A stretch of DNA of 64,000 nt from Herpetosiphon giganteus (lineage in GTDB: Bacteria; Chloroflexota; Chloroflexia; Chloroflexales; Herpetosiphonaceae): contig NZ_JAFBCZ010000007.1 of NCBI RefSeq assembly GCF_016907925.1, positions 124,001-188,000 on the forward strand, in the 5' to 3' direction. This document shows, piece by piece, positions 1 through 64,000 of the stretch. The notes under the pieces are model-generated. The model saw only the letters and a program-made list of their open reading frames with translations. It had not been told where the DNA came from and searched no databases. The first letter of the stretch is position 1. Each line of letters opens with the position of its first letter. The position numbers and the translations under genes were made by a program.

Positions 1-825
1 AGCAGCCCTGAGCAACAAATTGAGGCTGTGCAATGGGCCGAACTTCAGCAAGTGCCAATTTTTATGCTTGGCGGCGGCTCGAATTTGCTGATGAGCGATG
101 CAGGCTGGAATGGCTTGGTGATTCGCAATCGGGCGACGGGCTTTGAAGTGCAGGAGCATGGCGAGCAGCTGACGATTCATGTGCAAGCTGGCGCGCCAAC
201 TGCTGGTACGGTGCGGCGTTTGGCGGCGCAGGGCATTGCTGGGCTTGAATGGGCCGAAGGTTTGCCTGGCACAATCGGCGGGGCAATCTATGGCAATGCT
301 GGCTGCTACGGCGGCGAAACGGCCAAACACCTGCAATCGGCGCGGCTCTTAATGCCCGATAATCAAATTGTCGAGTGGTCGGCGGCTGATTTTCAGTTCG
401 ATTATCGCACCAGCCAACTCAAACGACTGGCAGCGAATCGGCCAACCATGCGCATTCCATATGTGCTCGATGCGGTATTAACTGCCTGGCGCGATGATCC
501 GGTGCGGATTGCTGGCACAATGGCCGAGATTGCCGAAGGCCGCAAGCAACGCACGCCTGCTGGTTCCTCGTGTGGCTCGGTGTTTAAAAACCCAGCCAAT
601 ACCACCGCAGGCCGCTTGATCGATGCTGCTGGCTTGAAAGGTTTTCGCATGGGCGCGGCCCAAATTGCCGAAAAACATGCCAATTATATTTTGAATCTTG
701 GCGGCGCAACCGCAAGCGATATTTTGCGAGTGGCCGAATATGCTCAAACTGAAGTCTTAAAACAATTTGGCATCGAACTTGAATTAGAAGTTCGCGTGAT
801 CTCCAGTGAGGATCAATCGTTATGA
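1..825 (+). CDS. murB: UDP-N-acetylenolpyruvoylglucosamine reductase MurB (5' partial)
   Basis: MurB reduces UDP-GlcNAc-enolpyruvate to UDP-MurNAc with NADPH and FAD, in the cytoplasm, early in peptidoglycan synthesis. The reading frame is open from base 1, so the start lies upstream of the window; the GTG at 28 is internal. Visible motifs are the FAD-binding GGGSNLL, then [15 protein letters not shown] and GNAGCYGGE, the [11 protein letters not shown] segment that carries the catalytic serine region, and a C-terminal ELELEVRVI that contains the expected catalytic glutamate. About 274 residues are visible, nearly the usual length of a short MurB. Its stop overlaps the ddl start by 4 bases (ATGA), so the two are translationally coupled. 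Identification is firm. Confidence 0.95.
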
Positions 826-1907
826 CAAAACGGCGAGTTGGAATTGTCTTTGGCGGGAAATCGGGCGAGCACGAAGTCTCGTTAAAATCGGCGCGAGCGG
901 TGATGAATGCGCTTGATCCTGCAAAATATACGGTTGTGCCAATTGGCATCAGCCGCAACGGCCAATGGCTCAGCGGTGGCGATCCATTGTTGGCTTTAGA
1001 GCAACAGGCCGACCAAAAGATGCTTGGGCGTGCACCCCAAGCTGGTTTGGTCAGCGAAACTGCCATTGTGCAAAGTGCTGGCAGCTTGCCAGAACACACC
1101 AATATGGCCGCGCTCGATGTGATTATTCCGGTCTTACACGGCCCGTTTGGCGAGGATGGCACGATTCAAGGGGTGTTTGAATTGGCCAATCTGCCCTACG
1201 TTGGCTGTGGCGTGTTGGCGGCCTCGGTGGGCATGGATAAAGGCTTGATGAAATCGGCCTTTGCGGCTGCTGGCTTGCCCCAAGTGCCGTGGCAATTGGT
1301 GTTGCGTCGCGATTGGCAACAACAGCCCGAAGCAGTCTACGAGCGGCTTGAAGCTGCTTTGAACTATCCAATGTTCGTCAAGCCAGCCAACCTTGGCAGC
1401 AGCGTTGGCATTAGCAAAGTCAGCAATCGGGCTGAATTGGCTGCTGGCATGGCCGAGGCTGCTGGCTACGACCGCCGGATTGTGGTTGAGCAAGGCATCA
1501 ATGCCCGCGAAATCGAAGTCGCGATTTTGGGCAACGATGATCCATCGCCTTCAGTGCCAGGCGAAGTGCTGCCAGCCAACGATTTTTACGATTACGCCGA
1601 CAAATATCTTGAAGGCCAAACCCAATTTGCAATTCCGGCGGAGCTTGAAGCGGCGACTAGCGAGCAATTGCGGGCGATGGCCGTGACCGCTTTCAAAGCA
1701 ATTGATGGTGCTGGCTTGGCGCGGGTCGATTTCTTTGTCGAGCGCGAAACTGGCGCGATCTATATCAACGAAATTAACACTTTCCCCGGCTTTACGGCGA
1801 TGAGCCAATATCCCAAATTATGGGAAGCCACGGGAGTCAGCTATAGCGAATTGCTTGATCGTTTGATCGACTTGGCAATTGAGCGCTATCACGAGCGAGG
1901 ACGATGA
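822..1907 (+). CDS. ddl: D-alanine--D-alanine ligase
   Basis: This ATP-grasp ligase joins two D-alanines to make the dipeptide for the peptidoglycan stem. The protein has 361 residues, normal for a Ddl. The N-terminal [14 protein letters not shown] is the family's first substrate-binding signature, [16 protein letters not shown] is the ATP-grasp lysine and glycine-rich region, and [18 protein letters not shown] near the end carries the metal-binding Glu/Asn and the Ser-containing substrate loop. The ATG overlaps the murB stop and its own TGA overlaps the ftsQ ATG, which places it in a tightly coupled murB-ddl-ftsQ unit. Specificity for D-Ala rather than D-Lac is assumed from context. Confidence 0.95.
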
Positions 1908-2752
1908 GTAATCCACGTCGGACAGGCCGCATAATCAGCCGCAAGCCACGCGGGCGGACTGCGCTTGGGGTGCGTACCAGCACGCCCATGGTGCGGCCAA
2001 CCGCGCGCACGATTTTGCGCAGCATGCTCATGAACGGCAAATTGCTGGCTTTGGTTTTATTGTTGGCGAGCATTGGCTGCTTGATTTTTGTCTTTCGTTC
2101 GCCAGCCTTTGTGGTTGGCAACTTAGAGATCGAAGGCAATCGCTCAGTCGATGCGACCACAATTAGCCAATTGGCCAACCTGCAAGGCCGCTCGATTTGG
2201 GATATTGATCCGGCGGCGGTGGCGGCGCGGATTGGCCAAAATCCCTATGTTGCCACCGCCACGGTGCAATTGCGCATTCCGGCACGGGTTTTGGTGCGGG
2301 TGCAAGAGCGGCAGGCAGCGGTTGTGTGGAATGTTGGCGGTACAAATTACGAAGTGACTGCTGGCGGCGAAGTGTTGGGCTTGGCCACCTCGATAACCAC
2401 CGCAACCTTGATTATTTACGATACCCGCACGATTCCAATTTCGGCGGGCAGCTATATTGACACCGATGCCTTGAATTTGGCCCAAACCTTATATTTGCGT
2501 ATACCCAAAGAGCTTGGTTGGCAACCGACGCGCTACGAGTGGGACCCATACTACGGGCTTTCGGTTTACAATGACACCAAACAAGCTGTGTTTGGGCGTT
2601 TGGCAGGCGAACCGATTAGCCTTGATCGCAAACTTGCAACCTTGCAACAAGTCCAAACCAGCGATGCAGCTTGGATATTTATTGATTTACGACCGGAAAA
2701 ACCCTACTATCGACCGCAGGCGACTCCAACGCCACCTGAAGGGTCGCAATAA
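1904..2752 (+). CDS. ftsQ: Cell division protein FtsQ/DivIB (POTRA domain)
   Basis: FtsQ is a single-pass membrane protein of the divisome that links early and late division proteins. The 282-residue protein has an Arg-rich cytoplasmic tail of about 45 residues, one membrane segment at about 46-64, and a FtsQ-type POTRA domain at about 70-138 (it begins [17 protein letters not shown]). A beta-rich extracytoplasmic region follows, with a Pro-rich end. Sequence conservation in this family is low, so position between ddl and ftsA is a large part of the evidence. The ATG overlaps the ddl stop as ATGA. Confidence 0.9.
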
Positions 2753-2763
2753 GGAGCACATGG

Positions 2764-3108
2764 GTGGAGCAGCGACAAGCTATGTGGATTCCGCTGGCGG
2801 GGCTTGGAGTTGGGGTGGCGATTGGGCTTGTTTCCGGCCTAACGATTCCCTCGCAATTTGCCCGTTACACAGCGGTAGCAGTTTTATCGGCGCTTGATTC
2901 GATTGTTGGCGCAACGCGAGCCACGATCGAAAAACGCTATCGGAATCGGATTTTTATCTCGGGATTAATTGGCAACACTGTGTTGGCGGTTGTGCTGGCG
3001 TTTCTTGGCGAGCGCTTAGGCATCGACCTCTATTTGGCGGCAGTGGTGGCCTTTGGTGTCCGTTTGTTTGAAAATGCCAGTCGCATTCGCCAACATCTGG
3101 TTGGCTAG
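2764..3108 (+). CDS. sbp: Small basic protein Sbp (DUF1290), division cluster
   Basis: A small membrane protein of the DUF1290 'small basic protein' family, usually found between ftsQ/divIB and ftsA or ftsZ. Its biochemical role is unknown. It shows the family signatures VLSALDSIVGATRA, a basic turn EKRYRNRIFISG, and LYLAAVVAFGVRLFEN, with three hydrophobic helices (about residues 7-25, 57-77 and 84-100). I chose the GTG at 2764 because AAGGAG at 2751-2756 lies 7 bases upstream. An in-frame ATG at 2782 would give the more typical MWIPL start but has no ribosome site at the right distance. Family assignment is firm; function is not known. Confidence 0.85.
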   Translation: MEQRQAMWIPLAGLGVGVAIGLVSGLTIPSQFARYTAVAVLSALDSIVGATRATIEKRYRNRIFISGLIGNTVLAVVLAFLGERLGIDLYLAAVVAFGVRLFENASRIRQHLVG

Positions 3109-3278
3109 GCGCAAAGAGCGAAACCAAGGCGAAGCTACGCTTGATGGATGCACTTTTTTGCAATGTCGCGCTCTCATCATTCGTTATTTCGAGCAACCCG
3201 ACATTGATCATTGTTCCCGCCTTGATAAACCAGCTTCTTCTGCGACCTAGTGTAGGTTGTTGACGCAATGCAGCGTGG

Positions 3279-3307
3279 TTGCAAAGCGATCTGCTATCTC
3301 GTATAAT
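3279..3307 (+). promoter_or_regulatory. Sigma-70-type promoter for ftsA-ftsZ
   Basis: The -35 is TTGCAA at 3279-3284 and the -10 is a perfect TATAAT at 3302-3307, with a 17-base spacer, about 55 bases before the ftsA ATG. It gives ftsA-ftsZ a start separate from the murB-sbp unit. The rest of the gap 3109-3361 shows no gene. Confidence 0.65.
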
Positions 3308-3361
3308 CGCCAGCAACCCTGCTTGACAGGCAACATTTTAGCCTAACACAAGGGGTTTTCC

Positions 3362-4609
3362 ATGAATCGCACCATTGTCGGTATTGATGTCGGTACAACC
3401 AAAATCTGTACTTTGGTTGCTGAAGTTCACGATACAGGCAAAGTCAATATTTTAGGGGTTGGCCTCACGCCTTCCAAAGGGCTTGATCGCGGGGTTGTTG
3501 TCAATATCGATGAAGCAGTCAGCGCGATTGCAACCTCGGTCGAAAAGGCCGAGCGGCTTTCGGGCTATCGCATTGGTACAGCCTTCGTGGGGATTGCTGG
3601 GCGGCATATTTCCTCGGTCAACAGTCGCGGGGTTGTCGCAATTTCACGGCCCGACCATGAAATTTCGCGCACTGACGTGGCCCGAGCCGTTGAAGCAGCC
3701 CAAGCAATTGCCATTCCCACCCAACGCGAAGTCATCCACGTGATTCCACGAGCTTATATTGTCGATGGCCACGAAGGCATTCGCGACCCAGTTGGCATGG
3801 CTGGCTATCGGCTTGAAGTTGAAACGCATATTGTCACTGGCGAAGTGATGGCGATTCAAAACTTAATCAAGAGCGTTGAACGGGCTGGGGTTGGCATCGA
3901 CGACCTTGTGCTGCAACCCTTGGCTTCGGGCGAGGCCGTGCTCAGCGAAGAAGATAAAAGCCGTGGGGTTGTTTTGGTCGATATTGGCGGCGGCACGACC
4001 GACATTGCAATTTTTATTGGTGGTGGCATTTGGCACACCGTTGTGTTGCCGATTGGTGGCGCACATTTCACCAACGATTTGGTGTATGTCTTGCACACCC
4101 CGCATAACACCGCTGAATATCTTAAACTGCGCTATGGTAAAGTGAGCGATATTGAAAGCCATGATCCTGAAGAGGATTTGATTGATACCGATGGCTTCTC
4201 ACCAGGTGAACATCAACAAGTTTCGCGGCTTGAACTTAACGAAATTCTGCAAGCTCGCGCCGAACAACTGATCGACATGATTGGCAATGAAATCCGTCGT
4301 TCTGGCTATGAAGGCCTGCTGCCTGCGGGAATTGTTCTGACAGGTGGCTCGGCCCAATTGCCTGGCTTAGATGAGATGGCTCGCCAACTTTTAGGCATGC
4401 CAGTGCGCATTGGCATCCCAACGAATTTGACTGGATTAGCTGAAGCAATTGATGCACCACCCTATGCCACGGCTGTGGGGCTTGTCCGTTGGGGCTTGCG
4501 TCATGGAATGGGCAGCGTTGGCGGCCACACTGCAAGTCAACCAGCAACAACCAACTGGAAACAAACCTACGACCGCTTCAAAATGTGGTTACGGGAGTTT
4601 TTACCCTAA
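3362..4609 (+). CDS. ftsA: Cell division protein FtsA
   Basis: FtsA is the actin-like ATPase that tethers FtsZ filaments to the inner face of the membrane. The 415-residue protein has the actin-fold phosphate 1 motif VGIDVGTTKICTLVAE at the start, the SHS2/1C domain (GVVNIDEAVSAI and following), phosphate 2 VLVDIGGGTTDIAIF, and the adenosine motif GIVLTGGSAQLPGLDE. The last residues, YDRFKMWLREFLP, form the expected amphipathic membrane-targeting helix after a flexible linker. It sits 69 bases before ftsZ with its own promoter upstream. Confidence 0.97.
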   Translation: MNRTIVGIDVGTTKICTLVAEVHDTGKVNILGVGLTPSKGLDRGVVVNIDEAVSAIATSVEKAERLSGYRIGTAFVGIAGRHISSVNSRGVVAISRPDHEISRTDVARAVEAAQAIAIPTQREVIHVIPRAYIVDGHEGIRDPVGMAGYRLEVETHIVTGEVMAIQNLIKSVERAGVGIDDLVLQPLASGEAVLSEEDKSRGVVLVDIGGGTTDIAIFIGGGIWHTVVLPIGGAHFTNDLVYVLHTPHNTAEYLKLRYGKVSDIESHDPEEDLIDTDGFSPGEHQQVSRLELNEILQARAEQLIDMIGNEIRRSGYEGLLPAGIVLTGGSAQLPGLDEMARQLLGMPVRIGIPTNLTGLAEAIDAPPYATAVGLVRWGLRHGMGSVGGHTASQPATTNWKQTYDRFKMWLREFLP

Positions 4610-4678
4610 ACCGGCATCTGGCTACAGTCGATCCACGCCATTGCTGAGCTTTGGTGCTGATCTGGAGGCAACTTAACT

Positions 4679-5857
4679 ATGGATTTCAATAACAACTTAA
4701 TTGAAAATTTCGCCCAAATCAAAGTGATTGGGGTTGGTGGCGGCGGCTCGAATGCAGTTGATCGCATGGTCGAATCGGGACTGCAAGGGGTTGAATTTAT
4801 TACGGTCAACACCGATGCGCAAGCCTTGATCCACTCGCCTGCGACGATTCGGGTGCGGATTGGCGATAAATTGACCCGTGGGCTTGGCTCTGGCGGCAAC
4901 CCAGTGATTGGCCAAAAAGCTGCTGAAGAAACCCACGACGAGCTGCACGATGTATTGCGTGGCTCGGACATGGTGTTTATCACCGCTGGCATGGGCGGCG
5001 GCACTGGCACTGGCGCTTCGCCAGTGATTGCAGCAATTGCCCAAGAAATTGGCGCTTTGACAGTTGGGGTTGTCACGCGGCCCTTCTTGTTTGAAGGCAA
5101 CCATCGGCGCAAAGTTGCCGAATCGGGGATTGACCAACTGAAGCCAACCGTTGATGCTTTGATTGTGGTGCCAAACGATCGCTTGCTGCAAATCGCTTCG
5201 AAAAACACCAAAATGAACGAAGCCTTCCGCATGGCCGACGATGTGCTGCGCCAAGGTATTCAAGGGATCTCCGATTTGATTACCAGCCGCGGTTTGATTA
5301 ACCTCGACTTTGCCGACGTAAAAACGATTATGTCGCAACAAGGCACGGCGTTGATGGCAATTGGCCATGGCATTGGGGATAATCGCATGGTCGATGCAGC
5401 CAATATGGCAATTTCATCACCGTTGCTCGAAATTTCGATCGACGGGGCCAAGGGTGTGCTGTTCAACGTCACTGGTGGCGAAGATTTGGGCTTGTTGGAA
5501 GTCAACGAAGCTGCTGAGATTATTTCGAAGGCTGCTGATCCTGATGCCAACATCATCTTCGGGGCACGAATTGACCCCAACTTGCCAGCTGATGAAGTGA
5601 AAATTACGATTATTGCGACCGGCTTTGACCAAACACGGCCTCAAGGCAACAATCGCTCACGTTCGTATCCATCGGCGCAAAGCCAACCAAGCCAACCACA
5701 ATCAAACTATCAGCCATCAACCCAACAACCAGTACGGCCAGCGGCTCAACCGCAACAACCGCAACAACCGCAACGGCCTACGCCACCAACCACGTTTGGT
5801 AGCAATGATGATTTAGATATTCCACCATTCTTGCGCAACCGCGAACGCCGAAAATAA
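4679..5857 (+). CDS. ftsZ: Cell division GTPase FtsZ
   Basis: FtsZ is the tubulin-like GTPase that polymerises into the Z ring. In 392 residues it has the nucleotide-binding [15 protein letters not shown] near the N-terminus, the tubulin signature [12 protein letters not shown] at about 103-114, and the NTDAQAL and [11 protein letters not shown] segments. After about residue 320 there is a Gln/Pro-rich linker (repeated QPQQP units), then the C-terminal [11 protein letters not shown] peptide that binds FtsA and other partners. A GGAGG ribosome site lies about 12 bases before the ATG. A long hairpin follows the stop. Confidence 0.98.
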
Positions 5858-5861
5858 CCAA

Positions 5862-5909
5862 GTTTGCTCGCTCCAGCGCGGTGGTACTACCCCGCTGGAG
5901 CGAGCAAAC
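5862..5909 (+). terminator. Hairpin after ftsZ, likely terminator
   Basis: A perfect 17-bp inverted repeat (left arm 5862-5878, right arm 5893-5909) begins 4 bases after the ftsZ stop. There is no immediate T run; one (TTTTTT) appears about 23 bases later. Stem strength and position support termination of the division operon. Confidence 0.7.
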
Positions 5910-5996
5910 TGCCCAAATTGAGCGTGAATATTTTTTGATAACTACTTAGGTCGTTGGGCAAACTGCCCAAAGCTTAGGCAAAAAGTACTACAAATT

Positions 5997-6024
5997 TTGA
6001 CATCAGCTTTTTAATCGTTATAAT
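5997..6024 (+). promoter_or_regulatory. Consensus sigma-70 promoter of the oligopeptide transport cluster
   Basis: Both hexamers are perfect: TTGACA at 5997-6002 and TATAAT at 6019-6024, with a 16-base spacer. Transcription should begin near 6031, leaving an untranslated leader of about 155 bases before the binding-protein gene. This is the best promoter match I see in the window and implies strong expression of the receptor. Confidence 0.8.
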
Positions 6025-6030
6025 GAAGCT

Positions 6031-6186
6031 CTGAATACCAATCACATCCGTGCTACCTATGAGAATACCCCAAAATCCATAGATGGATGTGGTTGTGTAC
6101 CAACCTTGTTGGCCCTGTGTCCCTCTGATGCAGGAATGTTCGATTCTACGAATCGGGTTTTGGACTCATTGATTTAGGAGGCAAGA
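6031..6186 (+). promoter_or_regulatory. Structured 5' leader of the binding-protein gene
   Basis: The leader can form a 10-bp stem with one G-U pair (6040-6049 with 6085-6094), a small CCAAC/GTTGG hairpin near 6103-6115, and a 6-bp CGATTC/GAATCG hairpin at 6141-6155 followed by GGTTTT. TAGGAGG just before the ATG is a strong ribosome site. Whether these folds control expression is unknown; I do not recognise a known riboswitch. Confidence 0.35.
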
Positions 6187-8142
6187 ATGCTTCGATCAAA
6201 GCGCCAATTGATGAGCTTTGCGCTCATGTTGGTCCTTGTTGTTCCGATCTTGGCTGCTTGTGGTGGCGATGCAACTCCAACCACGGCTCCAGCAACAACA
6301 GTCCCTGCAACCGCAACTACAGATAGCGCAGCAGCAGCTACGACTGAACCAACCGCTGCCGCAACCGAAACGGATGCAACTGTTGAACCAACTGCTGAAG
6401 CTGAAGCAACCGCAGAACCAACCGCTGGTACCGGCACCACGGGCGAAGGCCCTGGCACCGACCCAGAAAAAACCATCATCATTGGTATGACCCAATCGCC
6501 AGACACCTTGTTCGGCATTGAATCACAATCAAGCGCCACCACCCAAGTGTTGTCAGCGATTCAGCCAGCCTGTTTCACCACCTTGGACTATGAATACCAA
6601 CCAGTTTGTTTCACCAAATTGCCAAGCTTCGAAGATGGCGATGCAGTGACCCAAACCGTTTCGGTTGACAGCAGCTACGAAGGCAACATCGTCATCAACG
6701 ACGAGTTGATCACCGACACCGCTAGCTTGACCGAAGCTATGGACATGGAACAAGTTGTTGTAACTTGGACCTTGATCGATGGTTTGACTTGGGAAGATGG
6801 CACCGCCATCACCGCTGCTGACTTCGTGTTTGCTGCTGAATTGTACCAAGATCCAGGCATCAAGAACGCTAGCCGCTTTGTACTTGATCGTACCCAAAAA
6901 TACGAAGCCAAGGACGAAAAAACCTTGGTATGGTACGCAGCTCCTGGTTACACCGATGCAACCTACTTCTTGAACACCTTTGGTCCTGAACCAAAGCACG
7001 TTTTGGAAGGTGAAGACCCAGCAACCATTGGTGGTAGCGACTACGCTGCTAAGCCATTGGCATATGGCCCATACAAGATTGCAGAAAACACCCCACAAGA
7101 AAGCACCAAGTTGGTTGCTAACGAAACCTACTGGAAAAAAGGCTACCCAATCATTGGTAATGTTACCTTCAAGTATCTGACCAGTGAAGATCAAGTCTTG
7201 CAACAATTGGAAAGCGGCGAAATTGACGTCGTTGGTTCAATTGGTTTGACCTTGGCGAACGCTCCTAAGCTCGACGAACTCGAAGCTGCTGGCACGCTCA
7301 AAGGTCAATATGTTCCAGCAACCGTGTGGGAACACATGGACTTTGGCGTAGAACGCAATGATGGTCAACCATCAATCTTCGCCGATGTGAAATTGCGCCA
7401 AGCTGTTGCTTATGCAATCAACCGCAAGCAAATCATCGATAACGTCTTGTTCGGCAAGACCGTTGTGATGAACACCTTCTTGCCAGCCGATCACTGGGCT
7501 TACCCACCAAACGGCGAAGGCTTGGAAGCATACGAATACGATGTTGAAAAAGCTAAGGCTCTCTTGACCGAAGCTGGTTGGACCGCTGGCGCTGATGGCA
7601 TCCTTGAAAAAGATGGTGCTAAGCTCACGATCCAATTCTTCACCACCGAAAACAACCAAACCCGCGAAGCCGTTGCTCAATTGATCCAAGAAGACTTGAA
7701 AGCTGTCGGTATCGATGTTCAATTGAACTTCGTACCAGCAACCGATGTCTTGTTCAAGAACGGCGCAGAAGGTATCTTGGCTGGCCGCCGCTTCGACTTG
7801 GGCTTGTACGCTTGGGTCAGTGGCCCAGAGCCATCGACCGCTCTGTACCTCTGTGATCAAATTCCAACCGAAGAAAACAGCTACGGCGGTCAGAACAACA
7901 CTGGCTGGTGTAGCCCTGAATACGATGCAGCTGCGTTGGCTTCACAAGCTGAAACCGACCGCGCCAAGCGTATTCCTTTGGTCATCGAAGCTCAAAAAGT
8001 ATTCAATGCCGAATTGCCAACCTTCCCATTGTACCAACGCGTCAATGTTGGTGCATATAACGTCAAGGTTAGCGGCTTGGACTTGAATCCAACCAGCCAA
8101 GTTGACTTCTGGAACATCGAAACCTGGGACATTACCAAGTAA
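6187..8142 (+). CDS. Oligopeptide ABC transporter substrate-binding lipoprotein
   Basis: A family 5 (OppA/DppA-like) extracytoplasmic receptor that delivers peptides to the permeases encoded downstream. The 651-residue protein starts with a lipoprotein signal (lipobox LAAC, with acylated Cys at 25). A Thr/Ala/Pro/Glu-rich linker of about 70 residues (ATPTTAPATTVPAT and so on) tethers the receptor to the surface. The binding fold follows, with family landmarks YGPYKI, LRQAVAYAINRKQII and LLTEAGW. Codon use differs visibly from its neighbours (many AAC, ACC, TTG and CCA codons), as expected of a highly expressed gene. A strong promoter and leader precede it and two hairpins follow. Substrate identity cannot be read from the sequence. 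Confidence 0.9.
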   Translation: MLRSKRQLMSFALMLVLVVPILAACGGDATPTTAPATTVPATATTDSAAAATTEPTAAATETDATVEPTAEAEATAEPTAGTGTTGEGPGTDPEKTIIIGMTQSPDTLFGIESQSSATTQVLSAIQPACFTTLDYEYQPVCFTKLPSFEDGDAVTQTVSVDSSYEGNIVINDELITDTASLTEAMDMEQVVVTWTLIDGLTWEDGTAITAADFVFAAELYQDPGIKNASRFVLDRTQKYEAKDEKTLVWYAAPGYTDATYFLNTFGPEPKHVLEGEDPATIGGSDYAAKPLAYGPYKIAENTPQESTKLVANETYWKKGYPIIGNVTFKYLTSEDQVLQQLESGEIDVVGSIGLTLANAPKLDELEAAGTLKGQYVPATVWEHMDFGVERNDGQPSIFADVKLRQAVAYAINRKQIIDNVLFGKTVVMNTFLPADHWAYPPNGEGLEAYEYDVEKAKALLTEAGWTAGADGILEKDGAKLTIQFFTTENNQTREAVAQLIQEDLKAVGIDVQLNFVPATDVLFKNGAEGILAGRRFDLGLYAWVSGPEPSTALYLCDQIPTEENSYGGQNNTGWCSPEYDAAALASQAETDRAKRIPLVIEAQKVFNAELPTFPLYQRVNVGAYNVKVSGLDLNPTSQVDFWNIETWDITK

Positions 8143-8157
8143 TTGGTAAGCTCCTCG

Positions 8158-8191
8158 CTACGGAGCTGCGTGCTTGCACGTAGCTCCGTAG
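8158..8191 (+). terminator. Hairpin after binding-protein gene
   Basis: A 15-bp stem with one G-T pair (left arm from 8158, right arm ending at 8191) begins 16 bases after the stop. There is no T run. It could act as a 3' stabilising hairpin that makes receptor mRNA more abundant than permease mRNA. Confidence 0.6.
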
Positions 8192-8273
8192 TTGTATCCC
8201 TCGCCTTCCCACAGCTTTTTGTGAGCGCACCATAAACAGTTAAATCAAGACAATGTTGTCACGCCCGGATCTT

Positions 8274-8314
8274 AACCACCAGACAGTGATTGTCGTGCTT
8301 GTGTGGTTTTTTTT
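8274..8314 (+). terminator. Rho-independent terminator between receptor and permease genes
   Basis: AACCAC (8274-8279) pairs with GTGGTT (8303-8308), with an inner GACAG/TTGTC helix, and a run of eight T ends at 8314. It lies about 155 bases before the permease start. With the upstream hairpin it should cut transcription between receptor and permeases. A TACAAT at 8333-8338 may be a weak -10 for the permease genes, but I found no good -35. Confidence 0.7.
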
Positions 8315-8469
8315 GTAATGCGAGATAAATGGTACAATAGGCCAGTTTTCCAAACCGATAAAATTCAATGCTCTTTTTTTGAACGTAATTTGCCGTAACA
8401 GAGTGTACTAGTTAAGAACCATTTATCTTATCGGCAATTAACCATTTCAAGCATCTTTAGAGGTACCGC

Positions 8470-9537
8470 ATGACTGTATATCTCATTCGGCGCTTGTTTC
8501 AAGCGATTCTCGTTCTCCTGTTCTCATCGGCAGTGATCTACTCGCTGTTTGCCTTGGCTCCTGGTGGCCCCCTTGATGAGTTACGCCAAAATACTGACCC
8601 TAAGAGCCGTCCGAGTGAGGCGGATATTCAGCGTCAAGCAAAATTGCTCGGGGCTGATAAACCGTGGTACTTGTGGTATCCCACATGGCTTGCTGGTGAT
8701 ACGTGGCTCGATAAAGTTGGGCTTGAACAATATGTCGGCGAGCGCAAAGGTATTTTACGCTGGGATTGGGGTACCTCATGGAAGTTCCAGCGCAATGCTC
8801 CCGTCTTAGATATTATTAAAGATAAGCTGCCCGATACGCTCTGGCTGATGATTACCTCAACGATTATTTCGTTGGTCTTGGGGATTCCGCTTGGCGTTTT
8901 CTCGGCAGTGCGCCAATATTCATTCTTCGATTATATTTTGACCACATTTAGCTTTATCGGCTTATCATTGCCCTCCTTCTGGTTTGGGCTTTTGATTATT
9001 GCGGTATCGCTGTGGTTTAAACGCAATGGCTGGTTCTATTTCCCTGCTGGCGATATTTTGGCCTTGCGCAATTACGAAGTGCCAGTCCTCGGTACGGTTG
9101 TCGCTGGCTCGTTCCTCGATCGGGTCATGCACTTGGTAATGCCGGTTACCGTGCTTTCGATGCTCAACTTGGCCAACTGGAGCCGCTTTATGCGCGCCAG
9201 TATGCTCGAAGTGCTCAGCCAAGATTATGTGCGGACTGCCCGCGCTAAAGGGGTCAAGGAACGGGTCGTGATCTACAAGCACGCCTTCCGCAATGCGTTG
9301 ATTCCCTTGATTACAATCATCGTATTTGCGATTCCTGGGGTTTTTGGCGGTGCGTTGTTTACCGAAACGGTGTTCAACTACAAGGCGCTTGGTTTTACCT
9401 TTATTAGTGCCCTCAACCTCAAAGATTATCCCTTAGCAATGGCCTTCTTGCTGATCTCATCGATCTTGCTGGTGTTTGCTACCTTGCTGGCTGATGTGCT
9501 CTATACCATTGTTGACCCACGAATTCGACTTGACTAG
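8470..9537 (+). CDS. Oligopeptide ABC transporter permease (DppB/OppB type)
   Basis: One of two inner-membrane permease subunits. The 355-residue protein begins MTVYLIRRLFQAILVLLFSS, the usual first helix of the DppB family. It has a large extracytoplasmic insertion at about residues 35-110, then five more helices. The cytoplasmic EAA loop that contacts the ATPase is RTARAKGVKERVVIYKHAF, followed by RNALIPLI. The end VDPRIRLD is typical. The insertion, rich in charged and aromatic residues, is longer than in E. coli DppB and resembles the form seen in other Chloroflexota and Thermus-type importers. It is followed at 53 bases by the partner permease. Confidence 0.92.
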   Translation: MTVYLIRRLFQAILVLLFSSAVIYSLFALAPGGPLDELRQNTDPKSRPSEADIQRQAKLLGADKPWYLWYPTWLAGDTWLDKVGLEQYVGERKGILRWDWGTSWKFQRNAPVLDIIKDKLPDTLWLMITSTIISLVLGIPLGVFSAVRQYSFFDYILTTFSFIGLSLPSFWFGLLIIAVSLWFKRNGWFYFPAGDILALRNYEVPVLGTVVAGSFLDRVMHLVMPVTVLSMLNLANWSRFMRASMLEVLSQDYVRTARAKGVKERVVIYKHAFRNALIPLITIIVFAIPGVFGGALFTETVFNYKALGFTFISALNLKDYPLAMAFLLISSILLVFATLLADVLYTIVDPRIRLD

Positions 9538-9590
9538 TTGAGGCTCGTACGTTTTCGATTGGTTTAGCGACCCGTGTGAAAGGAAAATCC

Positions 9591-10562
9591 ATGGCTGTTT
9601 CAACAACTCAAGTCGAGGCTCGTGAGGCGAAAAAAGAAGAATATGAGCGCCCGTGGCTTGAGATTCTCAAACGCTTTTCACGCCACCGCTTTGCGGTTGC
9701 AAGCGTAGTGGTTTTGTTTTTGATGATTGTGGCGGTTACCTTTGGGCCATTGTTTATGCCCTTTGGCGAAACTGATACCGCAGTTACCAAAAAGGATCAA
9801 CCACCAGGCACCGAATATGTTGTCCCCAAAAATCTTTACTATAATAGTATTGGTGGCGATGTGCGAACTGCCGCCGGCACGACCCTGACCTTCTGGCTTG
9901 GCTCAGATGGCATTGGCCGCGATTTGCTGACCCGTTTGTTGTATGCAGGCCGCGTGTCGCTGTATATTGCGGTTGCGGTTACCTTGCTCAGCGAATTGAT
10001 CGGGATTATCATTGGTGTGATGAGTGGCTACTTTGGCGGTCTTGTCGATGCCTTTGCAATGCGCTTTGTCGACTTCCTCAACACCTTGCCGTTGCTGCCA
10101 ATTCTGCTGATTATCTCGACAATTCTTGAGCCAACGGTTAATCTGCTAATTTTGATCTTGGTGTTCTTTAGTTGGACTGGTGGCGCACGCTTGATGCGCG
10201 GCCAAATCTTGAGCTTACGCGAGCAAGAATATGTTTCTGCATCGCGGGCCTTGGGTGCTTCCAACTTGCGGATTATGTTCCGCCACCTTGTGCCAAACGC
10301 CTTGGCTCCGAACATCGTTAATGCCTCGTTGGCCTTGAGCGGTGTGATGATTACCGAAGCAGCCTTGAGCTTCTTAGGCTTCGGGGTCAAGTTGCCATCT
10401 GCTTCATGGGGCAATATGCTTAAAGGTGTCAACACCACGATTCTGGAAAAATATACGTGGCAAGCCTTCTTCCCGGGGCTGGCGATCTTTATTTGTTCAT
10501 TGTGCTTCAATTTTATTGGCGATGGCTTGCGCGACGCTCTTGACCCACGCGCCAAACGCTAA
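9591..10562 (+). CDS. Oligopeptide ABC transporter permease (DppC/OppC type)
   Basis: The second permease subunit, 323 residues from the ATG at 9591. That start is preferred because AAGGA at 9580-9584 sits 6 bases upstream; a GTG at 9576 is in frame but would swallow this site. A charged cytoplasmic N-terminus (about 30 residues) precedes the first helix, then an extracytoplasmic loop of about 60 residues and five helices. The EAA loop is SASRALGASNLRIMFRHLVP, and the protein ends GDGLRDALDPRAKR, as DppC proteins do. Confidence 0.92.
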   Translation: MAVSTTQVEAREAKKEEYERPWLEILKRFSRHRFAVASVVVLFLMIVAVTFGPLFMPFGETDTAVTKKDQPPGTEYVVPKNLYYNSIGGDVRTAAGTTLTFWLGSDGIGRDLLTRLLYAGRVSLYIAVAVTLLSELIGIIIGVMSGYFGGLVDAFAMRFVDFLNTLPLLPILLIISTILEPTVNLLILILVFFSWTGGARLMRGQILSLREQEYVSASRALGASNLRIMFRHLVPNALAPNIVNASLALSGVMITEAALSFLGFGVKLPSASWGNMLKGVNTTILEKYTWQAFFPGLAIFICSLCFNFIGDGLRDALDPRAKR

Positions 10563-10587
10563 CCTGTAATTCTTGCTAGATAGGGGC

Positions 10588-11562
10588 ATGCTTGTGGCTC
10601 AATCCGATGTTTTGTTGAAACTCAAGGGTGTCAAAACCTACTTTTTCACCGATGAAGGCACTGTCCATGCCGTCGATGGCCTCGATTTCCAGGTGCGTCG
10701 TGGCGAAACCTTAGGGATTGTCGGTGAATCAGGCTGTGGCAAAAGCGTAACCTCCATGTCGATTTTACGCTTGCTGGGCAAAACTGGTAAAGTCATCGAA
10801 GGCGAAATCATGTTCGATGGCGAAAATTTGCTCGACTTGAGTGAAGAAGAAATGCGCAAAATCCGTGGTAATCGGATTTCAATGATTTTTCAACAGCCAA
10901 CGACCTGTCTGAATCCTGTTTTCCGCATTGGCGAACAGATTATCGAGGCCTTGCAAATTCACCAAGGGCTTTCGGGCGAGGAAGCCAATAAACGCACGAT
11001 TGAGCTTTTGACCTTAGTCGGTTTGCCCGACCCCGTGCGTCGGATGCGCTCGTTCCCCCACGAAATTTCTGGTGGTCAGGCCCAACGGGTGATGATCGCA
11101 ATGGCGTTGGCATGTAACCCAGAATTGTTGATTGCTGACGAACCAACCACCGCACTTGACGTAACGATTCAAGCTCAAATCTTGGATCTGATGCGCGAGT
11201 TGCGCGAAAAAGTCAATACTGCAATTATTTTGATTACCCACGATTTAGGGGTTGTGGCCGAAATGGCCGAAAATGTGATGGTTATGTATGCAGGCAGGGC
11301 CGTCGAATACGCCCCTGTCCATGCGCTGTTTGAAGCACCCAAACACCCCTATACCCAAGGCTTGATCGCTTCAACTCCGGTTTTGGGCAATGTACGTGAT
11401 GAACTAGAAACAATCCCTGGCCAGGTTCCAAGCTTGTTGAACCCGCCTGCTGGTTGTCGTTTTGCTTCACGCTGCGCCCATCGGATGGATCAATGTACCC
11501 AAGAAGAACCCCCGTTGATCAAGCTCGAAGGTGATCGACTGGTACGTTGCTGGTTGTACTAG
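10588..11562 (+). CDS. Oligopeptide ABC transporter ATP-binding protein (DppD/OppD type)
   Basis: Cytoplasmic ATPase subunit. It has Walker A GESGCGKS, a Q-loop in [12 protein letters not shown], the signature [15 protein letters not shown], Walker [13 protein letters not shown], and the H-loop ITHDLG. The C-terminal oligopeptide/dipeptide extension contains the Cys-rich [15 protein letters not shown]. The start is either the ATG at 10588 or the GTG at 10594; AGGGG at 10582-10586 is 7 bases before the GTG and only 1 before the ATG, so the GTG may be the true start. It precedes the partner ATPase by 12 bases. Confidence 0.92.
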
Positions 11563-11574
11563 AAGAGGTTTTAC

Positions 11575-12564
11575 ATGACTGTTTCCAACAGTACCAGTGA
11601 GCATTTGCTTGAGGTACGCAATCTCAAGAAATATTTCCCGATTAAAGGTGGCTTGATGCGCCGCACAGTCGCCGAAGTTAAGGCACTTGATGGCGTTAGT
11701 TTTAGCATCAAGAAGGGCGAAACGCTTGGTTTAGTCGGTGAATCGGGCTGTGGCAAAACGACCACTGGCCGCACAGTTCTGCGCTTGATTCCACCTTCTG
11801 GTGGTCAAGTGTTGTTTGAAGGCCAAGATGTGCTCAAGGCAAGCGCTGGCCAAATGCGCGTCCTGCGGCGTAATATGCAAATTGTGTTTCAAGACCCTTA
11901 TGCCTCGCTCAACCCACGGATTCCCGTAGGCCAAAGTATTGCCGAGGGTTTGAAAATTCACAATATTGGCACGCCCAAGGAGCGGCTTGACCAAGTTGCC
12001 CAGGTGCTGGAACGGGTCGGCTTGAATTCAAGCCACATGCGTCGTTTCCCCCACGAGTTTTCTGGCGGCCAACGCCAACGGATCGGGATTGCTCGCGCCT
12101 TGGTGATGCAGCCAAAATTGATCGTCTGCGATGAGCCAGTTTCAGCCTTGGACGTGTCGATTCAAGCCCAAGTGCTTAACTTGTTGAACGACTTGCAAAA
12201 AGATTTGGGCCTGACCTATCTGTTTATCGCCCACAACTTAAGCGTTGTTGAGCATATTAGCAATCGGGTAGGCGTGATGTACTTAGGGCGCATGGTCGAG
12301 CTTTCAAGCCGTGACCAATTGTTCCGCAAGCCAATGCACCCGTATACCAAAGCCTTGATGTCGGCAATTCCCTTGCCCGACCCAACTATCAAGCGCGACC
12401 GGATTATCTTGGAAGGCGATGTGCCAAGCCCAGTTAATCCACCAAGCGGCTGTCGCTTCCACCCACGCTGCTGGCTGGCGCAAGATATTTGTAAACACGA
12501 TGACCCCGCCTTTGAGGAAAAAGAGCCAGGCCACTTTGTTGCTTGTCACTTTGCTCAGGGTTAA
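11575..12564 (+). CDS. Oligopeptide ABC transporter ATP-binding protein (DppF/OppF type)
   Basis: Second ATPase subunit, 329 residues, expected to pair with the preceding one under the two permeases. It has Walker [11 protein letters not shown]-loop [13 protein letters not shown], signature [15 protein letters not shown], Walker [13 protein letters not shown], and the H-loop FIAHNLSVV. The C-terminal extension ends with [15 protein letters not shown], the Cys pattern common to this subfamily. GAAGAGG before the ATG is its ribosome site. A hairpin follows the stop. Confidence 0.92.
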
Positions 12565-12588
12565 ACAGCTTGTTGGGATTACGCATCA

Positions 12589-12617
12589 GAACCGAGGCGG
12601 CTTTGCTACCTCGGTTC
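12589..12617 (+). terminator. Hairpin after the transporter ATPase genes
   Basis: A 9-bp perfect stem GAACCGAGG / CCTCGGTTC (12589-12597 with 12609-12617) with an 11-base loop lies 24 bases after the stop. The following tract is only weakly T-rich. The remaining gap to 12818 shows no gene. Confidence 0.55.
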
Positions 12618-12818
12618 GTTGTTTAACCAGCTAAAGATCTGATGAGAAACCCCATTTGTGCCCTAAATATGGCTTGGCTGCATTCGACAAAAATGCATGG
12701 CTGCGCTACACTGCCTGTTGCTTAAAAGTGATCGAACGTTGCGGTTTGAATAAATTAGAGCGTCAACGATCGGCAAGTTTTTTGGGCTTGCACGATGGTT
12801 CGCCTTGGATTGATGCTG

Positions 12819-14567
12819 ATGAAATTGCGTTTTAGCCTTGCGCTTTTGCTGTGTTTTAGTTTGGTTGGCTGTAGTGTTGAGGGTGGTGCGCCAGTTGGTC
12901 AGCCAACGGTGCAGGTTCAGACTCCCCTGCCAACAACTAATCCCGCCACAAGCAATCTGTGGACATTGGGTCTGACTGAAGAACCAGTCGATCTCTATCC
13001 CTATAGTTATGCGTTTCGGGGCGCTGCGCCCTTGATTGAATTGCTCTACCCAGCTCCATTGACGGTGGTGAACGAAGCCTATACCACAACTGGGGTTTTG
13101 GAGCGCGTGCCATCGTTTGAAAATGGCGATGTGCAATATATTACAACCACAGTTAATCTTGATTCGAATGGCGTGATTACCACGACCCAAACCGAAACCA
13201 TTACCAGCGTGCGCCAGTTGACGGTTACGTATCGCTGGAATAAAAATCTGCAGTGGGATGATGGTCAGCCATTAACCGCTGCTGATTCGGTCTTTGCCTA
13301 TAAGTTGCTACGTGGCAGCGCCTCGACGGCTCAATTGGCCACCCAAAGCGACCTAACCGCCGATTATGTGGCACTTGACGAATATACGACACGCGCTTAT
13401 TTGCCGCCAGAGCGCGATGATCCGAATTATTTGATTACGGTTTGGACTCCGTTGCCAGCCCATCTTTTTGAAGGCGAGCCAAGCGCCAAACAAGTGAGCG
13501 ATCGTTTAGGTCAATCGCCGGTTGGCTATGGCCCGTATAAGCTCAAAGCTTGGACTGCTGGCACGCAATTGGAGTTTGTGCGCCGCGAAGGCCAAGCTGA
13601 ACAATTGCCAAGCACGATTGTTGCCCGCCTATACCCCGATATTGCCATGATGCGCGATGATGTGCTGAGCGGGCGGGTTGACGTGGCTTGGACTGAAGGC
13701 TCGTTGGAACAATTAGCATCTGAGCTTAAAACCGACGTGCAATCCAAAACCCTGCAACTCTTGCAAGCGCCCAACCCAATTTGGGAACATATTGATATGA
13801 ACTTGGCGGTTGTGGCTTTGCAAGATATTCGCATGCGCCAAGCAATTGCCCATGGCTTTGACCGTGAGGCAATTAGCACCACCTTGTATGGCTCGCCCAA
13901 GGCTGTTTTGCATAGCTGGTTGGCTGCTGAATCGTGGGCCTTTGATCCAACCACCGCCGTCAGCTATACCTTTGATCCCGACTACTCGCGCGAATTGCTT
14001 GATCAGATGAATTATCTTGATACCAATAGCGATGGCTTGCGCGAGCGCCCTGATGGCTCGCCATTCCAATTAACCTTGACGACATCGACTCAAACCCCAA
14101 TTCGCCAACGGCTGAGCGAGCAATTTGTCAGCGATATGCGAGCGATTGGGATTGATATAAAGCTTGAAGCTTTGTCGACGACCGACCTGTATAGCCAGCA
14201 AGGGCCGTTGTTTGGGCGACGCTTTGAGCTGGCCCTGTTTGGCTGGTTGCGCAGCGTCGATCCCGATGGTGCGGTGTTGTGGAGTTGCGCTGCAATTCCC
14301 AACCAAATTAATGGTTACTCCGGCGACAACTTTACTGGCTGGTGTATGGATACTGCTGATAAGGCAATTCGTACCGCCACCAGTTCGCTTGATCCCGCAG
14401 TGCGCAAGGCAGCTTATAGCCAACAGCAGGAAATTTTTACCCGCGAATTGCCAGTGTTGCCAGTAATTACGCGCCAAACCACGGTGCTGCTTGCGCCTGC
14501 AATTCGCGGTGTTCAGCCCCAGCCTTTGGCTCCAATTACCTGGAACTTGAGTGCTTGGCAACGCTAA
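12819..14567 (+). CDS. Second oligopeptide-type substrate-binding lipoprotein
   Basis: Another family 5 extracytoplasmic receptor, only moderately similar to the first. From the ATG at 12819 it is 582 residues and begins with a compact lipoprotein signal (MKLRFSLALLL then lipobox LVGC, Cys at 18). ATGs at 12795 and 12813 are also in frame but add nothing signal-like. Landmarks include YGPYKLKAW, a conserved IRMRQAIAHGFDREAI and LLDQMNYLDTNSDG. The surface linker is short, unlike the long Thr/Pro linker of the first receptor. Its place after the transporter genes suggests an alternative receptor for the same permease, but it has its own gap and perhaps its own promoter. Confidence 0.85.
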   Translation: MKLRFSLALLLCFSLVGCSVEGGAPVGQPTVQVQTPLPTTNPATSNLWTLGLTEEPVDLYPYSYAFRGAAPLIELLYPAPLTVVNEAYTTTGVLERVPSFENGDVQYITTTVNLDSNGVITTTQTETITSVRQLTVTYRWNKNLQWDDGQPLTAADSVFAYKLLRGSASTAQLATQSDLTADYVALDEYTTRAYLPPERDDPNYLITVWTPLPAHLFEGEPSAKQVSDRLGQSPVGYGPYKLKAWTAGTQLEFVRREGQAEQLPSTIVARLYPDIAMMRDDVLSGRVDVAWTEGSLEQLASELKTDVQSKTLQLLQAPNPIWEHIDMNLAVVALQDIRMRQAIAHGFDREAISTTLYGSPKAVLHSWLAAESWAFDPTTAVSYTFDPDYSRELLDQMNYLDTNSDGLRERPDGSPFQLTLTTSTQTPIRQRLSEQFVSDMRAIGIDIKLEALSTTDLYSQQGPLFGRRFELALFGWLRSVDPDGAVLWSCAAIPNQINGYSGDNFTGWCMDTADKAIRTATSSLDPAVRKAAYSQQQEIFTRELPVLPVITRQTTVLLAPAIRGVQPQPLAPITWNLSAWQR

Positions 14568-14633
14568 CGGCGTGAATTATGCTTAATCAATGGAACTGAA
14601 CAAATGACAATCAACGTGGATTAAGCTAAATCT

Positions 14634-15578
14634 ATGCGCTTATTAATTGGCATTGTGCTATTAAACCTGGTCTGGTGTAGCTTCCGCCCCCAAGAACGCC
14701 AAATTCTCTGGGGGTGGTTTTTGCGTATTTGGCCCCGTTTGCGGCCAATTTTGGGCTGGTTTTTTATTTTCATTGGCATTTTGGGTATCATTTTGCCCAT
14801 TCTGCAAGGCTTGATTTTCTTGGTGCTTGGCTCGGCGCTGATTGGCCCACGCCATCGCTTGATTCGGCTGACACGCGTGTTGTATAAACGTTTTTTACGT
14901 TGGCTGGCAACGCGGCGCAATCGGCTGCTGGCTTGGGTCGGACGCTTTGGCCTCCGTTCGTTGCGCACCCTGAATCAGCAAATTCAACGTTTGAAGGATT
15001 ATCGTGCGCGCTATTATCGCAAGCATCGATTAATTCGCTTGGCGATTGTGCCACCAGCAGCGGTTATCAGCGAGCTTAATCACTATCGGCTACGCTACGA
15101 TCCAAGTTATCGCCATGGTTTGCCGCCGCATATTGTGTTGGTGCCAAGTAGCCTGCCGCTTGATCGCGATGCATTTGAAGCGCAGATTGTGACAGCGCTT
15201 CAGCAGTATCCTGCGTTTGAAGTAACGCTTGATCAGCTGCAAATTGCCCCAATTCAGCATCGCTTGGTGGTTACGCCCAGCCGCGGTCAAGCAGCACTTG
15301 AACAACTTCAAGCCATGTTGCCCACAACGAGACCAATCGAACGCCGGCCATGGCCAGCGCTGACGCTTGGCAAATTGCTCCAATATAGTAGTTTGGAGAG
15401 TGCGCAAGCGTGGGTAGCCGAAAGCTGGCAACCCCAAACCTGGCAGGTAACTGAAGTCGTATTGTTTGAAGAACGTTTTGGCCATATGTGGCACGAAGTG
15501 CGGCGTTTTCGCTTAGCCCAAGCGCCCATGAAGCAGACGGAGTATGTTAAGATAGATGATATTAACTATTCTGGCTAA
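14634..15578 (+). CDS. Membrane protein of unknown function, PGPGW-like N-terminus
   Basis: A 314-residue protein. Residues about 38-66 form a hydrophobic hairpin (GWFFIFIGILGIILPI, then FLVLGSALIG) that resembles the PGPGW family of small membrane proteins, though the Pro-Gly-Pro-Gly core is not intact. A strongly basic stretch follows (about 70-140, many Arg and Lys), then a soluble C-terminal region of about 170 residues with no motif I recognise. No ribosome site is clear before the ATG. An 8-bp inverted repeat (14581-14588 with 14619-14626) lies just upstream. The family link is tentative. Confidence 0.55.
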   Translation: MRLLIGIVLLNLVWCSFRPQERQILWGWFLRIWPRLRPILGWFFIFIGILGIILPILQGLIFLVLGSALIGPRHRLIRLTRVLYKRFLRWLATRRNRLLAWVGRFGLRSLRTLNQQIQRLKDYRARYYRKHRLIRLAIVPPAAVISELNHYRLRYDPSYRHGLPPHIVLVPSSLPLDRDAFEAQIVTALQQYPAFEVTLDQLQIAPIQHRLVVTPSRGQAALEQLQAMLPTTRPIERRPWPALTLGKLLQYSSLESAQAWVAESWQPQTWQVTEVVLFEERFGHMWHEVRRFRLAQAPMKQTEYVKIDDINYSG

Positions 15579-15616
15579 AGCAATGCTGCTTACACTCACT
15601 GCCGAGGAGTTTTACG

Positions 15617-16867
15617 ATGATTGAAACCACAATGGCAACCGCCCAGCGCCAATTTGATATTGCCGCTGAATTGCTGGACTTGGAACCGGAAGTTCGGGAT
15701 TTGTTGCGCTCGCCGCGGCGTGAGTTGATCGTCCATTTTCCGGTGAAGTTGGATAACGGTCGGGTGCGCAATTTGACTGGCTATCGCGTGCACCACAATA
15801 TTACGCGTGGCCCAACGCTTGGTGGCTTGCGCTTGCAATCGGCAGCGACGCTCGAAGAAATGCAAGCCCTCGCCATGTGGATGACGTGGAGCTGTGCAAT
15901 TGTCCAAATTCCCTATGGCGGAGCCAAAGGGGCGATTGTTTGTGACCATCGCGAACTGAGCAGCGGCGAATTAGAGCGCATTATTCGGCGCTATGTGACC
16001 GAAATTACCCCCTTGATTGGCGCTGAACGCGATGTGATGATGCCTGATCTCAACACCAACGAGCAAACTATGGCTTGGGTGATGGATACCTATTCGATGC
16101 ATCATGGCTATACCATGCCCTCAGTAGCAACGGGCAAGCCGGTTCAAGTTGGTGGCTCGCAAGGCCATGGCCAAGGAACCGCCCGTGGTTTGTGCTATAG
16201 CGTGCGCCAAGCAGCCAGCAAAATTGGCCTCGATTTGGCAGGCGCGCGGGTGGTGATGCAAGGTTCTGGCACAACTGGGCGCTTGGTCTTGCAATTTTTG
16301 GCTGAAATGGGCTGCCAGATTATCGCCGCCAGCGATGATAACACCGGCGTAGTTGCCGAAACTGAGGCTGGAATTGATGTTGCAGCCTTGATTGAGCATC
16401 GGGTTCAGACCGATGGTGTGGCCAATTTGGCTGGCACAAAGCCAATTAGCCACAGCGAATTGCTCGAATTGCCATGCGATATTTTGGTGTTGGCAGCAGG
16501 CCAAAATGATATTAGCGGGGCCAATGCTAGCCGTGTTCAAGCCAAGATTGTGGTCGAGCTGGCTAATGGCCCAATTACGCCAACAGGCGACTCGATTCTG
16601 GCCAATAAAAATATTATTGTCGTCCCCGATATTCTGGCCAACGCAGGCGGGATTGTCGTTTCGTACTTTGAGTGGGTCCAAGGCTTGCAAGAGTTTTTCT
16701 GGACTGAGCGCGAAGTCCATGGCGAGTTGGCCAAAACCATGGAACGAGCCTTTAATGAGGTCTACACGGTCGCCCAAGAGCGCTTTGTGCCCTTGCGCAC
16801 GGCTGCCTACTTGCTCGCCGTTGATCGCGTCGTGCGCGCGATGGCCATGCGTGGGATTTATCCATAA
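15617..16867 (+). CDS. gdhA: Glutamate dehydrogenase family protein (Glu/Leu/Phe/Val dehydrogenase)
   Basis: Expected to interconvert glutamate and 2-oxoglutarate plus ammonia with NAD(P). At 416 residues it is the usual size of the hexameric enzyme. The N-terminal domain has GYRVHHNITRGPTLGGLR, then PYGGAKGAIVCD with the catalytic lysine, and MMPDLNTNEQTMAWVMD. The Rossmann domain has VVMQGSGTTGRLV instead of the common GFGNVG loop, and LVLAAGQNDI where most members have a PAALENQI-type segment. These two departures sit at the coenzyme and domain interface, so coenzyme choice or even substrate may differ. A GAGG ribosome site precedes the ATG. Confidence 0.88.
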   Translation: MIETTMATAQRQFDIAAELLDLEPEVRDLLRSPRRELIVHFPVKLDNGRVRNLTGYRVHHNITRGPTLGGLRLQSAATLEEMQALAMWMTWSCAIVQIPYGGAKGAIVCDHRELSSGELERIIRRYVTEITPLIGAERDVMMPDLNTNEQTMAWVMDTYSMHHGYTMPSVATGKPVQVGGSQGHGQGTARGLCYSVRQAASKIGLDLAGARVVMQGSGTTGRLVLQFLAEMGCQIIAASDDNTGVVAETEAGIDVAALIEHRVQTDGVANLAGTKPISHSELLELPCDILVLAAGQNDISGANASRVQAKIVVELANGPITPTGDSILANKNIIVVPDILANAGGIVVSYFEWVQGLQEFFWTEREVHGELAKTMERAFNEVYTVAQERFVPLRTAAYLLAVDRVVRAMAMRGIYP

Positions 16868-16910
16868 TTGTTAGGGTTCAGGGAGCTTTCAAGGAAATGC
16901 TGTTAAAGTC

Positions 16911-17040
16911 CACTCACCCCAACCCCTCTCCCGTGGCGCGAGCGAGGGACTTTAACGGTGGTTTTCTCATAATTCGTGAGCATTCTACGGGTGCTCCCCC
17001 TCGCCCTCGTTCAGTGGGAGAGGGGGCTGGGGGGTGAGGG
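16911..17040. repeat. Palindromic C/T-rich dispersed element, copy 1
   Basis: A left arm of CACTCACCCCAACCCCTCTC type (from 16911) and a right arm of GGGAGAGGGGGCTGGGGGGT type (ending at 17040) bracket a core of about 80 bases. The core shares blocks (GGG-CTTTAA, GTGGTT, GTGCTCCCCCTC) with copy 2 at 39131-39263. No coding frame is apparent. It fills most of the gap between gdhA and scpA. Confidence 0.8.
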
Positions 17041-17143
17041 AATGCCACTATTTTCCAAGCTACTCAACAATTAGATCTCTGTTCTCTGTTCTATCATGAG
17101 CGATAAGTAATGAATTCATCCCTCATCGCTCATCCTTACAACG

Positions 17144-17938
17144 ATGCCATTAGCAAGCCACCACCCTTATACATTGCAACTACCCGAATTTGCTGGCCCG
17201 TTGGATCTGCTGTTGCGCTTGATTGAGCGCGAAGAATTGGCGATCACGGCGATTTCGTTGGCGACGGTAGCCGACCAATATCTGGCCCATGTGCGGGCGA
17301 TGAGCGACCCCGACCCGCTGACGGTTGCCGATTTTTTGGCCTTGGCAGCCCAATTGTTGTTGATTAAATCGCGCGCTTTGTTGCCCCGCCGCGAGCCACC
17401 GCCAGCACCACCAGAAGAAGATGTGGCCGAACAATTGGCCCAACGCTTGCGCGAATATCAGCAATTTAAGCAAGCAGCAAGCAAATTGCGCGAATGGGAA
17501 AGCGCTGGTTTGCGAGTTTGGGAACGAGTGACGCTACCGCCGCAGCCCGATTTGCCTGCGCCTCAGCTGGCAGCGCATAAATTAAGCGCCTTGGTCAATG
17601 CCTTATCGCGCCGTTTAAGCTTGATTGAGCGCGAAACACCACCAATTCCAATTCCCAAGGCCAAAGTTATTACGATTGCCGAAATGGCCGAATTGATTGG
17701 CGAGCGCTTGCAGCGCCAACGCTATGTGGCATTTGATGATTTGCTGAGCCTTGCCACGACCCGCAGCGAAGTGATTGTTGCCCTGTGGACGGTGTTGGAG
17801 CTTGCCAAACGCGAAATTATCAATGTTGAACAAGACGAACTGTTCGATTTGATCAATCTCTCGCGCGGCTCACGCTTCGGCGAACGCTTAACCGAAAGTA
17901 TGCAGGACGAAGCCGAAAGTATGAGGGATGAAGGATGA
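17144..17938 (+). CDS. scpA: Segregation and condensation protein A
   Basis: ScpA is the kleisin subunit that bridges the SMC heads in bacterial condensin. The N-terminal LPEFAGPLDLLLRLIEREELAI, DPLTVADFLALAAQLLLIKSRALLP and the C-terminal winged-helix segment EVIVALWTVLELAKREIINV are diagnostic. At 264 residues the length is normal. The last 12 codons (about MQDEAESMRDEG) run into the GATGAAGGATGAGGGATGAA word repeat that fills the downstream gap, so the tail appears to be made from repeat DNA. No scpB lies beside it. Confidence 0.93.
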   Translation: MPLASHHPYTLQLPEFAGPLDLLLRLIEREELAITAISLATVADQYLAHVRAMSDPDPLTVADFLALAAQLLLIKSRALLPRREPPPAPPEEDVAEQLAQRLREYQQFKQAASKLREWESAGLRVWERVTLPPQPDLPAPQLAAHKLSALVNALSRRLSLIERETPPIPIPKAKVITIAEMAELIGERLQRQRYVAFDDLLSLATTRSEVIVALWTVLELAKREIINVEQDELFDLINLSRGSRFGERLTESMQDEAESMRDEG

Positions 17939-18262
17939 GGGATGAAGTCAAAAATCAGAAAAGAGCATAGAACAGAGATAGCATCGAAGTCAGAAGTCAA
18001 AAATCAAAAATCAATAGCCTATAGCCTTGCAAAACATAATCCTAAACATCTGTGCCAATCTGTGGCTAAAGAATAAAAGCCTTTGTGTGCTGGATAAGAT
18101 TATATTTTCAACGCAGAGGCGCAGAGGAATGATGGCTCTTGGCTGAAGGCTAGCGAAACATCATCACAATATATCTGTGCAATCTGTGGCCAAAATAACG
18201 CTAATTCGTGCAATTCGTGTAATTCGTGGCTAAAAATGTTCTTCGTGTCCTTCGTGGATCAA
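17939..18262. repeat. Intergenic mosaic of short tandem words
   Basis: This gap holds no gene. It is a string of short iterated words: GATGAAGGATGAGGGATGAA, AAGTCAGAAGTCAAAAATCA, ATAGCCTATAGCC, CGCAGAGGCGCAGAGG, ATCTGTGCAATCTGTGGC, three copies of ATTCGTGNN with a period of 9, and TTCGTGTCCTTCGTGG. The same words recur at 25.4, 26.7, 39.1, 39.3, 51.9 and 54.3 kb. A TATAAT at 18324-18329, beyond the repeats, may be the -10 of the next gene, but no -35 is clear. Confidence 0.8.
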
Positions 18263-18402
18263 TTTTTGCCCCTAACTACTGACACCTGACCCCTCGCAAT
18301 ACCGCCTGCTTGCAAGCATCGTGTATAATAGGCCGCAGTACTTGTTAATGGTTTTTTGAGCCTTGCTGCTGGCTTGCGGCTTAACTGCATGGGAGGCCAA
18401 CG

Positions 18403-19707
18403 ATGAGCCGGTTATCGCCCTCTGTCCTCGTGATTATCCTGCTGGTAAGCTGTTTATTTATTTATATTGGGCCAGCTCAATCGCAAGCAAATCAAGGTCT
18501 GGTTGGGATCATTCTGCTCTTGATTGTCCTAATTGGGCTTTTTTTGGCGTTTAGTCGTGGCACGATCGCCCAACGTGAATCAGCGCGCAATATGCTAGGC
18601 ACCTTAACTGGCATTGCGGCAGTTTCGTGTGCTGCGTTGCTTGGCCAACAAGCCTTGAATGGCAATTTGTTGGGGTTGATGTGTGCTCCGGTGCTGCTTG
18701 CTGGCGTGTATATGGTCTTTTTGGCCATGACTGCGCGAATTGGCCAACACGTTGAAGAAGGCGAAGTGCTGCTGATTCAACGCCGCATGGATCATCAACA
18801 TATTATTCGCCCGCCTGGCTTGCATTCGCCAATTGTGCCCGCCCTCGAAGTTGGGGTGGCGATAATGCCAACCTACAATATTCAGACTGACGTTGAAGTT
18901 GATATGGTTGATACTGCGTCGCTGCATAAAGTCGATAAAATTATTGTCGATACCCAATCGCGCATTATTCAGCGCTTTCCCGATGAGGGTGAAAGCATGC
19001 CCGTAGAAATGCGTTATGAAGGCTTTTTGAAATTACCCTACAACTATCCCAACCGTGACCATATTTTTAAAGAAATTGCCGACCGCCGCAATATCGATGT
19101 AATGCAAGTGCGTATGAGTGCCGATTTTTGGATCGAAGCGATTCAATCGCAATTGCGCCGCGATGTTGAGGAAGATTTACGGGCAATTATCCACGATAAC
19201 ACCTTTTATAACCCTGAGAAACGCAGTTATGGCAAGCTTGGGCCTGCTGATATTTCTGCACGGCGGGCTGAAATTGCTGCCCAATTAAAAAATCGCTTGC
19301 AAGAAAAAGTGCAGCAGTGGGGCATCGAAGTGCTCGATATTGGGATTACTCAAGTTATCTTGAATGCTGATCGAATTAAGGCCTTTTATCGCACTATTAC
19401 CGCTGATCTCGAAATTCAGGCCGCCAATCGCCTGGCTGAGCAAGAAATTAAGCGCACGATGGCCTTGGCCGATGCTGAAGCCTATCAACGCAAGAAATTT
19501 GCCGAAACCGAGCTGGAAATTCAACGCCAACGTAACGAAATAGAAAATGCCGCCAGCTTGCAAATGTTGCAAGATTGGATGAATACAATTATTGCTGATA
19601 ATCCAGATATGAAACCAGATGATTTGAAACACTTGCTCACCTTGGCGCTCGATGAGCACGAAAAACGCAAGGTCTACCGCGAACACAATCTGATTGACCA
19701 AGAATAA
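18403..19707 (+). CDS. SPFH/Band 7 domain membrane protein
   Basis: A 434-residue protein with four predicted N-terminal membrane helices (about residues 8-25, 31-47, 64-82 and 88-108). An SPFH-like domain starts around 118 (VEEGEVLLIQRR, PPGLHSPIVPAL) and extends to about 340. A Glu/Arg/Ala-rich coiled coil follows (about 345-395: LAEQEIKRTMALADAEAYQR). SPFH proteins such as stomatin and flotillin form membrane-bound rings and organise membrane microdomains or protease access. The four-helix N-terminus is unusual, as most have one hairpin or helix. No NfeD partner gene is adjacent. Confidence 0.8.
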   Translation: MSRLSPSVLVIILLVSCLFIYIGPAQSQANQGLVGIILLLIVLIGLFLAFSRGTIAQRESARNMLGTLTGIAAVSCAALLGQQALNGNLLGLMCAPVLLAGVYMVFLAMTARIGQHVEEGEVLLIQRRMDHQHIIRPPGLHSPIVPALEVGVAIMPTYNIQTDVEVDMVDTASLHKVDKIIVDTQSRIIQRFPDEGESMPVEMRYEGFLKLPYNYPNRDHIFKEIADRRNIDVMQVRMSADFWIEAIQSQLRRDVEEDLRAIIHDNTFYNPEKRSYGKLGPADISARRAEIAAQLKNRLQEKVQQWGIEVLDIGITQVILNADRIKAFYRTITADLEIQAANRLAEQEIKRTMALADAEAYQRKKFAETELEIQRQRNEIENAASLQMLQDWMNTIIADNPDMKPDDLKHLLTLALDEHEKRKVYREHNLIDQE

Positions 19708-19731
19708 TGCTATAACAGGGAGTTGGCTGGC

Positions 19732-20670
19732 ATGCAACATTTTGATACAGATTGGCGCGTGGTAGTTATTGGCGGGGCTGGGCTGGATATTAAAGGGCGC
19801 TTGCTTGAGCCAATGCTCGAAAAAACCTCAAATCCAGGTCGGCTGACGATTAGTGTTGGCGGTGTGGCACGCAATATTGCCGAAAATATCGCCCGTTTGG
19901 GGGCGCACAGCAGCCTGATTGCCGCTGTGGGCAACGATGAATTTGGGCGCTTGATCATTCAGCAAACTGAAGATGCTGGGGTCGATACCGATGCCATGAT
20001 GATTTTGGAAGATCAGCATTCGGCAGCCTATTTGGCGCTGCTTGATCGCAATGGCTTGTTGTATACGGCGCTTGACGATAGCCATTGTGCCCGCGCCGTT
20101 ACGCCAGAATATATTCAGGATAATATTCAGCTTTTGCGTTCTGCTGATGCGGTGTTTATTGATGCCAACTTATCGCGGGCTACCGCCGATGTGATTCTGC
20201 AAATCTGTGCCGAAGAAGATATTCCGGTCTGCTTCGAGCCAGTGGCCTATGGCTTGGCGGGCCGCTACCGCGATCGTTTGCGTGGCATGTATCTGATTAC
20301 GCCCAACGAGCGTGAAGCCGAGGCCTTAACCGGCTTGCCAGTAACCTCGCCAGCAGAAGCGACCGCTGCGGCCAAAGAGTTGGTGCGGCTTGGCGTGGAA
20401 ATTGCGATCATCACCTTAGCCCGCGAAGGCTTAGTCTATGCTACGGTCGATGGCCATGGCCATATTCCGACCTTGGTGCGCGATCTTGTCGATGCAACCG
20501 GAGCAGGCGATGCCTTGGCAGCGGCGGTCTTGTTTGGTCTGATGAACGAATTGCCCTTGGATGAGGCTGTGCGCTTGGGAGCCAGTGCCGCAGCGCTAAC
20601 AGTTGCCTCGCCCGATACCGTGCGCCGCGACCTGAGCCTAGAGAGCTTGTACGCCCAGTTGTTAATCTGA
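19732..20670 (+). CDS. PfkB-family sugar kinase, pseudouridine kinase-like
   Basis: A ribokinase-fold kinase of 312 residues from the ATG at 19732; CAGGGAG at 19716-19722 is the ribosome site, so the in-frame TTG at 19723 is too close to it. The N-terminal VVVIGGAGLDIKGR, then SNPGRLTISVGGVARNIAEN, matches the PsuK/YeiC branch better than ribokinase. ITPNEREAEALTG and the catalytic DATGAGDALAAAVL, with its Asp base, complete the PfkB signature. Pseudouridine kinase phosphorylates pseudouridine before PsuG cleaves it, but no psuG is present here, so the substrate is uncertain. A small hairpin at 20672-20689 follows. Confidence 0.8.
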   Translation: MQHFDTDWRVVVIGGAGLDIKGRLLEPMLEKTSNPGRLTISVGGVARNIAENIARLGAHSSLIAAVGNDEFGRLIIQQTEDAGVDTDAMMILEDQHSAAYLALLDRNGLLYTALDDSHCARAVTPEYIQDNIQLLRSADAVFIDANLSRATADVILQICAEEDIPVCFEPVAYGLAGRYRDRLRGMYLITPNEREAEALTGLPVTSPAEATAAAKELVRLGVEIAIITLAREGLVYATVDGHGHIPTLVRDLVDATGAGDALAAAVLFGLMNELPLDEAVRLGASAAALTVASPDTVRRDLSLESLYAQLLI

Positions 20671-20707
20671 GCCTAGCGTTTTTGCTAGGTGCTGCCTTGG
20701 GAACAGT

Positions 20708-21952
20708 ATGCCTGAACGTATTCTCGTTGCTGACGATAATGAAGCGCTAAGCCAATTGCTCGAACTTATTTTAGTTGAGCATGGCTATGAGGTTACTCTG
20801 GCCAACGATGGCAGCGACCTGTTAGCCAAGGCCCAACTGCATATTCCCGATTTGATGATCGTTGATATTTTGATGCCCCGGATCGATGGTTACGAGGCGA
20901 TTCGCCAATTGCGCAACGATACGCGGCTGGCGCATATTCCGATTATTGTTTTGACGGCGCGCACGGCAATTGAAGATGTGGTGACGGGCTTTGAATTGGG
21001 CGCTGATGATTATATCGTCAAGCCGTTTCAAATGCCCGAATTGCTGGCGCGGGTGCGTGCCCAATTGCTGCGGGCGACGCGGCGGCCAGTGCTCAATCCA
21101 CTAACCGGCTTGCCTGGCAATATTTTAATCGAAGAAGAAGTGAACCATCGTTTGCGCCAAGGCCAAGCTTTTGCCCTGTTGTACCTTGATTTGGATAATT
21201 TCAAGGCCTATAACGATAGCTATGGCTTTGCCCGTGGCGATTTGGTGATTAAACTGCTGGCCACCATTTTGAGCGAAATCAAAGCCGAGCACAACGACGA
21301 GGGCTTGTTTATTGGCCATATTGGTGGCGATGATTTTGCAATTATTACGCTTGCAGATCAGGTTAATGCCCTCTGCGAAGATGTAATTCGGCGCTTTGAT
21401 CAACGGATTTTGACGTTGTACGACCCAAGTAACAGCAATAAACCGGTGCCAATCCAGACTCTTTCGGTTGGAGTGGTTTTGCATCGGGGCGATGTGCCAC
21501 AAAGCTATCACGATCTCAGCCGGATTGCTGCCGAAATGAAACGGGTCGCCAAACAACAAACCGGCAGCGTGTATGTGGTTGATCGGCGCTCAAACGCACA
21601 GAGCATTGAGCAAGATCAAGATCGGCGCAAACGTGGCCCAACCATTGGCTTGCTGGCCCAAGATGCGAGCTTGGTTGATATGCTGAGCGATCTGCTTCAG
21701 CAACAATCGTTATTTGTGGTTACCGCTGAAAGCGAGTTTATGCCAGATGCAATCGTGCTTGGCTATCGCGATCGCTTGCCGAAAGTCCCTAAACATTGGC
21801 AAGGCTTGCCACAAATTAGCCTGAAAATTGAGCAATCACACGATGAGCAACGCTTTGCCCAGCTTCAAATTCAGACCAATTTGAAGCCGACCATTCCTAT
21901 TCACGAGTATCTTTCGTTGGCTTTGCACTTGGTGCGGCTGGAGGCTCGATGA
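20708..21952 (+). CDS. Response regulator with GGDEF domain and degenerate C-terminal receiver
   Basis: A 414-residue regulator. A receiver domain (1-120) has the acidic pair at D9-D10, phospho-acceptor D53 in IVDILMPRIDG, and the KPF lysine near 103. A diguanylate cyclase-type domain follows (about 133-290: NPLTGLPGN, YLDLDNFKAYND, and GGDDF at 206-210 in place of GGDEF). No RxxD inhibitory site precedes the motif. The C-terminal part, from about 308, begins PTIGLLAQDASLVDMLSDLL and reads like a receiver fold lacking the phospho-acceptor pattern. The stop overlaps the next start (ATGA), so it is coupled to the TPR protein. Confidence 0.85.
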   Translation: MPERILVADDNEALSQLLELILVEHGYEVTLANDGSDLLAKAQLHIPDLMIVDILMPRIDGYEAIRQLRNDTRLAHIPIIVLTARTAIEDVVTGFELGADDYIVKPFQMPELLARVRAQLLRATRRPVLNPLTGLPGNILIEEEVNHRLRQGQAFALLYLDLDNFKAYNDSYGFARGDLVIKLLATILSEIKAEHNDEGLFIGHIGGDDFAIITLADQVNALCEDVIRRFDQRILTLYDPSNSNKPVPIQTLSVGVVLHRGDVPQSYHDLSRIAAEMKRVAKQQTGSVYVVDRRSNAQSIEQDQDRRKRGPTIGLLAQDASLVDMLSDLLQQQSLFVVTAESEFMPDAIVLGYRDRLPKVPKHWQGLPQISLKIEQSHDEQRFAQLQIQTNLKPTIPIHEYLSLALHLVRLEAR

Positions 21953-24900
21953 TCGGATGGATTTTCGTTCTGTTGTTATGCGGGCTTTTTGCCTATAACC
22001 TCTATCGAACTGGCCATGTGCAACGCTTGATTGCAATTCGTCAACGCCGCCAAACGCCGCGGCCTAGTGGTGCTATGGCTCCAACGCTACGTGCCCGCGA
22101 TTTGCGTACCCAACGTTCGTGGGCGGTGCGTGTTCGCGATGAAGTCCAATCTCGTGGTCGTATGGGCGTTGTTATTTTCTTCCTGATTATCTTGGTTGCT
22201 TTTTTTGGTAGCTTAAATCTGTTGGGCTTTTTTGGCAGCCAGCCAGTTGCAAGCAGTCGGGCGCGGGTGATTCTCTCGCCATTTACCAATAATGCTGGCC
22301 AGCCCGCCCAAGAAGGCTTTGCTGCCGCAACCACGATGGCTCAAGCGTGGCAGGCGCGTTCAGCCAATTTACAATTTGCTGTGCTCAAAACGCCAATTGC
22401 CGATGCCCAAAGTGCTTGGAGTTTGCCCGATCGCCCCCAATACGATGTGGTGATTTGGGGTTCAATTGTGGCTGGTGGCGATGCCAATAGCGCCAGCATC
22501 GAGCCGCAATTGCTTTGGACTCCGCGTCAACCTTTGCCCCACGATCGCGCTTTGGGCCTGCGCGAACGCCTGATTTTGCCGCTTGTCTATAGTTTGGCTG
22601 ATCAGCCGTTTAATGCCCAAGCCCTGCTTGGCGAAATTTTGGTTGTACTCGATCTCTATCAAGTTGGCGATTACGATCAAACAGTGCAAGCAATCAACAG
22701 TTTGCTTGATCGCTATGCTGTCGATGGGCCGCTGCGGCCTGATTTGCTCTTGGGTATTCGTGGCTCGATTGCTGCTTTGCAAGAGCAATGGAGCCTTGCC
22801 GAGGGCGATTTTCGCCGCGCATTGGAAACCGCCGATAAAGCAGAATACTGGAATAATCTTGGGGTGACGTTGCTTGAGCAAGGCCGTTTTTCCGAGGCCA
22901 CTCAAGCCTTTAATAATGCGCAAGATCGGCTGAAAGGCACCAATAGCGACCTTACCGCGCTGCATCTGAATCGTGGTATTTTGGCCTTGCGTGGCGTTGA
23001 TCCGGCAGTGGCGGTCGGCGAATTAGCCTTGGCAGTCAAGCTGAATCCCAACGGCATTAGTAATAAATTGGCCTTGGTTGAGGCCCAATTGCAGGCCAAT
23101 CAACTGGCCGAGGCGATCGAAACCATCAATAATCTTAATGGCTATGCCAGCGACGATCCGTTGGTGCAATTGATGACCGCGCGGGTTCAGATGGCCCAAT
23201 TGGTCAACAATGGTGATCAGCCGTTGTGGGAATTGGAAATTGTGCCGCCTTTATCGCGCGAAACCTTGACGATTGTGCGCCAACGGCTCGATGCTGCGGT
23301 CGTTACCCTTGAAACGATTTCGACTCAACAACGCCAAATTGCTGCCCGCGATGATGCCGCAGGCTTGCCTGAATCGGGGCGGGTGCATGAAGCGCATTCG
23401 CGCCAAGCCTTTGAATTGCTCAACCAAGTACGCTATTGGCAGGCAGTGGCCATGACCGAAGAAGGCATTTCGGCCTCGGTTGAGCCAAAAGGCCGTTTGC
23501 GTGGCATGTGGGATGGCATGTTTGGCGATGATCCACCACTTGAGCTTGCCCAAGCAGTGATTGATCCACTCGCTAAAACCCAAGACCAGAATTATGCAAT
23601 TTTGATTCAAGCAGGCCGCGTACACCGGATTTTGGGTGAGCCAAAAACTGCGATGGATTATTACACCCAAGCCACGACCTTGAACGCCAATCGGCCTGAG
23701 GGTTGGTATGGCTTGGCGATTACCCGTTTCAACACCGAAGGCCCAAGCCCTGAGCGCAATCAGGCGGTACGCGATTATTTGCAAAAAACCTTGGCTGCCG
23801 CGCCAAACTTCACGCCAGGCTATATTTTGGCTGCACGCTTGGAAACGCGCGATAAACAATGGGCCGCAGCTTTACCCTATCTGCAATGGATTGTTGCCAA
23901 TCGCCCAGATAATCTTGGGGCGCGGATTACGCTTGGCACAACCCAACGTGAGCTTGGGGCTTTGGCAGAGGCCGAAGTCACTTTATTGCCCTTGGCCAAT
24001 GCCAATAACAGCACGGCCTTGGTCGAATTAGGCAAGGTTTACGCCCAAGCTGGCCAAGATCAAGCTGCTGAAGATATTTTCTTGCGGGCCTTGAACGTTG
24101 ATGCTAACAATGCCAGTGCTGCCTATGAAATTGGGCGTTTGCGCCAAAATCGTGGCGATTATGCTGGAGCCGAAAAAGCCTATCAGGTTGCGACCCAAAT
24201 CAATACCGGCTATGTTGAAGCGCATTTGGCTTTGGGCCAGCTCTATGCTCGCTATCTCGACCAGCCCGATAATGCGGTCGCTGCCTATCAGCGGGCAATT
24301 GATGCTGGCGGCGAAGATCCACGCAACTTCGAGGATATGGGCCGCGAATTTATAGAGATTGGGCGGTATAGCGAGGCCGCTGATGCCTTGGAGCAATCGG
24401 TGCGCTTAAATCCGAATGTGCCCGAATCGCGCCATTATTTGGCCCAAGCCTACCTTGAGCAAGGCCGCTTTGAGGCTGCCCGCGAGCAGGAACGGGCAGC
24501 GATTGCCCGCGATGCCGACGGCGTATATATCGAGGCCCAACTTGGCATTGCCGAGAGTTTTCGCCGCGAACGCCGCTTCGACGAGGCCATTAGTGCTTAT
24601 AACGAAATTCTGGATAACGATTCGACGATTATTCCTGCCTATATTGGCTTAGGCCGCACCGCCGCCGATCGCGGCGAATGGCAAGGGGCGATTGGCTACT
24701 ACAATCAAGCCCTTGCCCGCGAGCCAAATAGCACAAATGCCCATTTTTGGCTTGGCCAAGCCTTGGTTGAGCAAGGTTTCTACGAGCGAGCGCTTGATGA
24801 ATTTAATCTTGTGCTCGCAACCGACCAGAATAATGTCGAGGCGTTGTTTGGGGCTGGGCGCGCCTATAGCAATATGGCGATTAATAATTATGCCTATGAT

Positions 24901-25434
24901 CCAGATCAAGCTGCTAAATATGATGCTGAAGCACGACGCTTGCTTGATCGGGCCTTGAGCTATCGGCCCAACGATGGTCGCGCCTTATTTGAGCGTGGCA
25001 AACTTAACGAGCGCCAAAATCAACTAGCGGCGGCGATTAGCGATTATGGGCGGGCAGCGCAAATCGATACCCAAAATAGCGAAGCGCTCTATTTGCAAGG
25101 CAAACTCTATTTGAGCCAAAACAATTTGCAAGCAGCAGAAGAGGCGCTTGATCAATCGGTGCGGCGCAATCAAAACGACCCGATGGCCTTATATTGGCTT
25201 GGTCGAACCTATCGCGCCCAAAATCGCACCAACGATGCGATTAAGGCCTTTGAACGGGCATTAGCGGTTAATGGCAATTTCCACGAAGCCCGTTATTATC
25301 AAGGCTTGACCGCCGAAGAATCCAACCAGCTTGATCTGGCGCGCGAGGCCTATAAGCTGATTAGCCAACAAGCCAGCCCCGATGATCGCTGGCGCTTGCA
25401 AGCAGAAGAACGGCTACGCGATTTGGGCCAATAG
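21949..25434 (+). CDS. Large membrane-anchored TPR protein
   Basis: A 1161-residue protein with one hydrophobic helix at 1-18, a basic cytoplasmic stretch, and a second helix at about 73-94. A region of roughly 130 residues of unknown fold follows, then TPR motifs from about 280 to the end, most clearly from 540 onward (units with the A-Y-x-x-A-x-x-x-N-P pattern, such as AISAYNEILDNDSTIIPAYIG). TPR arrays bind proteins; the partner is unknown. Tight coupling to the GGDEF regulator suggests a shared signalling function. The last codons (LRDLGQ) are duplicated 1.25 kb downstream beyond the HNH gene. Confidence 0.85.
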   Translation: MIGWIFVLLLCGLFAYNLYRTGHVQRLIAIRQRRQTPRPSGAMAPTLRARDLRTQRSWAVRVRDEVQSRGRMGVVIFFLIILVAFFGSLNLLGFFGSQPVASSRARVILSPFTNNAGQPAQEGFAAATTMAQAWQARSANLQFAVLKTPIADAQSAWSLPDRPQYDVVIWGSIVAGGDANSASIEPQLLWTPRQPLPHDRALGLRERLILPLVYSLADQPFNAQALLGEILVVLDLYQVGDYDQTVQAINSLLDRYAVDGPLRPDLLLGIRGSIAALQEQWSLAEGDFRRALETADKAEYWNNLGVTLLEQGRFSEATQAFNNAQDRLKGTNSDLTALHLNRGILALRGVDPAVAVGELALAVKLNPNGISNKLALVEAQLQANQLAEAIETINNLNGYASDDPLVQLMTARVQMAQLVNNGDQPLWELEIVPPLSRETLTIVRQRLDAAVVTLETISTQQRQIAARDDAAGLPESGRVHEAHSRQAFELLNQVRYWQAVAMTEEGISASVEPKGRLRGMWDGMFGDDPPLELAQAVIDPLAKTQDQNYAILIQAGRVHRILGEPKTAMDYYTQATTLNANRPEGWYGLAITRFNTEGPSPERNQAVRDYLQKTLAAAPNFTPGYILAARLETRDKQWAAALPYLQWIVANRPDNLGARITLGTTQRELGALAEAEVTLLPLANANNSTALVELGKVYAQAGQDQAAEDIFLRALNVDANNASAAYEIGRLRQNRGDYAGAEKAYQVATQINTGYVEAHLALGQLYARYLDQPDNAVAAYQRAIDAGGEDPRNFEDMGREFIEIGRYSEAADALEQSVRLNPNVPESRHYLAQAYLEQGRFEAAREQERAAIARDADGVYIEAQLGIAESFRRERRFDEAISAYNEILDNDSTIIPAYIGLGRTAADRGEWQGAIGYYNQALAREPNSTNAHFWLGQALVEQGFYERALDEFNLVLATDQNNVEALFGAGRAYSNMAINNYAYDPDQAAKYDAEARRLLDRALSYRPNDGRALFERGKLNERQNQLAAAISDYGRAAQIDTQNSEALYLQGKLYLSQNNLQAAEEALDQSVRRNQNDPMALYWLGRTYRAQNRTNDAIKAFERALAVNGNFHEARYYQGLTAEESNQLDLAREAYKLISQQASPDDRWRLQAEERLRDLGQ

Positions 25435-25704
25435 TTGATCCACGAAGCGCACGAAGGTCACGAAGGTTTCGTTTTTAGCCACGAAGCGCACGAATCGCAC
25501 GAAGCACGGAACCGCGGAGGACGCGAAGAGCGCGAAGGTTTAGATTTTTCGCCACGAATTGCACGAATTATCGTTATTTTCGTCACAGATGCCACAGATT
25601 TTCTTGATGGTGTTCTGCTAGCCCAACGCCTAACGCCTATAGCCTCACTTCCTTTGCGCCGCTGTGTTAAAGGATTGATTCACGAAGGACACGAAGAGCA
25701 CGAA
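25413..25704. repeat. Left flanking repeat of the HNH island
   Basis: The stretch from 25413 to 25467 (the TPR gene's 3' end plus CACGAAG words) and 25537-25567 is matched by 26668-26755 on the other side of the HNH gene. The non-coding part is built of CACGAAGNN words with a period of 9, CGCGAAG variants, GCCACAGAT words and a GCGCCGCTGTGTTAAAGG block. No gene lies in it. Confidence 0.8.
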
Positions 25705-25780
25705 TGCTCATTGGTTTAGACCCAGATTATAAAGTTATTCAGAATAGGATTAATGAGATTTTATTAATAAGGTTTTTATT

Positions 25781-26647
25781 ATGTTAATAAAAGATAAAGA
25801 AATTAGAGAAGCATTATTCCTTGATATATTTTTTGAAGATATTGTAAATTACGATTTTTTTATCACAATGATTAGGTCTGCAATCAAGGTTGATACTAGT
25901 ACAGCAAAAGTTGTTTTTCATAAATATATATTACCAAATATTCAAAATATGCTTGAAAAGAATTTTATTAGATATTTTTATAAATATAAGAAAATAAATA
26001 ATAATGACAATTGGATATTGAGGTCTATAAGAAAATATCCATTAGGTGATGAATATTATGAATCTTTATTTATATTATTTCAAAATAGATTTTCAGATTT
26101 TAATAAACAAAGTAATTTGTTTTATTTTATTGATGAAAATTATAGTTTATATGAAAACAAAGATGATAAGATGAATTTCTCTCCTATTGAGGAAATGCAA
26201 CTAAAAAATGAAGACGATTTCATACTACAAAATTATCAAATCGATCTACGCAAGAAGGCTATCAAAAATATAACTATTAGACAAGGACAGCCCGAATTTA
26301 GAAAAAAGTTAATAGAAGTATTTGATGGCAAGTGTGTTATTACGGAATGTAAATTTCTACCTATTCTTGAAGCTGCGCATATTTTACCTTACAAAGGAAT
26401 TCATACTAATATTTTATCAAATGGTTTATTGTTAAGATCAGATATACATAACCTCTTCGATCAAGGTTATATTTATATCGATTATGAGAGTTTAAAAGTC
26501 CATATTGCTATCGAACTGTATAAATCTGAGTATAACCAAATGCACCAATTTCAAGTAATTGATCCTATTAGGAATCGTGTTCGTATATCAAGAAATGCGT
26601 TGAGAATACATCAAGAATGGGCAAAAAGTATGCATAAATTTGAATAA
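25781..26647 (+). CDS. HNH endonuclease domain protein (HNH_2 type), likely acquired
   Basis: A 288-residue protein. The C-terminal third carries an HNH_2-like nuclease: QPEFRKKLIEVFDGKCVITE, then LEAAHILPYK (first conserved His), and SNGLLLRSDIHNLFDQGYI with the Asn and last His. The N-terminal 170 residues match no family I know and are rich in Phe, Tyr, Ile, Lys and Asn. Base composition is foreign: I count 12 G/C in 60 bases at 25981-26040 against 33 in 60 at 25201-25260. AT-rich DNA extends from about 25720 to 26665. HNH_2 domains occur in restriction and other defence nucleases; no methylase or partner is nearby, so the target is unknown. Confidence 0.85.
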   Translation: MLIKDKEIREALFLDIFFEDIVNYDFFITMIRSAIKVDTSTAKVVFHKYILPNIQNMLEKNFIRYFYKYKKINNNDNWILRSIRKYPLGDEYYESLFILFQNRFSDFNKQSNLFYFIDENYSLYENKDDKMNFSPIEEMQLKNEDDFILQNYQIDLRKKAIKNITIRQGQPEFRKKLIEVFDGKCVITECKFLPILEAAHILPYKGIHTNILSNGLLLRSDIHNLFDQGYIYIDYESLKVHIAIELYKSEYNQMHQFQVIDPIRNRVRISRNALRIHQEWAKSMHKFE

Positions 26648-26667
26648 ACTCTTGATTATTTTTAGAG

Positions 26668-26755
26668 CAGCGGAACTGCTACGCGATTTGGGGCAATGAT
26701 CCACGAAGCGCACGAAGGGCACGAAGGTTTAGATTTTTCGCCACGAATTGCACGA
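26668..26755. repeat. Right flanking repeat of the HNH island
   Basis: The bases CTGCTACGCGATTTGGGGCA (from 26677) repeat the end of the TPR gene. They are followed by TGATCCACGAAGCGCACGAA and then AGATTTTTCGCCACGAATTG, the same order as at 25413-25467 plus 25537-25567 but with about 70 bases missing between. It is a diverged direct copy of the left flank. Confidence 0.8.
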
Positions 26756-26765
26756 AAGGCCCTAG

Positions 26766-26960
26766 GCTATAGGCTTGCGGAAATTGCTTGGAATCCACAT
26801 GATCAAAGCCAATAGCCAATAGCCTCATTCCCTCTGCGCCTCTGCGTTAAAGCCTTTCTTCGTGTTCTTCGTGGTTAAAAACAGCTTTTTGATTTTTGCC
26901 TTCTGACTTTTGCCTTTGCCTTTTGATTTTCCCTTCATCCCTCATCCTTCATCCTTCATC
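26766..26960. repeat. Intergenic mosaic of short tandem words
   Basis: Words seen are GGCTATAGGC, CCAATAGCCAATAGCC, CTCTGCGCCTCTGCGTTAAA, CTTCGTGTTCTTCGTGG, a run of TTTTGCC/TTCTGAC-type heptamers, and CCCTCATCCTTCATCCTTCA. It holds no gene. Confidence 0.8.
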
Positions 26961-26973
26961 CTTTCCAAAACTG

Positions 26974-26982
26974 TGGTATAGT
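26974..26982 (+). promoter_or_regulatory. Extended -10 promoter before acyl-CoA dehydrogenase
   Basis: TGG followed by TATAGT (26977-26982) fits an extended -10 element; no -35 is evident because the upstream bases are repeat words. The leader is about 50 bases, and GAAGGAG precedes the ATG at 27039. Confidence 0.45.
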
Positions 26983-27038
26983 AATAACGCAGTGCGTCAT
27001 CCTCGATCCGACGCAAAATCATAGAAGGAGATCCATCA

Positions 27039-28226
27039 ATGACGATGCAAGAGCATACCAACGATCCCGCCTTGGACTTCTACCAATTTGATTTGCTGTT
27101 AACGCCTGAAGAGCGCGAAGTCCGTGATCGGGTGCGCAGCTTTATGCAGCGTGAAGTTAAGCCAATCATCAACGAATATTGGGAGAAGGGCGAATTTCCG
27201 TTCGAATTGATTCCCAAATTGGCTGAACTCAAGGTCTGTGGCGGCACGATTCAGGGCTATGGCTGCCCAGGTTTATCGAGCGTGGCAACCGGCTTGGTTG
27301 CTGCCGAAATGGCCAAGGTCGATGGCTCGGTCTGTACCTTTTTTGGCGTAACCAGTGGCTTGGCCATGTCGAGTATCTATTATTGTGGCTCGGAAGCCCA
27401 AAAAGAATATTGGTTGCCCAAATTGGCCTCGATGGAAAAAATTGGCGCATTCGCCCTCACCGAGCCAAATAACGGCTCAGATGCTTCGCATATTCAAACT
27501 ACAGCGCGGCTTGAAGGCGACCACTATGTGCTCAACGGCGAAAAACGCTGGATTGGTAATGCCTCGTTTGCCGATGTGATTATTGTTTGGGCACGCGATG
27601 AAGCAACCAACCAAGTTAGTGGCTTTTTGGTCGAAAAAGATACACCTGGTTTTGAAGCGACCGTGATGCACGGCAAAATTGCCAAGCGCGCGCTGTGGAA
27701 TGCCGAAATCAAACTCGATAATTGTCGCATTCCCGCTAGCAATCGGCTTGAAAAAGCCCGCTCCTTCAAAGATACTGCGGTTGTGTTGGCCAACACTCGC
27801 TTTGGTGTTGCCTGGGAAGGCGTTGGCCATGCCCAAGCTGCCTACGAAATGGCTTTGCGTTACAGTCAAGAACGCAAGCAATTTGGCAAGCCAATTGCTG
27901 GCTATCAACTCATTCAAGAAAAATTGGTCAAGATGTTGGCCGAAGTTGTAGCCATGGAATTGACCACCTGGCGCTTGAGCGTGCTGCGCGACCAAGGTTT
28001 GATGACCGATGGTCAATCGTCGCTGGCCAAGATGAACAATTCGGCCAAGGCCCGTCAAATTGTGGCGCTGGGCCGCGAAATCTTTGGCGGCAACGGCCTG
28101 TTGCTCGAAAACCATATTGCCCGCCATTTTGCTGATATGGAAGCGGTGTATACCTACGAGGGCAGCAACGAGATCAATACGCTCGTCGTTGGACGCGAAA
28201 TTACTGGTGTGGCCGCCTTCGTCTAA
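27039..28226 (+). CDS. Acyl-CoA dehydrogenase, glutaryl-CoA dehydrogenase-like
   Basis: A FAD enzyme that oxidises an acyl-CoA thioester at the alpha-beta bond. The 395-residue protein has FALTEPNNGSDASHIQTTA (FAD and substrate loop), RWIGNASFADVIIVWARD, the helix YSQERKQFGKPIAGYQLIQEKL, EIFGGNGLLLENHIARHFAD, and YTYEGSNEIN. In the last, the Glu after Tyr sits at the catalytic base position of the glutaryl-CoA and short-chain branch. The long N-terminal segment and the GGNGLL loop resemble glutaryl-CoA dehydrogenases most, but substrate specificity cannot be fixed from sequence. It stands alone, without an ETF or thiolase gene. Confidence 0.85.
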   Translation: MTMQEHTNDPALDFYQFDLLLTPEEREVRDRVRSFMQREVKPIINEYWEKGEFPFELIPKLAELKVCGGTIQGYGCPGLSSVATGLVAAEMAKVDGSVCTFFGVTSGLAMSSIYYCGSEAQKEYWLPKLASMEKIGAFALTEPNNGSDASHIQTTARLEGDHYVLNGEKRWIGNASFADVIIVWARDEATNQVSGFLVEKDTPGFEATVMHGKIAKRALWNAEIKLDNCRIPASNRLEKARSFKDTAVVLANTRFGVAWEGVGHAQAAYEMALRYSQERKQFGKPIAGYQLIQEKLVKMLAEVVAMELTTWRLSVLRDQGLMTDGQSSLAKMNNSAKARQIVALGREIFGGNGLLLENHIARHFADMEAVYTYEGSNEINTLVVGREITGVAAFV

Positions 28227-28247
28227 ATCGCCATCAATTCGGGTTTT

Positions 28248-28275
28248 CAATCGCAGGCCACTTGGTCTGCGATTG
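28248..28275 (+). terminator. Hairpin after acyl-CoA dehydrogenase
   Basis: CAATCGCAG (28248-28256) pairs perfectly with CTGCGATTG (28267-28275) across a 10-base loop, 21 bases after the stop. There is no T run. Confidence 0.5.
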
Positions 28276-28358
28276 GGCGTTAAATTGCATCAAATGGCCG
28301 ATGTTGAATTGGCGACTGTTGGATATGCTCACAGCTTGATAGATTACAGGAGCAGCCA

Positions 28359-28982
28359 ATGTCGATTCAAAATGCCTACAATCAATGGGCCACGAGCTAT
28401 GATAGCGACCATAACCGAACCCGCGACCTTGATCAGCAATTGATGCGTGAGCTGTTGCAGGGCCAAGAGTATCAAGCAATTTTGGAGTTGGGCTGTGGCA
28501 CGGGCAAAAATACGCAGTTTTTTAGCACGCTTGGCGCTGAAGTAGTGGCGCTCGATTTTTCAGCAGGCATGCTTGCACAAGCCCGCAGCAAAATCAACGC
28601 AAGCCATGTGCACTTTCAGCAGGCCGATTTAACTCAAGCATGGCCAGTTGCTAGCGGCCATTTCGATTTGGTGGTGACGAATTTGGTGCTTGAGCATTTG
28701 GCCGATCTCGATCATTTTTTCGCTCAAGCCAGCCAAGCTATGAGTGTCAACGGGCAATTAGTCGTTTCTGAATTACACCCGTTTCGCCAGTATCAAGGCT
28801 CGCAAGCTCGCTTCCAAGGCCAAGAAGGTATCATTCAGGTTCCGGCTTTTACCCATCATATCAGCGATTTTTTGCTGGCGGCGGCCAAGGCTGGCTTGCA
28901 GTTGAGCCAATTGCACGAACATTGGCATACCGATGATCTGAATCAACCCCCGCGTTTGCTCACGTTGCGCTGGCACAAATAG
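28359..28982 (+). CDS. SAM-dependent class I methyltransferase
   Basis: A 207-residue methyltransferase of the UbiE/BioC-like type. Motif I is ILELGCGTGKNTQFF, motif II the acidic VVALDFSAGML, motif post-I/III HFDLVVTNLVLEHLADLDHFF, followed by VNGQLVVSELHPFRQYQG. The HPFR after the fourth strand is typical of a subgroup acting on small molecules. The substrate is unknown and no pathway neighbours help. AGGAG lies 8 bases before the ATG. Confidence 0.85.
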   Translation: MSIQNAYNQWATSYDSDHNRTRDLDQQLMRELLQGQEYQAILELGCGTGKNTQFFSTLGAEVVALDFSAGMLAQARSKINASHVHFQQADLTQAWPVASGHFDLVVTNLVLEHLADLDHFFAQASQAMSVNGQLVVSELHPFRQYQGSQARFQGQEGIIQVPAFTHHISDFLLAAAKAGLQLSQLHEHWHTDDLNQPPRLLTLRWHK

Positions 28983-29110
28983 GCGAACGCTGGCAGAGAT
29001 TGTGCTAACAATCACCATTAATTGCAGCGCTTGAAACACCACTCCAACCAAGTGCGTAGAAGCGCCAACATACTCTCAGCAGAATCTCAGCTTACTCGCC
29101 CCTGCAACTA

Positions 29111-29139
29111 TTCACAAAAGCCCTGAGATCGTCTAGACT
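29111..29139 (+). promoter_or_regulatory. Candidate promoter of the TPR kinase gene
   Basis: TTCACA at 29111-29116 and TAGACT at 29134-29139 are 17 bases apart, about 37 bases before the ATG at 29176. The matches are 5 of 6 and 4 of 6. The rest of 28983-29160 shows nothing else. Confidence 0.4.
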
Positions 29140-29175
29140 GAGCCGACACAATGAATTATTGTGAGGTCTTTTTAT

Positions 29176-31863
29176 ATGCAAGATCCCCAGTTGATTGGGC
29201 GCATGCTCAATCATTTCAAAATTGTTGATAAACTTGGTCAGGGTGGGATGGCGATGGTCTATCGCGCCTACCAAGAAAACCTCAATCGCACAGTGGCACT
29301 CAAATTGTTGCCGCCAGAGATGACCTTTGACCAAAGTTATATTGCACGCTTTCAGCAAGAGGCTCGGGCAGCAGCTGGGCTTGAACATACCCATATTGTG
29401 CCAATCTACGAAACAGGCCAAGCTGAAGGCTTTTACTATATCGTGATGAAATACATTGAGGGCAACACGCTCAAGGAAAATATTGAGCAAGAAGCCCCCA
29501 TGTCGGTCAATCGCGTGCTGGAGTTGCTTGAGCCAATTGGCAAGGCGCTCGATTATGCCCATAGAAAGGGTGTCATTCACCGTGACATCAAGCCCTCGAA
29601 TGTGATGCTCACGCCAGAAGGTTGGGTCTATTTGACCGACTTTGGTTTGGCACGTGGTGGCAGCAGCGACTCTGGGCTAACCCAAATTGGTACGGTGATG
29701 GGCACGCCTGAATATATGTCGCCGGAGCAGGCGCAAGGCTTGGCAGTGGGTGCGGCCAGCGATTTGTATTCGTTGGCAATTATGGCCTATGAAATGCTGA
29801 CCAAGCAAATGCCATTTGTGGCCAATAATCCCCAAGCAGTGCTGTTGGCGCGGGTTATTCGGGCACCGCGAGCACCAAGCGATTTGGTGCCAACGATGCG
29901 TTCGGCGGTTGAAGATGTGTTGATGAAAGCTTTGGCACGCACGCCCGAAGCACGTTATGCAACCGCTGCTGATTTTTTTGAGGCCTTGCGCCAAGCCAAC
30001 AATGGGGCGCAGCCAAACATTCCTGCAACGCCAGCCTTTGTGCCAAACCAACAACCACAGTATGCGCCAACGCCAAGTTACCCAGCAACTCCGATGAGTA
30101 ACCAACAGGCGGCTGTGCCACCCTATCAGCCAACGCCGCTGAGCAATCAGCAAATTCGGCCTAGCTACCCAAGCAATCCAAGCAATCAACAAGTGCCAAT
30201 GTACAACCAATCGCCGTATGATGGCTATGTGGCGGCTAATACCCAAGCTACCAAGCCAGCGATTATGCCGGTAACCGGCCAAACCGTGCAGTATCATCAG
30301 CAGCCAATTAGCCAACCAAGCCTGGCGGCCTATGCGCCACCCGCTTCGGCCCAGCCCAACAAGCAAAAAATGACGATCTGGATTGGTGTAGGCGTTTTGT
30401 TGTTAATTGCGGCAGTCGTAGGCATTATTTTGGCCAATAGCAGCGATGCCGAAGATATTATTGCCCAAGGCGATGCAGCATTTGAACGGCGTGGCGGCTT
30501 GATCGAAGCGATTAATCTCTACAAAGAAGCAACCGCTGCTGATGATGAGAGCTTCGAAGCGCACGAAAAACTGGCGATTGCTTATCTGATGCGGGGCCAA
30601 ACACCTGATGCAAATGAGGCTATTCGCAAAGCAATTGCGCTTGATGCGAATCAAGCGAGTGGTCATGCGTGGCTCAGCCAAGTGCATTCAGATAATCGCC
30701 AGCATAATGATGCTTTGGCCGAGGCCGAAGAATCAGTACGCTTGGATGGCAATAATCCGTTGGCCTATGTAGCGCGGGCCACTGCTCGCTCTGATGTTGG
30801 CAACGAACTTGGCGATAGCGATTTGCTCAAGCAAGCCTTGGCCGATGCCGATAAATCGATTGAGCTGGCCGCCAATCGGTCGCGCTTTGAACAAGCCATG
30901 GCCTATAGCGCCAAAGGCTATGTGCAGTGGGTCGTCTATCAAGACGAAACCAGCCGCGACGCGGGAGCTGGCAAAGAATATGTCGTCGATGGGATTGATA
31001 ATTTCAATCGGGCGATTGGTTTGCAAGAACAATTGCCGTTGCTGCGCAATAATATTGGCTATTTTTATGCAGAACAAGGGCGAGTTGCGCTCTACTTGGG
31101 CGAATCGGATACCGCTGAGCAGCGTTTTGCCAAAGCCTATCAATCATTCGACGATGCTTTAGCGCTCGACCCGAATTATGGCTTGGCCTTTGCAGGCAAG
31201 GGCTGGACGCAAATTTACGAACGCAAATATGAAGAAGCGCAGCAATTTTTCGATCAGGCGCTTGAGCGTAATCCCAAAGATGCTAATGCATTGAATGGCC
31301 GCGCGTTGACCAATTGGTGGCTTGGCCGCAACAATTCGAGCGACCCGCAGAGCGATTATGAGGCTGCGATTCGCGATTATGAGGCTGCTTTGGCAGGCGC
31401 ACCATCGTGGCTTTCGGTCTATGTTGATTTGGGCTATGTCTATCTTTACGACACCAAAGATACCGATAAAGCGCTTGCAACCTTCAAAAAGGCCTTAGAG
31501 CGCGATCCCGATTACCCAAATGCGATTGCTGGGCTAGCTGATACCTACTATGAAACCCGCTATTATGATGAGGCCTTGAAGCTCTACGAACAAACAATTG
31601 ACCTCAAGCCCGATTTTGCGACCGCCTACCTCGGCAAAGCCAATGTCTTGTACAATAGGAAAGATTACGATGCGGCAATTGATCAATATAGTACCGCACT
31701 CGAATACGATTCCTCGCTTAAAAACGCCTATATCGGCAAAGCCTATTGCTACCAAGGCAAAGGCAATATCGAAGAGGCGCGCAAAGTGCTCGAAGATGGA
31801 ATCGATTCGGTATCGTATAATGATCAATCCGAATTAAAAGCTATATTGGATAAACTAAAATAA
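29176..31863 (+). CDS. Ser/Thr protein kinase with transmembrane segment and TPR receptor domain
   Basis: An 895-residue Hanks-type kinase. The N-terminal kinase domain (about 10-270) has the Gly loop LGQGGMAMVY, the lysine in VALKLLP, catalytic VIHRDIKPSNVML, DFG in LTDFGLARGG, and GTPEYMSPEQAQG. A Pro/Gln/Asn-rich linker spans about 275-390, one membrane helix is at about 399-421, and about ten TPR-like units fill the rest, presumably outside the membrane. I chose the ATG at 29176 because GAGG at 29163-29166 lies 9 bases before it; the GTG at 29161 would place this site inside the gene. The stop overlaps the next ATG (TAATG). Confidence 0.92.
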   Translation: MQDPQLIGRMLNHFKIVDKLGQGGMAMVYRAYQENLNRTVALKLLPPEMTFDQSYIARFQQEARAAAGLEHTHIVPIYETGQAEGFYYIVMKYIEGNTLKENIEQEAPMSVNRVLELLEPIGKALDYAHRKGVIHRDIKPSNVMLTPEGWVYLTDFGLARGGSSDSGLTQIGTVMGTPEYMSPEQAQGLAVGAASDLYSLAIMAYEMLTKQMPFVANNPQAVLLARVIRAPRAPSDLVPTMRSAVEDVLMKALARTPEARYATAADFFEALRQANNGAQPNIPATPAFVPNQQPQYAPTPSYPATPMSNQQAAVPPYQPTPLSNQQIRPSYPSNPSNQQVPMYNQSPYDGYVAANTQATKPAIMPVTGQTVQYHQQPISQPSLAAYAPPASAQPNKQKMTIWIGVGVLLLIAAVVGIILANSSDAEDIIAQGDAAFERRGGLIEAINLYKEATAADDESFEAHEKLAIAYLMRGQTPDANEAIRKAIALDANQASGHAWLSQVHSDNRQHNDALAEAEESVRLDGNNPLAYVARATARSDVGNELGDSDLLKQALADADKSIELAANRSRFEQAMAYSAKGYVQWVVYQDETSRDAGAGKEYVVDGIDNFNRAIGLQEQLPLLRNNIGYFYAEQGRVALYLGESDTAEQRFAKAYQSFDDALALDPNYGLAFAGKGWTQIYERKYEEAQQFFDQALERNPKDANALNGRALTNWWLGRNNSSDPQSDYEAAIRDYEAALAGAPSWLSVYVDLGYVYLYDTKDTDKALATFKKALERDPDYPNAIAGLADTYYETRYYDEALKLYEQTIDLKPDFATAYLGKANVLYNRKDYDAAIDQYSTALEYDSSLKNAYIGKAYCYQGKGNIEEARKVLEDGIDSVSYNDQSELKAILDKLK

Positions 31864-32144
31864 TGCGAGCATTGATTCTTACACTTCCAGCAGTTATCAT
31901 GTGCTGCGGCATCATTTGGATGGCCGCAGCAACTACGTTTTTCGCCAATCGTTCTGGTCGGGTGGCCGACCTGCGCAAATTATTTAGCCAGATGAGCCTT
32001 GGCATTGGAGCGGCGTTTTTAGTTTGGGCAGGGATCGTGATTATGCTCGATATTGTTAAAATTGCCTATCCAACGGTTTTTGCAATTGTTGGCGCGATTT
32101 TTCTGTTCCAAGGTTGGGCATTTAGCCGTTTCAAGCTATTCTAA
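31863..32144 (+). CDS. Small membrane protein, coupled to the TPR kinase
   Basis: A 93-residue protein with three hydrophobic segments (about 4-28, 44-64 and 67-87) and short basic turns. No family recognised. Its ATG shares a base with the kinase stop codon, so it is probably translated with the kinase and may be an accessory membrane partner; this is inferred from position only. The peptide deformylase gene follows after 19 bases. Confidence 0.65.
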   Translation: MRALILTLPAVIMCCGIIWMAAATTFFANRSGRVADLRKLFSQMSLGIGAAFLVWAGIVIMLDIVKIAYPTVFAIVGAIFLFQGWAFSRFKLF

Positions 32145-32163
32145 ACCTATCAAGGAGCCTGCT

Positions 32164-32685
32164 ATGGCGGTTGTATCATTGATCGAGCTTGGAAACCCAT
32201 TGTTACGCCAGCCAGCAACTCCCTTCGCCGACCCAACTAGCCCTGAAGTGGCGCGGATTTTGAATGATATGCGCGATACCTTGACCAATATGCGCCAACG
32301 CATTGGCTATGGCCGAGGTATTGCTGCCCCGCAAATTGGTGTGCTCAAACGCCTGATTCTAATCGATACTCCTGAAACAAATTTGGTTTTGGTCAACCCA
32401 CGTTTTGAGCGCTGGAGCCGCGAGGAAGACGAGCGCTATGAATCGTGTTTTAGTTTTCCTGGCATTTGGGGGCTGGTGCAACGCCCGCTTGGCGTAACCG
32501 TTGTCGCCTATACCCTGGCTGGTGAAGAGCAACGGATCGAAGCTACAGGCAGCCTCTCGCGAATTATCCAGCACGAAATGGATCATCTTGATGGCTTTGT
32601 GTGGCTCGATCGCAACCCCGATTTGCATAGCCTCTGCACCACTCAAGAATATGAAAAACGCTACGTTAGCCGCGAATCACATTAA
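32164..32685 (+). CDS. def: Peptide deformylase with variant motif 2
   Basis: Peptide deformylase removes the formyl group from nascent proteins, using a metal ion. From the ATG at 32164 (AAGGAG 6-8 bases upstream) it has 173 residues. Motif 1 is GRGIAAPQIG (50-59), motif 2 is ESCFS (93-97) instead of EGCLS, and motif 3 is HEMDH (137-141). The metal-binding Cys95 and both His are present. The Gly-to-Ser and Leu-to-Phe changes in motif 2 are uncommon in main housekeeping copies, so this may be a secondary deformylase. Its last 9 bases overlap the end of the convergent minus-strand gene. Confidence 0.88.
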   Translation: MAVVSLIELGNPLLRQPATPFADPTSPEVARILNDMRDTLTNMRQRIGYGRGIAAPQIGVLKRLILIDTPETNLVLVNPRFERWSREEDERYESCFSFPGIWGLVQRPLGVTVVAYTLAGEEQRIEATGSLSRIIQHEMDHLDGFVWLDRNPDLHSLCTTQEYEKRYVSRESH

Positions 32686-33024
32686 TTGCTTGAGCATGGT
32701 TTGGGCTACTTGAGCCGCAAGCTGCGCATGGCGATCATCAATTCCATAGACTGCAATATAGATTGTAATCTCGGCCTTGGTTGCAGCAGCCAATGGCTTG
32801 GGTGCATTGCTCCACGAATTATGACCGTTGGCCTCGGTGCGCGAAACATAACCCACCTGATCGCCTGTATCCATCATTAATTTACAATGGCCAAGCCACT
32901 CAGGCGCGGCGGTGCAAATGCACTCGTCGGCGGCTTGCAAGGCAGCTTCAAACAGCGCTTGCATCTGGTTGGTTGCTGCAAGTTCGAGTTGTTCAACAAT
33001 CGTTGCTGCGCCAATTTCTAGCAT
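32677..33024 (-). CDS. Unknown protein next to CobW GTPase
   Basis: A 115-residue protein with no family I recognise. It begins with an Ala/Glu-rich helical region, then ECICTAAPEWLGHCKLM, a Cys-x-Cys and His-Cys cluster that could hold a metal, then a segment ending TIYIAVYGIDDRHAQ. It lies 12 bases downstream of the CobW-like gene and is probably cotranscribed with it. GGAG sits before the ATG. Metal binding is a guess from the Cys/His pattern. Confidence 0.6.
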   Translation of the reverse strand: MLEIGAATIVEQLELAATNQMQALFEAALQAADECICTAAPEWLGHCKLMMDTGDQVGYVSRTEANGHNSWSNAPKPLAAATKAEITIYIAVYGIDDRHAQLAAQVAQTMLKQLM

Positions 33025-33036
33025 GTGGTTGCTCCT

Positions 33037-33645
33037 TTAGCGCAATGGCTCACTAAATGCCCGTAGCATCAAGGTGGTTGCCGCTGGGTCATCGGCAGTA
33101 AACGGAATCACTGGTACATCGGGGCGCAAACTGCGAATCTCGGCAGCGACATGCTCCAGTACGCTTGGCTCTACTAAATCGCTTTTGGGCAATACAATCA
33201 CATCGGCAATATTAATTTGGCCACGCAATAAATCACCTAAGCCATAGCTATCGTGCCACATTTTGCCAAAGCGCACCGGATCGACCAAGGCAATAAAGCG
33301 CCAATTGATTTGGCTGATCATTGGGTGTTGCAAACTGGCTTTGAGCAATTCAGGCTTGGCAATCCCACTGGCTTCGAGCAGCAGCCAATCTGGCTCATAA
33401 TGCTCGCTCAAGCGCTGCACTGTAATTTGCAAAGGCAAGGCCAAATCGCAACACACACAGCCAGCCCGCAATTCGCGCACGGTCATGCCCTGCGATTGCA
33501 AATAGCGGCCATCGATGCCGACGCTCCCGCGCTCGTTTTCGATAATCGCCACATACTCGCCCCGATCAGCCAAAGCATTGGCGACCGCCAAGAGCAAGGT
33601 TGTTTTGCCTGTTCCCAAAAAGCCAGTTAATACCGCCGCGCGCAT
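33037..33645 (-). CDS. CobW/COG0523-family GTPase, short form
   Basis: A metal chaperone-type G3E GTPase. Walker A is GFLGTGKTT (8-16), the metal-binding GCVCC is at 62-66, LLLEASGIAKPELL follows Walker B, and LPKSDLVEP replaces the usual NKxD. At 202 residues it contains only the GTPase domain; typical members have a C-terminal beta domain of 80-150 residues, absent here. COG0523 proteins deliver zinc, cobalt or other metals to target proteins. The neighbouring Cys/His protein might be a partner. A GGAGGG ribosome site precedes the ATG. Confidence 0.85.
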   Translation of the reverse strand: MRAAVLTGFLGTGKTTLLLAVANALADRGEYVAIIENERGSVGIDGRYLQSQGMTVRELRAGCVCCDLALPLQITVQRLSEHYEPDWLLLEASGIAKPELLKASLQHPMISQINWRFIALVDPVRFGKMWHDSYGLGDLLRGQINIADVIVLPKSDLVEPSVLEHVAAEIRSLRPDVPVIPFTADDPAATTLMLRAFSEPLR

Positions 33646-33675
33646 GGCCGTGCCCTCCGCTGAATCACCTTGGTA

Positions 33676-34698
33676 TTATAGACCATGTGCTTGGCGAAAT
33701 GCCGCCTCAGTCGCCGCCAATAATGCCTCGCGCTGCTCCAAGGGCAAGTGATATTCGTGGTGTTTTAGTGTGTCGGCGGGGATTTGAATTACTTGGGCCT
33801 GGCTTTTGTCGAGAATCTTAGCCAAAAAATCAAATGCTTGATTCTGATGATCGCCGAGTAATTGAGTTTTGATTACTTCCCAAGCAGCTGCATAGTCTAC
33901 GCTGGGTAAGATTACTTGCTGATCAACGATTTGCTGATAGTGGCTAAAATCATAGCCATAGTGGTACAAGCGCCAGCCAGGCCAAGGATGCGGCAACAAT
34001 TGCAGGTTTGCGTTAAGCTCAGCACTCCAGACATGCACAACCTGCTGTTGCAGATCAAGATGCAAACAATCAACTAACTCTTTATGCATCAAACTCAAAT
34101 CAAATGTTTGATAGATTAAATGCTGCTGTAAACCATCAAAAGCTTGCAGCGGTGCATAGAGCAAATTAAATATATCTTCTTGTAAAGGAAAGAAATACAC
34201 TTGGCCATCATTAAAACGGATACTGAGCAATGTCGATAACGGTGTAGTCGGCGTAGCCAAATCAAGGTTTGCGACTACTCCATAAGCGAAGCACTCTTTT
34301 CGAGCTTCTGATAAAGAAAAGTGTTGACAAAAATCGTGCAAAATTCCAAGATACGCAGCAAAATCGTATAGCTCACTATAGGCCCATTGAATCTTCCAGC
34401 CAGGCCATTGATAGCCCATACATTCGATAAAAACTGCTTGGAATGAGAGATTCGATGAAATATAATTGCCGCCAAAGAGCAATACCACCTGCTCAAACGG
34501 ATCAATCAAAACGCCACCTTCTGCATAGACCGGATTAGTCCATTGATCTGGCTCGCGTTGGGCTTGCAGGCGAATAAGTTTGAGGGCGTGTTCCAGCCCC
34601 CAAAAAACCTGAAACGGCAAAGTATTGGCGATCCAATGATCGTAATACAGCTCATAGCCGGTTTCGGTCACGATAACTAAATTGGCGCGATGCCCCAT
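33676..34698 (-). CDS. Unknown protein, 340 residues
   Basis: I recognise no family. The protein is soluble, acidic and rich in Trp, Tyr and His (it begins MGHRANLVIVTETGYELYYD), with several WxGW/WPGW elements (YQWPGWKIQW, HPWPGWRLYH) that recur twice and hint at an internal duplication. GGGAG lies 7 bases before the ATG. It sits between the LuxR-type regulator upstream and the CobW GTPase downstream, all on the minus strand with gaps of about 30 bases. The style resembles large lineage-specific families of Herpetosiphon-like genomes. Confidence 0.6.
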   Translation of the reverse strand: MGHRANLVIVTETGYELYYDHWIANTLPFQVFWGLEHALKLIRLQAQREPDQWTNPVYAEGGVLIDPFEQVVLLFGGNYISSNLSFQAVFIECMGYQWPGWKIQWAYSELYDFAAYLGILHDFCQHFSLSEARKECFAYGVVANLDLATPTTPLSTLLSIRFNDGQVYFFPLQEDIFNLLYAPLQAFDGLQQHLIYQTFDLSLMHKELVDCLHLDLQQQVVHVWSAELNANLQLLPHPWPGWRLYHYGYDFSHYQQIVDQQVILPSVDYAAAWEVIKTQLLGDHQNQAFDFLAKILDKSQAQVIQIPADTLKHHEYHLPLEQREALLAATEAAFRQAHGL

Positions 34699-34730
34699 AG
34701 TGTTCTCCCTGAACTCATTATTTTGGTTGG

Positions 34731-37373
34731 TTAATGCAATAAGCCTTCGTCGCGGGCGATTGCCACGGCTTCGGTGCGGCTGCGCGCATTTAACTTGCCG
34801 AGCAAATTATTGACATGGCGTTTAACTGTACCGATCGCAATGATTAAACGTTCAGCAATTTCGGCGTTGCTATGGCCCAACGCCAATAATTTCAGCACTT
34901 CGATTTCGCGTTCGCTCAGTGGCTCGTTGAGGCTTTGGGCAGCGCTGGCGGTGCTGCTGTGTTGCAGCATTGCAGCCACAATCGCCGCTCGCTGGGCGGC
35001 ATAGCTCGTGCCTTCGCGTAGCAATTGGGCTAGCACTGGGCCTGCATCAAGCAAGCCGCGCAACGCTCCTTCATGCTCACTGATTGCTAAAGCTTGTTCG
35101 AGCTGGGCTTGGGCTGGCTTGGAGTTATTTTGGGCGGCATAGGCTAAGGCTAAGCTCAACAGCCACTCCAACCGATTGCCGCCATATTTGATCGTTTGTT
35201 GGAGTAATGGTTGTATCAGTTGAATCGCTTGGGCTGGCTCGTTATTGGCAATCAGCCAGCGGGCATAGGTATTGGCCGCGCCAACCTGCTGCCATTGCCA
35301 AACTGTTTGCTGCACGCTTTGCGCCCAGCGCCGCACCGTAGCCAGATCGCCGAGAATCAAGGCCATGCGGGCTTGAGTGGCTTGCACTTCGTTGACAAAG
35401 CGCCCAACATTATTGCGTTGGGCAAAATGCAGCGCTTGCTCGATTGAGGCTTGGCTATTGCGCCGCTCGTTGTTGGCATGCTCAACTCGTGCCCGCAAAC
35501 GATAGCCATCGGTGGCAATATCCAAATAGCCATTAATTTGGGCAATTGCAATCGCTTGCTCGGCGTGCGTTTGGGCTTGCTCAAGCTGGTTCCATTCGTA
35601 ACAGACTTCGCCTAAGCCAACGTGAATTAAGCCCAAGGCTGGCACTTGATGCCAACCACGCTCGCTGGCTAGCTCGATGCCACGGCGATAGGTTGCGGCG
35701 GCTTTGCGCAAATCGCCTTGTTGCGCTTGAATCTGGCCAAGATCGGCAATTGCCAAGAGCATGGCAAAGGTGTTGCCGCTGCGTTGATTGATCGTCACTG
35801 CATCGCTGGCCGCCGCCACCGCAATGGTTAAATTGCCAGTTAAGCGCGCCGAAACGGTTAAATTGCCCAGCAAAATGCCGCGTAGCACCAAATCATCGTG
35901 TTCGACGAGTTCAAGCGCTGCCTGCGAATGGCGCATTGAATGCTCGATATTATCGCCAAAGCGCAACAACACTGCCTCTATTGTGGCAATTTCTGCTTTG
36001 GCGCGGGCTTGCTCGGCTTGAGGCAAGGCTGCAAGCTGGGCACTGGCTTGGTTAAGATGCTCTTCGATGCCCAAAATATCGACGGTCAGCAATTGCGACC
36101 AGGCTGCAATTAAGGCCAAATGGCTGGATTGGCTGAGTTGGCTGGCTGGCAAGCGCGCCAACCAATTACGCACGCTCAAAGCCTCGCCACGCATCAAGGC
36201 ATCGCGGCCAAATTGGGCAATCAAATTGGTGGCTTGTTGATGATCGTTGGCTGCTAAACTATAGCTAATCGCCGTATTCAAATCGTTGTTGGCTGCATGC
36301 CAAGCGCTGGCCCGTTGCAAATACTCGGTTGGGGCTTGCGGATCGAGCTGTTGAAGCCGAAAACGCAAAAATTCGGCAAATAAATGATGATAGCGATACC
36401 AGCGTCGTTCATCATCGAGCGCGACCAAAAAGAGTTGGGCTGCCTCCAATTGCACTAGCATTTGCGCGCCTGTGCCTGGCTGCCAATCCAAAAGCTGGTC
36501 GCATAAAGCTCCGGTCAAGCGCTCGGCGACGCTGGTGGCAAGCAAAAATTCAACCGTCGCTGGGTCAAGCCGATCGAGCACTTCTTCGGCCAAGTAATCG
36601 AAAATATAGCGATGACTGCCGCTAAACCCACTTAATAATTGTTGGACATTGGCCCGATCTTTGGCCGAAAGCGCTGCCAATTGTAGCCCAGCAACCCAGC
36701 CTTCAGTGCGCTCGGTCAGCCAATCGATCGTTGCTTGATCGGGCAAATCGCTGAGGGTTTGGCGCAGCAATTGGGCAGTTTCAGCAGAATTAAATCGCAG
36801 CACGTTGGCATCGATTTCGCTGAGGTAGCCGCGTCCGCGCCAGCGCCCCAACGGCAAGGGTGGCACAGTGCGGCTGGCGATAATCAGGTGCAATTGGGCT
36901 GGGAGTTGATCGATAAACCACGCCAGCGCCGTATGCACCACTGGCGTATCGATCCAATGATAATCATCGAGCACCAGCACGATTGGCGCGAGCTGAGCGA
37001 CGCTAATTTCGTTGATCAATAAGGTTAAGACTGCTTCGATTGCTGGTTGCTGCAAGCCATTCAACAAGGCCATGGCATTGCGGCCTAAGGCTGGTTCAAG
37101 CGTTTGCAGGGCGGCAATCAGATAGCGGGCAAAGCGAATTGCATCATTGTCGTTACTATCTAAGGTGAGCCAAGCAACGCGCTGGCGCTCAGCAGCCATT
37201 GCACTCAGCAAGGTGGTTTTGCCGCTGCCAGCGCTCGCGGTAATCAGGGTTACGCGCCCGCGAACGGCTAGGCGTTCAAGCACATGCTGGCGCTCAACCA
37301 GCGTACTTGGGGTGTGCGGAGCTGCCAATTTGGTCAACAAAACTAATTGATGCAAATCGCTCATAGTGCTCAT
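34731..37373 (-). CDS. MalT-type LuxR-family transcriptional regulator
   Basis: An 880-residue ATP-dependent activator of the STAND/LAL class. The N-terminal nucleotide-binding domain has Walker A ITASAGSGKTTLL (about 44-56) and Walker B IVLVLDDYHWID, followed by IIASRTVPPLPLGRWR. The middle (about 350-790) is a helical superhelix of TPR-like units. The C-terminal helix-turn-helix (about 815-876) reads LSEREIEVLKLLALGHSNAE and ends in the LuxR pattern VKRHVNNLLGKLNARSRTEA. Such proteins sense an inducer through the superhelix and activate transcription on ATP binding. The target genes and inducer are unknown. Confidence 0.9.
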   Translation of the reverse strand: MSTMSDLHQLVLLTKLAAPHTPSTLVERQHVLERLAVRGRVTLITASAGSGKTTLLSAMAAERQRVAWLTLDSNDNDAIRFARYLIAALQTLEPALGRNAMALLNGLQQPAIEAVLTLLINEISVAQLAPIVLVLDDYHWIDTPVVHTALAWFIDQLPAQLHLIIASRTVPPLPLGRWRGRGYLSEIDANVLRFNSAETAQLLRQTLSDLPDQATIDWLTERTEGWVAGLQLAALSAKDRANVQQLLSGFSGSHRYIFDYLAEEVLDRLDPATVEFLLATSVAERLTGALCDQLLDWQPGTGAQMLVQLEAAQLFLVALDDERRWYRYHHLFAEFLRFRLQQLDPQAPTEYLQRASAWHAANNDLNTAISYSLAANDHQQATNLIAQFGRDALMRGEALSVRNWLARLPASQLSQSSHLALIAAWSQLLTVDILGIEEHLNQASAQLAALPQAEQARAKAEIATIEAVLLRFGDNIEHSMRHSQAALELVEHDDLVLRGILLGNLTVSARLTGNLTIAVAAASDAVTINQRSGNTFAMLLAIADLGQIQAQQGDLRKAAATYRRGIELASERGWHQVPALGLIHVGLGEVCYEWNQLEQAQTHAEQAIAIAQINGYLDIATDGYRLRARVEHANNERRNSQASIEQALHFAQRNNVGRFVNEVQATQARMALILGDLATVRRWAQSVQQTVWQWQQVGAANTYARWLIANNEPAQAIQLIQPLLQQTIKYGGNRLEWLLSLALAYAAQNNSKPAQAQLEQALAISEHEGALRGLLDAGPVLAQLLREGTSYAAQRAAIVAAMLQHSSTASAAQSLNEPLSEREIEVLKLLALGHSNAEIAERLIIAIGTVKRHVNNLLGKLNARSRTEAVAIARDEGLLH

Positions 37374-37380
37374 TTGGCAA

Positions 37381-37409
37381 CATAGACCACCGTAATTTGG
37401 TGGTCTATG
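37381..37409 (-). terminator. Hairpin between guaA and the LuxR-type gene
   Basis: CATAGACCACC (37381-37391) and GGTGGTCTATG (37399-37409) form a perfect 11-bp stem with a 7-base loop, 35 bases beyond the guaA stop and 8 bases before the next start. It lacks a T run. It could terminate guaA or control the downstream gene. Confidence 0.55.
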
Positions 37410-37443
37410 CTCCTGCTAGAATGGGTTTGATTCGGTCAGAAGG

Positions 37444-38988
37444 TTATTCCCATTCGATGGTGGCTGGTGGTTTCGAGGAAATATCATAGACCACCCGATT
37501 GACTCCAGTGACTTCGTTAACGATCCGACTAGAGACTTTCGCTAACAGTTCGTAGGGCAAACGCGCCCAATCGGCGGTCATAAAGTCCTCGGTGCTGACT
37601 GCGCGAATCGCAATTGTATCGGCGTAAGTGCGATAATCGCCCATCACGCCAACGCTCTGAACTGGCAACAAGACCGCAAAGGCCTGTTGGGTAGCGCGAT
37701 ACAAGCCCGCTGCGCGCAATTCTTCAAGGAAAATCGCATCGGCATGGCGCAAGGTTTCCAAGCGCTCAAAGCTAATTGCGCCCAGCAAACGCACGGCCAA
37801 ACCAGGGCCAGGGAAGGGATGCCGCCAAACCCAATCTTCGGGCAAGCCCAATGCCAAGCCTGCTGCTCGCACTTCATCCTTAAACAACATGCGCAATGGC
37901 TCGATGACCTTCAATTTCATATCAGCGGGCAAGCCGCCCACGTTATGATGGGTTTTGATCTTAACCGCCACGTTGCGATCGGGCGCTGTTGATTCGATCA
38001 CATCGGGATAGAGCGTGCCTTGCACCAAGTAGGCGGCATCGTCGAGGTTGCGGGCTTCGCGCTCGAAAATGCGAATAAATTTTTCGCCGATGATTTTGCG
38101 CTTTTGTTCTGGGTCGGTCACGCCAGCCAGCGCGCCCAAAAATTCGTCGGCAGCGTCAACCGTGATCAATTCAATTTGGAAGTGATCGCGGAAGGTGCGC
38201 GAAACTTGCTCGGCCTCGCCACGCCGCAACAAGCCGTTATCCACAAAAATGCAGGTCAAGCGCTCGCCGATGGCTTGATGGGCCAACAAGGCTGCAACCG
38301 CCGAATCGACCCCGCCACTCAGCGCACAAATCACTTGGCCGCTTGGTGCTTGCTGCTGAATGCGTGCAACTGCTTCTTGGATAAACTGGCTTGGCTGCCA
38401 GATCCCAGCGCATTCGCAAATGCGATAGATAAAATTGTGCAGCACTTGCTTGCCATACGGTGAATGCACGACCTCGGGGTGAAATTGCAGCCCATACCAG
38501 CGCCGCGCTTCATCGGCAGCCGCTGCATAGGGCGAATTGGGGCTAACCGCAATCGGATGCCAGCCAGCAGGCAGGGTTTCCAAGCGATCGCCGTGGCTCA
38601 TCCAAACCGAATGTTCGCTGGGAATATCGGCCAAGAGCGGCGATTCAGCAGTAATCGTAATTACGGCATGGCCAAATTCGCGGTCGTTGGATGGCGCAAC
38701 TTTGCCGCCCAGATGATGAGCCTGCAACTGCAACCCATAGCAAATGCCCAAAACTGGCAAATTGCTGGCCAAAACCCAGTCTGGCAGATGCGGTGCGCCT
38801 TCAGCATAAACGCTATTTGGCCCGCCCGAAAGAATCACGCCCTTGGGCTTGAGCGCGGCAATCGTCGCCTCATCGGCATCGAAGCGCACTAATTCGCTAT
38901 AAACGCCCGCCTCACGAACCCGCCGCACAATCAACTGACTATATTGTGAGCCATAATCAAGCACCACAATTGCTTCATTCTGTGTCAT
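37444..38988 (-). CDS. guaA: GMP synthase (glutamine-hydrolysing)
   Basis: GuaA aminates XMP to GMP using ATP and glutamine. The 514-residue protein has the class I glutamine amidotransferase domain (GICYGLQ with nucleophile Cys, [11 protein letters not shown] with the His-Glu pair), the ATP-pyrophosphatase domain with P-loop [15 protein letters not shown], and the dimerisation domain ending in the classic [17 protein letters not shown] chose the ATG at 38988, which has GAGG 5 bases upstream; a longer frame from TTG at 39012 would contain this site. Confidence 0.97.
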
Positions 38989-39059
38989 TGTTTCCTCAGT
39001 TTGGCACAACAACGGCGTTGTTATTCTGGTTGAGCATACGATGCGGCTAGTTTAACATA

Positions 39060-39110
39060 GGAATGCAGAAGGTAGAACATAGAACATAGAGCATAGATGT
39101 ACTGGTACAT
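39060..39110. repeat. Period-8 ACATAGAA words
   Basis: AGAACATAGAACATAGAGCA and similar 8-base iterations occupy the start of the gap between guaA and the flavoprotein gene. The same words occur near 17950 and 51930. Confidence 0.7.
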
Positions 39111-39130
39111 CAGGTTAACCACGGCTTGAT

Positions 39131-39263
39131 CCTCTCACCCCAACCCCTCTCCCACGTGGCGGGCGAGGGGCTTTAATCGCGTGGTTCTGCCGCACTGCGT
39201 GGCGAAAATGCGTGCTCCCCCTCACCCGCGTTTTCGTGGGCGAGGGGGCTGGGGGGTGAGGGG
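39131..39263. repeat. Palindromic C/T-rich dispersed element, copy 2
   Basis: Left arm CTCTCACCCCAACCCCTCTC, right arm CGAGGGGGCTGGGGGGTGAG. The core shares the blocks GGGCTTTAA, CGTGGTT and GTGCTCCCCCTC with copy 1 at 16911-17040. Length is about 133 bases. A block of CACGAAGG words follows at 39336-39390. Confidence 0.8.
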
Positions 39264-39335
39264 ACACGGTTGCCAATCCAATGAACTATTACACATAGAG
39301 CATAGGGATGGGGGATTAGGAGATTGGGATTTATG

Positions 39336-39400
39336 TTGATCCACGAAGGACACGAAGGACATAAATTATATAGCCTTCGTGCCCTTCGTGGATTAAAAAT
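39336..39400. repeat. CACGAAG words
   Basis: GATCCACGAAGGACACGAAG and its reverse form CTTCGTGCCCTTCGTGG face each other around a short AT spacer, forming a loose inverted repeat just beyond the end of the flavoprotein gene. Confidence 0.7.
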
Positions 39401-39402
39401 AG

Positions 39403-41133
39403 TTATTCAACGAGCCTTCCAGCCACACTGTATTCTTGTTGGTTGAAGGCTGCTTGCACGTCCTCGCTGGCGGTTGGAATTAACTCGGTTGTAAGCTCAA
39501 GCCGTAGCTGTTCAGTTTGATCGCGATACGGCTTGATCACGATTGTGCGTTGCCATAATGGATCAGTTGCCGGAAAATCGCTGCGTTGGTGTGCGCCACG
39601 GCTTTCGGGCCGCATCAAGGCTGCCAAAATCGTGGCTTCTGCGGTCAACAACATCGATTGTAAATCTAAGCTGGCGGCCAAATCGGCTGGGCCAACCGAG
39701 CGTTGTTGCGACTGAGAACGCAGTGTATGCAGTTGATCAAGGCTGGCTTCGAGCGTTTGTTCGTTGCGTACCACCCCCGCGCCGTGCCAAACCAGCTGCT
39801 GCAATTGATCGATCAGGCTGCGCTGGAAATCGCCTGCTTGCTGGCTAGCCCACGCCAAGCGTTCAGCTGCTTGCTGAATTTGCGCCGCTTGGACTGGCTG
39901 CTCGCTGTGTTGGCGCACATATTCGGCAGCATGCTGGCCCGCAATCCGCCCAAAGACCAAAATTTCGGCCAAACTATTGCCGCCCAAGCGATTGGCTCCA
40001 TGCACGCCAGCGGTTACCTCGCCAGCAGCATACAAGCCAGCAACATTAGTCGCGTGACTGAAGGGATCGACTTTCAAGCCACCCATGGAATAATGGGCGG
40101 TGGGCGCAATTTGCATGGCCTCGCGGGTAATATCAACGCCCACAGCTTGAAATTGCTCGACCATCCGTGGCAAGCGTTCGCGAATCAAGCTTGCTGGCAT
40201 ATGGCTAATATCGAGCCAAACCCCGCCATGTTCGCTGCCGCGACCTGCCATAATTTCAGTGTAATTGGCCAAGGCCACGCGGTCGCGGGTCGATAATTCC
40301 ATGCGTTCAGCATCGTAGCGCTGCATAAACCGCTCGCCATGGCGATTGTAAAGTTGCCCGCCTTCGCCGCGCACTGCTTCAGTTACCAAGGTTCCGGCCA
40401 ATTCGTGTGGGAAAATCATGCCCGATGGGTGGAATTGCACTAATTCCATATCAGCCAAGTGTGCGCCAACGTGCAAGCCCAAGGCCATGCCATCGCCAGT
40501 ATTTTCGCGTCGCCGCGACGAGGAGCGTTGATAGATGTGAATATGGCCGCCCGTTGCCAAAATAACGGCGTTGCTTTCAATCACAAATTGGCGTTGATCT
40601 GCCAGCCAAAAGCCATATGCGCCATTGACCCGATTGCCAGTGTGCAGCAAATCGCTGATATATGCTCGTTCGAGAATTGGAATTTGGCGGCGCTCAACTT
40701 CGCGCATCAAGGCATTAATAATCTCAAGCCCAGTGTAATCGCCAACAAAGCATGTGCGTCGATAGCGATGCGCCCCAAAATAGCGCTGATCGATCAATCC
40801 AGTGCTTGTGCGCGCAAATGGCATGCCCCAGGCTTCTAATTCAGCAATTGCTTGCGGTGCTTGTTGGCAGAGCAATTCGACCATGCGTGGGTCGCCGAGC
40901 ATTCTGCCCTCTTGCAAGGTATCGGCGGCATGAATCGCCCACGTATCTTCAGGATCGACCGTCGCCAAGGCTGCATTAATGCCGCCAGCAGCTAAAACCG
41001 TGTGGGCATCGGCTTTTGGCCGCTTACCAACCAACAACACCTTCAAGCCTTGATCGTGCAACTCAATTGCTGCCCGTAAACCAGCCCCGCCTGTGCCAAT
41101 CACCAAAACATCGCTTGTGTAACGCTGCCGCAT
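39403..41133 (-). CDS. FAD-dependent fumarate reductase/succinate dehydrogenase-type flavoprotein (orphan)
   Basis: A 576-residue flavoprotein from the ATG at 41133 (GAGG 7 bases upstream). The FAD-binding DVLVIGTGGAGLRAAIE is at the start. AHTVLAAGGINAAL has the His used for covalent FAD attachment in SdhA/FrdA, which L-aspartate oxidase lacks. QFHPSGMIFP, VTEAVRGEGG, ELSTRDRVALANYTEIM, and GANRLGGNSLAE cover substrate and FAD sites. The GRGSEHGGVWLDISHMP segment resembles the archaeal fumarate reductase/SDH-A branch. No iron-sulfur or membrane subunit gene is adjacent, so its electron partner is unknown. L-aspartate oxidase (NadB) is the main alternative. Confidence 0.8.
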   Translation of the reverse strand: MRQRYTSDVLVIGTGGAGLRAAIELHDQGLKVLLVGKRPKADAHTVLAAGGINAALATVDPEDTWAIHAADTLQEGRMLGDPRMVELLCQQAPQAIAELEAWGMPFARTSTGLIDQRYFGAHRYRRTCFVGDYTGLEIINALMREVERRQIPILERAYISDLLHTGNRVNGAYGFWLADQRQFVIESNAVILATGGHIHIYQRSSSRRRENTGDGMALGLHVGAHLADMELVQFHPSGMIFPHELAGTLVTEAVRGEGGQLYNRHGERFMQRYDAERMELSTRDRVALANYTEIMAGRGSEHGGVWLDISHMPASLIRERLPRMVEQFQAVGVDITREAMQIAPTAHYSMGGLKVDPFSHATNVAGLYAAGEVTAGVHGANRLGGNSLAEILVFGRIAGQHAAEYVRQHSEQPVQAAQIQQAAERLAWASQQAGDFQRSLIDQLQQLVWHGAGVVRNEQTLEASLDQLHTLRSQSQQRSVGPADLAASLDLQSMLLTAEATILAALMRPESRGAHQRSDFPATDPLWQRTIVIKPYRDQTEQLRLELTTELIPTASEDVQAAFNQQEYSVAGRLVE

Positions 41134-41230
41134 AACATACCTCGTTGTGTAGCATGAAGCCTCAGCGCAATCAATCAACGATTGCCCCGTATTGCGCCAA
41201 GGCATATAGTTGTTGTTGCTTACTCTACCG

Positions 41231-41259
41231 TTAACAAATCGCTACGTCTAAGATATGAT
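41231..41259 (+). promoter_or_regulatory. Promoter of the LysR-type gene
   Basis: TTAACA at 41231-41236 and TATGAT at 41254-41259 with a 17-base spacer; transcription should start near 41266, just before the palindrome at 41273. Confidence 0.6.
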
Positions 41260-41272
41260 TGCTCTATAAATC

Positions 41273-41287
41273 ATAGCCTGAGGCTAT
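41273..41287. promoter_or_regulatory. LysR-type operator palindrome
   Basis: ATAGCC-TGA-GGCTAT is a perfect 15-base interrupted palindrome that contains the T-N11-A core typical of LysR binding sites. It lies between the divergent flavoprotein and LysR genes, just downstream of the predicted LysR start point, so autorepression is likely. Confidence 0.6.
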
Positions 41288-41310
41288 CACATATTAATCA
41301 AGGAGCAACG

Positions 41311-42201
41311 ATGGAATTTAGTCAATTACGCTATTTTGAAGCGGTGGCGCGGTTGGGCAACGTGACCAAAGCTGCCCACGAACAGCATATTGCCCAGCCT
41401 TCGATGAGCAAAGCGTTGCAAGCGTTGGAGCAGGAAGTTGGGGTGCAGTTGTTTGATCGGGTTGGGCGTGGGGTTGAATTGAGCGATGCTGGCCATGTGC
41501 TACTACCCTATGCGCGGCGAATCTTGGCCGAAATTCAGGCAGCGCGCCAAGCTTTGCAAGCCCGCGCCGATCTGACGGTTGGCCATGTTTCGTTGGGCGT
41601 TACGCCAACGGTCGGCACGCGGCTAATTCCGCAGGCCTTGGCGGCTTTCAATCGGCGCTACCAAGGCATTCAACTCGAATTGCACGAGGCTGGAGCCAGC
41701 GAGTTGGTCGAATTGCTCAATGCAGGCGTGGTTGATCTGGCGATTGTTTCAGCGCTTGTGCATGGCGTAGAATCGACCACCTTGCTGAGCGAGCCGCTGG
41801 TCGTGGCAGTTAGTCAGCAGCATCGCTTTGCTCAGCGTCAGAGTGTGCTTGCTAGCGAGTTACGTGATGAAGGCTTTATCTTGTTTCCGCAGGGCTACGA
41901 ATTGCGCAATTATACCTTGCAACTCTGCGAGCAAGCTGGCTTTGCGCCGCGGATTGTGCTCGATGGCGGCGAGATGGATACGGTGGTCAGCTTGGTGGCG
42001 GCAGGCTTGGGTGTGGCGGTCGTCCCGCAATTAGCTATCGATCAACGCATCGGCTTGCATGCCTTGACGATTGCTGATGGCGGCTTGCACCGCACCTTGC
42101 GGCTGATTCGCCATAGTCAACGCCAGCCTTCGCCTGCAGCGGCGGCGCTCCATCAGGTATTGCACGAATGGGTCAGCCAGCATTATGCCCAAGAACCATA
42201 A
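41311..42201 (+). CDS. LysR-family transcriptional regulator
   Basis: A 296-residue regulator from the ATG at 41311 (AAGGAG at 41300-41305). The N-terminal winged helix MEFSQLRYFEAVARLGNVTK, with QPSMSKALQALEQEVGVQLF and SDAGHVLLPYARRIL, is classic LysR. The C-terminal effector domain starts around 92 (VSLGVTPTVGTRLIPQALAAF) and includes VSLVAAGLGVAVVPQLA. It is divergent from the FrdA-like flavoprotein gene, which is the likely target along with itself. The effector is unknown. Its last codons adjoin a dispersed repeat. Confidence 0.92.
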   Translation: MEFSQLRYFEAVARLGNVTKAAHEQHIAQPSMSKALQALEQEVGVQLFDRVGRGVELSDAGHVLLPYARRILAEIQAARQALQARADLTVGHVSLGVTPTVGTRLIPQALAAFNRRYQGIQLELHEAGASELVELLNAGVVDLAIVSALVHGVESTTLLSEPLVVAVSQQHRFAQRQSVLASELRDEGFILFPQGYELRNYTLQLCEQAGFAPRIVLDGGEMDTVVSLVAAGLGVAVVPQLAIDQRIGLHALTIADGGLHRTLRLIRHSQRQPSPAAAALHQVLHEWVSQHYAQEP

Positions 42202-42210
42202 AATGCAAAA

Positions 42211-42250
42211 GCCCCTCGCCCGCGCCGTGGGAGAGGGGTTGGAGTGAGGG
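42211..42250. repeat. Half-copy of the palindromic C/T-rich element
   Basis: GCCCCTCGCCCGCGCCGTGG, then GAGAGGGGTTGGAGTGAGGG, matches the right half of copy 3 at 52138-52178. The similarity extends left through AAGAACCAT into the last codons of the LysR gene. It can fold as a CCCCTC/GAGGGG hairpin and may act as a terminator between the convergent genes. Confidence 0.7.
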
Positions 42251-42255
42251 ATGAG

Positions 42256-42921
42256 TTAATCAAATTGGCGTGAAAGTGCTTTGGCTCCTTGGCTCATCCA
42301 TGGCTTAACCGGCGTGAACTTGAGCACCTCCAACGGCGCAGGAATATAGCCGCCACACAGACGATTGATAATCGCTTCGGCAATAATGCGGGTTGGAAAT
42401 TGCTTGGCATCCGATGGACGTTGCCACAGCACGCCTAAAGTTTGCTCGCATAAAAAGGCTGCGAATGTGTTCAACACCAATAATTGATAATGCGGATCAG
42501 CTCCATAACGACTTGGCCGATTGAACCATGTTTCAAAATCTGCATAATCGGTTTCGTGGCCGCCAAAGCGTTGCAGGCAAATTTCAGTAATTCCAGCTTT
42601 GGGTCGCAGCCATGCAGGCGTGCTTGTGCTGGCAAACCATTGCTCAAGGCTTGGCACTATGCCAGCAAAATCCTCTTGAATATGCTGGATGGCGATTAAC
42701 TCGGTTGGCACAGTTTGTTGATCGGATGCTCGCTGCCAAACCTCGCCAAAGATTGCTAGACATAATTCAATGCCATAGGCTTGATGCAACAACATGCGAT
42801 GGCGCGGATCGATACAATAGCTTTTGCTACTATCAAACCAATGTTCAATTGGCCAATAATCTTGCCAAATGCCGCCCCAGCGCTGGGCTGCGCTGCGCGC
42901 GTGATAATAGGGATGCGACAT
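42256..42921 (-). CDS. Tandem DUF6915-like domain protein
   Basis: A 221-residue protein with two copies of a DUF6915-like unit. The first (about 1-95) reads HPYYHARSAAQRWGG, IEHWFDSSKSY, PRHRMLLHQAYGIELC, IQHIQEDFAGIVPSLEQW. The second (about 108-210) has QRFGGHETDYADFETWFNRPS and PTRIIAEAI, with the RHR and histidines largely lost. The family has no known function but carries conserved His and Asp residues. The ATG at 42921 shares one base with the TGA at 42921-42923 that ends the preceding frame (TGATG), so it is translationally coupled to that gene. Confidence 0.65.
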   Translation of the reverse strand: MSHPYYHARSAAQRWGGIWQDYWPIEHWFDSSKSYCIDPRHRMLLHQAYGIELCLAIFGEVWQRASDQQTVPTELIAIQHIQEDFAGIVPSLEQWFASTSTPAWLRPKAGITEICLQRFGGHETDYADFETWFNRPSRYGADPHYQLLVLNTFAAFLCEQTLGVLWQRPSDAKQFPTRIIAEAIINRLCGGYIPAPLEVLKFTPVKPWMSQGAKALSRQFD

Positions 42922-43175
42922 CAATAACTCCGCCGTTGGCCCTGCCAAAAGGCCACATCAATGGTTTGATGTTGTGCTTCAGGCAAAGACATTACATACA
43001 AGTCAGGATCGGTAGGATGCGGCGTGAGCGCATAATTGTCATTAAGCAAGCCTTGGGCTTCCATTTCGTCGTAATCGTAGCTCGTCCAAATCTCGCCTAT
43101 ATGGTTGACAACTGCCTTCGCAACATCCAGCCGATAAATCCCATATTGTTGATATTGGGAGATTGCCTGAAACTA
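42921..43175 (-). pseudogene. C-terminal remainder of the preceding gene beyond an in-frame amber codon
   Basis: After the TAG at 43175-43173 the same frame stays open for 83 codons to a TGA at 42923-42921. The translated stretch (for example YGIYRLDVAKAVVN, TSYDYDEMEAQG, DPDLYVMSLPE, ending RRSY) aligns along its whole length with the C-terminus of the 165-residue paralogue at 44024-44521 (YGVYRLDVQTAQIS, SSYEYEDLRAF, NQDLYVMYLPD, ending QQSY). The amber aligns with a Trp of the paralogue, so a TGG-to-TAG change explains it. It is a recent nonsense mutation, a sequencing error or readthrough. Confidence 0.75.
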
Positions 43176-44006
43176 ATCAAAATTCATGATGTCCCACACC
43201 AAGCGCTCTAATTCTTGGTTGACAAAGCCTGCCCCAAACGATTTGGTTGTGCCATCGGCAAGGGTATAGCTTTGATAGCCAATTTCGCCCTCATCTTCAT
43301 TATTGTAGGTTGCCCATTCAACGGCAACAACCTGTTCGGCATGGCATAGCTCAAGCAAGCGTTGGCTCGGGTTGCTGGCTGGCGCAATCAAGGCTGTATC
43401 GAGTTGGAGCGGCGGGTCGAGCAAGCTACAGCAAATTTCATATAAATCCCAATAATTGAGCAGCCAATCATCCCATGGTTCAAGTAATTCGGTACGAATT
43501 TCTTGGGCGAAGCGCTGTGCCATTGCCAAGGCTAGGTGTTGGTTACGAGTTAAGCGGGCTTCAGCAATTTGGGCGATTAAACTTAATAATGGCCATTCTT
43601 GAAGGCTTGCTTCGCGTTGATAGAGCTGGATACATTCGCGATCGTTGCTGAGCCAAAAGTGGGCTTCGAAGATTTGCACTTGATAATCAGCATAAGCGCG
43701 GCGGTCTGCTTTGGCTGCTTTGTGTAATAATTGCTGATAGAGAGTTTGCATCGCTGCCTGATCGCCTGCTAGCCGATACCAATTGATCCGCGCTGCTTCA
43801 TAATTTAGCAGATTAGGCTGTTTCTGCGCGACTTGGCGCAAATAATCAGCGGCCTGCGGTTTACGCAAATAATATAAACAGCGAGCAAAATCTGGTCGGT
43901 TCAAGCCATAAATTTCGCTCTCGGCTTGGGATTGCTTGTATATTCGTTGCGCAGTATCGAGCAAGCGTTGGCGATTTAAGCGCAGGGTCGGATATGCTAA
44001 TTGCAT
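43173..44006 (-). CDS. Unknown protein, truncated by amber codon
   Basis: A 277-residue product from the ATG at 44006 (GGAG 7 bases upstream); the intact form would have 360-odd residues. The N-terminal part (1-55: YPTLRLNRQRLLDTAQRI, ARCLYYLRKPQ) is shared with the 68-residue paralogue at 44518-44724. The middle (about 55-200) is helical and TPR-like. The last 70 residues (NPSQRLLELCHAEQVVAVEW and following) are shared with the 165-residue paralogue. No known family. It belongs to a small minus-strand cluster with the DUF6915-like gene. Confidence 0.65.
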   Translation of the reverse strand: MQLAYPTLRLNRQRLLDTAQRIYKQSQAESEIYGLNRPDFARCLYYLRKPQAADYLRQVAQKQPNLLNYEAARINWYRLAGDQAAMQTLYQQLLHKAAKADRRAYADYQVQIFEAHFWLSNDRECIQLYQREASLQEWPLLSLIAQIAEARLTRNQHLALAMAQRFAQEIRTELLEPWDDWLLNYWDLYEICCSLLDPPLQLDTALIAPASNPSQRLLELCHAEQVVAVEWATYNNEDEGEIGYQSYTLADGTTKSFGAGFVNQELERLVWDIMNFD

Positions 44007-44023
44007 AGGTTCTCCACTCAAAG

Positions 44024-44521
44024 CTAATAACTCTGCTGTGTGCCATTCCAATGCGCCAGATCGACCGCTTGGCGCAGCTCATCGGGCAAATACATCACAT
44101 ACAAATCTTGGTTAACTGGGTGTTGAATGACGGGATGGGGAATTGCACTTGGCTCAAATTCAGCAAAAGCCCGTAAATCTTCATACTCGTAGCTGCTCCA
44201 AAGCATGCCTAAATAGCTGATTTGGGCGGTTTGCACATCAAGCCGATACACTCCATATGGTTGCTGGCCCGCAAAAGCGTTAGACCAATCCTCATTGACT
44301 ACATCCCAAACCAAGCGCTCTAATTCTTGGTTGGCGAGGCCTTGATGAAACGGCGTGCTGCTGCCATCAGCAAAGTGATAGTTACAGAAACCCTCGTCGG
44401 CCTCATCGTTGTTGTTGTAGATTGACCATTCGATCGCGACAATCTGGTGAGCTTGCAATAGCGTGAGTAAGCGTTGGGCGGGATTGGCGCTTGGTTCAAG
44501 CAATGGGCCATCGATGCTCAT
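44024..44521 (-). CDS. Unknown protein, C-terminal half of a split paralogue
   Basis: 165 residues. It matches the C-terminal region of the neighbouring gene (NPAQRLLTLLQAHQIVAIEW against NPSQRLLELCHAEQVVAVEW; LANQELERLVWDVVNEDW against VNQELERLVWDIMNFD) plus the tail that lies beyond the neighbour's amber codon. Its ATG overlaps the stop of the 68-residue frame as ATGA. There is no clear ribosome site, so it depends on coupling. No function is recognised. Confidence 0.65.
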   Translation of the reverse strand: MSIDGPLLEPSANPAQRLLTLLQAHQIVAIEWSIYNNNDEADEGFCNYHFADGSSTPFHQGLANQELERLVWDVVNEDWSNAFAGQQPYGVYRLDVQTAQISYLGMLWSSYEYEDLRAFAEFEPSAIPHPVIQHPVNQDLYVMYLPDELRQAVDLAHWNGTQQSY

Positions 44522-44724
44522 AGGTTGTTTGCTCCCACTGACTTACATTGCTGGGCTTGGTTGGCAGCGTTTGAAAGCATGTTCGCCTTTCGCAAATAGT
44601 ACGCGCTTCGGGCTAGGCCAACGTGCTCATATGTTGCAAGTTGATGCGTAGCTTTCGCTGCGATTTGCTGAAAATGATTGCGTAAACTTTGCTGGTTTAA
44701 GCGCAGAGTGGGATATTCAGGCAT
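44518..44724 (-). CDS. Unknown protein, N-terminal fragment of a split paralogue
   Basis: 68 residues. The first 50 (YPTLRLNQQSLRNHFQQI, LARSAYYLRKAN) match the start of the gene at 43173-44006. About 150 residues of the middle region present in that neighbour are missing between this frame and the next, so an internal deletion probably split an ancestral full-length copy. It may be a remnant or a still-functional two-chain form. Confidence 0.6.
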   Translation of the reverse strand: MPEYPTLRLNQQSLRNHFQQIAAKATHQLATYEHVGLARSAYYLRKANMLSNAANQAQQCKSVGANNL

Positions 44725-44837
44725 AGGTCGTTGCTCTCACTAAATCAATCGACCTAGCTATACCACATGCTTGTGTCAAATGCTGTCACACTGTATGCTA
44801 GCTGCTTAATTACTGAGGATTTAGGGAGGACTATGCA

Positions 44838-45299
44838 ATGCAACGAATTTTAGTTATTTTCGGCTGTTGGCTCTGGTTGAGTGCTTGTGGTGGCAATAGT
44901 CAAACCGTAGTGGTTGCGAATGCAACCCATCAAACCGCCCAACAAGCACCTGAAACAGTGGTGCAATTGTTGGGCGAGTTGAGCGTTAAGCAACGCTATG
45001 CTGAAATTGAGCCATTGTATACGCCCAAAGCACGGACTGGCTTTACGATCAATAATCAACAATCTTTTGCTGCTGGCTATGGCGGGCCATTTCGAGTCCA
45101 TGGGCCAATTTATTCAATGACTCATGAAGCACCTCGCTATATACAGGCCGATTATGCCGCGATCGAAGTTCATTATTTTTTTGATCTTAGTAACACTGTC
45201 TCGCAGACGAGCCAGTTGCTGCTGCAAAAAATCGATGGGCTTTGGTATATTTGCCAACACATTGATCGTGAGCAAGCGATTCCAGCGCGTTGTGAATAG
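44838..45299 (+). CDS. Putative lipoprotein, NTF2-like
   Basis: 153 residues with a lipoprotein signal (MQRILVIFGCWLWLSACGGN, lipobox LSAC). The mature part, with VVQLLGELSVKQRYAEIEPLY near its start and LLLQKIDGLWYICQHIDRE at the end, is the size and pattern of small NTF2-like or DUF4878-type lipoproteins. Function unknown. GGGAGGA precedes the ATG by about 7 bases. A candidate promoter (TTGTGT, 17 bases, TATGCT at about 44796) lies in the divergent gap 44725-44837. Confidence 0.65.
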   Translation: MQRILVIFGCWLWLSACGGNSQTVVVANATHQTAQQAPETVVQLLGELSVKQRYAEIEPLYTPKARTGFTINNQQSFAAGYGGPFRVHGPIYSMTHEAPRYIQADYAAIEVHYFFDLSNTVSQTSQLLLQKIDGLWYICQHIDREQAIPARCE

Positions 45300-45333
45300 C
45301 AGCGCGGCACTGTTTAAACGAGTGCCGCGCTGC
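45299..45333. terminator. Bidirectional terminator between convergent genes
   Basis: A perfect 13-bp stem (GCAGCGCGGCACT at 45299-45311, AGTGCCGCGCTGC at 45321-45333) with the palindromic loop GTTTAAACG starts at the lipoprotein stop and ends 5 bases before the stop of the convergent gene. Confidence 0.75.
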
Positions 45334-45338
45334 AAGCG

Positions 45339-47186
45339 TTATTGGATACTGATGCTTGGCAAGTACACGCGATTTGGCGTACAGCTATCGCTGGCTAAAA
45401 AGGCGATTGCCGATAAGCCTAAAACCGTGCCTTGGCTATTTCGCGCCCGCACTTGGACAAAGCAGTGGGCATTATTAACCACACTCGTGCTGGTTTCAAA
45501 GCTGGTTTTGGGAGTGGTATTTTGCAAACTCAAGCTTGCACTGGTTGGCCCAGTATAAACCTGATAATCGGCGACCTCGGTCGCGCCATTCCAGCTGTAG
45601 TACAAGCTTGTGCTGTTGCCATGGCTTTCGGCCACGAGAGTTGGCGGCCACGTCGGCTGGCCCTGCCATTCGTAGCGTTTGGCTCGATAGCTGACGATTG
45701 GCTCGACCGTGGTTAACTCGAAAACTGGCTGGCCAAGCGCATTAAACTCGGTATAGAGCGTACTTGTGCTGCCCCAGCCAACACCTGTATTACCGTTATC
45801 AAGCCGTTGGGCACTACCCATGGCCACGCCATAGCGATCGGGATTGGTGCGAAAACTCTTGACCAAACGAGCAGTTTTGTTGATTTCATCGAGCTTATAT
45901 TCCATGGCCATTGAGAAGGCATTGGCGCTTGGTGGCAAGCTATTCCAATTGTTGTAGAGCATAATATTGCCATTGGCTAAGCGCCGAATATCGTGCTGAT
46001 GAAAGAAGCGTGGGCTGTTATCGAGAAATTGAAATTGATTGCCCTCGCCCCCAAAACGCCAAATAACCGCTCCCGTTTGGCGATTGATTTTGGTAATTTC
46101 ATCAGTATGGCGGCTGGAGATCAACCAATGGCCATCAGTATCAACTTCAATCGCATTGCCATGAATATAATCAACCGGCGCGCTGCCCGCCAAACTATGG
46201 CTACTATCGCCAACTGGAATATGCTCAGATGAGCGCCACTGAAAAACGACATTGCCCGCCGCATCCAACTCCTGCAGAACTAATTCAGTCAGAATGGCAT
46301 TTTGTTCGCCACCATACGGGCTTAAATCATAAGGAATATTGGCGTAAATCATAAAAATGGCATGATTATCTGGGGTCAATAACAATTCATGGTAATCGAT
46401 TTGATAGCCATTGCCAGCTTGATAGCTTGCAACTTCTTGATAGTGTTGATTGAGCACATGATATTTGAGAGTTGAGCTATCGTAATAGGTAAGCAAATTG
46501 GGGGCAATTTTGCGAAAATCGAGCAAGAAATCGCCAGCCCCTGCTCCATGATGATAAATCGGCGCGCCAGCGTTATCCAGCATCAGCAAATAGCGATTGG
46601 GCGTAACATCGCTGACCCAATCGAATGGGCTAACGAAAATATAGCCAGGTGTGTTGCTGATGGCTAAAGTGACGGTTACTGGCGGAATATTGAAGGGCAC
46701 GGTGCGCAGCATTTGCATGCCGCCTGTTGGCTGGGCTGAGCTAGTTGGTTTGCTAGCTTGTTCGGCGCGGAGTTGTTGGCTAGGCTTTGGTTGTGCGACC
46801 ACACGCTCAACGATGCTAAACGACCATTGTTGTTGATCAAGGGCCGCGATTGTCGGGCTAGTGATGCTGACCCGCACCGTTTCGCCAAATGCAAAAGCTG
46901 TGGTTGGTTGAAAAATGATGGTGCGTTGATCTTCGGCGAGTACGACTTTGCCTTGATGCAATCCGCTCTGCGAGCCGAACACCTGAAAATCAAGCGTTGC
47001 TGCTGCGGCTTTGCTTAAGCGCGGCCCGAGCCGAATTGCAATCGTCGTGCTTGGGTTGACCGTCTTGGCAGATGGCGCTGGATCGCGATATTCGACCATG
47101 GGGGCTGCTTGGGCAGGCTGACGAGAGGGAAAACTGAAACTTAGCATCACGATTAGGATGCAGGCGCATCCAAAAAATTGGCGCAT
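45339..47186 (-). CDS. Secreted arylsulfotransferase-like protein
   Basis: 615 residues from the ATG at 47186; AAGGAG lies 10 bases upstream, and a longer frame would swallow it. A signal peptide (MRQFFGCACILIVMLSFSF, cleavage near AQA) is followed by a Big-like immunoglobulin domain (about 30-130). A beta-propeller of the arylsulfotransferase (ASST) type covers about 155-520. Its landmarks are YDSSTLKYHVLNQHYQEVAS, IDYHELLLTPDNH, DYIHGNAIEVD, SSRHTDEITKINRQTGAVIW, and RFFHQHDIRRLANGN. The conserved histidines of ASST are present. The protein ends with a fibronectin-like stretch and the RVYLPSISIQ tail seen on exported Chloroflexota proteins. The substrate is unknown. Confidence 0.8.
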   Translation of the reverse strand: MRQFFGCACILIVMLSFSFPSRQPAQAAPMVEYRDPAPSAKTVNPSTTIAIRLGPRLSKAAAATLDFQVFGSQSGLHQGKVVLAEDQRTIIFQPTTAFAFGETVRVSITSPTIAALDQQQWSFSIVERVVAQPKPSQQLRAEQASKPTSSAQPTGGMQMLRTVPFNIPPVTVTLAISNTPGYIFVSPFDWVSDVTPNRYLLMLDNAGAPIYHHGAGAGDFLLDFRKIAPNLLTYYDSSTLKYHVLNQHYQEVASYQAGNGYQIDYHELLLTPDNHAIFMIYANIPYDLSPYGGEQNAILTELVLQELDAAGNVVFQWRSSEHIPVGDSSHSLAGSAPVDYIHGNAIEVDTDGHWLISSRHTDEITKINRQTGAVIWRFGGEGNQFQFLDNSPRFFHQHDIRRLANGNIMLYNNWNSLPPSANAFSMAMEYKLDEINKTARLVKSFRTNPDRYGVAMGSAQRLDNGNTGVGWGSTSTLYTEFNALGQPVFELTTVEPIVSYRAKRYEWQGQPTWPPTLVAESHGNSTSLYYSWNGATEVADYQVYTGPTSASLSLQNTTPKTSFETSTSVVNNAHCFVQVRARNSQGTVLGLSAIAFLASDSCTPNRVYLPSISIQ

Positions 47187-47266
47187 TGCTAGCTTTCTCC
47201 TTAGACTAAGCACCCCACAATTGGGCTGCCGTAAGGTTTAAGCGAGCATCAAAGGGCGATGCTCAT

Positions 47267-47298
47267 AAAAAAACAGGGCAGGTTGGGCTGCCCTGTTT
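47267..47298 (-). terminator. Rho-independent terminator of the histidine kinase genes
   Basis: On the minus strand AAACAGGGCAG pairs with CTGCCCTGTTT across a 6-base loop and continues into a T run, starting 5 bases after the kinase stop. The 11-bp stem plus T run is a textbook intrinsic terminator. Confidence 0.85.
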
Positions 47299-47302
47299 GA
47301 AT

Positions 47303-50179
47303 TTATTTGTGTTGGGGAAGGTAGACGTTGAAGGTTGTGCCTTGGCCAATTGCGCTTTGCACCTCGATTGTGCCGCCATGCTCATCGACAATGCTTTTGG
47401 TAATTGCTAGCCCAAGGCCCGTGCCCTCAACCGGCGAATCAATATCGCGCTTGACGCGATAGAAGCGCTCGAAAATATGCGGCAATGAATCTTCGGGAAT
47501 ACCCAAGCCGCTATCTTGAATTTGCACATGCACTTTGGTATCGCCATTGCTCGCTTTGACCAACACCTTGCCGCCTGCTGGCGTGTATTTGATCGCATTC
47601 GAGAGAATGTTGGTAAAAACTTGGCGCATCCGCGATGGATCGGCCAGCAACGGCAAGCTTGGCGGAATTTCTGGCTGGACGCTGATTTGGCCTTGCTTGG
47701 CGCGCAGTTTCAATTCATCGATTACTTCGCGCAGCACCACCGACAAATCAGTTTCTTGCGGCGAAATGCCGATGCCTGCCTCGATTTTGCCCAAATCGAG
47801 CAAATCGCTAATCAAGGCGGTCATTGCGCCAGTGTTGCGAACAACTGCTTGCAAGGCATCGCGCTGCATCTCGTTGACCGTGCCCATATGGCCATCGGCG
47901 ACCAATTGGGCATAGCCTTGAATTGCGGTCAATGGCGATTTAAGGTCGTGCGAAACCATCGAAACAAAGCGGCTCTTGATTTGGTCTAGCTCTTTGAAAT
48001 GGGTAATATCTTGCAGCACAATCACTTGGCCGCCTAACGAGCTGTTTTGCAAGGGCGCGGTGTTCACCGCATAGTAGCGATTGTTGATCGCGATTTCTTT
48101 GCTTTCCTGATCTTCGCGGCGAGCCAAAATTGCCAACATTGGGAAGAAGGTGAGCAATGGTTGGTTGACCAAACGATTATTAGAAACCCCAGCAATTGCG
48201 CCAGCAGCTGGGTTGGCAACCACAATTTGGCCTTCATCAGTCAGCAAAATTCCGTCACTGACCGATTCAATTACCGCTGCCAAGAGCGTGCGCTCCTCGG
48301 AAGCTGTCACATACAGCCGCGCACTTTCCATGGCAACTGCTGCTTGGCCCGCCAAGGCCGTCAAGAGTTGGCGTTCGTAGGCATCGAAGGCATCGCGGCG
48401 CTCATCGGCGGCAATCAACAAGCCGTTAATCCCATCGCCAAGCATCAGCGGCACGCCAATCCAGCTTTCGCCCAATGGCTCTTCGTTATTGACCAAAAGC
48501 TCAATTTGGCTGCCAGCAGAGGTCAACAGCACAGGCTCCTGATCGTTCAGCGCGGCGCTAATTGGCCCAAGCTTCAACAGCGGTTGCTCTTGGCCATTGA
48601 TTAACGAAACCAAGGGCAAGGTTCCGCCTTTATCATCAACATGCAACAGCGCAACCATCGGCGCGGCCAGCATTTCTGCACAGCGATAGGCCACTTTGCG
48701 CGCCACTTCCAGCGGATCAAGCGAGCTAGCCAATTCGCGGCTGGTCGAATTCAAGCCCTCTAAATCAAACACCCGTTGCTCAAGCTCGGCAAACAAATTG
48801 GCATTTTCAATTGCCACCGCTGCCTGAGCCGAAACCGAGCGCACCAACTCCAAATCGGCAGCACTGAAATGATCGATCCGTGGGTGGGTCAAGGTCATCA
48901 CGCCGAGCACTTGATCTTCGCGCAACAGCGGAACCGCCAAAGCCGAACGCACGCGGCCACGAGTTGAGGGCAATTCAACCCAGCGTTTATCAACCCGCAC
49001 ATCGGCGATGCGCGCGGCTTCGCGCTGGCGAAACACCCAGCCCGAAAGCCCCGCTTGCAACAAGGCTGCCGCCACCGATTCAGTCACCGATTGATCCATG
49101 CCATAGCGGGCGACGATGCGCTGAGTGGTGCGGCCATCTTGCGATGAAATGATGATGCTGCCACGCTCTGCATTAACTGCGGCCACCGTGTGTTGAATAA
49201 TCCGCGAAAGCAATTGGTCGGGGTCGAGCGAGCTAGCCAATTCACGACTAATACCATACAGCAAGCGCAAACGGTCGCGCTCTTCTCGCACTGCATTAAA
49301 CAGCCGCGTATTGACCAAGGCCATGCTCAAGGCATTGCCCAAGGAAATTAAAAATGGCGGCGACCAAGCTTGGGTTTTGCGGCTCGAACCAACCAGCACC
49401 AGCGACATCAGCGCTTGTGGGCCTGCATCGAGCGGCAATGCGCCCCAAGCAACTTTGCCGCCGACGCTGCTACAAATGCCTTGCAATAATTCGTAGGGCA
49501 TCTCGGCCAGCCAAGGTGGGCGATCTTCCCACACAATCGTGGCTTTGCTCAATGGGCTGGGGGGAAACAATTCGGCTAATTGTTGAATAAGTTGCTCATT
49601 CAGGCCAACGTGTCGCCATAAATGCCAGCGCATGCCATTTTCGGCAGCGGTGTAGAGCAAGGCAACTTGTGCACCTGTCGATTCGGCAATAGCGCTGAGC
49701 GTTGCATCGGCCATCGCGACCGGCTCCAACGAGCGGCCCATTTGGCGGGCAATCGCGGCAATCGCTGAAAGCTCAGCGGTGCGTTGGCCATCGGCCCGGC
49801 GTTTGGCAACTGCTGCCGAAGCGCGGTTTAAAGCAGCCTGCACGGTTGGCAACGAAAAGGGCTTTAAAATATAATCGTAAGCCCCAAGGCGCAGCGCCCG
49901 AGTGGCACTTTCCAGCGAACCATAACCAGTCATGACGATAATCGGCATGTCTGGGCGATTTTCGCGCACCCATTGCAACACCGTATAGCCATCAACATCA
50001 GGCATGGTGACATCAGTCAGCACGACATCAACGTCGCTTGCTTGGAGCGTGGCAATTCCGGCAGCACCCCCAACCGCAGTGGTAACGCTGTAGCCTTGCC
50101 CTTCCAATAACAACCGCAACTGGCCACTTAAACGTGGCTCGTCATCGACCACCAAGATCTGTAATGGCAACTCATTCAT
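47303..50179 (-). CDS. Receiver-GAF-PAS histidine kinase
   Basis: 958 residues from the ATG at 50179. Domains in order: receiver (1-120; D56 in VVLTDVTMPDVDG, KPF lysine near 104), three GAF-type sensor domains (about 145-300, 310-460, 470-620), PAS (about 625-735, ILLTDEGQIVVANPAAGAI), HisKA with His744 in MVSHDLKSPLTAIQGYAQL, and an HATPase domain (GVLKxN-type N box LSNAIKYTPAG, and GTGLGLAI). An N-terminal receiver on a kinase lets a partner kinase set its activity. Its start overlaps the end of the kinase gene upstream, suggesting that partner. No output regulator is adjacent. Confidence 0.9.
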   Translation of the reverse strand: MNELPLQILVVDDEPRLSGQLRLLLEGQGYSVTTAVGGAAGIATLQASDVDVVLTDVTMPDVDGYTVLQWVRENRPDMPIIVMTGYGSLESATRALRLGAYDYILKPFSLPTVQAALNRASAAVAKRRADGQRTAELSAIAAIARQMGRSLEPVAMADATLSAIAESTGAQVALLYTAAENGMRWHLWRHVGLNEQLIQQLAELFPPSPLSKATIVWEDRPPWLAEMPYELLQGICSSVGGKVAWGALPLDAGPQALMSLVLVGSSRKTQAWSPPFLISLGNALSMALVNTRLFNAVREERDRLRLLYGISRELASSLDPDQLLSRIIQHTVAAVNAERGSIIISSQDGRTTQRIVARYGMDQSVTESVAAALLQAGLSGWVFRQREAARIADVRVDKRWVELPSTRGRVRSALAVPLLREDQVLGVMTLTHPRIDHFSAADLELVRSVSAQAAVAIENANLFAELEQRVFDLEGLNSTSRELASSLDPLEVARKVAYRCAEMLAAPMVALLHVDDKGGTLPLVSLINGQEQPLLKLGPISAALNDQEPVLLTSAGSQIELLVNNEEPLGESWIGVPLMLGDGINGLLIAADERRDAFDAYERQLLTALAGQAAVAMESARLYVTASEERTLLAAVIESVSDGILLTDEGQIVVANPAAGAIAGVSNNRLVNQPLLTFFPMLAILARREDQESKEIAINNRYYAVNTAPLQNSSLGGQVIVLQDITHFKELDQIKSRFVSMVSHDLKSPLTAIQGYAQLVADGHMGTVNEMQRDALQAVVRNTGAMTALISDLLDLGKIEAGIGISPQETDLSVVLREVIDELKLRAKQGQISVQPEIPPSLPLLADPSRMRQVFTNILSNAIKYTPAGGKVLVKASNGDTKVHVQIQDSGLGIPEDSLPHIFERFYRVKRDIDSPVEGTGLGLAITKSIVDEHGGTIEVQSAIGQGTTFNVYLPQHK

Positions 50180-50183
50180 CGGA

Positions 50184-51818
50184 TTAACCAATCAACAATT
50201 CATCGGAATCAAGATCGGGCGATTGGCTGCGCTGGGCGGCAACTGGAATGCGCAAGGTAAAGTTCGAGCCTTTATCCACGGTGCTTTCGACCGAAATTGC
50301 GCCGCCAACTTGTTGCAAAATCCCATACACAACTGAAAGCCCAAGCCCAGTTCCCGTCACACCTTTAGTGCTAAAGAATGGCTCAAAAATACGTTCGCGA
50401 TGTTCAGGCGGAATCCCAATGCCTGTATCTTCAACATTGATGAAAATTTGGCCTTTTTGATGTGCCGAGCGAATGGTCAATTTGCCGCCATCGGGCATCG
50501 CATCAATTGCATTACGCACCAAGTTGATCAGCACTTGCTTACAGGCATCGCTGCTAATATTTGGCGCTGGTAAATCGGTTGCCAATTCTTGATAGAGTTT
50601 AACATTGGCTTTATCAAGTTGCGGCTTGGTAATGTGCATCAATGAAATAATCAAATGATTGAGATCAGGCGGCACACCATCATTATTGGGCTGATAAAAA
50701 TTAACCAGGGTATAGAGCAAGCGCGCAATCCGCGCTACTTCTTCATCCAGCCCTTGCACCAAATCGCCAAGCGCGCTGCCAGGCGTGTGTTGCTGCGCCA
50801 CCAACTCCAAGCCCGAGCGAATAATCGCCAGCGGATTGTTGATTTCGTGGGCTAGCGAAGCCGCCATGCGGCCCATGCCCGACAATTTTTCGGCCTCGAC
50901 CAAGCGGCCTTGGGTTTCGCGCAGTGTGCTGTAGGTGCGGGCGTTATGCAAGGCAATCGAGGCATAGTCGGCGAGCATTTGCATCAAACGCTCATCGCCT
51001 TCGTCGAAATTGCGCCGATGGGTAGTTGCGGCGACAGTCAATACGCCCAAGGCTTCGGTGCCAACCAACAACGGCACCATCAGCACAGCTTGGGCCAAAT
51101 AATTGGCTTGCACGCGAATGCCATCGCGCTCAGAGTTAATCCGAATTGGCTTGTTGGTTTTGATTGTGCGGTTTGCCAACTCATAATCGGTATGTTTGCT
51201 CAGCTCGCGCAAATGCAAGGGATTAATATTATGCGAAGCCCGCACAACCAACTGATTATCATCAATTAATTGGACAAAACCTTCGTCTGCATTCGAAAGA
51301 AAAACCGAGGCCTCAACAATTCGTTCCAATAAATTGCTGGCATCGAGTTGGGCGGTCACAGCCTTACCCACGCGATGCAACACGGTTAATTGGCGCACTT
51401 GGCCTTGTAATTGACCAAGCAAAATTTCTTTTTCACGTTGCAAACGCCACTCGCGCAGCGCCCGATCAATCGCCTGAGCAACATCTTGCGGCTCGAAAGG
51501 CTTGATCAAATAATCGCGCACGCCCATTTTGAAGGCCGTCACGGCAATCCGTTCGGAGCCTTCAGCGGTCATGAGCAAAATTGGCACAGTGTTGCCATCG
51601 GTGCGCAGCTTGCGCAGTAAATCCAACCCTGTGGTATCAGGCAGTTGATAATCGAGCAAAATGAGGTGGGGATGATGCTGGCTGATTGCGTTCAGCCCAT
51701 TTCGCCCAGTTTCAGCCAACACGACCTGATAGCCCAGCGAACGCAATTGAGCCTGAAGTTTCACCCGAATTGCTTCACTATCGTCGATTACTAGAATCGT
51801 TTCTTGACCACTTGCCAT
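50184..51818 (-). CDS. Receiver-GAF histidine kinase (NtrB-like)
   Basis: 544 residues. A receiver (1-120; D56 in LILLDYQLPDTTG, lysine in LIKPFEP), a GAF domain (about 145-310), HisKA with His324 in SLAHEINNPLAIIRSGLEL, and an HATPase domain (LVRNAIDAMPDGG, IPPEHRERIFEPFFSTK, GTGLGLSVVYGI). The HEINNP and FFSTK forms are those of NtrB/PAS-type kinases. The second kinase gene starts within 5 bases of its stop, so both should be made together; the pair likely forms a phosphorelay. Confidence 0.9.
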   Translation of the reverse strand: MASGQETILVIDDSEAIRVKLQAQLRSLGYQVVLAETGRNGLNAISQHHPHLILLDYQLPDTTGLDLLRKLRTDGNTVPILLMTAEGSERIAVTAFKMGVRDYLIKPFEPQDVAQAIDRALREWRLQREKEILLGQLQGQVRQLTVLHRVGKAVTAQLDASNLLERIVEASVFLSNADEGFVQLIDDNQLVVRASHNINPLHLRELSKHTDYELANRTIKTNKPIRINSERDGIRVQANYLAQAVLMVPLLVGTEALGVLTVAATTHRRNFDEGDERLMQMLADYASIALHNARTYSTLRETQGRLVEAEKLSGMGRMAASLAHEINNPLAIIRSGLELVAQQHTPGSALGDLVQGLDEEVARIARLLYTLVNFYQPNNDGVPPDLNHLIISLMHITKPQLDKANVKLYQELATDLPAPNISSDACKQVLINLVRNAIDAMPDGGKLTIRSAHQKGQIFINVEDTGIGIPPEHRERIFEPFFSTKGVTGTGLGLSVVYGILQQVGGAISVESTVDKGSNFTLRIPVAAQRSQSPDLDSDELLIG

Positions 51819-51899
51819 AGGCTCGCCGTTCTACAATGCTCAACAAGGAGATTCTCGCCAAAATCATACGACAGAGAAGCGTAGAACGCAAGGACGGAT

Positions 51900-52330
51900 T
51901 GGCCGAAGGAGATGAGGGATGAAATCAAAAGGCAGAAAGAACATAGAACAGAGAGCATAGAACATATGAAGTTTAATTTAACACAGAGACGCAGAGGCAA
52001 AATGGCTATGGGCTTTGGGCTATCGGCCATGGGTTGGCAACGCGGGCAGGCCCTCACCCCCAGCCCCTCTCCCACTGAACGCGGGCGAGGGGAGTCCCCG
52101 TTTTACTGACCAATTGCGCAAGAACCATGGCATGAAAGCCCCTCGCCCGCGCCACGGGAGAGGGGTTGGGGTGAGGGGATCAGGCGGTGGTTAACGCAAT
52201 GAACCAGTACAGCTATGGGCTATCGGGGATTGGTTTGCAATTCCAACCCATGTTCCGGTAGCCAAAAGCCTTCAGCCTGTAGCCCTTCGTGTTCTTCGTG
52301 CCCTTCGCGGTTTCGAAACTTCCTGACTTC
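51900..52330. repeat. Intergenic mosaic with palindromic element copy 3
   Basis: The 545-base gap 51819-52363 holds no gene. Words present: GATGAGGGATGAA, AGAACATAGAACAGAGAGCA (period 8), ACACAGAGACGCAGAGGC, GGGCTATCGG, CTTCGTGTTCTTCGTGCCC, and CCCTGACCCCTGACCCCTGA. The palindromic element copy 3 covers 52051-52178 with arms CCTCACCCCCAGCCCCTCTC and GAGAGGGGTTGGGGTGAGGG; its core differs from copies 1 and 2 and contains a second inner hairpin half like that at 42211-42250. Confidence 0.8.
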
Positions 52331-52363
52331 TAGCCCCTGACCCCTGACCCCTGATCTCTCGGC

Positions 52364-52729
52364 CTACTCAAAATTGCGCGTGCCGCCAAAGACCCGCCCA
52401 ACCGGCATTGTCACAATAAAGCCTGTATTCGGATTATTCAGCGAGCCAGTAATTTGCTCAGTGACTGCGACCAAATGCTCAACTTGGCTGCTTTGCACCA
52501 CGCTGAGCAGCGTAAAATGGTGCATCTCATCGTCCTCAAGCAATTCGCGCAATGAAGGAAACAATGGTGCATCATCGCGATACAACGCATTGCCAATTCG
52601 GCCAAGGCCTGTGCTGCGCAGCACCGTCACGCCGCGCACACCTTGCTCCTCCCACGCCCGCAGCACCTCGTTTAAGAGATCAACATCATTTAAAATAAAG
52701 ATCAGCGTTTCTAATTGGCCTTGATTCAT
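52364..52729 (-). CDS. PII-like signalling protein, coupled to antiporter
   Basis: A 121-residue protein of the PII/CutA-like fold, beginning LETLIFILNDVDLLNEVLRA, then GVRGVTVLRSTGLGRIG, FPSLRELLEDDEMHHFTLLS, and ITGSLNNPNTGFIVTMPVG. The order of strands and the NPNTGFIVTMPV ending match Chloroflexota PII-related regulators; the T-loop uridylylation Tyr of classic GlnB is not seen. PII-like proteins bind nucleotides and control transporters. The gene follows the antiporter gene by 40 bases on the same strand, so it may gate that transporter. GGAG precedes the ATG at 52729; a longer frame to 52822 would overlap the antiporter. Confidence 0.75.
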   Translation of the reverse strand: MNQGQLETLIFILNDVDLLNEVLRAWEEQGVRGVTVLRSTGLGRIGNALYRDDAPLFPSLRELLEDDEMHHFTLLSVVQSSQVEHLVAVTEQITGSLNNPNTGFIVTMPVGRVFGGTRNFE

Positions 52730-52769
52730 AGCAATTGCTCCTTTGATACAACACTGACTGACGAGAATT

Positions 52770-54062
52770 TTAGTTGGGTTGTGGGCTTGGCGTTTCGGCT
52801 TTCGGCGTTTGATCGTTGCCAAACGACCAACGTAAAACTAATGGCGTGACCAAAGTTGTTACCAAAACCATCAATACGGTCATAGCAAACACATCTTCGC
52901 CAATAATCCCTTGGCGAATACCGACGCTGGCGACAATTAAGCCAACTTCGCCGCGCGAAATCATCCCCAAGCCAACCTGCAACGATTCTTTATTATTCAT
53001 GCCGCCAAGTTTTGCGCCCAAGCCACAACCAACAATTTTGCTCACAATCGCAATCAGGCAGAGCAAGACTGCAAAGAGCACCAAATCGCTTGGTAAAGCA
53101 AAAATATTGGCGTGCAGGCCGATGCTAGCAAAGAAGATCGGCACAAAGAAGGCGTAGGTCAAGGTTTGCATGCCATCCTCAATGCGGTTGTGATAGGGCG
53201 TGCGGCCAATAAATACACCAATCAGAAATGCCCCAGTAATAGCGGCAACGCCACCCAAAGCTTCAGCACTCCAAGCAGCAAGTAGCACCAAGACAATTGC
53301 GCTGCTCACCAGCGGTTGGCTAATGGGCAATTTGGCAGCTTTGCGGATAAGCCAAGGCAACGCGCGTAGCCCAAAAATACTCATCACCACAAAGTAGAGC
53401 AGCATTACACCCACGATGCTCAGCACCGTCATAATGCCGCCGCCACTGCTGGCAGTCAAGGCCACAAAGGTCGAGAGCAGCACAATCACCAAAACATCAT
53501 CGACAATTGCCGCGCCAAGCAGCGATAAACCAACGCGCGAACGCAATTTGCCAAGCTCCAGCAAGGTTTGCGCCGAAATTGAAACGCTGGTTGCAGTCAG
53601 CAAAATACCAATAAATAGGCTTTTGGTAAATGAGTAGTTGTTGGGCCAGAACCACGCCAGCGCAAAACCACCAAGCAATGGGATGATTACGCCCAACACG
53701 CCTGCGATCGTCGAAACTTTGCCCGCCGCCAAGAGATCGGGCAATTTGACCTCAAGTCCAGCCACAAACATCAAGAAAATCACGCCAATTTCGGCAATTT
53801 CAAAGACGGTTGTTTGTAAGTGTGGGCTGGTAAAAAAGCCCAGTTGCAGAAAATTGAGCACACTAGGGCCAAGCAAAATTCCCACTAAAAGCTCACCTAA
53901 AACTGCTGGCTGTTTGAGCTTGGTGCTGATAAGCCCGCCAATTTTGGCAGCGGCGATCAACACTGCCAACGCTAGCACCAACTGCAACAACGGCGACATG
54001 CCATCACCAGCAGCGGCGGCTGGCGCTGGGGCAGCATTGGCGTGAACCACGATCAGCGACAT
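52770..54062 (-). CDS. CPA2-family monovalent cation/proton antiporter
   Basis: A 430-residue membrane protein from the ATG at 54062 (AAGGAG 6 bases upstream). It has about 12 hydrophobic segments. The antiporter landmarks are QPAVLGELLVGILLGPSVL, FLMFVAGLEVKL (membrane helix with conserved Gly-Leu-Glu), TATSVSISAQTLLELGKL, GAAIVDDVLVIVLLS with the paired Asp of the ion site, and MISRGEVGLIVASVGI. There is no C-terminal TrkA-N domain, common in Kef proteins; a PII-like gene follows instead. An unusual intrinsic terminator lies in its leader. The ion (Na, K or H balance) is not determined. Confidence 0.9.
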   Translation of the reverse strand: MSLIVVHANAAPAPAAAAGDGMSPLLQLVLALAVLIAAAKIGGLISTKLKQPAVLGELLVGILLGPSVLNFLQLGFFTSPHLQTTVFEIAEIGVIFLMFVAGLEVKLPDLLAAGKVSTIAGVLGVIIPLLGGFALAWFWPNNYSFTKSLFIGILLTATSVSISAQTLLELGKLRSRVGLSLLGAAIVDDVLVIVLLSTFVALTASSGGGIMTVLSIVGVMLLYFVVMSIFGLRALPWLIRKAAKLPISQPLVSSAIVLVLLAAWSAEALGGVAAITGAFLIGVFIGRTPYHNRIEDGMQTLTYAFFVPIFFASIGLHANIFALPSDLVLFAVLLCLIAIVSKIVGCGLGAKLGGMNNKESLQVGLGMISRGEVGLIVASVGIRQGIIGEDVFAMTVLMVLVTTLVTPLVLRWSFGNDQTPKAETPSPQPN

Positions 54063-54122
54063 GCGCATCTCCTTTTTGGTTAATTTGGGGCTAGTGCCAG
54101 CAAATGCAACCAAAACTAAACT

Positions 54123-54176
54123 AAAAAAGCCGCATTGCTGCGACTGACTCCACCATGGTTGTCTCGGCGACGAGAC
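54123..54176 (-). promoter_or_regulatory. Attenuator-like leader of the antiporter gene
   Basis: On the minus strand a 7-bp hairpin (AGTCGCA, loop GCAA-type, TGCGGCT; 54129-54145) runs straight into six T (54123-54128), about 60 bases before the ATG. An upstream hairpin GTCTCG/CGAGAC sits at 54161-54176, and its loop contains GTCGC, the same pentamer as the terminator's left arm. The terminator's right arm could therefore pair with either. I do not recognise a known riboswitch class. Confidence 0.55.
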
Positions 54177-54210
54177 AGTATTCACTTTGGGCATGACCCT
54201 CTGAGCAAGC

Positions 54211-54239
54211 ACTGTACCCGAAAAAATTGGTCTGGTCAA
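54211..54239 (-). promoter_or_regulatory. Promoter of the antiporter/PII-like operon
   Basis: On the minus strand TTGACC (54239-54234) and TACAGT (54216-54211) are separated by 17 bases. Transcription would begin near 54204, giving a leader of about 140 bases that contains the attenuator-like hairpins. Confidence 0.65.
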
Positions 54240-54249
54240 ACGACTAAGA

Positions 54250-54640
54250 TTGATCCACGAAGAGCACGAAGAACGAAACCACGAAGGGCGCGAAGATCGC
54301 GAAGATGGGCTATTGGCTTTTGGCTATTGGAACCCGTGTTATCCTGCCAAACGTTCCGATAGTCCAGAGCCTATAGCCCTCATTCCTCTGTGCCGCTGCG
54401 TTAACGGTTTGATCCACGAATTGCACGAAGGCTGAAACCGCGAAGGACGCGAAGATCGCGAAGGCTGATTTTTGCCACGAATTCCACGAATTCCACGAAG
54501 ACTGATTTTTTTTGCCACCGATTGCCCAGATTTGCTTGATTATTCTTCGCTGCCTATCCCTGACTTCTGCCTTTTGCCTTTTGCCTTTTGCCTTTTGCCT
54601 TTTGCCTTCTGCCTTCTGACTTCTGACTTCTGACTTCATC
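54250..54640. repeat. Intergenic mosaic of short tandem words
   Basis: The gap 54240-54724 has no gene. It holds GATCCACGAAGAGCACGAAG, CGCGAAGATCGCGAAGATGG, TATTGGCTTTTGGCTATTGG, CTCTGTGCCGCTGCGTTAA, GAATTCCACGAATTCCACGA, and from about 54563 a clean heptamer array (TTTTGCC repeated about five times, then CTTCTGA/ACTTCTG units). The heptamer run is the longest in the window. Confidence 0.85.
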
Positions 54641-54724
54641 CCTCGCTCCTGAACCCTGACCTGCAAGTATGATATGATCTAGCGGATACTGCTATGAGCT
54701 TGATTTTAGTAAGGATGTTGCCCT

Positions 54725-55093
54725 ATGAGCGATGCACCTGAAATGCTGCCAGACGAGCAGCCAGATGCTGCGCCAGTGTTCGATAAAGAAGCTGCCCGCG
54801 CCCGCTACCGCGCCATGATGCGCAGTTGGCCTATGCGTTTGATGTTTGCCATGACTGGCTTGGTAATTGTTGCAACTTGGGTTTTTGCCTTTGGTGCTGC
54901 CTATGGCCCCGATGTTAAAGAATTGCCCGGCCACGATGTTACGGTGGCGGTTGCTGAATGTAAGACGTGTCATAACGCTGGCTTGCCAACCGCGCCCAGT
55001 TTTAACCATAGCTTTGCGCCAACCTGTGGCTTTTGCCATGTACAGGGCATGCCGCCAACCACGCCATTAACCAGCACATCGAGGTTGCGCTAA
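54725..55093 (+). CDS. Small membrane-anchored diheme cytochrome c
   Basis: 122 residues. An acidic N-terminus, one membrane helix at about 37-60 (uncleaved anchor), then two CxxCH heme-c sites: CKTCH at 79-83 and CGFCH at 101-105, with further His and Met residues (FNHSF, GMPP) that could be axial ligands. This looks like a short electron carrier on the outer face of the membrane. Nothing respiratory is adjacent, and the next gene, mnmE, starts on its stop codon (TAATG). AAGGA lies about 10 bases before the ATG. No named family is recognised. Confidence 0.75.
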   Translation: MSDAPEMLPDEQPDAAPVFDKEAARARYRAMMRSWPMRLMFAMTGLVIVATWVFAFGAAYGPDVKELPGHDVTVAVAECKTCHNAGLPTAPSFNHSFAPTCGFCHVQGMPPTTPLTSTSRLR

Positions 55094-56457
55094 TGCTCTA
55101 TGCCGATACGATTGCTGCCTTGGCTACGCCGCCCGGGGTTGGTGGGGTTGGCATTATTCGGGTCAGCGGCCCGCAAAGCCTGACAATTGCCCAAACCATA
55201 ATCAAGCCACGCCGCAAAGGCGTTTGGCGCTCCTACCAAATGCGCTATGGCCATGTGCTCGACGAACAAGGTCAGGTTGTCGATGAAGTGTTGGCAGTTT
55301 TTTTCAAAGGCCCACGGTCGTTCACTGGCGAGGATATTCTTGAGATTCATTGCCATGGCGGCCCGCTGCCGTTGCGCCGAACCCTCAGCTTGGCTTTGGC
55401 TCATGGCGCGCGTTTGGCGAACCCAGGCGAATTTAGCTTACGCGCCTTTGCCAATGGCCGGATTGATTTGGCTCAAGCAGAAGCAACCCTCGACGTGATC
55501 GAAGCTCAAACCAATTTGGGTCTGAGCTTGGCGCTCGATCAGCTTGGCGGCGGGCTTTCGCGCGATTTGCGCAGCCTGCGCGAGCAGTTGATGTATCCGC
55601 TGGCCTATGTCACGGCCCTAACCGATTTTCCCGAAGATGATGTGCCAAGTGAGGAATTGCTGCCGCCGTTGCGTCAAGCCCACAGCTTGCTCAGCCAATT
55701 ATTGGCCGGAGCCGATCAAGGTGTGGTTGTGCGCGAAGGAGCGCGGGCGGCGCTGGTTGGTCGGCCAAATGCTGGTAAATCAAGTTTGATGAATGCCTTG
55801 TTGCGCACCGAACGCGCGATCGTCACCGCAATTCCAGGCACAACCCGCGATACCTTGGAAGAAACCGCCAATCTTGGCGGCATACCGGTGGTGCTGATCG
55901 ACACCGCGGGAATTACCGAAACCGACGATGTGGTTGAGCGAATTGGAGTCGAACGCTCGCGAGCAGCGTTGAGCAAGGCCGATTTGGTGCTGCTGTTGAT
56001 TGATGGTTCGCAGCCGTTGAGCGCCGAGGATCTGGCGATTGCCCAATTAACCCACGAACGGCCAACAATTCTGATTGCGACCAAAGCCGATTTAGGCCAG
56101 AACACCGATTTAAGCCCGCTTAGTCAAGCCCATCCTGCGCTCCGTGGTAGCATCGCAATCTCATCGCAGGCTGGCACGGGCCTGGATTATTTAGGTACAA
56201 TGGTAGCTGAGCAATTGCTTGGTGGTTTGCCGCTCAGCGATGCCCGCTTAGTGACCAATCCACGCCATCGTGATGCCCTGCGTCGTGCCAATGCCGCCCT
56301 TGAGCAAGCGATCCAAGGCTTTCAAGAAGGTCGCCCAGTCGATCTGATTGCGATCGATTTGCATGAGGCAATTACCAGCCTTGGCGAAATTACAGGCGAA
56401 ACGGTCGAGCATGATTTATTAAATATGATCTTTAGTCGCTTCTGTATTGGCAAATAA
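55093..56457 (+). CDS. mnmE: tRNA modification GTPase MnmE
   Basis: MnmE, with MnmG, installs the cmnm5 group at wobble U34 of certain tRNAs. The 454-residue protein starts MLYADTIAALATPPGVGGVG, the folate-binding N-domain signature. The G domain is inserted in the helical domain with G1 GRPNAGKSSLMNALL at 223-237, G2/G3 PGTTRDTLEE and DTAGI, and NKxD as TKAD. The C-terminus ends FCIGK with the catalytic Cys451. The ATG at 55093 shares a base with the cytochrome stop. mnmG is not in the window. Confidence 0.96.
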   Translation: MLYADTIAALATPPGVGGVGIIRVSGPQSLTIAQTIIKPRRKGVWRSYQMRYGHVLDEQGQVVDEVLAVFFKGPRSFTGEDILEIHCHGGPLPLRRTLSLALAHGARLANPGEFSLRAFANGRIDLAQAEATLDVIEAQTNLGLSLALDQLGGGLSRDLRSLREQLMYPLAYVTALTDFPEDDVPSEELLPPLRQAHSLLSQLLAGADQGVVVREGARAALVGRPNAGKSSLMNALLRTERAIVTAIPGTTRDTLEETANLGGIPVVLIDTAGITETDDVVERIGVERSRAALSKADLVLLLIDGSQPLSAEDLAIAQLTHERPTILIATKADLGQNTDLSPLSQAHPALRGSIAISSQAGTGLDYLGTMVAEQLLGGLPLSDARLVTNPRHRDALRRANAALEQAIQGFQEGRPVDLIAIDLHEAITSLGEITGETVEHDLLNMIFSRFCIGK

Positions 56458-56483
56458 CTGCCTAACCCGCAAGGAGCAAGCCC

Positions 56484-57518
56484 GTGCTAGATTCAAAGCA
56501 GCTACCCGTCGAACGCGCCAAACTTTACGCTCGAATTATGCTCGGCATTACAGCGCTGTTTATGCCAATTCCGATTATCGATTGGGAGAATGTGCATTCG
56601 CAGATTAATTTTTATGTGGCGATTGTGCATGGTTTGCTCATCGTTGGCTATATTTTTCTGGTCAAGCCCAATAATCTCTATCCATTAACGTTATTGTTGC
56701 ACTTTGCCAGCTCAATTACAGTCGCCATGATCAATCATAATGTTGGCGGATTTGTCTCGTATCATTTCGCTACAATTTGTATTGAATTGGTTGGCGCGGG
56801 CTTTATTTTGGCGCGTGGGCGTTGGATTTTCGCAGCGGTGGCAATTAGTGTTTTTACTCATCTGATTGCCATCAGTATCGAAATGAATCGCACGTGGGGC
56901 TTTAACGATGGCGATTCGTTACTGATGATGAGTGTCAGTGATAATTACAAATATCTAGCCATGGTTTCGCAAACGATTTTGCTGATTGGCACTGGAGTGA
57001 TTATTGCTGCCCTGATGCATGTGATTAATCAGCGTGAACAAGCCTTAGAAGAATCACGTCAAGCGATGCAGCAACGCTCCGATGAGCTAGCCAGCTTGGC
57101 AATTCGGCTAGAAACCGCAAATCAACAATTGGTTTCAACCGAAACCACCTTGCGCCAAACCGTTGATGCGTTGACGGTGGCTGCTTTGCCGGTTGGCGAC
57201 GATGTGGTGGTGCTGCCATTAGTTGGTGGCTTCGATGCCCAACGCGCCAAAGCGGTGGAAGCGTCCTTGCTTAGCTATTTGCACGAACAACGCGCCAACA
57301 CCTTGATTCTTGATCTGACGAGCGTGCCAGCAGCCTCGGAAACCTTGTTGACGATGCTCGAACGGATTATCCAAGGCACCCGCTTGTTGGGCGCACGCGT
57401 GATTTTGGCTGGATTGCAACCAGAAGTCGCGCCAATGATGGTACAGTTAAAGCTCAACCGCCAAAACGTGCTTTCGGCACCAACTTTGGCGGCAGCCTTA
57501 GAACTTCGTTCAACCTAA
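56484..57518 (+). CDS. Membrane protein with C-terminal STAS domain
   Basis: 344 residues. Six membrane helices (about residues 17-190) form an N-terminal sensor-like domain. A coiled coil (about 188-225: REQALEESRQAMQQRSDELA) leads to a STAS domain of the RsbR type (about 238-340: VVVLPLVGGFDAQRAKAVE, LILDLTSVPAASETLLTML, ARVILAGLQPEVA). The Thr/Ser in DLTSVP marks the usual phosphorylation region. RsbR-like proteins build stressosomes that pass signals to anti-sigma partners; here the sensor is in the membrane. No partner kinase gene is adjacent. Confidence 0.8.
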   Translation: MLDSKQLPVERAKLYARIMLGITALFMPIPIIDWENVHSQINFYVAIVHGLLIVGYIFLVKPNNLYPLTLLLHFASSITVAMINHNVGGFVSYHFATICIELVGAGFILARGRWIFAAVAISVFTHLIAISIEMNRTWGFNDGDSLLMMSVSDNYKYLAMVSQTILLIGTGVIIAALMHVINQREQALEESRQAMQQRSDELASLAIRLETANQQLVSTETTLRQTVDALTVAALPVGDDVVVLPLVGGFDAQRAKAVEASLLSYLHEQRANTLILDLTSVPAASETLLTMLERIIQGTRLLGARVILAGLQPEVAPMMVQLKLNRQNVLSAPTLAAALELRST

Positions 57519-57534
57519 GCATAAGGGGGATTGT

Positions 57535-57813
57535 GTGGAAACAACCCGCGCCCATGTGATTGTGACCGGAACCGTGCAAGGGGTAAATTTTCGCGCTAAT
57601 TGTCGCGACCAAGCCCGTTTGGCCAAGGTTGGCGGTTGGGTCAAAAACCTGCCCGACGGCAGCGTCGAAGCAATCTTCGAGGGCAGCCAAGCAGGCGTGC
57701 AGCGCATGATTAGCTGGTGCTATAGCGGCCCAGTGCATGCCAAAGTGCAACACGTTGAAGTTACGTGGCAAGAACCAACCCATCGCGAGCCAACTTTTGA
57801 TATTGCGTGGTAA
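57535..57813 (+). CDS. acyP: Acylphosphatase
   Basis: A 92-residue acylphosphatase that hydrolyses carboxyl-phosphate bonds. TGTVQGVNFRANCRDQA contains the phosphate-binding loop and the catalytic Arg; GGWVKNLPDGSVEAIFEG contains the catalytic Asn. It starts at GTG 57535 with GGGGG about 6 bases upstream. NFR replaces the more common GFR/YFR. The DJ-1-like gene follows 6 bases later. Confidence 0.92.
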   Translation: METTRAHVIVTGTVQGVNFRANCRDQARLAKVGGWVKNLPDGSVEAIFEGSQAGVQRMISWCYSGPVHAKVQHVEVTWQEPTHREPTFDIAW

Positions 57814-57819
57814 TCAACA

Positions 57820-58386
57820 ATGACAATTAAATCAATTGGCATCTTGCTGTTCAACGATGCAGAGGAATTGGATTTTATCGGGCCACTGGAAGTATTTGGT
57901 ATGGCTAGCAATTGGGTCGATCTCACGGTCAACACGGTTGCTGAGCAAGCTCAAACTGTCAAAGCCCGCTATGGCCTAAAAATTCAGCCCGATTATGGCT
58001 TTGCCGATGCGCCAGCTTTTGATGTGGTGTTGGTGCCAGGCGGGCTTGGCGCACGGACGCATGCCCGTCACAACAACCTCATTCTCGATTATTTGCGCCA
58101 ACAGCGCGATCGGGGCTGGGTTGTGTCGGTTTGCACTGGGGCCTTGGTGCTTTCGGCTGCTGGCTTGCTCGATGGCCAACGCGCCACAACCCACTACACC
58201 GCCTTTGATCTCTTGGCGGAAAATAGCCAGATTACGGTCGAGCGCGAACAACGCTATATCATTGCGCCGCCAATTGCCAGCTCAGCAGGCGTTTCGGCAG
58301 GCATTGATTTGGCACTCGCCTTGCTAGAAACCTGGTTTACGCCAGAACTTCGTGCCCAAGTTGCCGAGCGCATCGAATGGCGCTAG
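57820..58386 (+). CDS. DJ-1/PfpI family protein
   Basis: 188 residues of the class I amidotransferase-like DJ-1/PfpI superfamily. EELDFIGPLEVFGMA at 15-29, DVVLVPGGLGART, and the nucleophile elbow VSVCTGALVLSAAGLLDG with Cys105 are present. The close match is to the isonitrile hydratase and transcription regulator-linked subgroup rather than to chaperone DJ-1. No DNA-binding domain is attached. Function in this cell is not known. Confidence 0.85.
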   Translation: MTIKSIGILLFNDAEELDFIGPLEVFGMASNWVDLTVNTVAEQAQTVKARYGLKIQPDYGFADAPAFDVVLVPGGLGARTHARHNNLILDYLRQQRDRGWVVSVCTGALVLSAAGLLDGQRATTHYTAFDLLAENSQITVEREQRYIIAPPIASSAGVSAGIDLALALLETWFTPELRAQVAERIEWR

Positions 58387-58419
58387 GGTCGTTCCCCGCT
58401 TGCTAGCCGAGAAATAGCT

Positions 58420-60114
58420 ATGTCAAACAGTAACCAGCGGCGCATTCAATGGCTCTATTGGCTTTTGGCCTTGCCAGCGCTCGCTTTTTTTATGCTCTTT
58501 TTTGGAGTGCCACTCTGGGCCATTATGCAACGCGCCTTTGCAGAAAAGGGCTTGTTGGTTGCCATCCAAGCAGTAGTGAGCAACCGCAGCTTGCTGCATG
58601 TTGTGGCTTGGAGCGCTTGGCAAGCCAGCCTTTCAACTTTTTTTACGCTGCTGCTCGGCGTGCCAACCGCCTATATTCTGGCGCACTATCGCTTTCCCGG
58701 GAGGGCATTAATTCGCTCGTTGATTGCAGTGCCATTTGTGTTGCCAACCGTGGTTGTGGCCTTGGCTTTTCGCGCCTTGCTTGGCGAGCGTGGCTTGGTC
58801 AATCGCTGGTTGATGGAGTGGTTTGAGCTTACGCACGCGCCGTTGCAGCTTGAACAAAGCCTTGGCATGATTTTGCTGGCGCATGTTTTTTTCAATCTGA
58901 CGGTTGTCGTGCGTTTGCTCAGCGCCTATTGGAGCAACCACGACCCGCGTTTGGAGGCTTCGGCCAATGTGCTGGGTTCGCCACGCTGGCGAGTTTGGCT
59001 CGAAGTGACCTTGCCCTTGGCAATGCCAGCCTTGTTAGCAGCAGCATTGTTGGTCTTTACTTTTACCTTTTCGGCCTTTGGCACGGTGCTGTTATTGGGC
59101 AGCAGCCAACAACGTACCATCGAGGTCGAAATTTATGATCAAGCAATTCGCCAATTTAATTTGCCTGTTGCAGCAACCCTCTCGCTGTTGCAAATGCTCA
59201 CCAGTTTGGGCTTGACCTTGGCTTATACGCGGCTTGTGCGGCGGAGCAGCGTGGCCCAAGAAGCCCAGCAATTGCCGTTGCGCCGTGCTCAGCGTTGGTC
59301 AACCCGCTTGGTAATCGGCATAATGCTGCTGCTGGTAGGGAGTTTGATCGTTTTGCCGTTGGGTAGTTTGTTGCTTGGCGCATTGCGCATTGATGGCCAG
59401 TGGAGCCTTGAATATTTTCGCATGCTAGGCATCAATCAGCGCGGGAGTTATGCCTATGTGCCGCCAACCCAAGCTATGCTCAACTCGCTGCGTTATGCAG
59501 CCATTACGACTGTTTTGGCCTTGGCGTTTGGCTTACCCTGTGCCTATTTGCTGGCTCAGCCCCAAGGTCGCCTCACCAAGCTGCTCGATGGCGTGCTGAT
59601 GCTGCCCTTGGGCACATCGGCGGTAACTATCGGTTTGGGCTATATTATCGCTTTTCGTTCGTATGAACTTTGGGGCTGGGAAACCCCTGATCTGCGGCGT
59701 TGGTCGGGCTTGTTGCCATTAGCTCATACCTTGCTGGCCTTGCCATTTGTGATTCGCACAATGTTGCCAGCCTTGCGGCGTTTAAACCCACGTTTACGTG
59801 AGGCTGCCCGCATGTTGGGTGCAAAACCATGGCAGGCTTGGCGCGAAGTTGATTTGGGTTTGCTCCTGCCAAGTATCATGGCTTCGGCACTCTTTGCATT
59901 TACTGTTTCGTTAGGCGATTTTGGAGCGGCGCTGGTTGTGAGCGTCACTAGCCCCGATACTGCCACCATGCCCGTGGTAATTTTTCGCTTTTTGGGCCAA
60001 CCTGGCGCAAGCAACTATGGCCAAGCCTTGGCGATGAGCAGCCTGTTAATGCTGGTTACCTTTGTGAGTTTTGGCCTGTTGGAGCGCTTCCGCGACCAAG
60101 GCAGCGAATGGTGA
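58420..60114 (+). CDS. Fused two-domain ABC permease (ThiP/FbpB type)
   Basis: A 564-residue membrane protein with two tandem permease domains (about 1-275 and 290-564), each with about six helices. The EAA loops are EASANVLGSPRWRVWLEVTL and EAARMLGAKPWQAWREVDL. This layout is that of thiamine (ThiP) and ferric iron (FbpB) permeases. Neither the binding protein nor the ATPase gene is beside it: acyP and a DJ-1 gene precede it and a histidine kinase follows. The substrate, thiamine, iron or a related compound, is undecided. Confidence 0.85.
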   Translation: MSNSNQRRIQWLYWLLALPALAFFMLFFGVPLWAIMQRAFAEKGLLVAIQAVVSNRSLLHVVAWSAWQASLSTFFTLLLGVPTAYILAHYRFPGRALIRSLIAVPFVLPTVVVALAFRALLGERGLVNRWLMEWFELTHAPLQLEQSLGMILLAHVFFNLTVVVRLLSAYWSNHDPRLEASANVLGSPRWRVWLEVTLPLAMPALLAAALLVFTFTFSAFGTVLLLGSSQQRTIEVEIYDQAIRQFNLPVAATLSLLQMLTSLGLTLAYTRLVRRSSVAQEAQQLPLRRAQRWSTRLVIGIMLLLVGSLIVLPLGSLLLGALRIDGQWSLEYFRMLGINQRGSYAYVPPTQAMLNSLRYAAITTVLALAFGLPCAYLLAQPQGRLTKLLDGVLMLPLGTSAVTIGLGYIIAFRSYELWGWETPDLRRWSGLLPLAHTLLALPFVIRTMLPALRRLNPRLREAARMLGAKPWQAWREVDLGLLLPSIMASALFAFTVSLGDFGAALVVSVTSPDTATMPVVIFRFLGQPGASNYGQALAMSSLLMLVTFVSFGLLERFRDQGSEW

Positions 60115-60132
60115 TAACTAGACAGAATGGAG

Positions 60133-60138
60133 TATAAT
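60133..60138 (+). promoter_or_regulatory. -10 element before hybrid histidine kinase
   Basis: A perfect TATAAT lies 39 bases before the ATG at 60177, followed by AG. The -35 region (around 60110) is not recognisable. Confidence 0.4.
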
Positions 60139-60176
60139 AGCAATTGGAATCCGTTGGCTTGGCGAAGGAAGGTTGC

Positions 60177-62552
60177 ATGAAACGAGGGTCGGTACGCCGG
60201 ACAATGATCATCATTGCAACCGTGCTTTTGAGCCTAATGACTGGGTTAAATATCGTTGGGGTTATTGAGCGTAATTGGCTGAATGATGATATTGAATATG
60301 TGATTGATCTCGAAGATGCAGAACGCTTAGCCCGCGAAATTAGCCTCTATACCCAATATCAAGCTCATGCGCTCGATGCCTATGCCTTGGGCTATGCAGA
60401 TGAGCGCGAACACTATACCCGTTATCGCCAAGCCTTCGATGATAAACGCCTCGAACTTGAACAATTTTTTCAACAAATGCAGCCAAGCCCCGAGACCAAA
60501 GCCGCCTTCGATCAGGTGCAAAAGCTCAGCGCCGATTACCAAGATGCAGGCGTTGCTTATCTTGCCCAAATCGATTTGCGCATCCAAGAAGCAGCGCCAA
60601 CCCGCTCTGCAGCTGAACTCGCTGCTTGGGAAATTCTCGATGAGCGTGCCGACCAACTCGACGCTGCCAGCCAAGTTTTATCCGATATTATTGACGATCA
60701 ATCTGAAGCACTCGAAGCCTCGATTACCAAGCAAAATGGCCGCATGATTGTGGCCTTAACTGGGCGCAGCATGGCGATATTTGTGCTGCTCATTTTATTT
60801 GTTTACTATCTGCTGGGGCGGGTTGGTAGTCAATTTAACCTTGTGCGCGATGGGGCGCAACGCTTTTCCGATGGTGATTTCTCCAGCGATATTCCGATTC
60901 GACGCTACGATGAAGTTGGCCAGCTTGCCGCTAGTTTCAACACTATGGCCCAAACAATTCGTGGCCAAATCGAGCGGCTTGAGCAAGCTAAGGATCACGC
61001 GCAACGCCTGCAATTTGTGGCCGAAGAAGCCAATCGCGCCAAAAGCAATTTCTTGGCTAATATGAGCCACGAACTGCGCACGCCACTCAACGCAATTATC
61101 GGCTATAGCGAAATTCTGCAAGAAGAATGCGAAGACCTCGGCCAAACCGCCATGATCGAAGATCTCGACCGGATTCGGCTTTCAGGTCGGCATTTGCTGA
61201 CCTTGATCAACGATATTTTGGATTTGGCCAAGATTGAATCGGGCAAGGTTGAAATTTTGCCTGAGGAAATTTCGCTACCTCAATTGTTGCACGATGTGCG
61301 CTCCACCGTCGATCCAATGATCATCAAAAATGAAAATCGCTTGGTGATCGAATCGGCGGCGGGCTTGCTGACGATGATTAGCGATGAAACCCGCTTGCGC
61401 CAGATTTTGGTCAATTTGCTGAGCAACGCTGCCAAATTCACCGAGCATGGCCGCATTACGCTGCGAGTGCAGCCCATCGAGGAAGCTGGCTGGATCAATT
61501 TCAGCGTGCACGATAATGGTATTGGCATGAGCAACGCCCAATTAGCCCGCTTATTTCAGCCATTTACCCAAGCCGATGCTTCAACGACGCGCAAATATGG
61601 CGGTACTGGGCTTGGCTTGGCCTTAAGTCGGCGTTTGGCGCAACTGCTTGGCGGGGATATTCGCGTTCAAAGTGAGTTGGGCGTTGGCTCGACCTTCAGC
61701 GTGCATCTGCCGCAATCGGTCATCGATATGACTCCGGTTTCGTTGCTTGATGAAGCGCCAGTGATTATTAGCGAAGCCAACAATAACCAACCAAAAGTGC
61801 TGATTATCGACGACGATCGTAACGTGCACCACATGCTTTCGCGCACCCTCAAGCGTGAAGGCTGGAGCGTTTTGAGCGCGCTCAATGGCGAAGACGGCTT
61901 GTCGATGGTGCGCAGCTATCATCCGACCGCAATTTTGCTTGATGTGTTGCTGCCAGGCCATATCAACGGCTGGGAAATTCTGGCCGAAATCAAGGCTGAT
62001 CCAGCGATTGCCGAAATTCCGGTGATTATGCATACGATTGTGGCCGAGCCGAATCAAGGCGTTTCATTTGGGGTGTACGATTATTTGATCAAGCCCGTTG
62101 ATCGCGGCCAATTATTGCGAACCCTGCGTAGTTGTATCGACCCGCAAAACGATAAAACCCAATTAGTGCTGGTTGTTGATGACGATCAGGATAGTCGGGC
62201 AATGTTGCGGCGCATGCTCGAAGGCGCTGGCTGGAAAGTTTACGAGGCCGCCAATGGCCGCGAAGCCTTGGGCGCATTGCATAGCCGCCCATTTGGGGCC
62301 ATGATTCTCGATTTGATGATGCCCGAAATGGATGGCTTTGAAACGATTGCTGCTTTGCAAGAGCTTGAGCAATTCCGCGATTTGCCAATTATTGTGGTTT
62401 CGGCCAAAGAGCTAACCGAGGAAGAACGGCAGCAGCTCGAAGCAACCGTTGAACGCGTGGTTAGTAAGGGGAATGTGCGGCGTGAAGAGATTTTGGCCTT
62501 GGTTCGCGAGCAAGTTCGGCGGCGGGTGGAGCAACCGCCTACAACCACGTAA
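60177..62552 (+). CDS. Hybrid histidine kinase with two receiver domains
   Basis: 791 residues from the ATG at 60177 (AAGGAAGG 4 bases upstream). A membrane helix (about 9-29), an extracytoplasmic four-helix-like sensor (about 30-200), a second helix (about 200-220), HAMP (about 222-275), HisKA with His298 in [20 protein letters not shown], and HATPase (about 405-515: [25 protein letters not shown]). Two receivers follow: the first with D589 in [10 protein letters not shown], the second with D712 in [12 protein letters not shown]. The tandem receivers suggest a phosphorelay or a phosphate sink. No partner is adjacent. The stop is followed at once by the DUF218 gene. Confidence 0.9.
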
Positions 62553-62553
62553 A

Positions 62554-63228
62554 TTGCTGCGCTGGAGCGTGCGTTTAATGCTTGCGCTGGCAATTGCGTT
62601 ATTGCTGGTCAATAGTTGGGTGCGTTGGGCAACTGCCGCTTATCGTTTTGATGATGTGGTGAGCATTCCAAGCCAGCAGGTTGCAATTGTATTTGGGGCT
62701 GGTATTCGCAACAATCAACCAAGCGCGGCGCTGCGCGAGCGGCTTGATGGGGCAATTCGTTTATATCAAGCAGGCAAAGTGCAACACTTGTTGATGAGTG
62801 GCGATAATAGCCAAGTTAATTATGATGAAGTAAGCGTGATGCGCGAGTATGCGCTGGCCCACGGCGTGCCTGCTAGCGCAATTACCCGCGATTATGCTGG
62901 TTTCAGCACCTACGAAACCTGCTATCGGGCCAAGGCAATTTTTGGCCTTGAACAAGCCATCCTCGTGACCCAAGAGTATCATTTGCCGCGCGCAATCTAC
63001 ACCTGTCGCGAGTTGGGTATTAATGCAATTGGCCTGAGCATCCCCGATTGGAGCCATCAGCCAGAACAGGCCACAACCTACTATCCGCCAATGACCCAAG
63101 TGCGCTACACCACTCGCGAATGGTTGGCACGTTGCAAAGCCTTGTTTGAAGTACATATCAGCCAGCCGCAACCAACCTTTTTGGGGCCAACCGTTGGTTT
63201 GGGCGAAACTACCAGCGCCCAACAATAA
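62554..63228 (+). CDS. SanA/YdcF-like DUF218 protein
   Basis: About 224 residues if started at TTG 62554; GTG 62569 and ATG 62578 are other in-frame starts, and the ATG (216 residues) has GGAG 10 bases upstream. A basic N-terminus and one membrane helix are followed by a DUF218 domain: VAIVFGAGIRNNQPSAALRE, LYQAGKVQHLLMSGDN, YDEVSVMREYALAHGVP, DYAGFSTYETCYRAKAIFG, and VTQEYHLPRAIYTCRELG. SanA-type proteins act at the envelope (vancomycin sensitivity in E. coli); the enzyme activity is not settled. The start is unsure because the upstream kinase frame overlaps. Confidence 0.8.
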   Translation: MLRWSVRLMLALAIALLLVNSWVRWATAAYRFDDVVSIPSQQVAIVFGAGIRNNQPSAALRERLDGAIRLYQAGKVQHLLMSGDNSQVNYDEVSVMREYALAHGVPASAITRDYAGFSTYETCYRAKAIFGLEQAILVTQEYHLPRAIYTCRELGINAIGLSIPDWSHQPEQATTYYPPMTQVRYTTREWLARCKALFEVHISQPQPTFLGPTVGLGETTSAQQ

Positions 63229-63233
63229 CGCGC

Positions 63234-63267
63234 CAACCGCCGAAATTGGCTGCAACTTCGGCGGTTG
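63234..63267. terminator. Bidirectional terminator between convergent genes
   Basis: A perfect 11-bp stem (63234-63244 with 63257-63267; CAACCGCCGAA / TTCGGCGGTTG) with a 12-base loop lies between the DUF218 stop and the convergent ygfZ stop at 63276. AT-rich bases (AATTATTATT) follow on the plus side. Confidence 0.7.
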
Positions 63268-63275
63268 TGGAATTA

Positions 63276-64000
63276 TTATTCGACGACGGTTGGCTCAGTT
63301 TGGGCGATAAATGGCAACTCGACCACGGTTGCTTGCTGCTCACCAACACTGAGTTGGCTGCCAAGTTCGTGGCCGGTGCGCACATAGCCCAAGCCAATGT
63401 GCTGATTCAAGTCTGGCGACCAAACCACGCTGGTCAATGTGCCAGCATCTTTGCCATTGCTCATCAATTGAGCAGGCACCTCAACTGCGCCGCTTAGTTG
63501 CAAGCCTTGGAGCTTTTTGGCCAAGCGTCCGCGACTATCCATGCGAGCAATAATTTCTTGGCCAATGTAGCAACCTTTGTTGAAGCTGACTGCATCCCAC
63601 AAATTGGCTTCTAGCGGAATGAATTCTTCGTTGAGTTCATTCAAAGCTGGGTAGCCAGCTTCAACCCGCAAAGTATGATAGGTTTCGCGGTCAAGCAAGC
63701 TAGCTTTGGCATCGTCAAAGGCTTCACATAAAGCATCGGCTGCTGCCAGATCAGCAAAAATCGCCCAGCCAGCGCCGCGCATTGGGCGAATGCGGGCCAA
63801 GCGCACCGGACAGCCATCAATTTCCGCGCTGACATGCTGCCACAATCCAACCTGCTCCAAGGCTTGGTTGGTCAATTGTTCTAAGATTGCGGTGGCTTGG
63901 CTGCCATACACCCGCATCTGATGCACGCTCTCGGTGACATCGCGCACCTTAAATTGATCGCCATAAAACTTATTGCGGCCAAAATAGGTGGTTAATTGTG
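63276..64000 (-). CDS. ygfZ: YgfZ/GcvT-domain folate-binding protein (5' partial)
   Basis: A folate-binding protein of the YgfZ family, which supports iron-sulfur enzymes such as MiaB. The signature KGCYIGQEIIARMDSRG (the K-G-C-Y-x-G-Q-E motif) is present, with LRVEAGYPALNELNEEFIPLEANLWDAVSF before it. The frame stays open to base 64000 (QLTTYFGRNKFYGDQFKV upstream of the GTG at 63947), so the N-terminus is outside the window. The visible C-terminal 241 residues end TEPTVVE. Confidence 0.85.
   Translation of the reverse strand, partial: QLTTYFGRNKFYGDQFKVRDVTESVHQMRVYGSQATAILEQLTNQALEQVGLWQHVSAEIDGCPVRLARIRPMRGAGWAIFADLAAADALCEAFDDAKASLLDRETYHTLRVEAGYPALNELNEEFIPLEANLWDAVSFNKGCYIGQEIIARMDSRGRLAKKLQGLQLSGAVEVPAQLMSNGKDAGTLTSVVWSPDLNQHIGLGYVRTGHELGSQLSVGEQQATVVELPFIAQTEPTVVE

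What the first reader, a model, noticed from the sequence alone, without database searches (positions are those of the whole stretch)
25413..26755. A/T-rich HNH nuclease gene bracketed by a direct duplication of the upstream gene's 3' end
The TPR gene's last codons and the following CACGAAG words (25413-25467, then 25537-25567) recur, diverged and about 70 bases shorter, at 26668-26755 right after the HNH gene. Between them lies a block of sharply different composition (12 G/C in 60 bases at 25981-26040 against 33 in 60 at 25201-25260). The layout fits insertion by recombination between repeats, or a target duplication. HNH_2 nucleases occur in defence systems; the N-terminal 170 residues are unknown. 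A repeat-guided landing site for solitary nucleases could be a recurrent pattern in this lineage.
Basis: partly seen in the sequence, partly recalled or inferred. Interest (0 to 1): 0.72.

Follow-up and report, generated by a model that had tools for sequence, protein, structure and literature searches.

The report
Nuclease gene inserted with target duplication
In two of six compared Herpetosiphon species a very A/T-rich gene for a DNA-cutting, restriction-like enzyme sits behind a conserved housekeeping gene whose tail end is repeated on the far side of the insert; this is a clean example of a known but poorly understood way in which restriction genes enter genomes, and not a new kind of landing site.

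Summary
The last ~32 bases of the TPR gene (25401-25432) recur after the HNH gene (26666-26697, 28/32). The window is from Herpetosiphon (G005 is H. llansteffanensis). Six congeneric genomes keep TPR followed by acyl-CoA dehydrogenase. Four have an empty site with one tail. Two (this genome and H. llansteffanensis) carry the HNH gene at the same site with the tail repeated behind it; in H. llansteffanensis the copy is ~50 bases with one mismatch.

The CACGAAG half of the repeat proves little: it belongs to a dispersed intergenic family with dozens of matches per genome.

The 288-aa protein has an intact HNH_2 domain (H200/N214/H223). H200 aligns with catalytic H224 of the EVE-HNH type IV restriction enzyme VcaM4I. 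Its helical, fast-diverging N-half matches nothing known. The insert has no methyltransferase, transposase, integrase, attC or terminal inverted repeats.

[quoted passage not shown] A recurrent repeat-guided landing site is not supported: none among 1,062 sampled genes or 26 gene-content differences. In passing: the closest Chloroflexota relatives of the HNH domain are integron cassettes.

The parts
21949..25434 (+). TPR-repeat gene, conserved in all six Herpetosiphon genomes; its 3' end is the duplicated target
25401..25434 (+). Left (original) copy of the TPR gene tail, inside the reading frame
25435..25700 (+). Left intergenic stretch with CACGAAG words; aligns with the empty-site spacer of G004 up to its CTCTGCGTTAAAG word, but belongs to a dispersed genus-wide repeat family
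25735..25780 (+). 5' leader of the HNH gene, alignable with H. llansteffanensis; AAGG Shine-Dalgarno-like word 8 nt before the ATG
   Evidence: Sequence
25781..26647 (+). HNH_2 nuclease gene, 288 aa, 25.3% G+C; residues 1-105 diverge fast between species, residues 106-288 conserved; HNH triad H200, N214, H223
26666..26697 (+). Right copy of the TPR tail (28/32), non-coding here
26698..27038 (+). Right intergenic stretch, continuing as the spacer of the empty sites into the acyl-CoA dehydrogenase leader
27039..28226 (+). Acyl-CoA dehydrogenase gene, conserved right neighbour in all six genomes

Best explanation
A ~0.9 kb unit holding only a solitary HNH_2 nuclease gene (restriction-like, most like type IV, modification-dependent enzymes) was inserted just behind a conserved TPR gene in the Herpetosiphon lineage that includes this genome and H. 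llansteffanensis. The insertion duplicated the target: the last ~45-50 bases of the TPR gene, possibly with up to ~200 bases of the following spacer, now lie on both sides, so the TPR gene stayed intact. This is the pattern called 'insertion with long target duplication' for restriction-modification genes. Shown: empty and filled sites, repeated tail, foreign composition, purifying selection on the gene, intact catalytic residues. Inferred: how the DNA entered (capture at a staggered break, template switching, or integration of a circle by recombination) and that the protein cuts foreign, perhaps modified, DNA after the N-terminal half binds it. It most likely happened once before the two species split, with later conversion between the repeats; two separate insertions are not excluded.
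For: Four congeners have the empty site with a single tail; two have HNH plus a repeated tail at the identical place. HNH dS between the two species is 0.38, against 0.34 (TPR) and 0.25 (acyl-CoA dehydrogenase), fitting common descent; whole-gene dN/dS is about 0.26. HNH_2 at E 1.8e-12; PADLOC HNH restriction models; C-half similarity to NF045808 PT-DNA-dependent restriction enzymes (below cut-off) and to VcaM4I, where H200 aligns with catalytic H224 (H224A is the inactive variant in PMC7897488). The insert holds no other gene and no terminal inverted repeats. Long, variable target duplications on insertion of restriction-modification genes are reported in PMC1643837 and PMC3031569.
Against: The spacer part of the duplication cannot be separated from the dispersed repeat family. 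The two junctions differ between species. In G000 both tail copies share two changes absent from G005, and in G005 the copies differ at 1 base of ~51 where 6-9 neutral changes would be expected since the split (P about 0.002-0.013); this needs gene conversion or a more recent, separate event. No N-terminal modification-sensing domain was recognised. The catalytic activity is untested.
Confidence: 0.62

Rival explanations
1. Two independent insertions of diverged HNH alleles at the same TPR-tail site, one in each species, each with its own target duplication: a site-specific process.
For: Tail copies are more alike within a genome than expected from an old duplication; duplication end points differ between the species.
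Against: HNH dS matches the species divergence; leader and gene align from end to end; gene conversion between nearby repeats explains the within-genome likeness.
Confidence: 0.2
2. Trans-mobilised site-specific integration: the tail is an attachment site in the 3' end of a gene, used by a recombinase encoded elsewhere, so that the gene end is rebuilt as at tRNA sites.
For: Identity block of 44-51 nt at a gene 3' end, gene end restored, bare cargo; tyrosine recombinases are present elsewhere in the genome.
Against: No integrase in the insert; no other element uses this tail; no circular form known.
Confidence: 0.1
3. Homologous recombination between dispersed CACGAAG-type intergenic repeats brought the gene in (repeat-guided landing).
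For: Both sides of the insert carry the words; the repeat family is abundant.
Against: Does not explain the repeated coding tail; only 1 of 26 gene-content differences is bounded by such words on both sides.
Confidence: 0.07
4. Free-standing homing nuclease that cuts the empty site and copies itself in.
For: HNH nuclease, lone gene, precise position.
Against: Closest domain matches are restriction-type HNH_2 proteins; the filled site still contains the whole tail twice, so it would not protect itself by splitting the target.
Confidence: 0.04

Closest known systems
Insertion with long (variable) target duplication of restriction-modification genes (Nobusato et al. 2000; Furuta et al. 2010; known here through PMC1643837, PMC3031569 and PMC3154945)
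   Same: Restriction-like gene, empty site in relatives, long direct duplication of the target, no transposase
   Different: A solitary nuclease without methyltransferase; in Chloroflexota; both repeats eroded; the two original papers themselves could not be read here
VcaM4I (EVE-HNH, type IV; PDB 6yex)
   Same: C-terminal HNH with aligned catalytic histidine, similar size (288 vs 309 aa), solitary
   Different: N-half is predicted helical and shows no similarity to the EVE domain
wH-HNH N6-methyladenine-dependent enzymes (224-283 aa; PMC11037411)
   Same: Size and layout: small N-terminal domain plus C-terminal HNH, solitary
   Different: A winged helix in the N-half is only a weak guess; no family match
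SBD-HNH phosphorothioate-dependent enzymes (NCBIfam NF045808)
   Same: C-half similarity (E 9e-7)
   Different: Far below the family cut-off (28 vs 180 bits); matched only over residues 148-251

Membership tests
Insertion with long target duplication | Related genomes show the empty site with a single copy of the target | tested here: met
   G001-G004
Insertion with long target duplication | Direct target repeats clearly longer than the 2-14 bp of ordinary transposons | tested here: met
   44 nt at 93% to the query in G005 (about 51 nt with one mismatch to its own left copy), 32 nt at 88% in G000; further spacer part ambiguous
Insertion with long target duplication | Insert carries restriction-modification-type genes and no transposase or integrase | tested here: inconclusive
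   Single HNH_2 ORF, no transposase/integrase; restriction activity not testable and no methyltransferase
Type IV (modification-dependent) HNH restriction endonuclease | C-terminal HNH nuclease with catalytic residues | tested here: met
   PF13391 E 1.8e-12; H200 aligned with VcaM4I H224
Type IV (modification-dependent) HNH restriction endonuclease | N-terminal modification-sensing domain (EVE/PUA, SRA, SBD, wH) | tested here: inconclusive
   No family match at E<=10; models with pLDDT 31 and 58, helical
Type IV (modification-dependent) HNH restriction endonuclease | No cognate methyltransferase beside it | tested here: met
   Neighbours are conserved housekeeping-type genes shared with HNH-less relatives; the small SAM-dependent methyltransferase-like gene at 28359 (called from its sequence) matched only a PADLOC mad2 model, over residues 17-142
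Type IV (modification-dependent) HNH restriction endonuclease | Cleaves modified DNA | not testable with these tools
   Needs an assay
Integron gene cassette | attC site beside the gene and an integron integrase in the genome | tested here: not met
   No attC-like hairpin seen on reading the flanks; no TIGR02249 match over cut-off in G000, G004 or G005
Insertion sequence / transposon | Terminal inverted repeats and transposase | tested here: not met

The most novel reading that the evidence does not exclude
The HNH protein itself helps make its own insertion: it nicks or cuts at a TPR-tail target and the gene is captured at a staggered break, so that the same site was hit twice, with separate long target duplications in two species.
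Probability: 0.07. Interest if true: 0.75.

Novelty: new member of a known kind. Interest (0 to 1): 0.36.

Why it matters
The mechanism behind insertion of restriction genes with long target duplications is still open. This locus gives an empty/filled pair in closely related, non-pathogenic, culturable bacteria, with a single-gene insert and near-perfect repeats in one species, so excision, re-insertion or repeat conversion could be looked for directly. It also adds a restriction-like nuclease with an unrecognised N-terminal half that diverges faster than its catalytic half.

Tried and rejected
Recurrent tail repeats: scan of 1,062 genes in 1.24 Mb; the other high-scoring repeats I checked were tandem paralogs. 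A first masking of common words was too harsh and hid even this locus, so it was redone. Repeat-bounded insertions between G000 C7 and G004 C23: 1 of 26. Flanking direct repeats around 38 further HNH_2 genes in Chloroflexota: only L015 (integron attC) and L042 (DUF2442-like gene tails, several copies on one contig) stood out. Full-length homologues: only H. llansteffanensis in genome contigs, none in viral contigs. N-half: no match in plasmids, Pfam or PADLOC. Structure predictions too weak to search with, so no fold search was run. Species tree from the two flanking genes: near trichotomy, support about 60, so it does not say whether G000 and G005 are sisters.

Full report
The window lies in a Herpetosiphon genome (G000:C7:124001-188000). 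The nearest genome with the gene, G005, is H. llansteffanensis CA052B. Gene order is TPR gene 21949-25434, HNH gene 25781-26647, acyl-CoA dehydrogenase 27039-28226.

The repeat is real. The TPR gene's last 32 bases before and into the stop (25401-25432) match 26666-26697 at 28/32, and the following CACGAAG stretch matches too. Searching the 63-base tail in six congeneric genomes gives one strong place each, and a second strong place only in the two genomes that carry the HNH gene, right behind that gene. In a scan of 1,062 genes, reverse-complement controls never reach a score of 18; this repeat scores 22.

The empty site exists. All six genomes keep TPR followed by acyl-CoA dehydrogenase. In G001-G004 the spacer is about 380-417 bases with one tail. 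In G000 and G005 it holds the HNH gene with the tail repeated behind it. In G005 the right copy, GGCGCTTGCAAGCAGAGGAACGCCTGCGCGATTTGGGCCAATAGTTGATC, differs from the left copy at one base. Aligned to the empty spacer of G004, the left flank of G000 runs on to the CTCTGCGTTAAAG word and the right flank starts 31 bases before the stop, which would make a duplication of about 230 bases. In G005 the corresponding span is about 170 bases.

A caution on the spacer. The CACGAAG-bearing spacer is a dispersed family: each genome returns about 40-50 matches at E<=1e-6 from only the 40 candidates scored out of several hundred. In the 1.24 Mb sample 77 of 567 intergenic stretches of 50 bases or more hold at least two CACGAAG words. 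The spacer part of the repeat is therefore weak evidence by itself; the coding tail carries the argument.

The gene is foreign but working. At 25.3% G+C it is the lowest of 1,176 ORFs sampled (mean 50.8, sd 4.0). Between the two species dS is 0.38, close to the flanking genes (0.34 and 0.25), and dN is 0.10, so the gene is under purifying selection. Residues 1-105 diverge much faster (dN 0.23) than residues 106-288 (dN 0.04). A conserved AAGG word 8 bases before the ATG supports the start.

The protein. HNH_2 (PF13391) matches at E 1.8e-12 over residues 185-234, and two PADLOC HNH models match. The only PDB relative by sequence is VcaM4I, an EVE-HNH type IV enzyme; counting along the printed alignment, H200 aligns with H224, whose H224A variant is the inactive control in PMC7897488. 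NCBIfam NF045808 (phosphorothioate-dependent restriction) matches the C-half below its cut-off. The N-half has no match in Pfam, PADLOC or plasmids. Predicted models are helical and of low confidence (pLDDT 31 and 58); residues 24-60 look like a helix-turn-helix pair, which is only a hint of a winged-helix sensor like those in PMC11037411.

Mechanism. A lone restriction-like gene, an empty site in relatives, and a target repeat of tens to a few hundred bases without transposase, integrase or terminal inverted repeats match 'insertion with long target duplication', reported for restriction-modification genes by Nobusato et al. 2000 and Furuta et al. 2010 (as cited in PMC1643837, PMC3031569, PMC3154945). 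The two original papers were not read (the second is not held), so the comparison rests on those citations and on my own knowledge. How such insertions form is not known; capture at a staggered break, template switching, or circle integration all fit.

One event or two. The dS values suggest one insertion before the species split. Against this, the tail copies within each genome are too alike: in G005 one change in about 51 bases where 6-9 would be expected (P 0.002-0.013), and in G000 two changes are shared by both copies and absent from G005. Gene conversion between the repeats is the simplest answer; separate insertions are the rival. A tree of the two flanking genes leaves G000, G005 and G004 unresolved (support about 60).

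Recurrence. The other high-scoring tail repeats that I checked in the sample are tandem paralogs. Of 26 gene-content differences between syntenic segments of G000 and G004 only this locus has CACGAAG words on both sides. The idea of a repeat-guided landing site recurrent in the lineage is not supported by this sample, which covers only part of two genomes.

Relatives. In 400 Chloroflexota genomes the nearest C-terminal relatives (44-46%) are two genes of genome G011. One is followed directly by, and both contigs carry, 132-135-base elements bounded by GCCCAAC and GTTGGGC; the one tested folds into a long hairpin. These are repeated some 30 times or more in G011, which also has an integron integrase at 461 bits. 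Relatives of this nuclease therefore appear to travel as integron cassettes, whereas the Herpetosiphon copy has no attC and its genome has no integron integrase over the cut-off.

Verdict: a genuine, well-supported insertion with target duplication of a restriction-like HNH gene; a new member of a known kind, of moderate interest.

Noticed in passing
L015:1277-1411 (G011:C16), L030:1912-2043 (G011:C111): The closest Chloroflexota relatives of the HNH domain lie in an integron cassette array: attC-like sites of 132-135 bases, about 30 or more copies in the genome, and an integron integrase (G011:C66:7589-8530, 461 bits).
   Followed up: partly
G388:C158:35204-35717 and 41620-41985: A second genus has an attC-like element next to a fragmentary HNH relative (41% identity) and an integron-integrase-like fragment about 6 kb away.
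   Followed up: no
L042:873-970 and 2430-2525: A low-G+C HNH relative (36% against 60% in its flanks) sits between two copies of the 3' end of what looks, from its sequence, like a DUF2442 gene; a further copy lies on the same contig, so decayed paralogs are the likely cause.
   Followed up: partly
window 25436-25720 and 26698-26870: Dispersed intergenic repeat family of Herpetosiphon built of CACGAAG, CACAGATT and GCCAATAGCC words in a fairly fixed order, with dozens to hundreds of places per genome; nature unknown.
   Followed up: partly
window 25781-26644, residues 105-165: Very low synonymous divergence (dS 0.07) in the middle of the HNH gene against 0.61 in residues 1-105: a mosaic that suggests recombination within the gene.
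   Followed up: no
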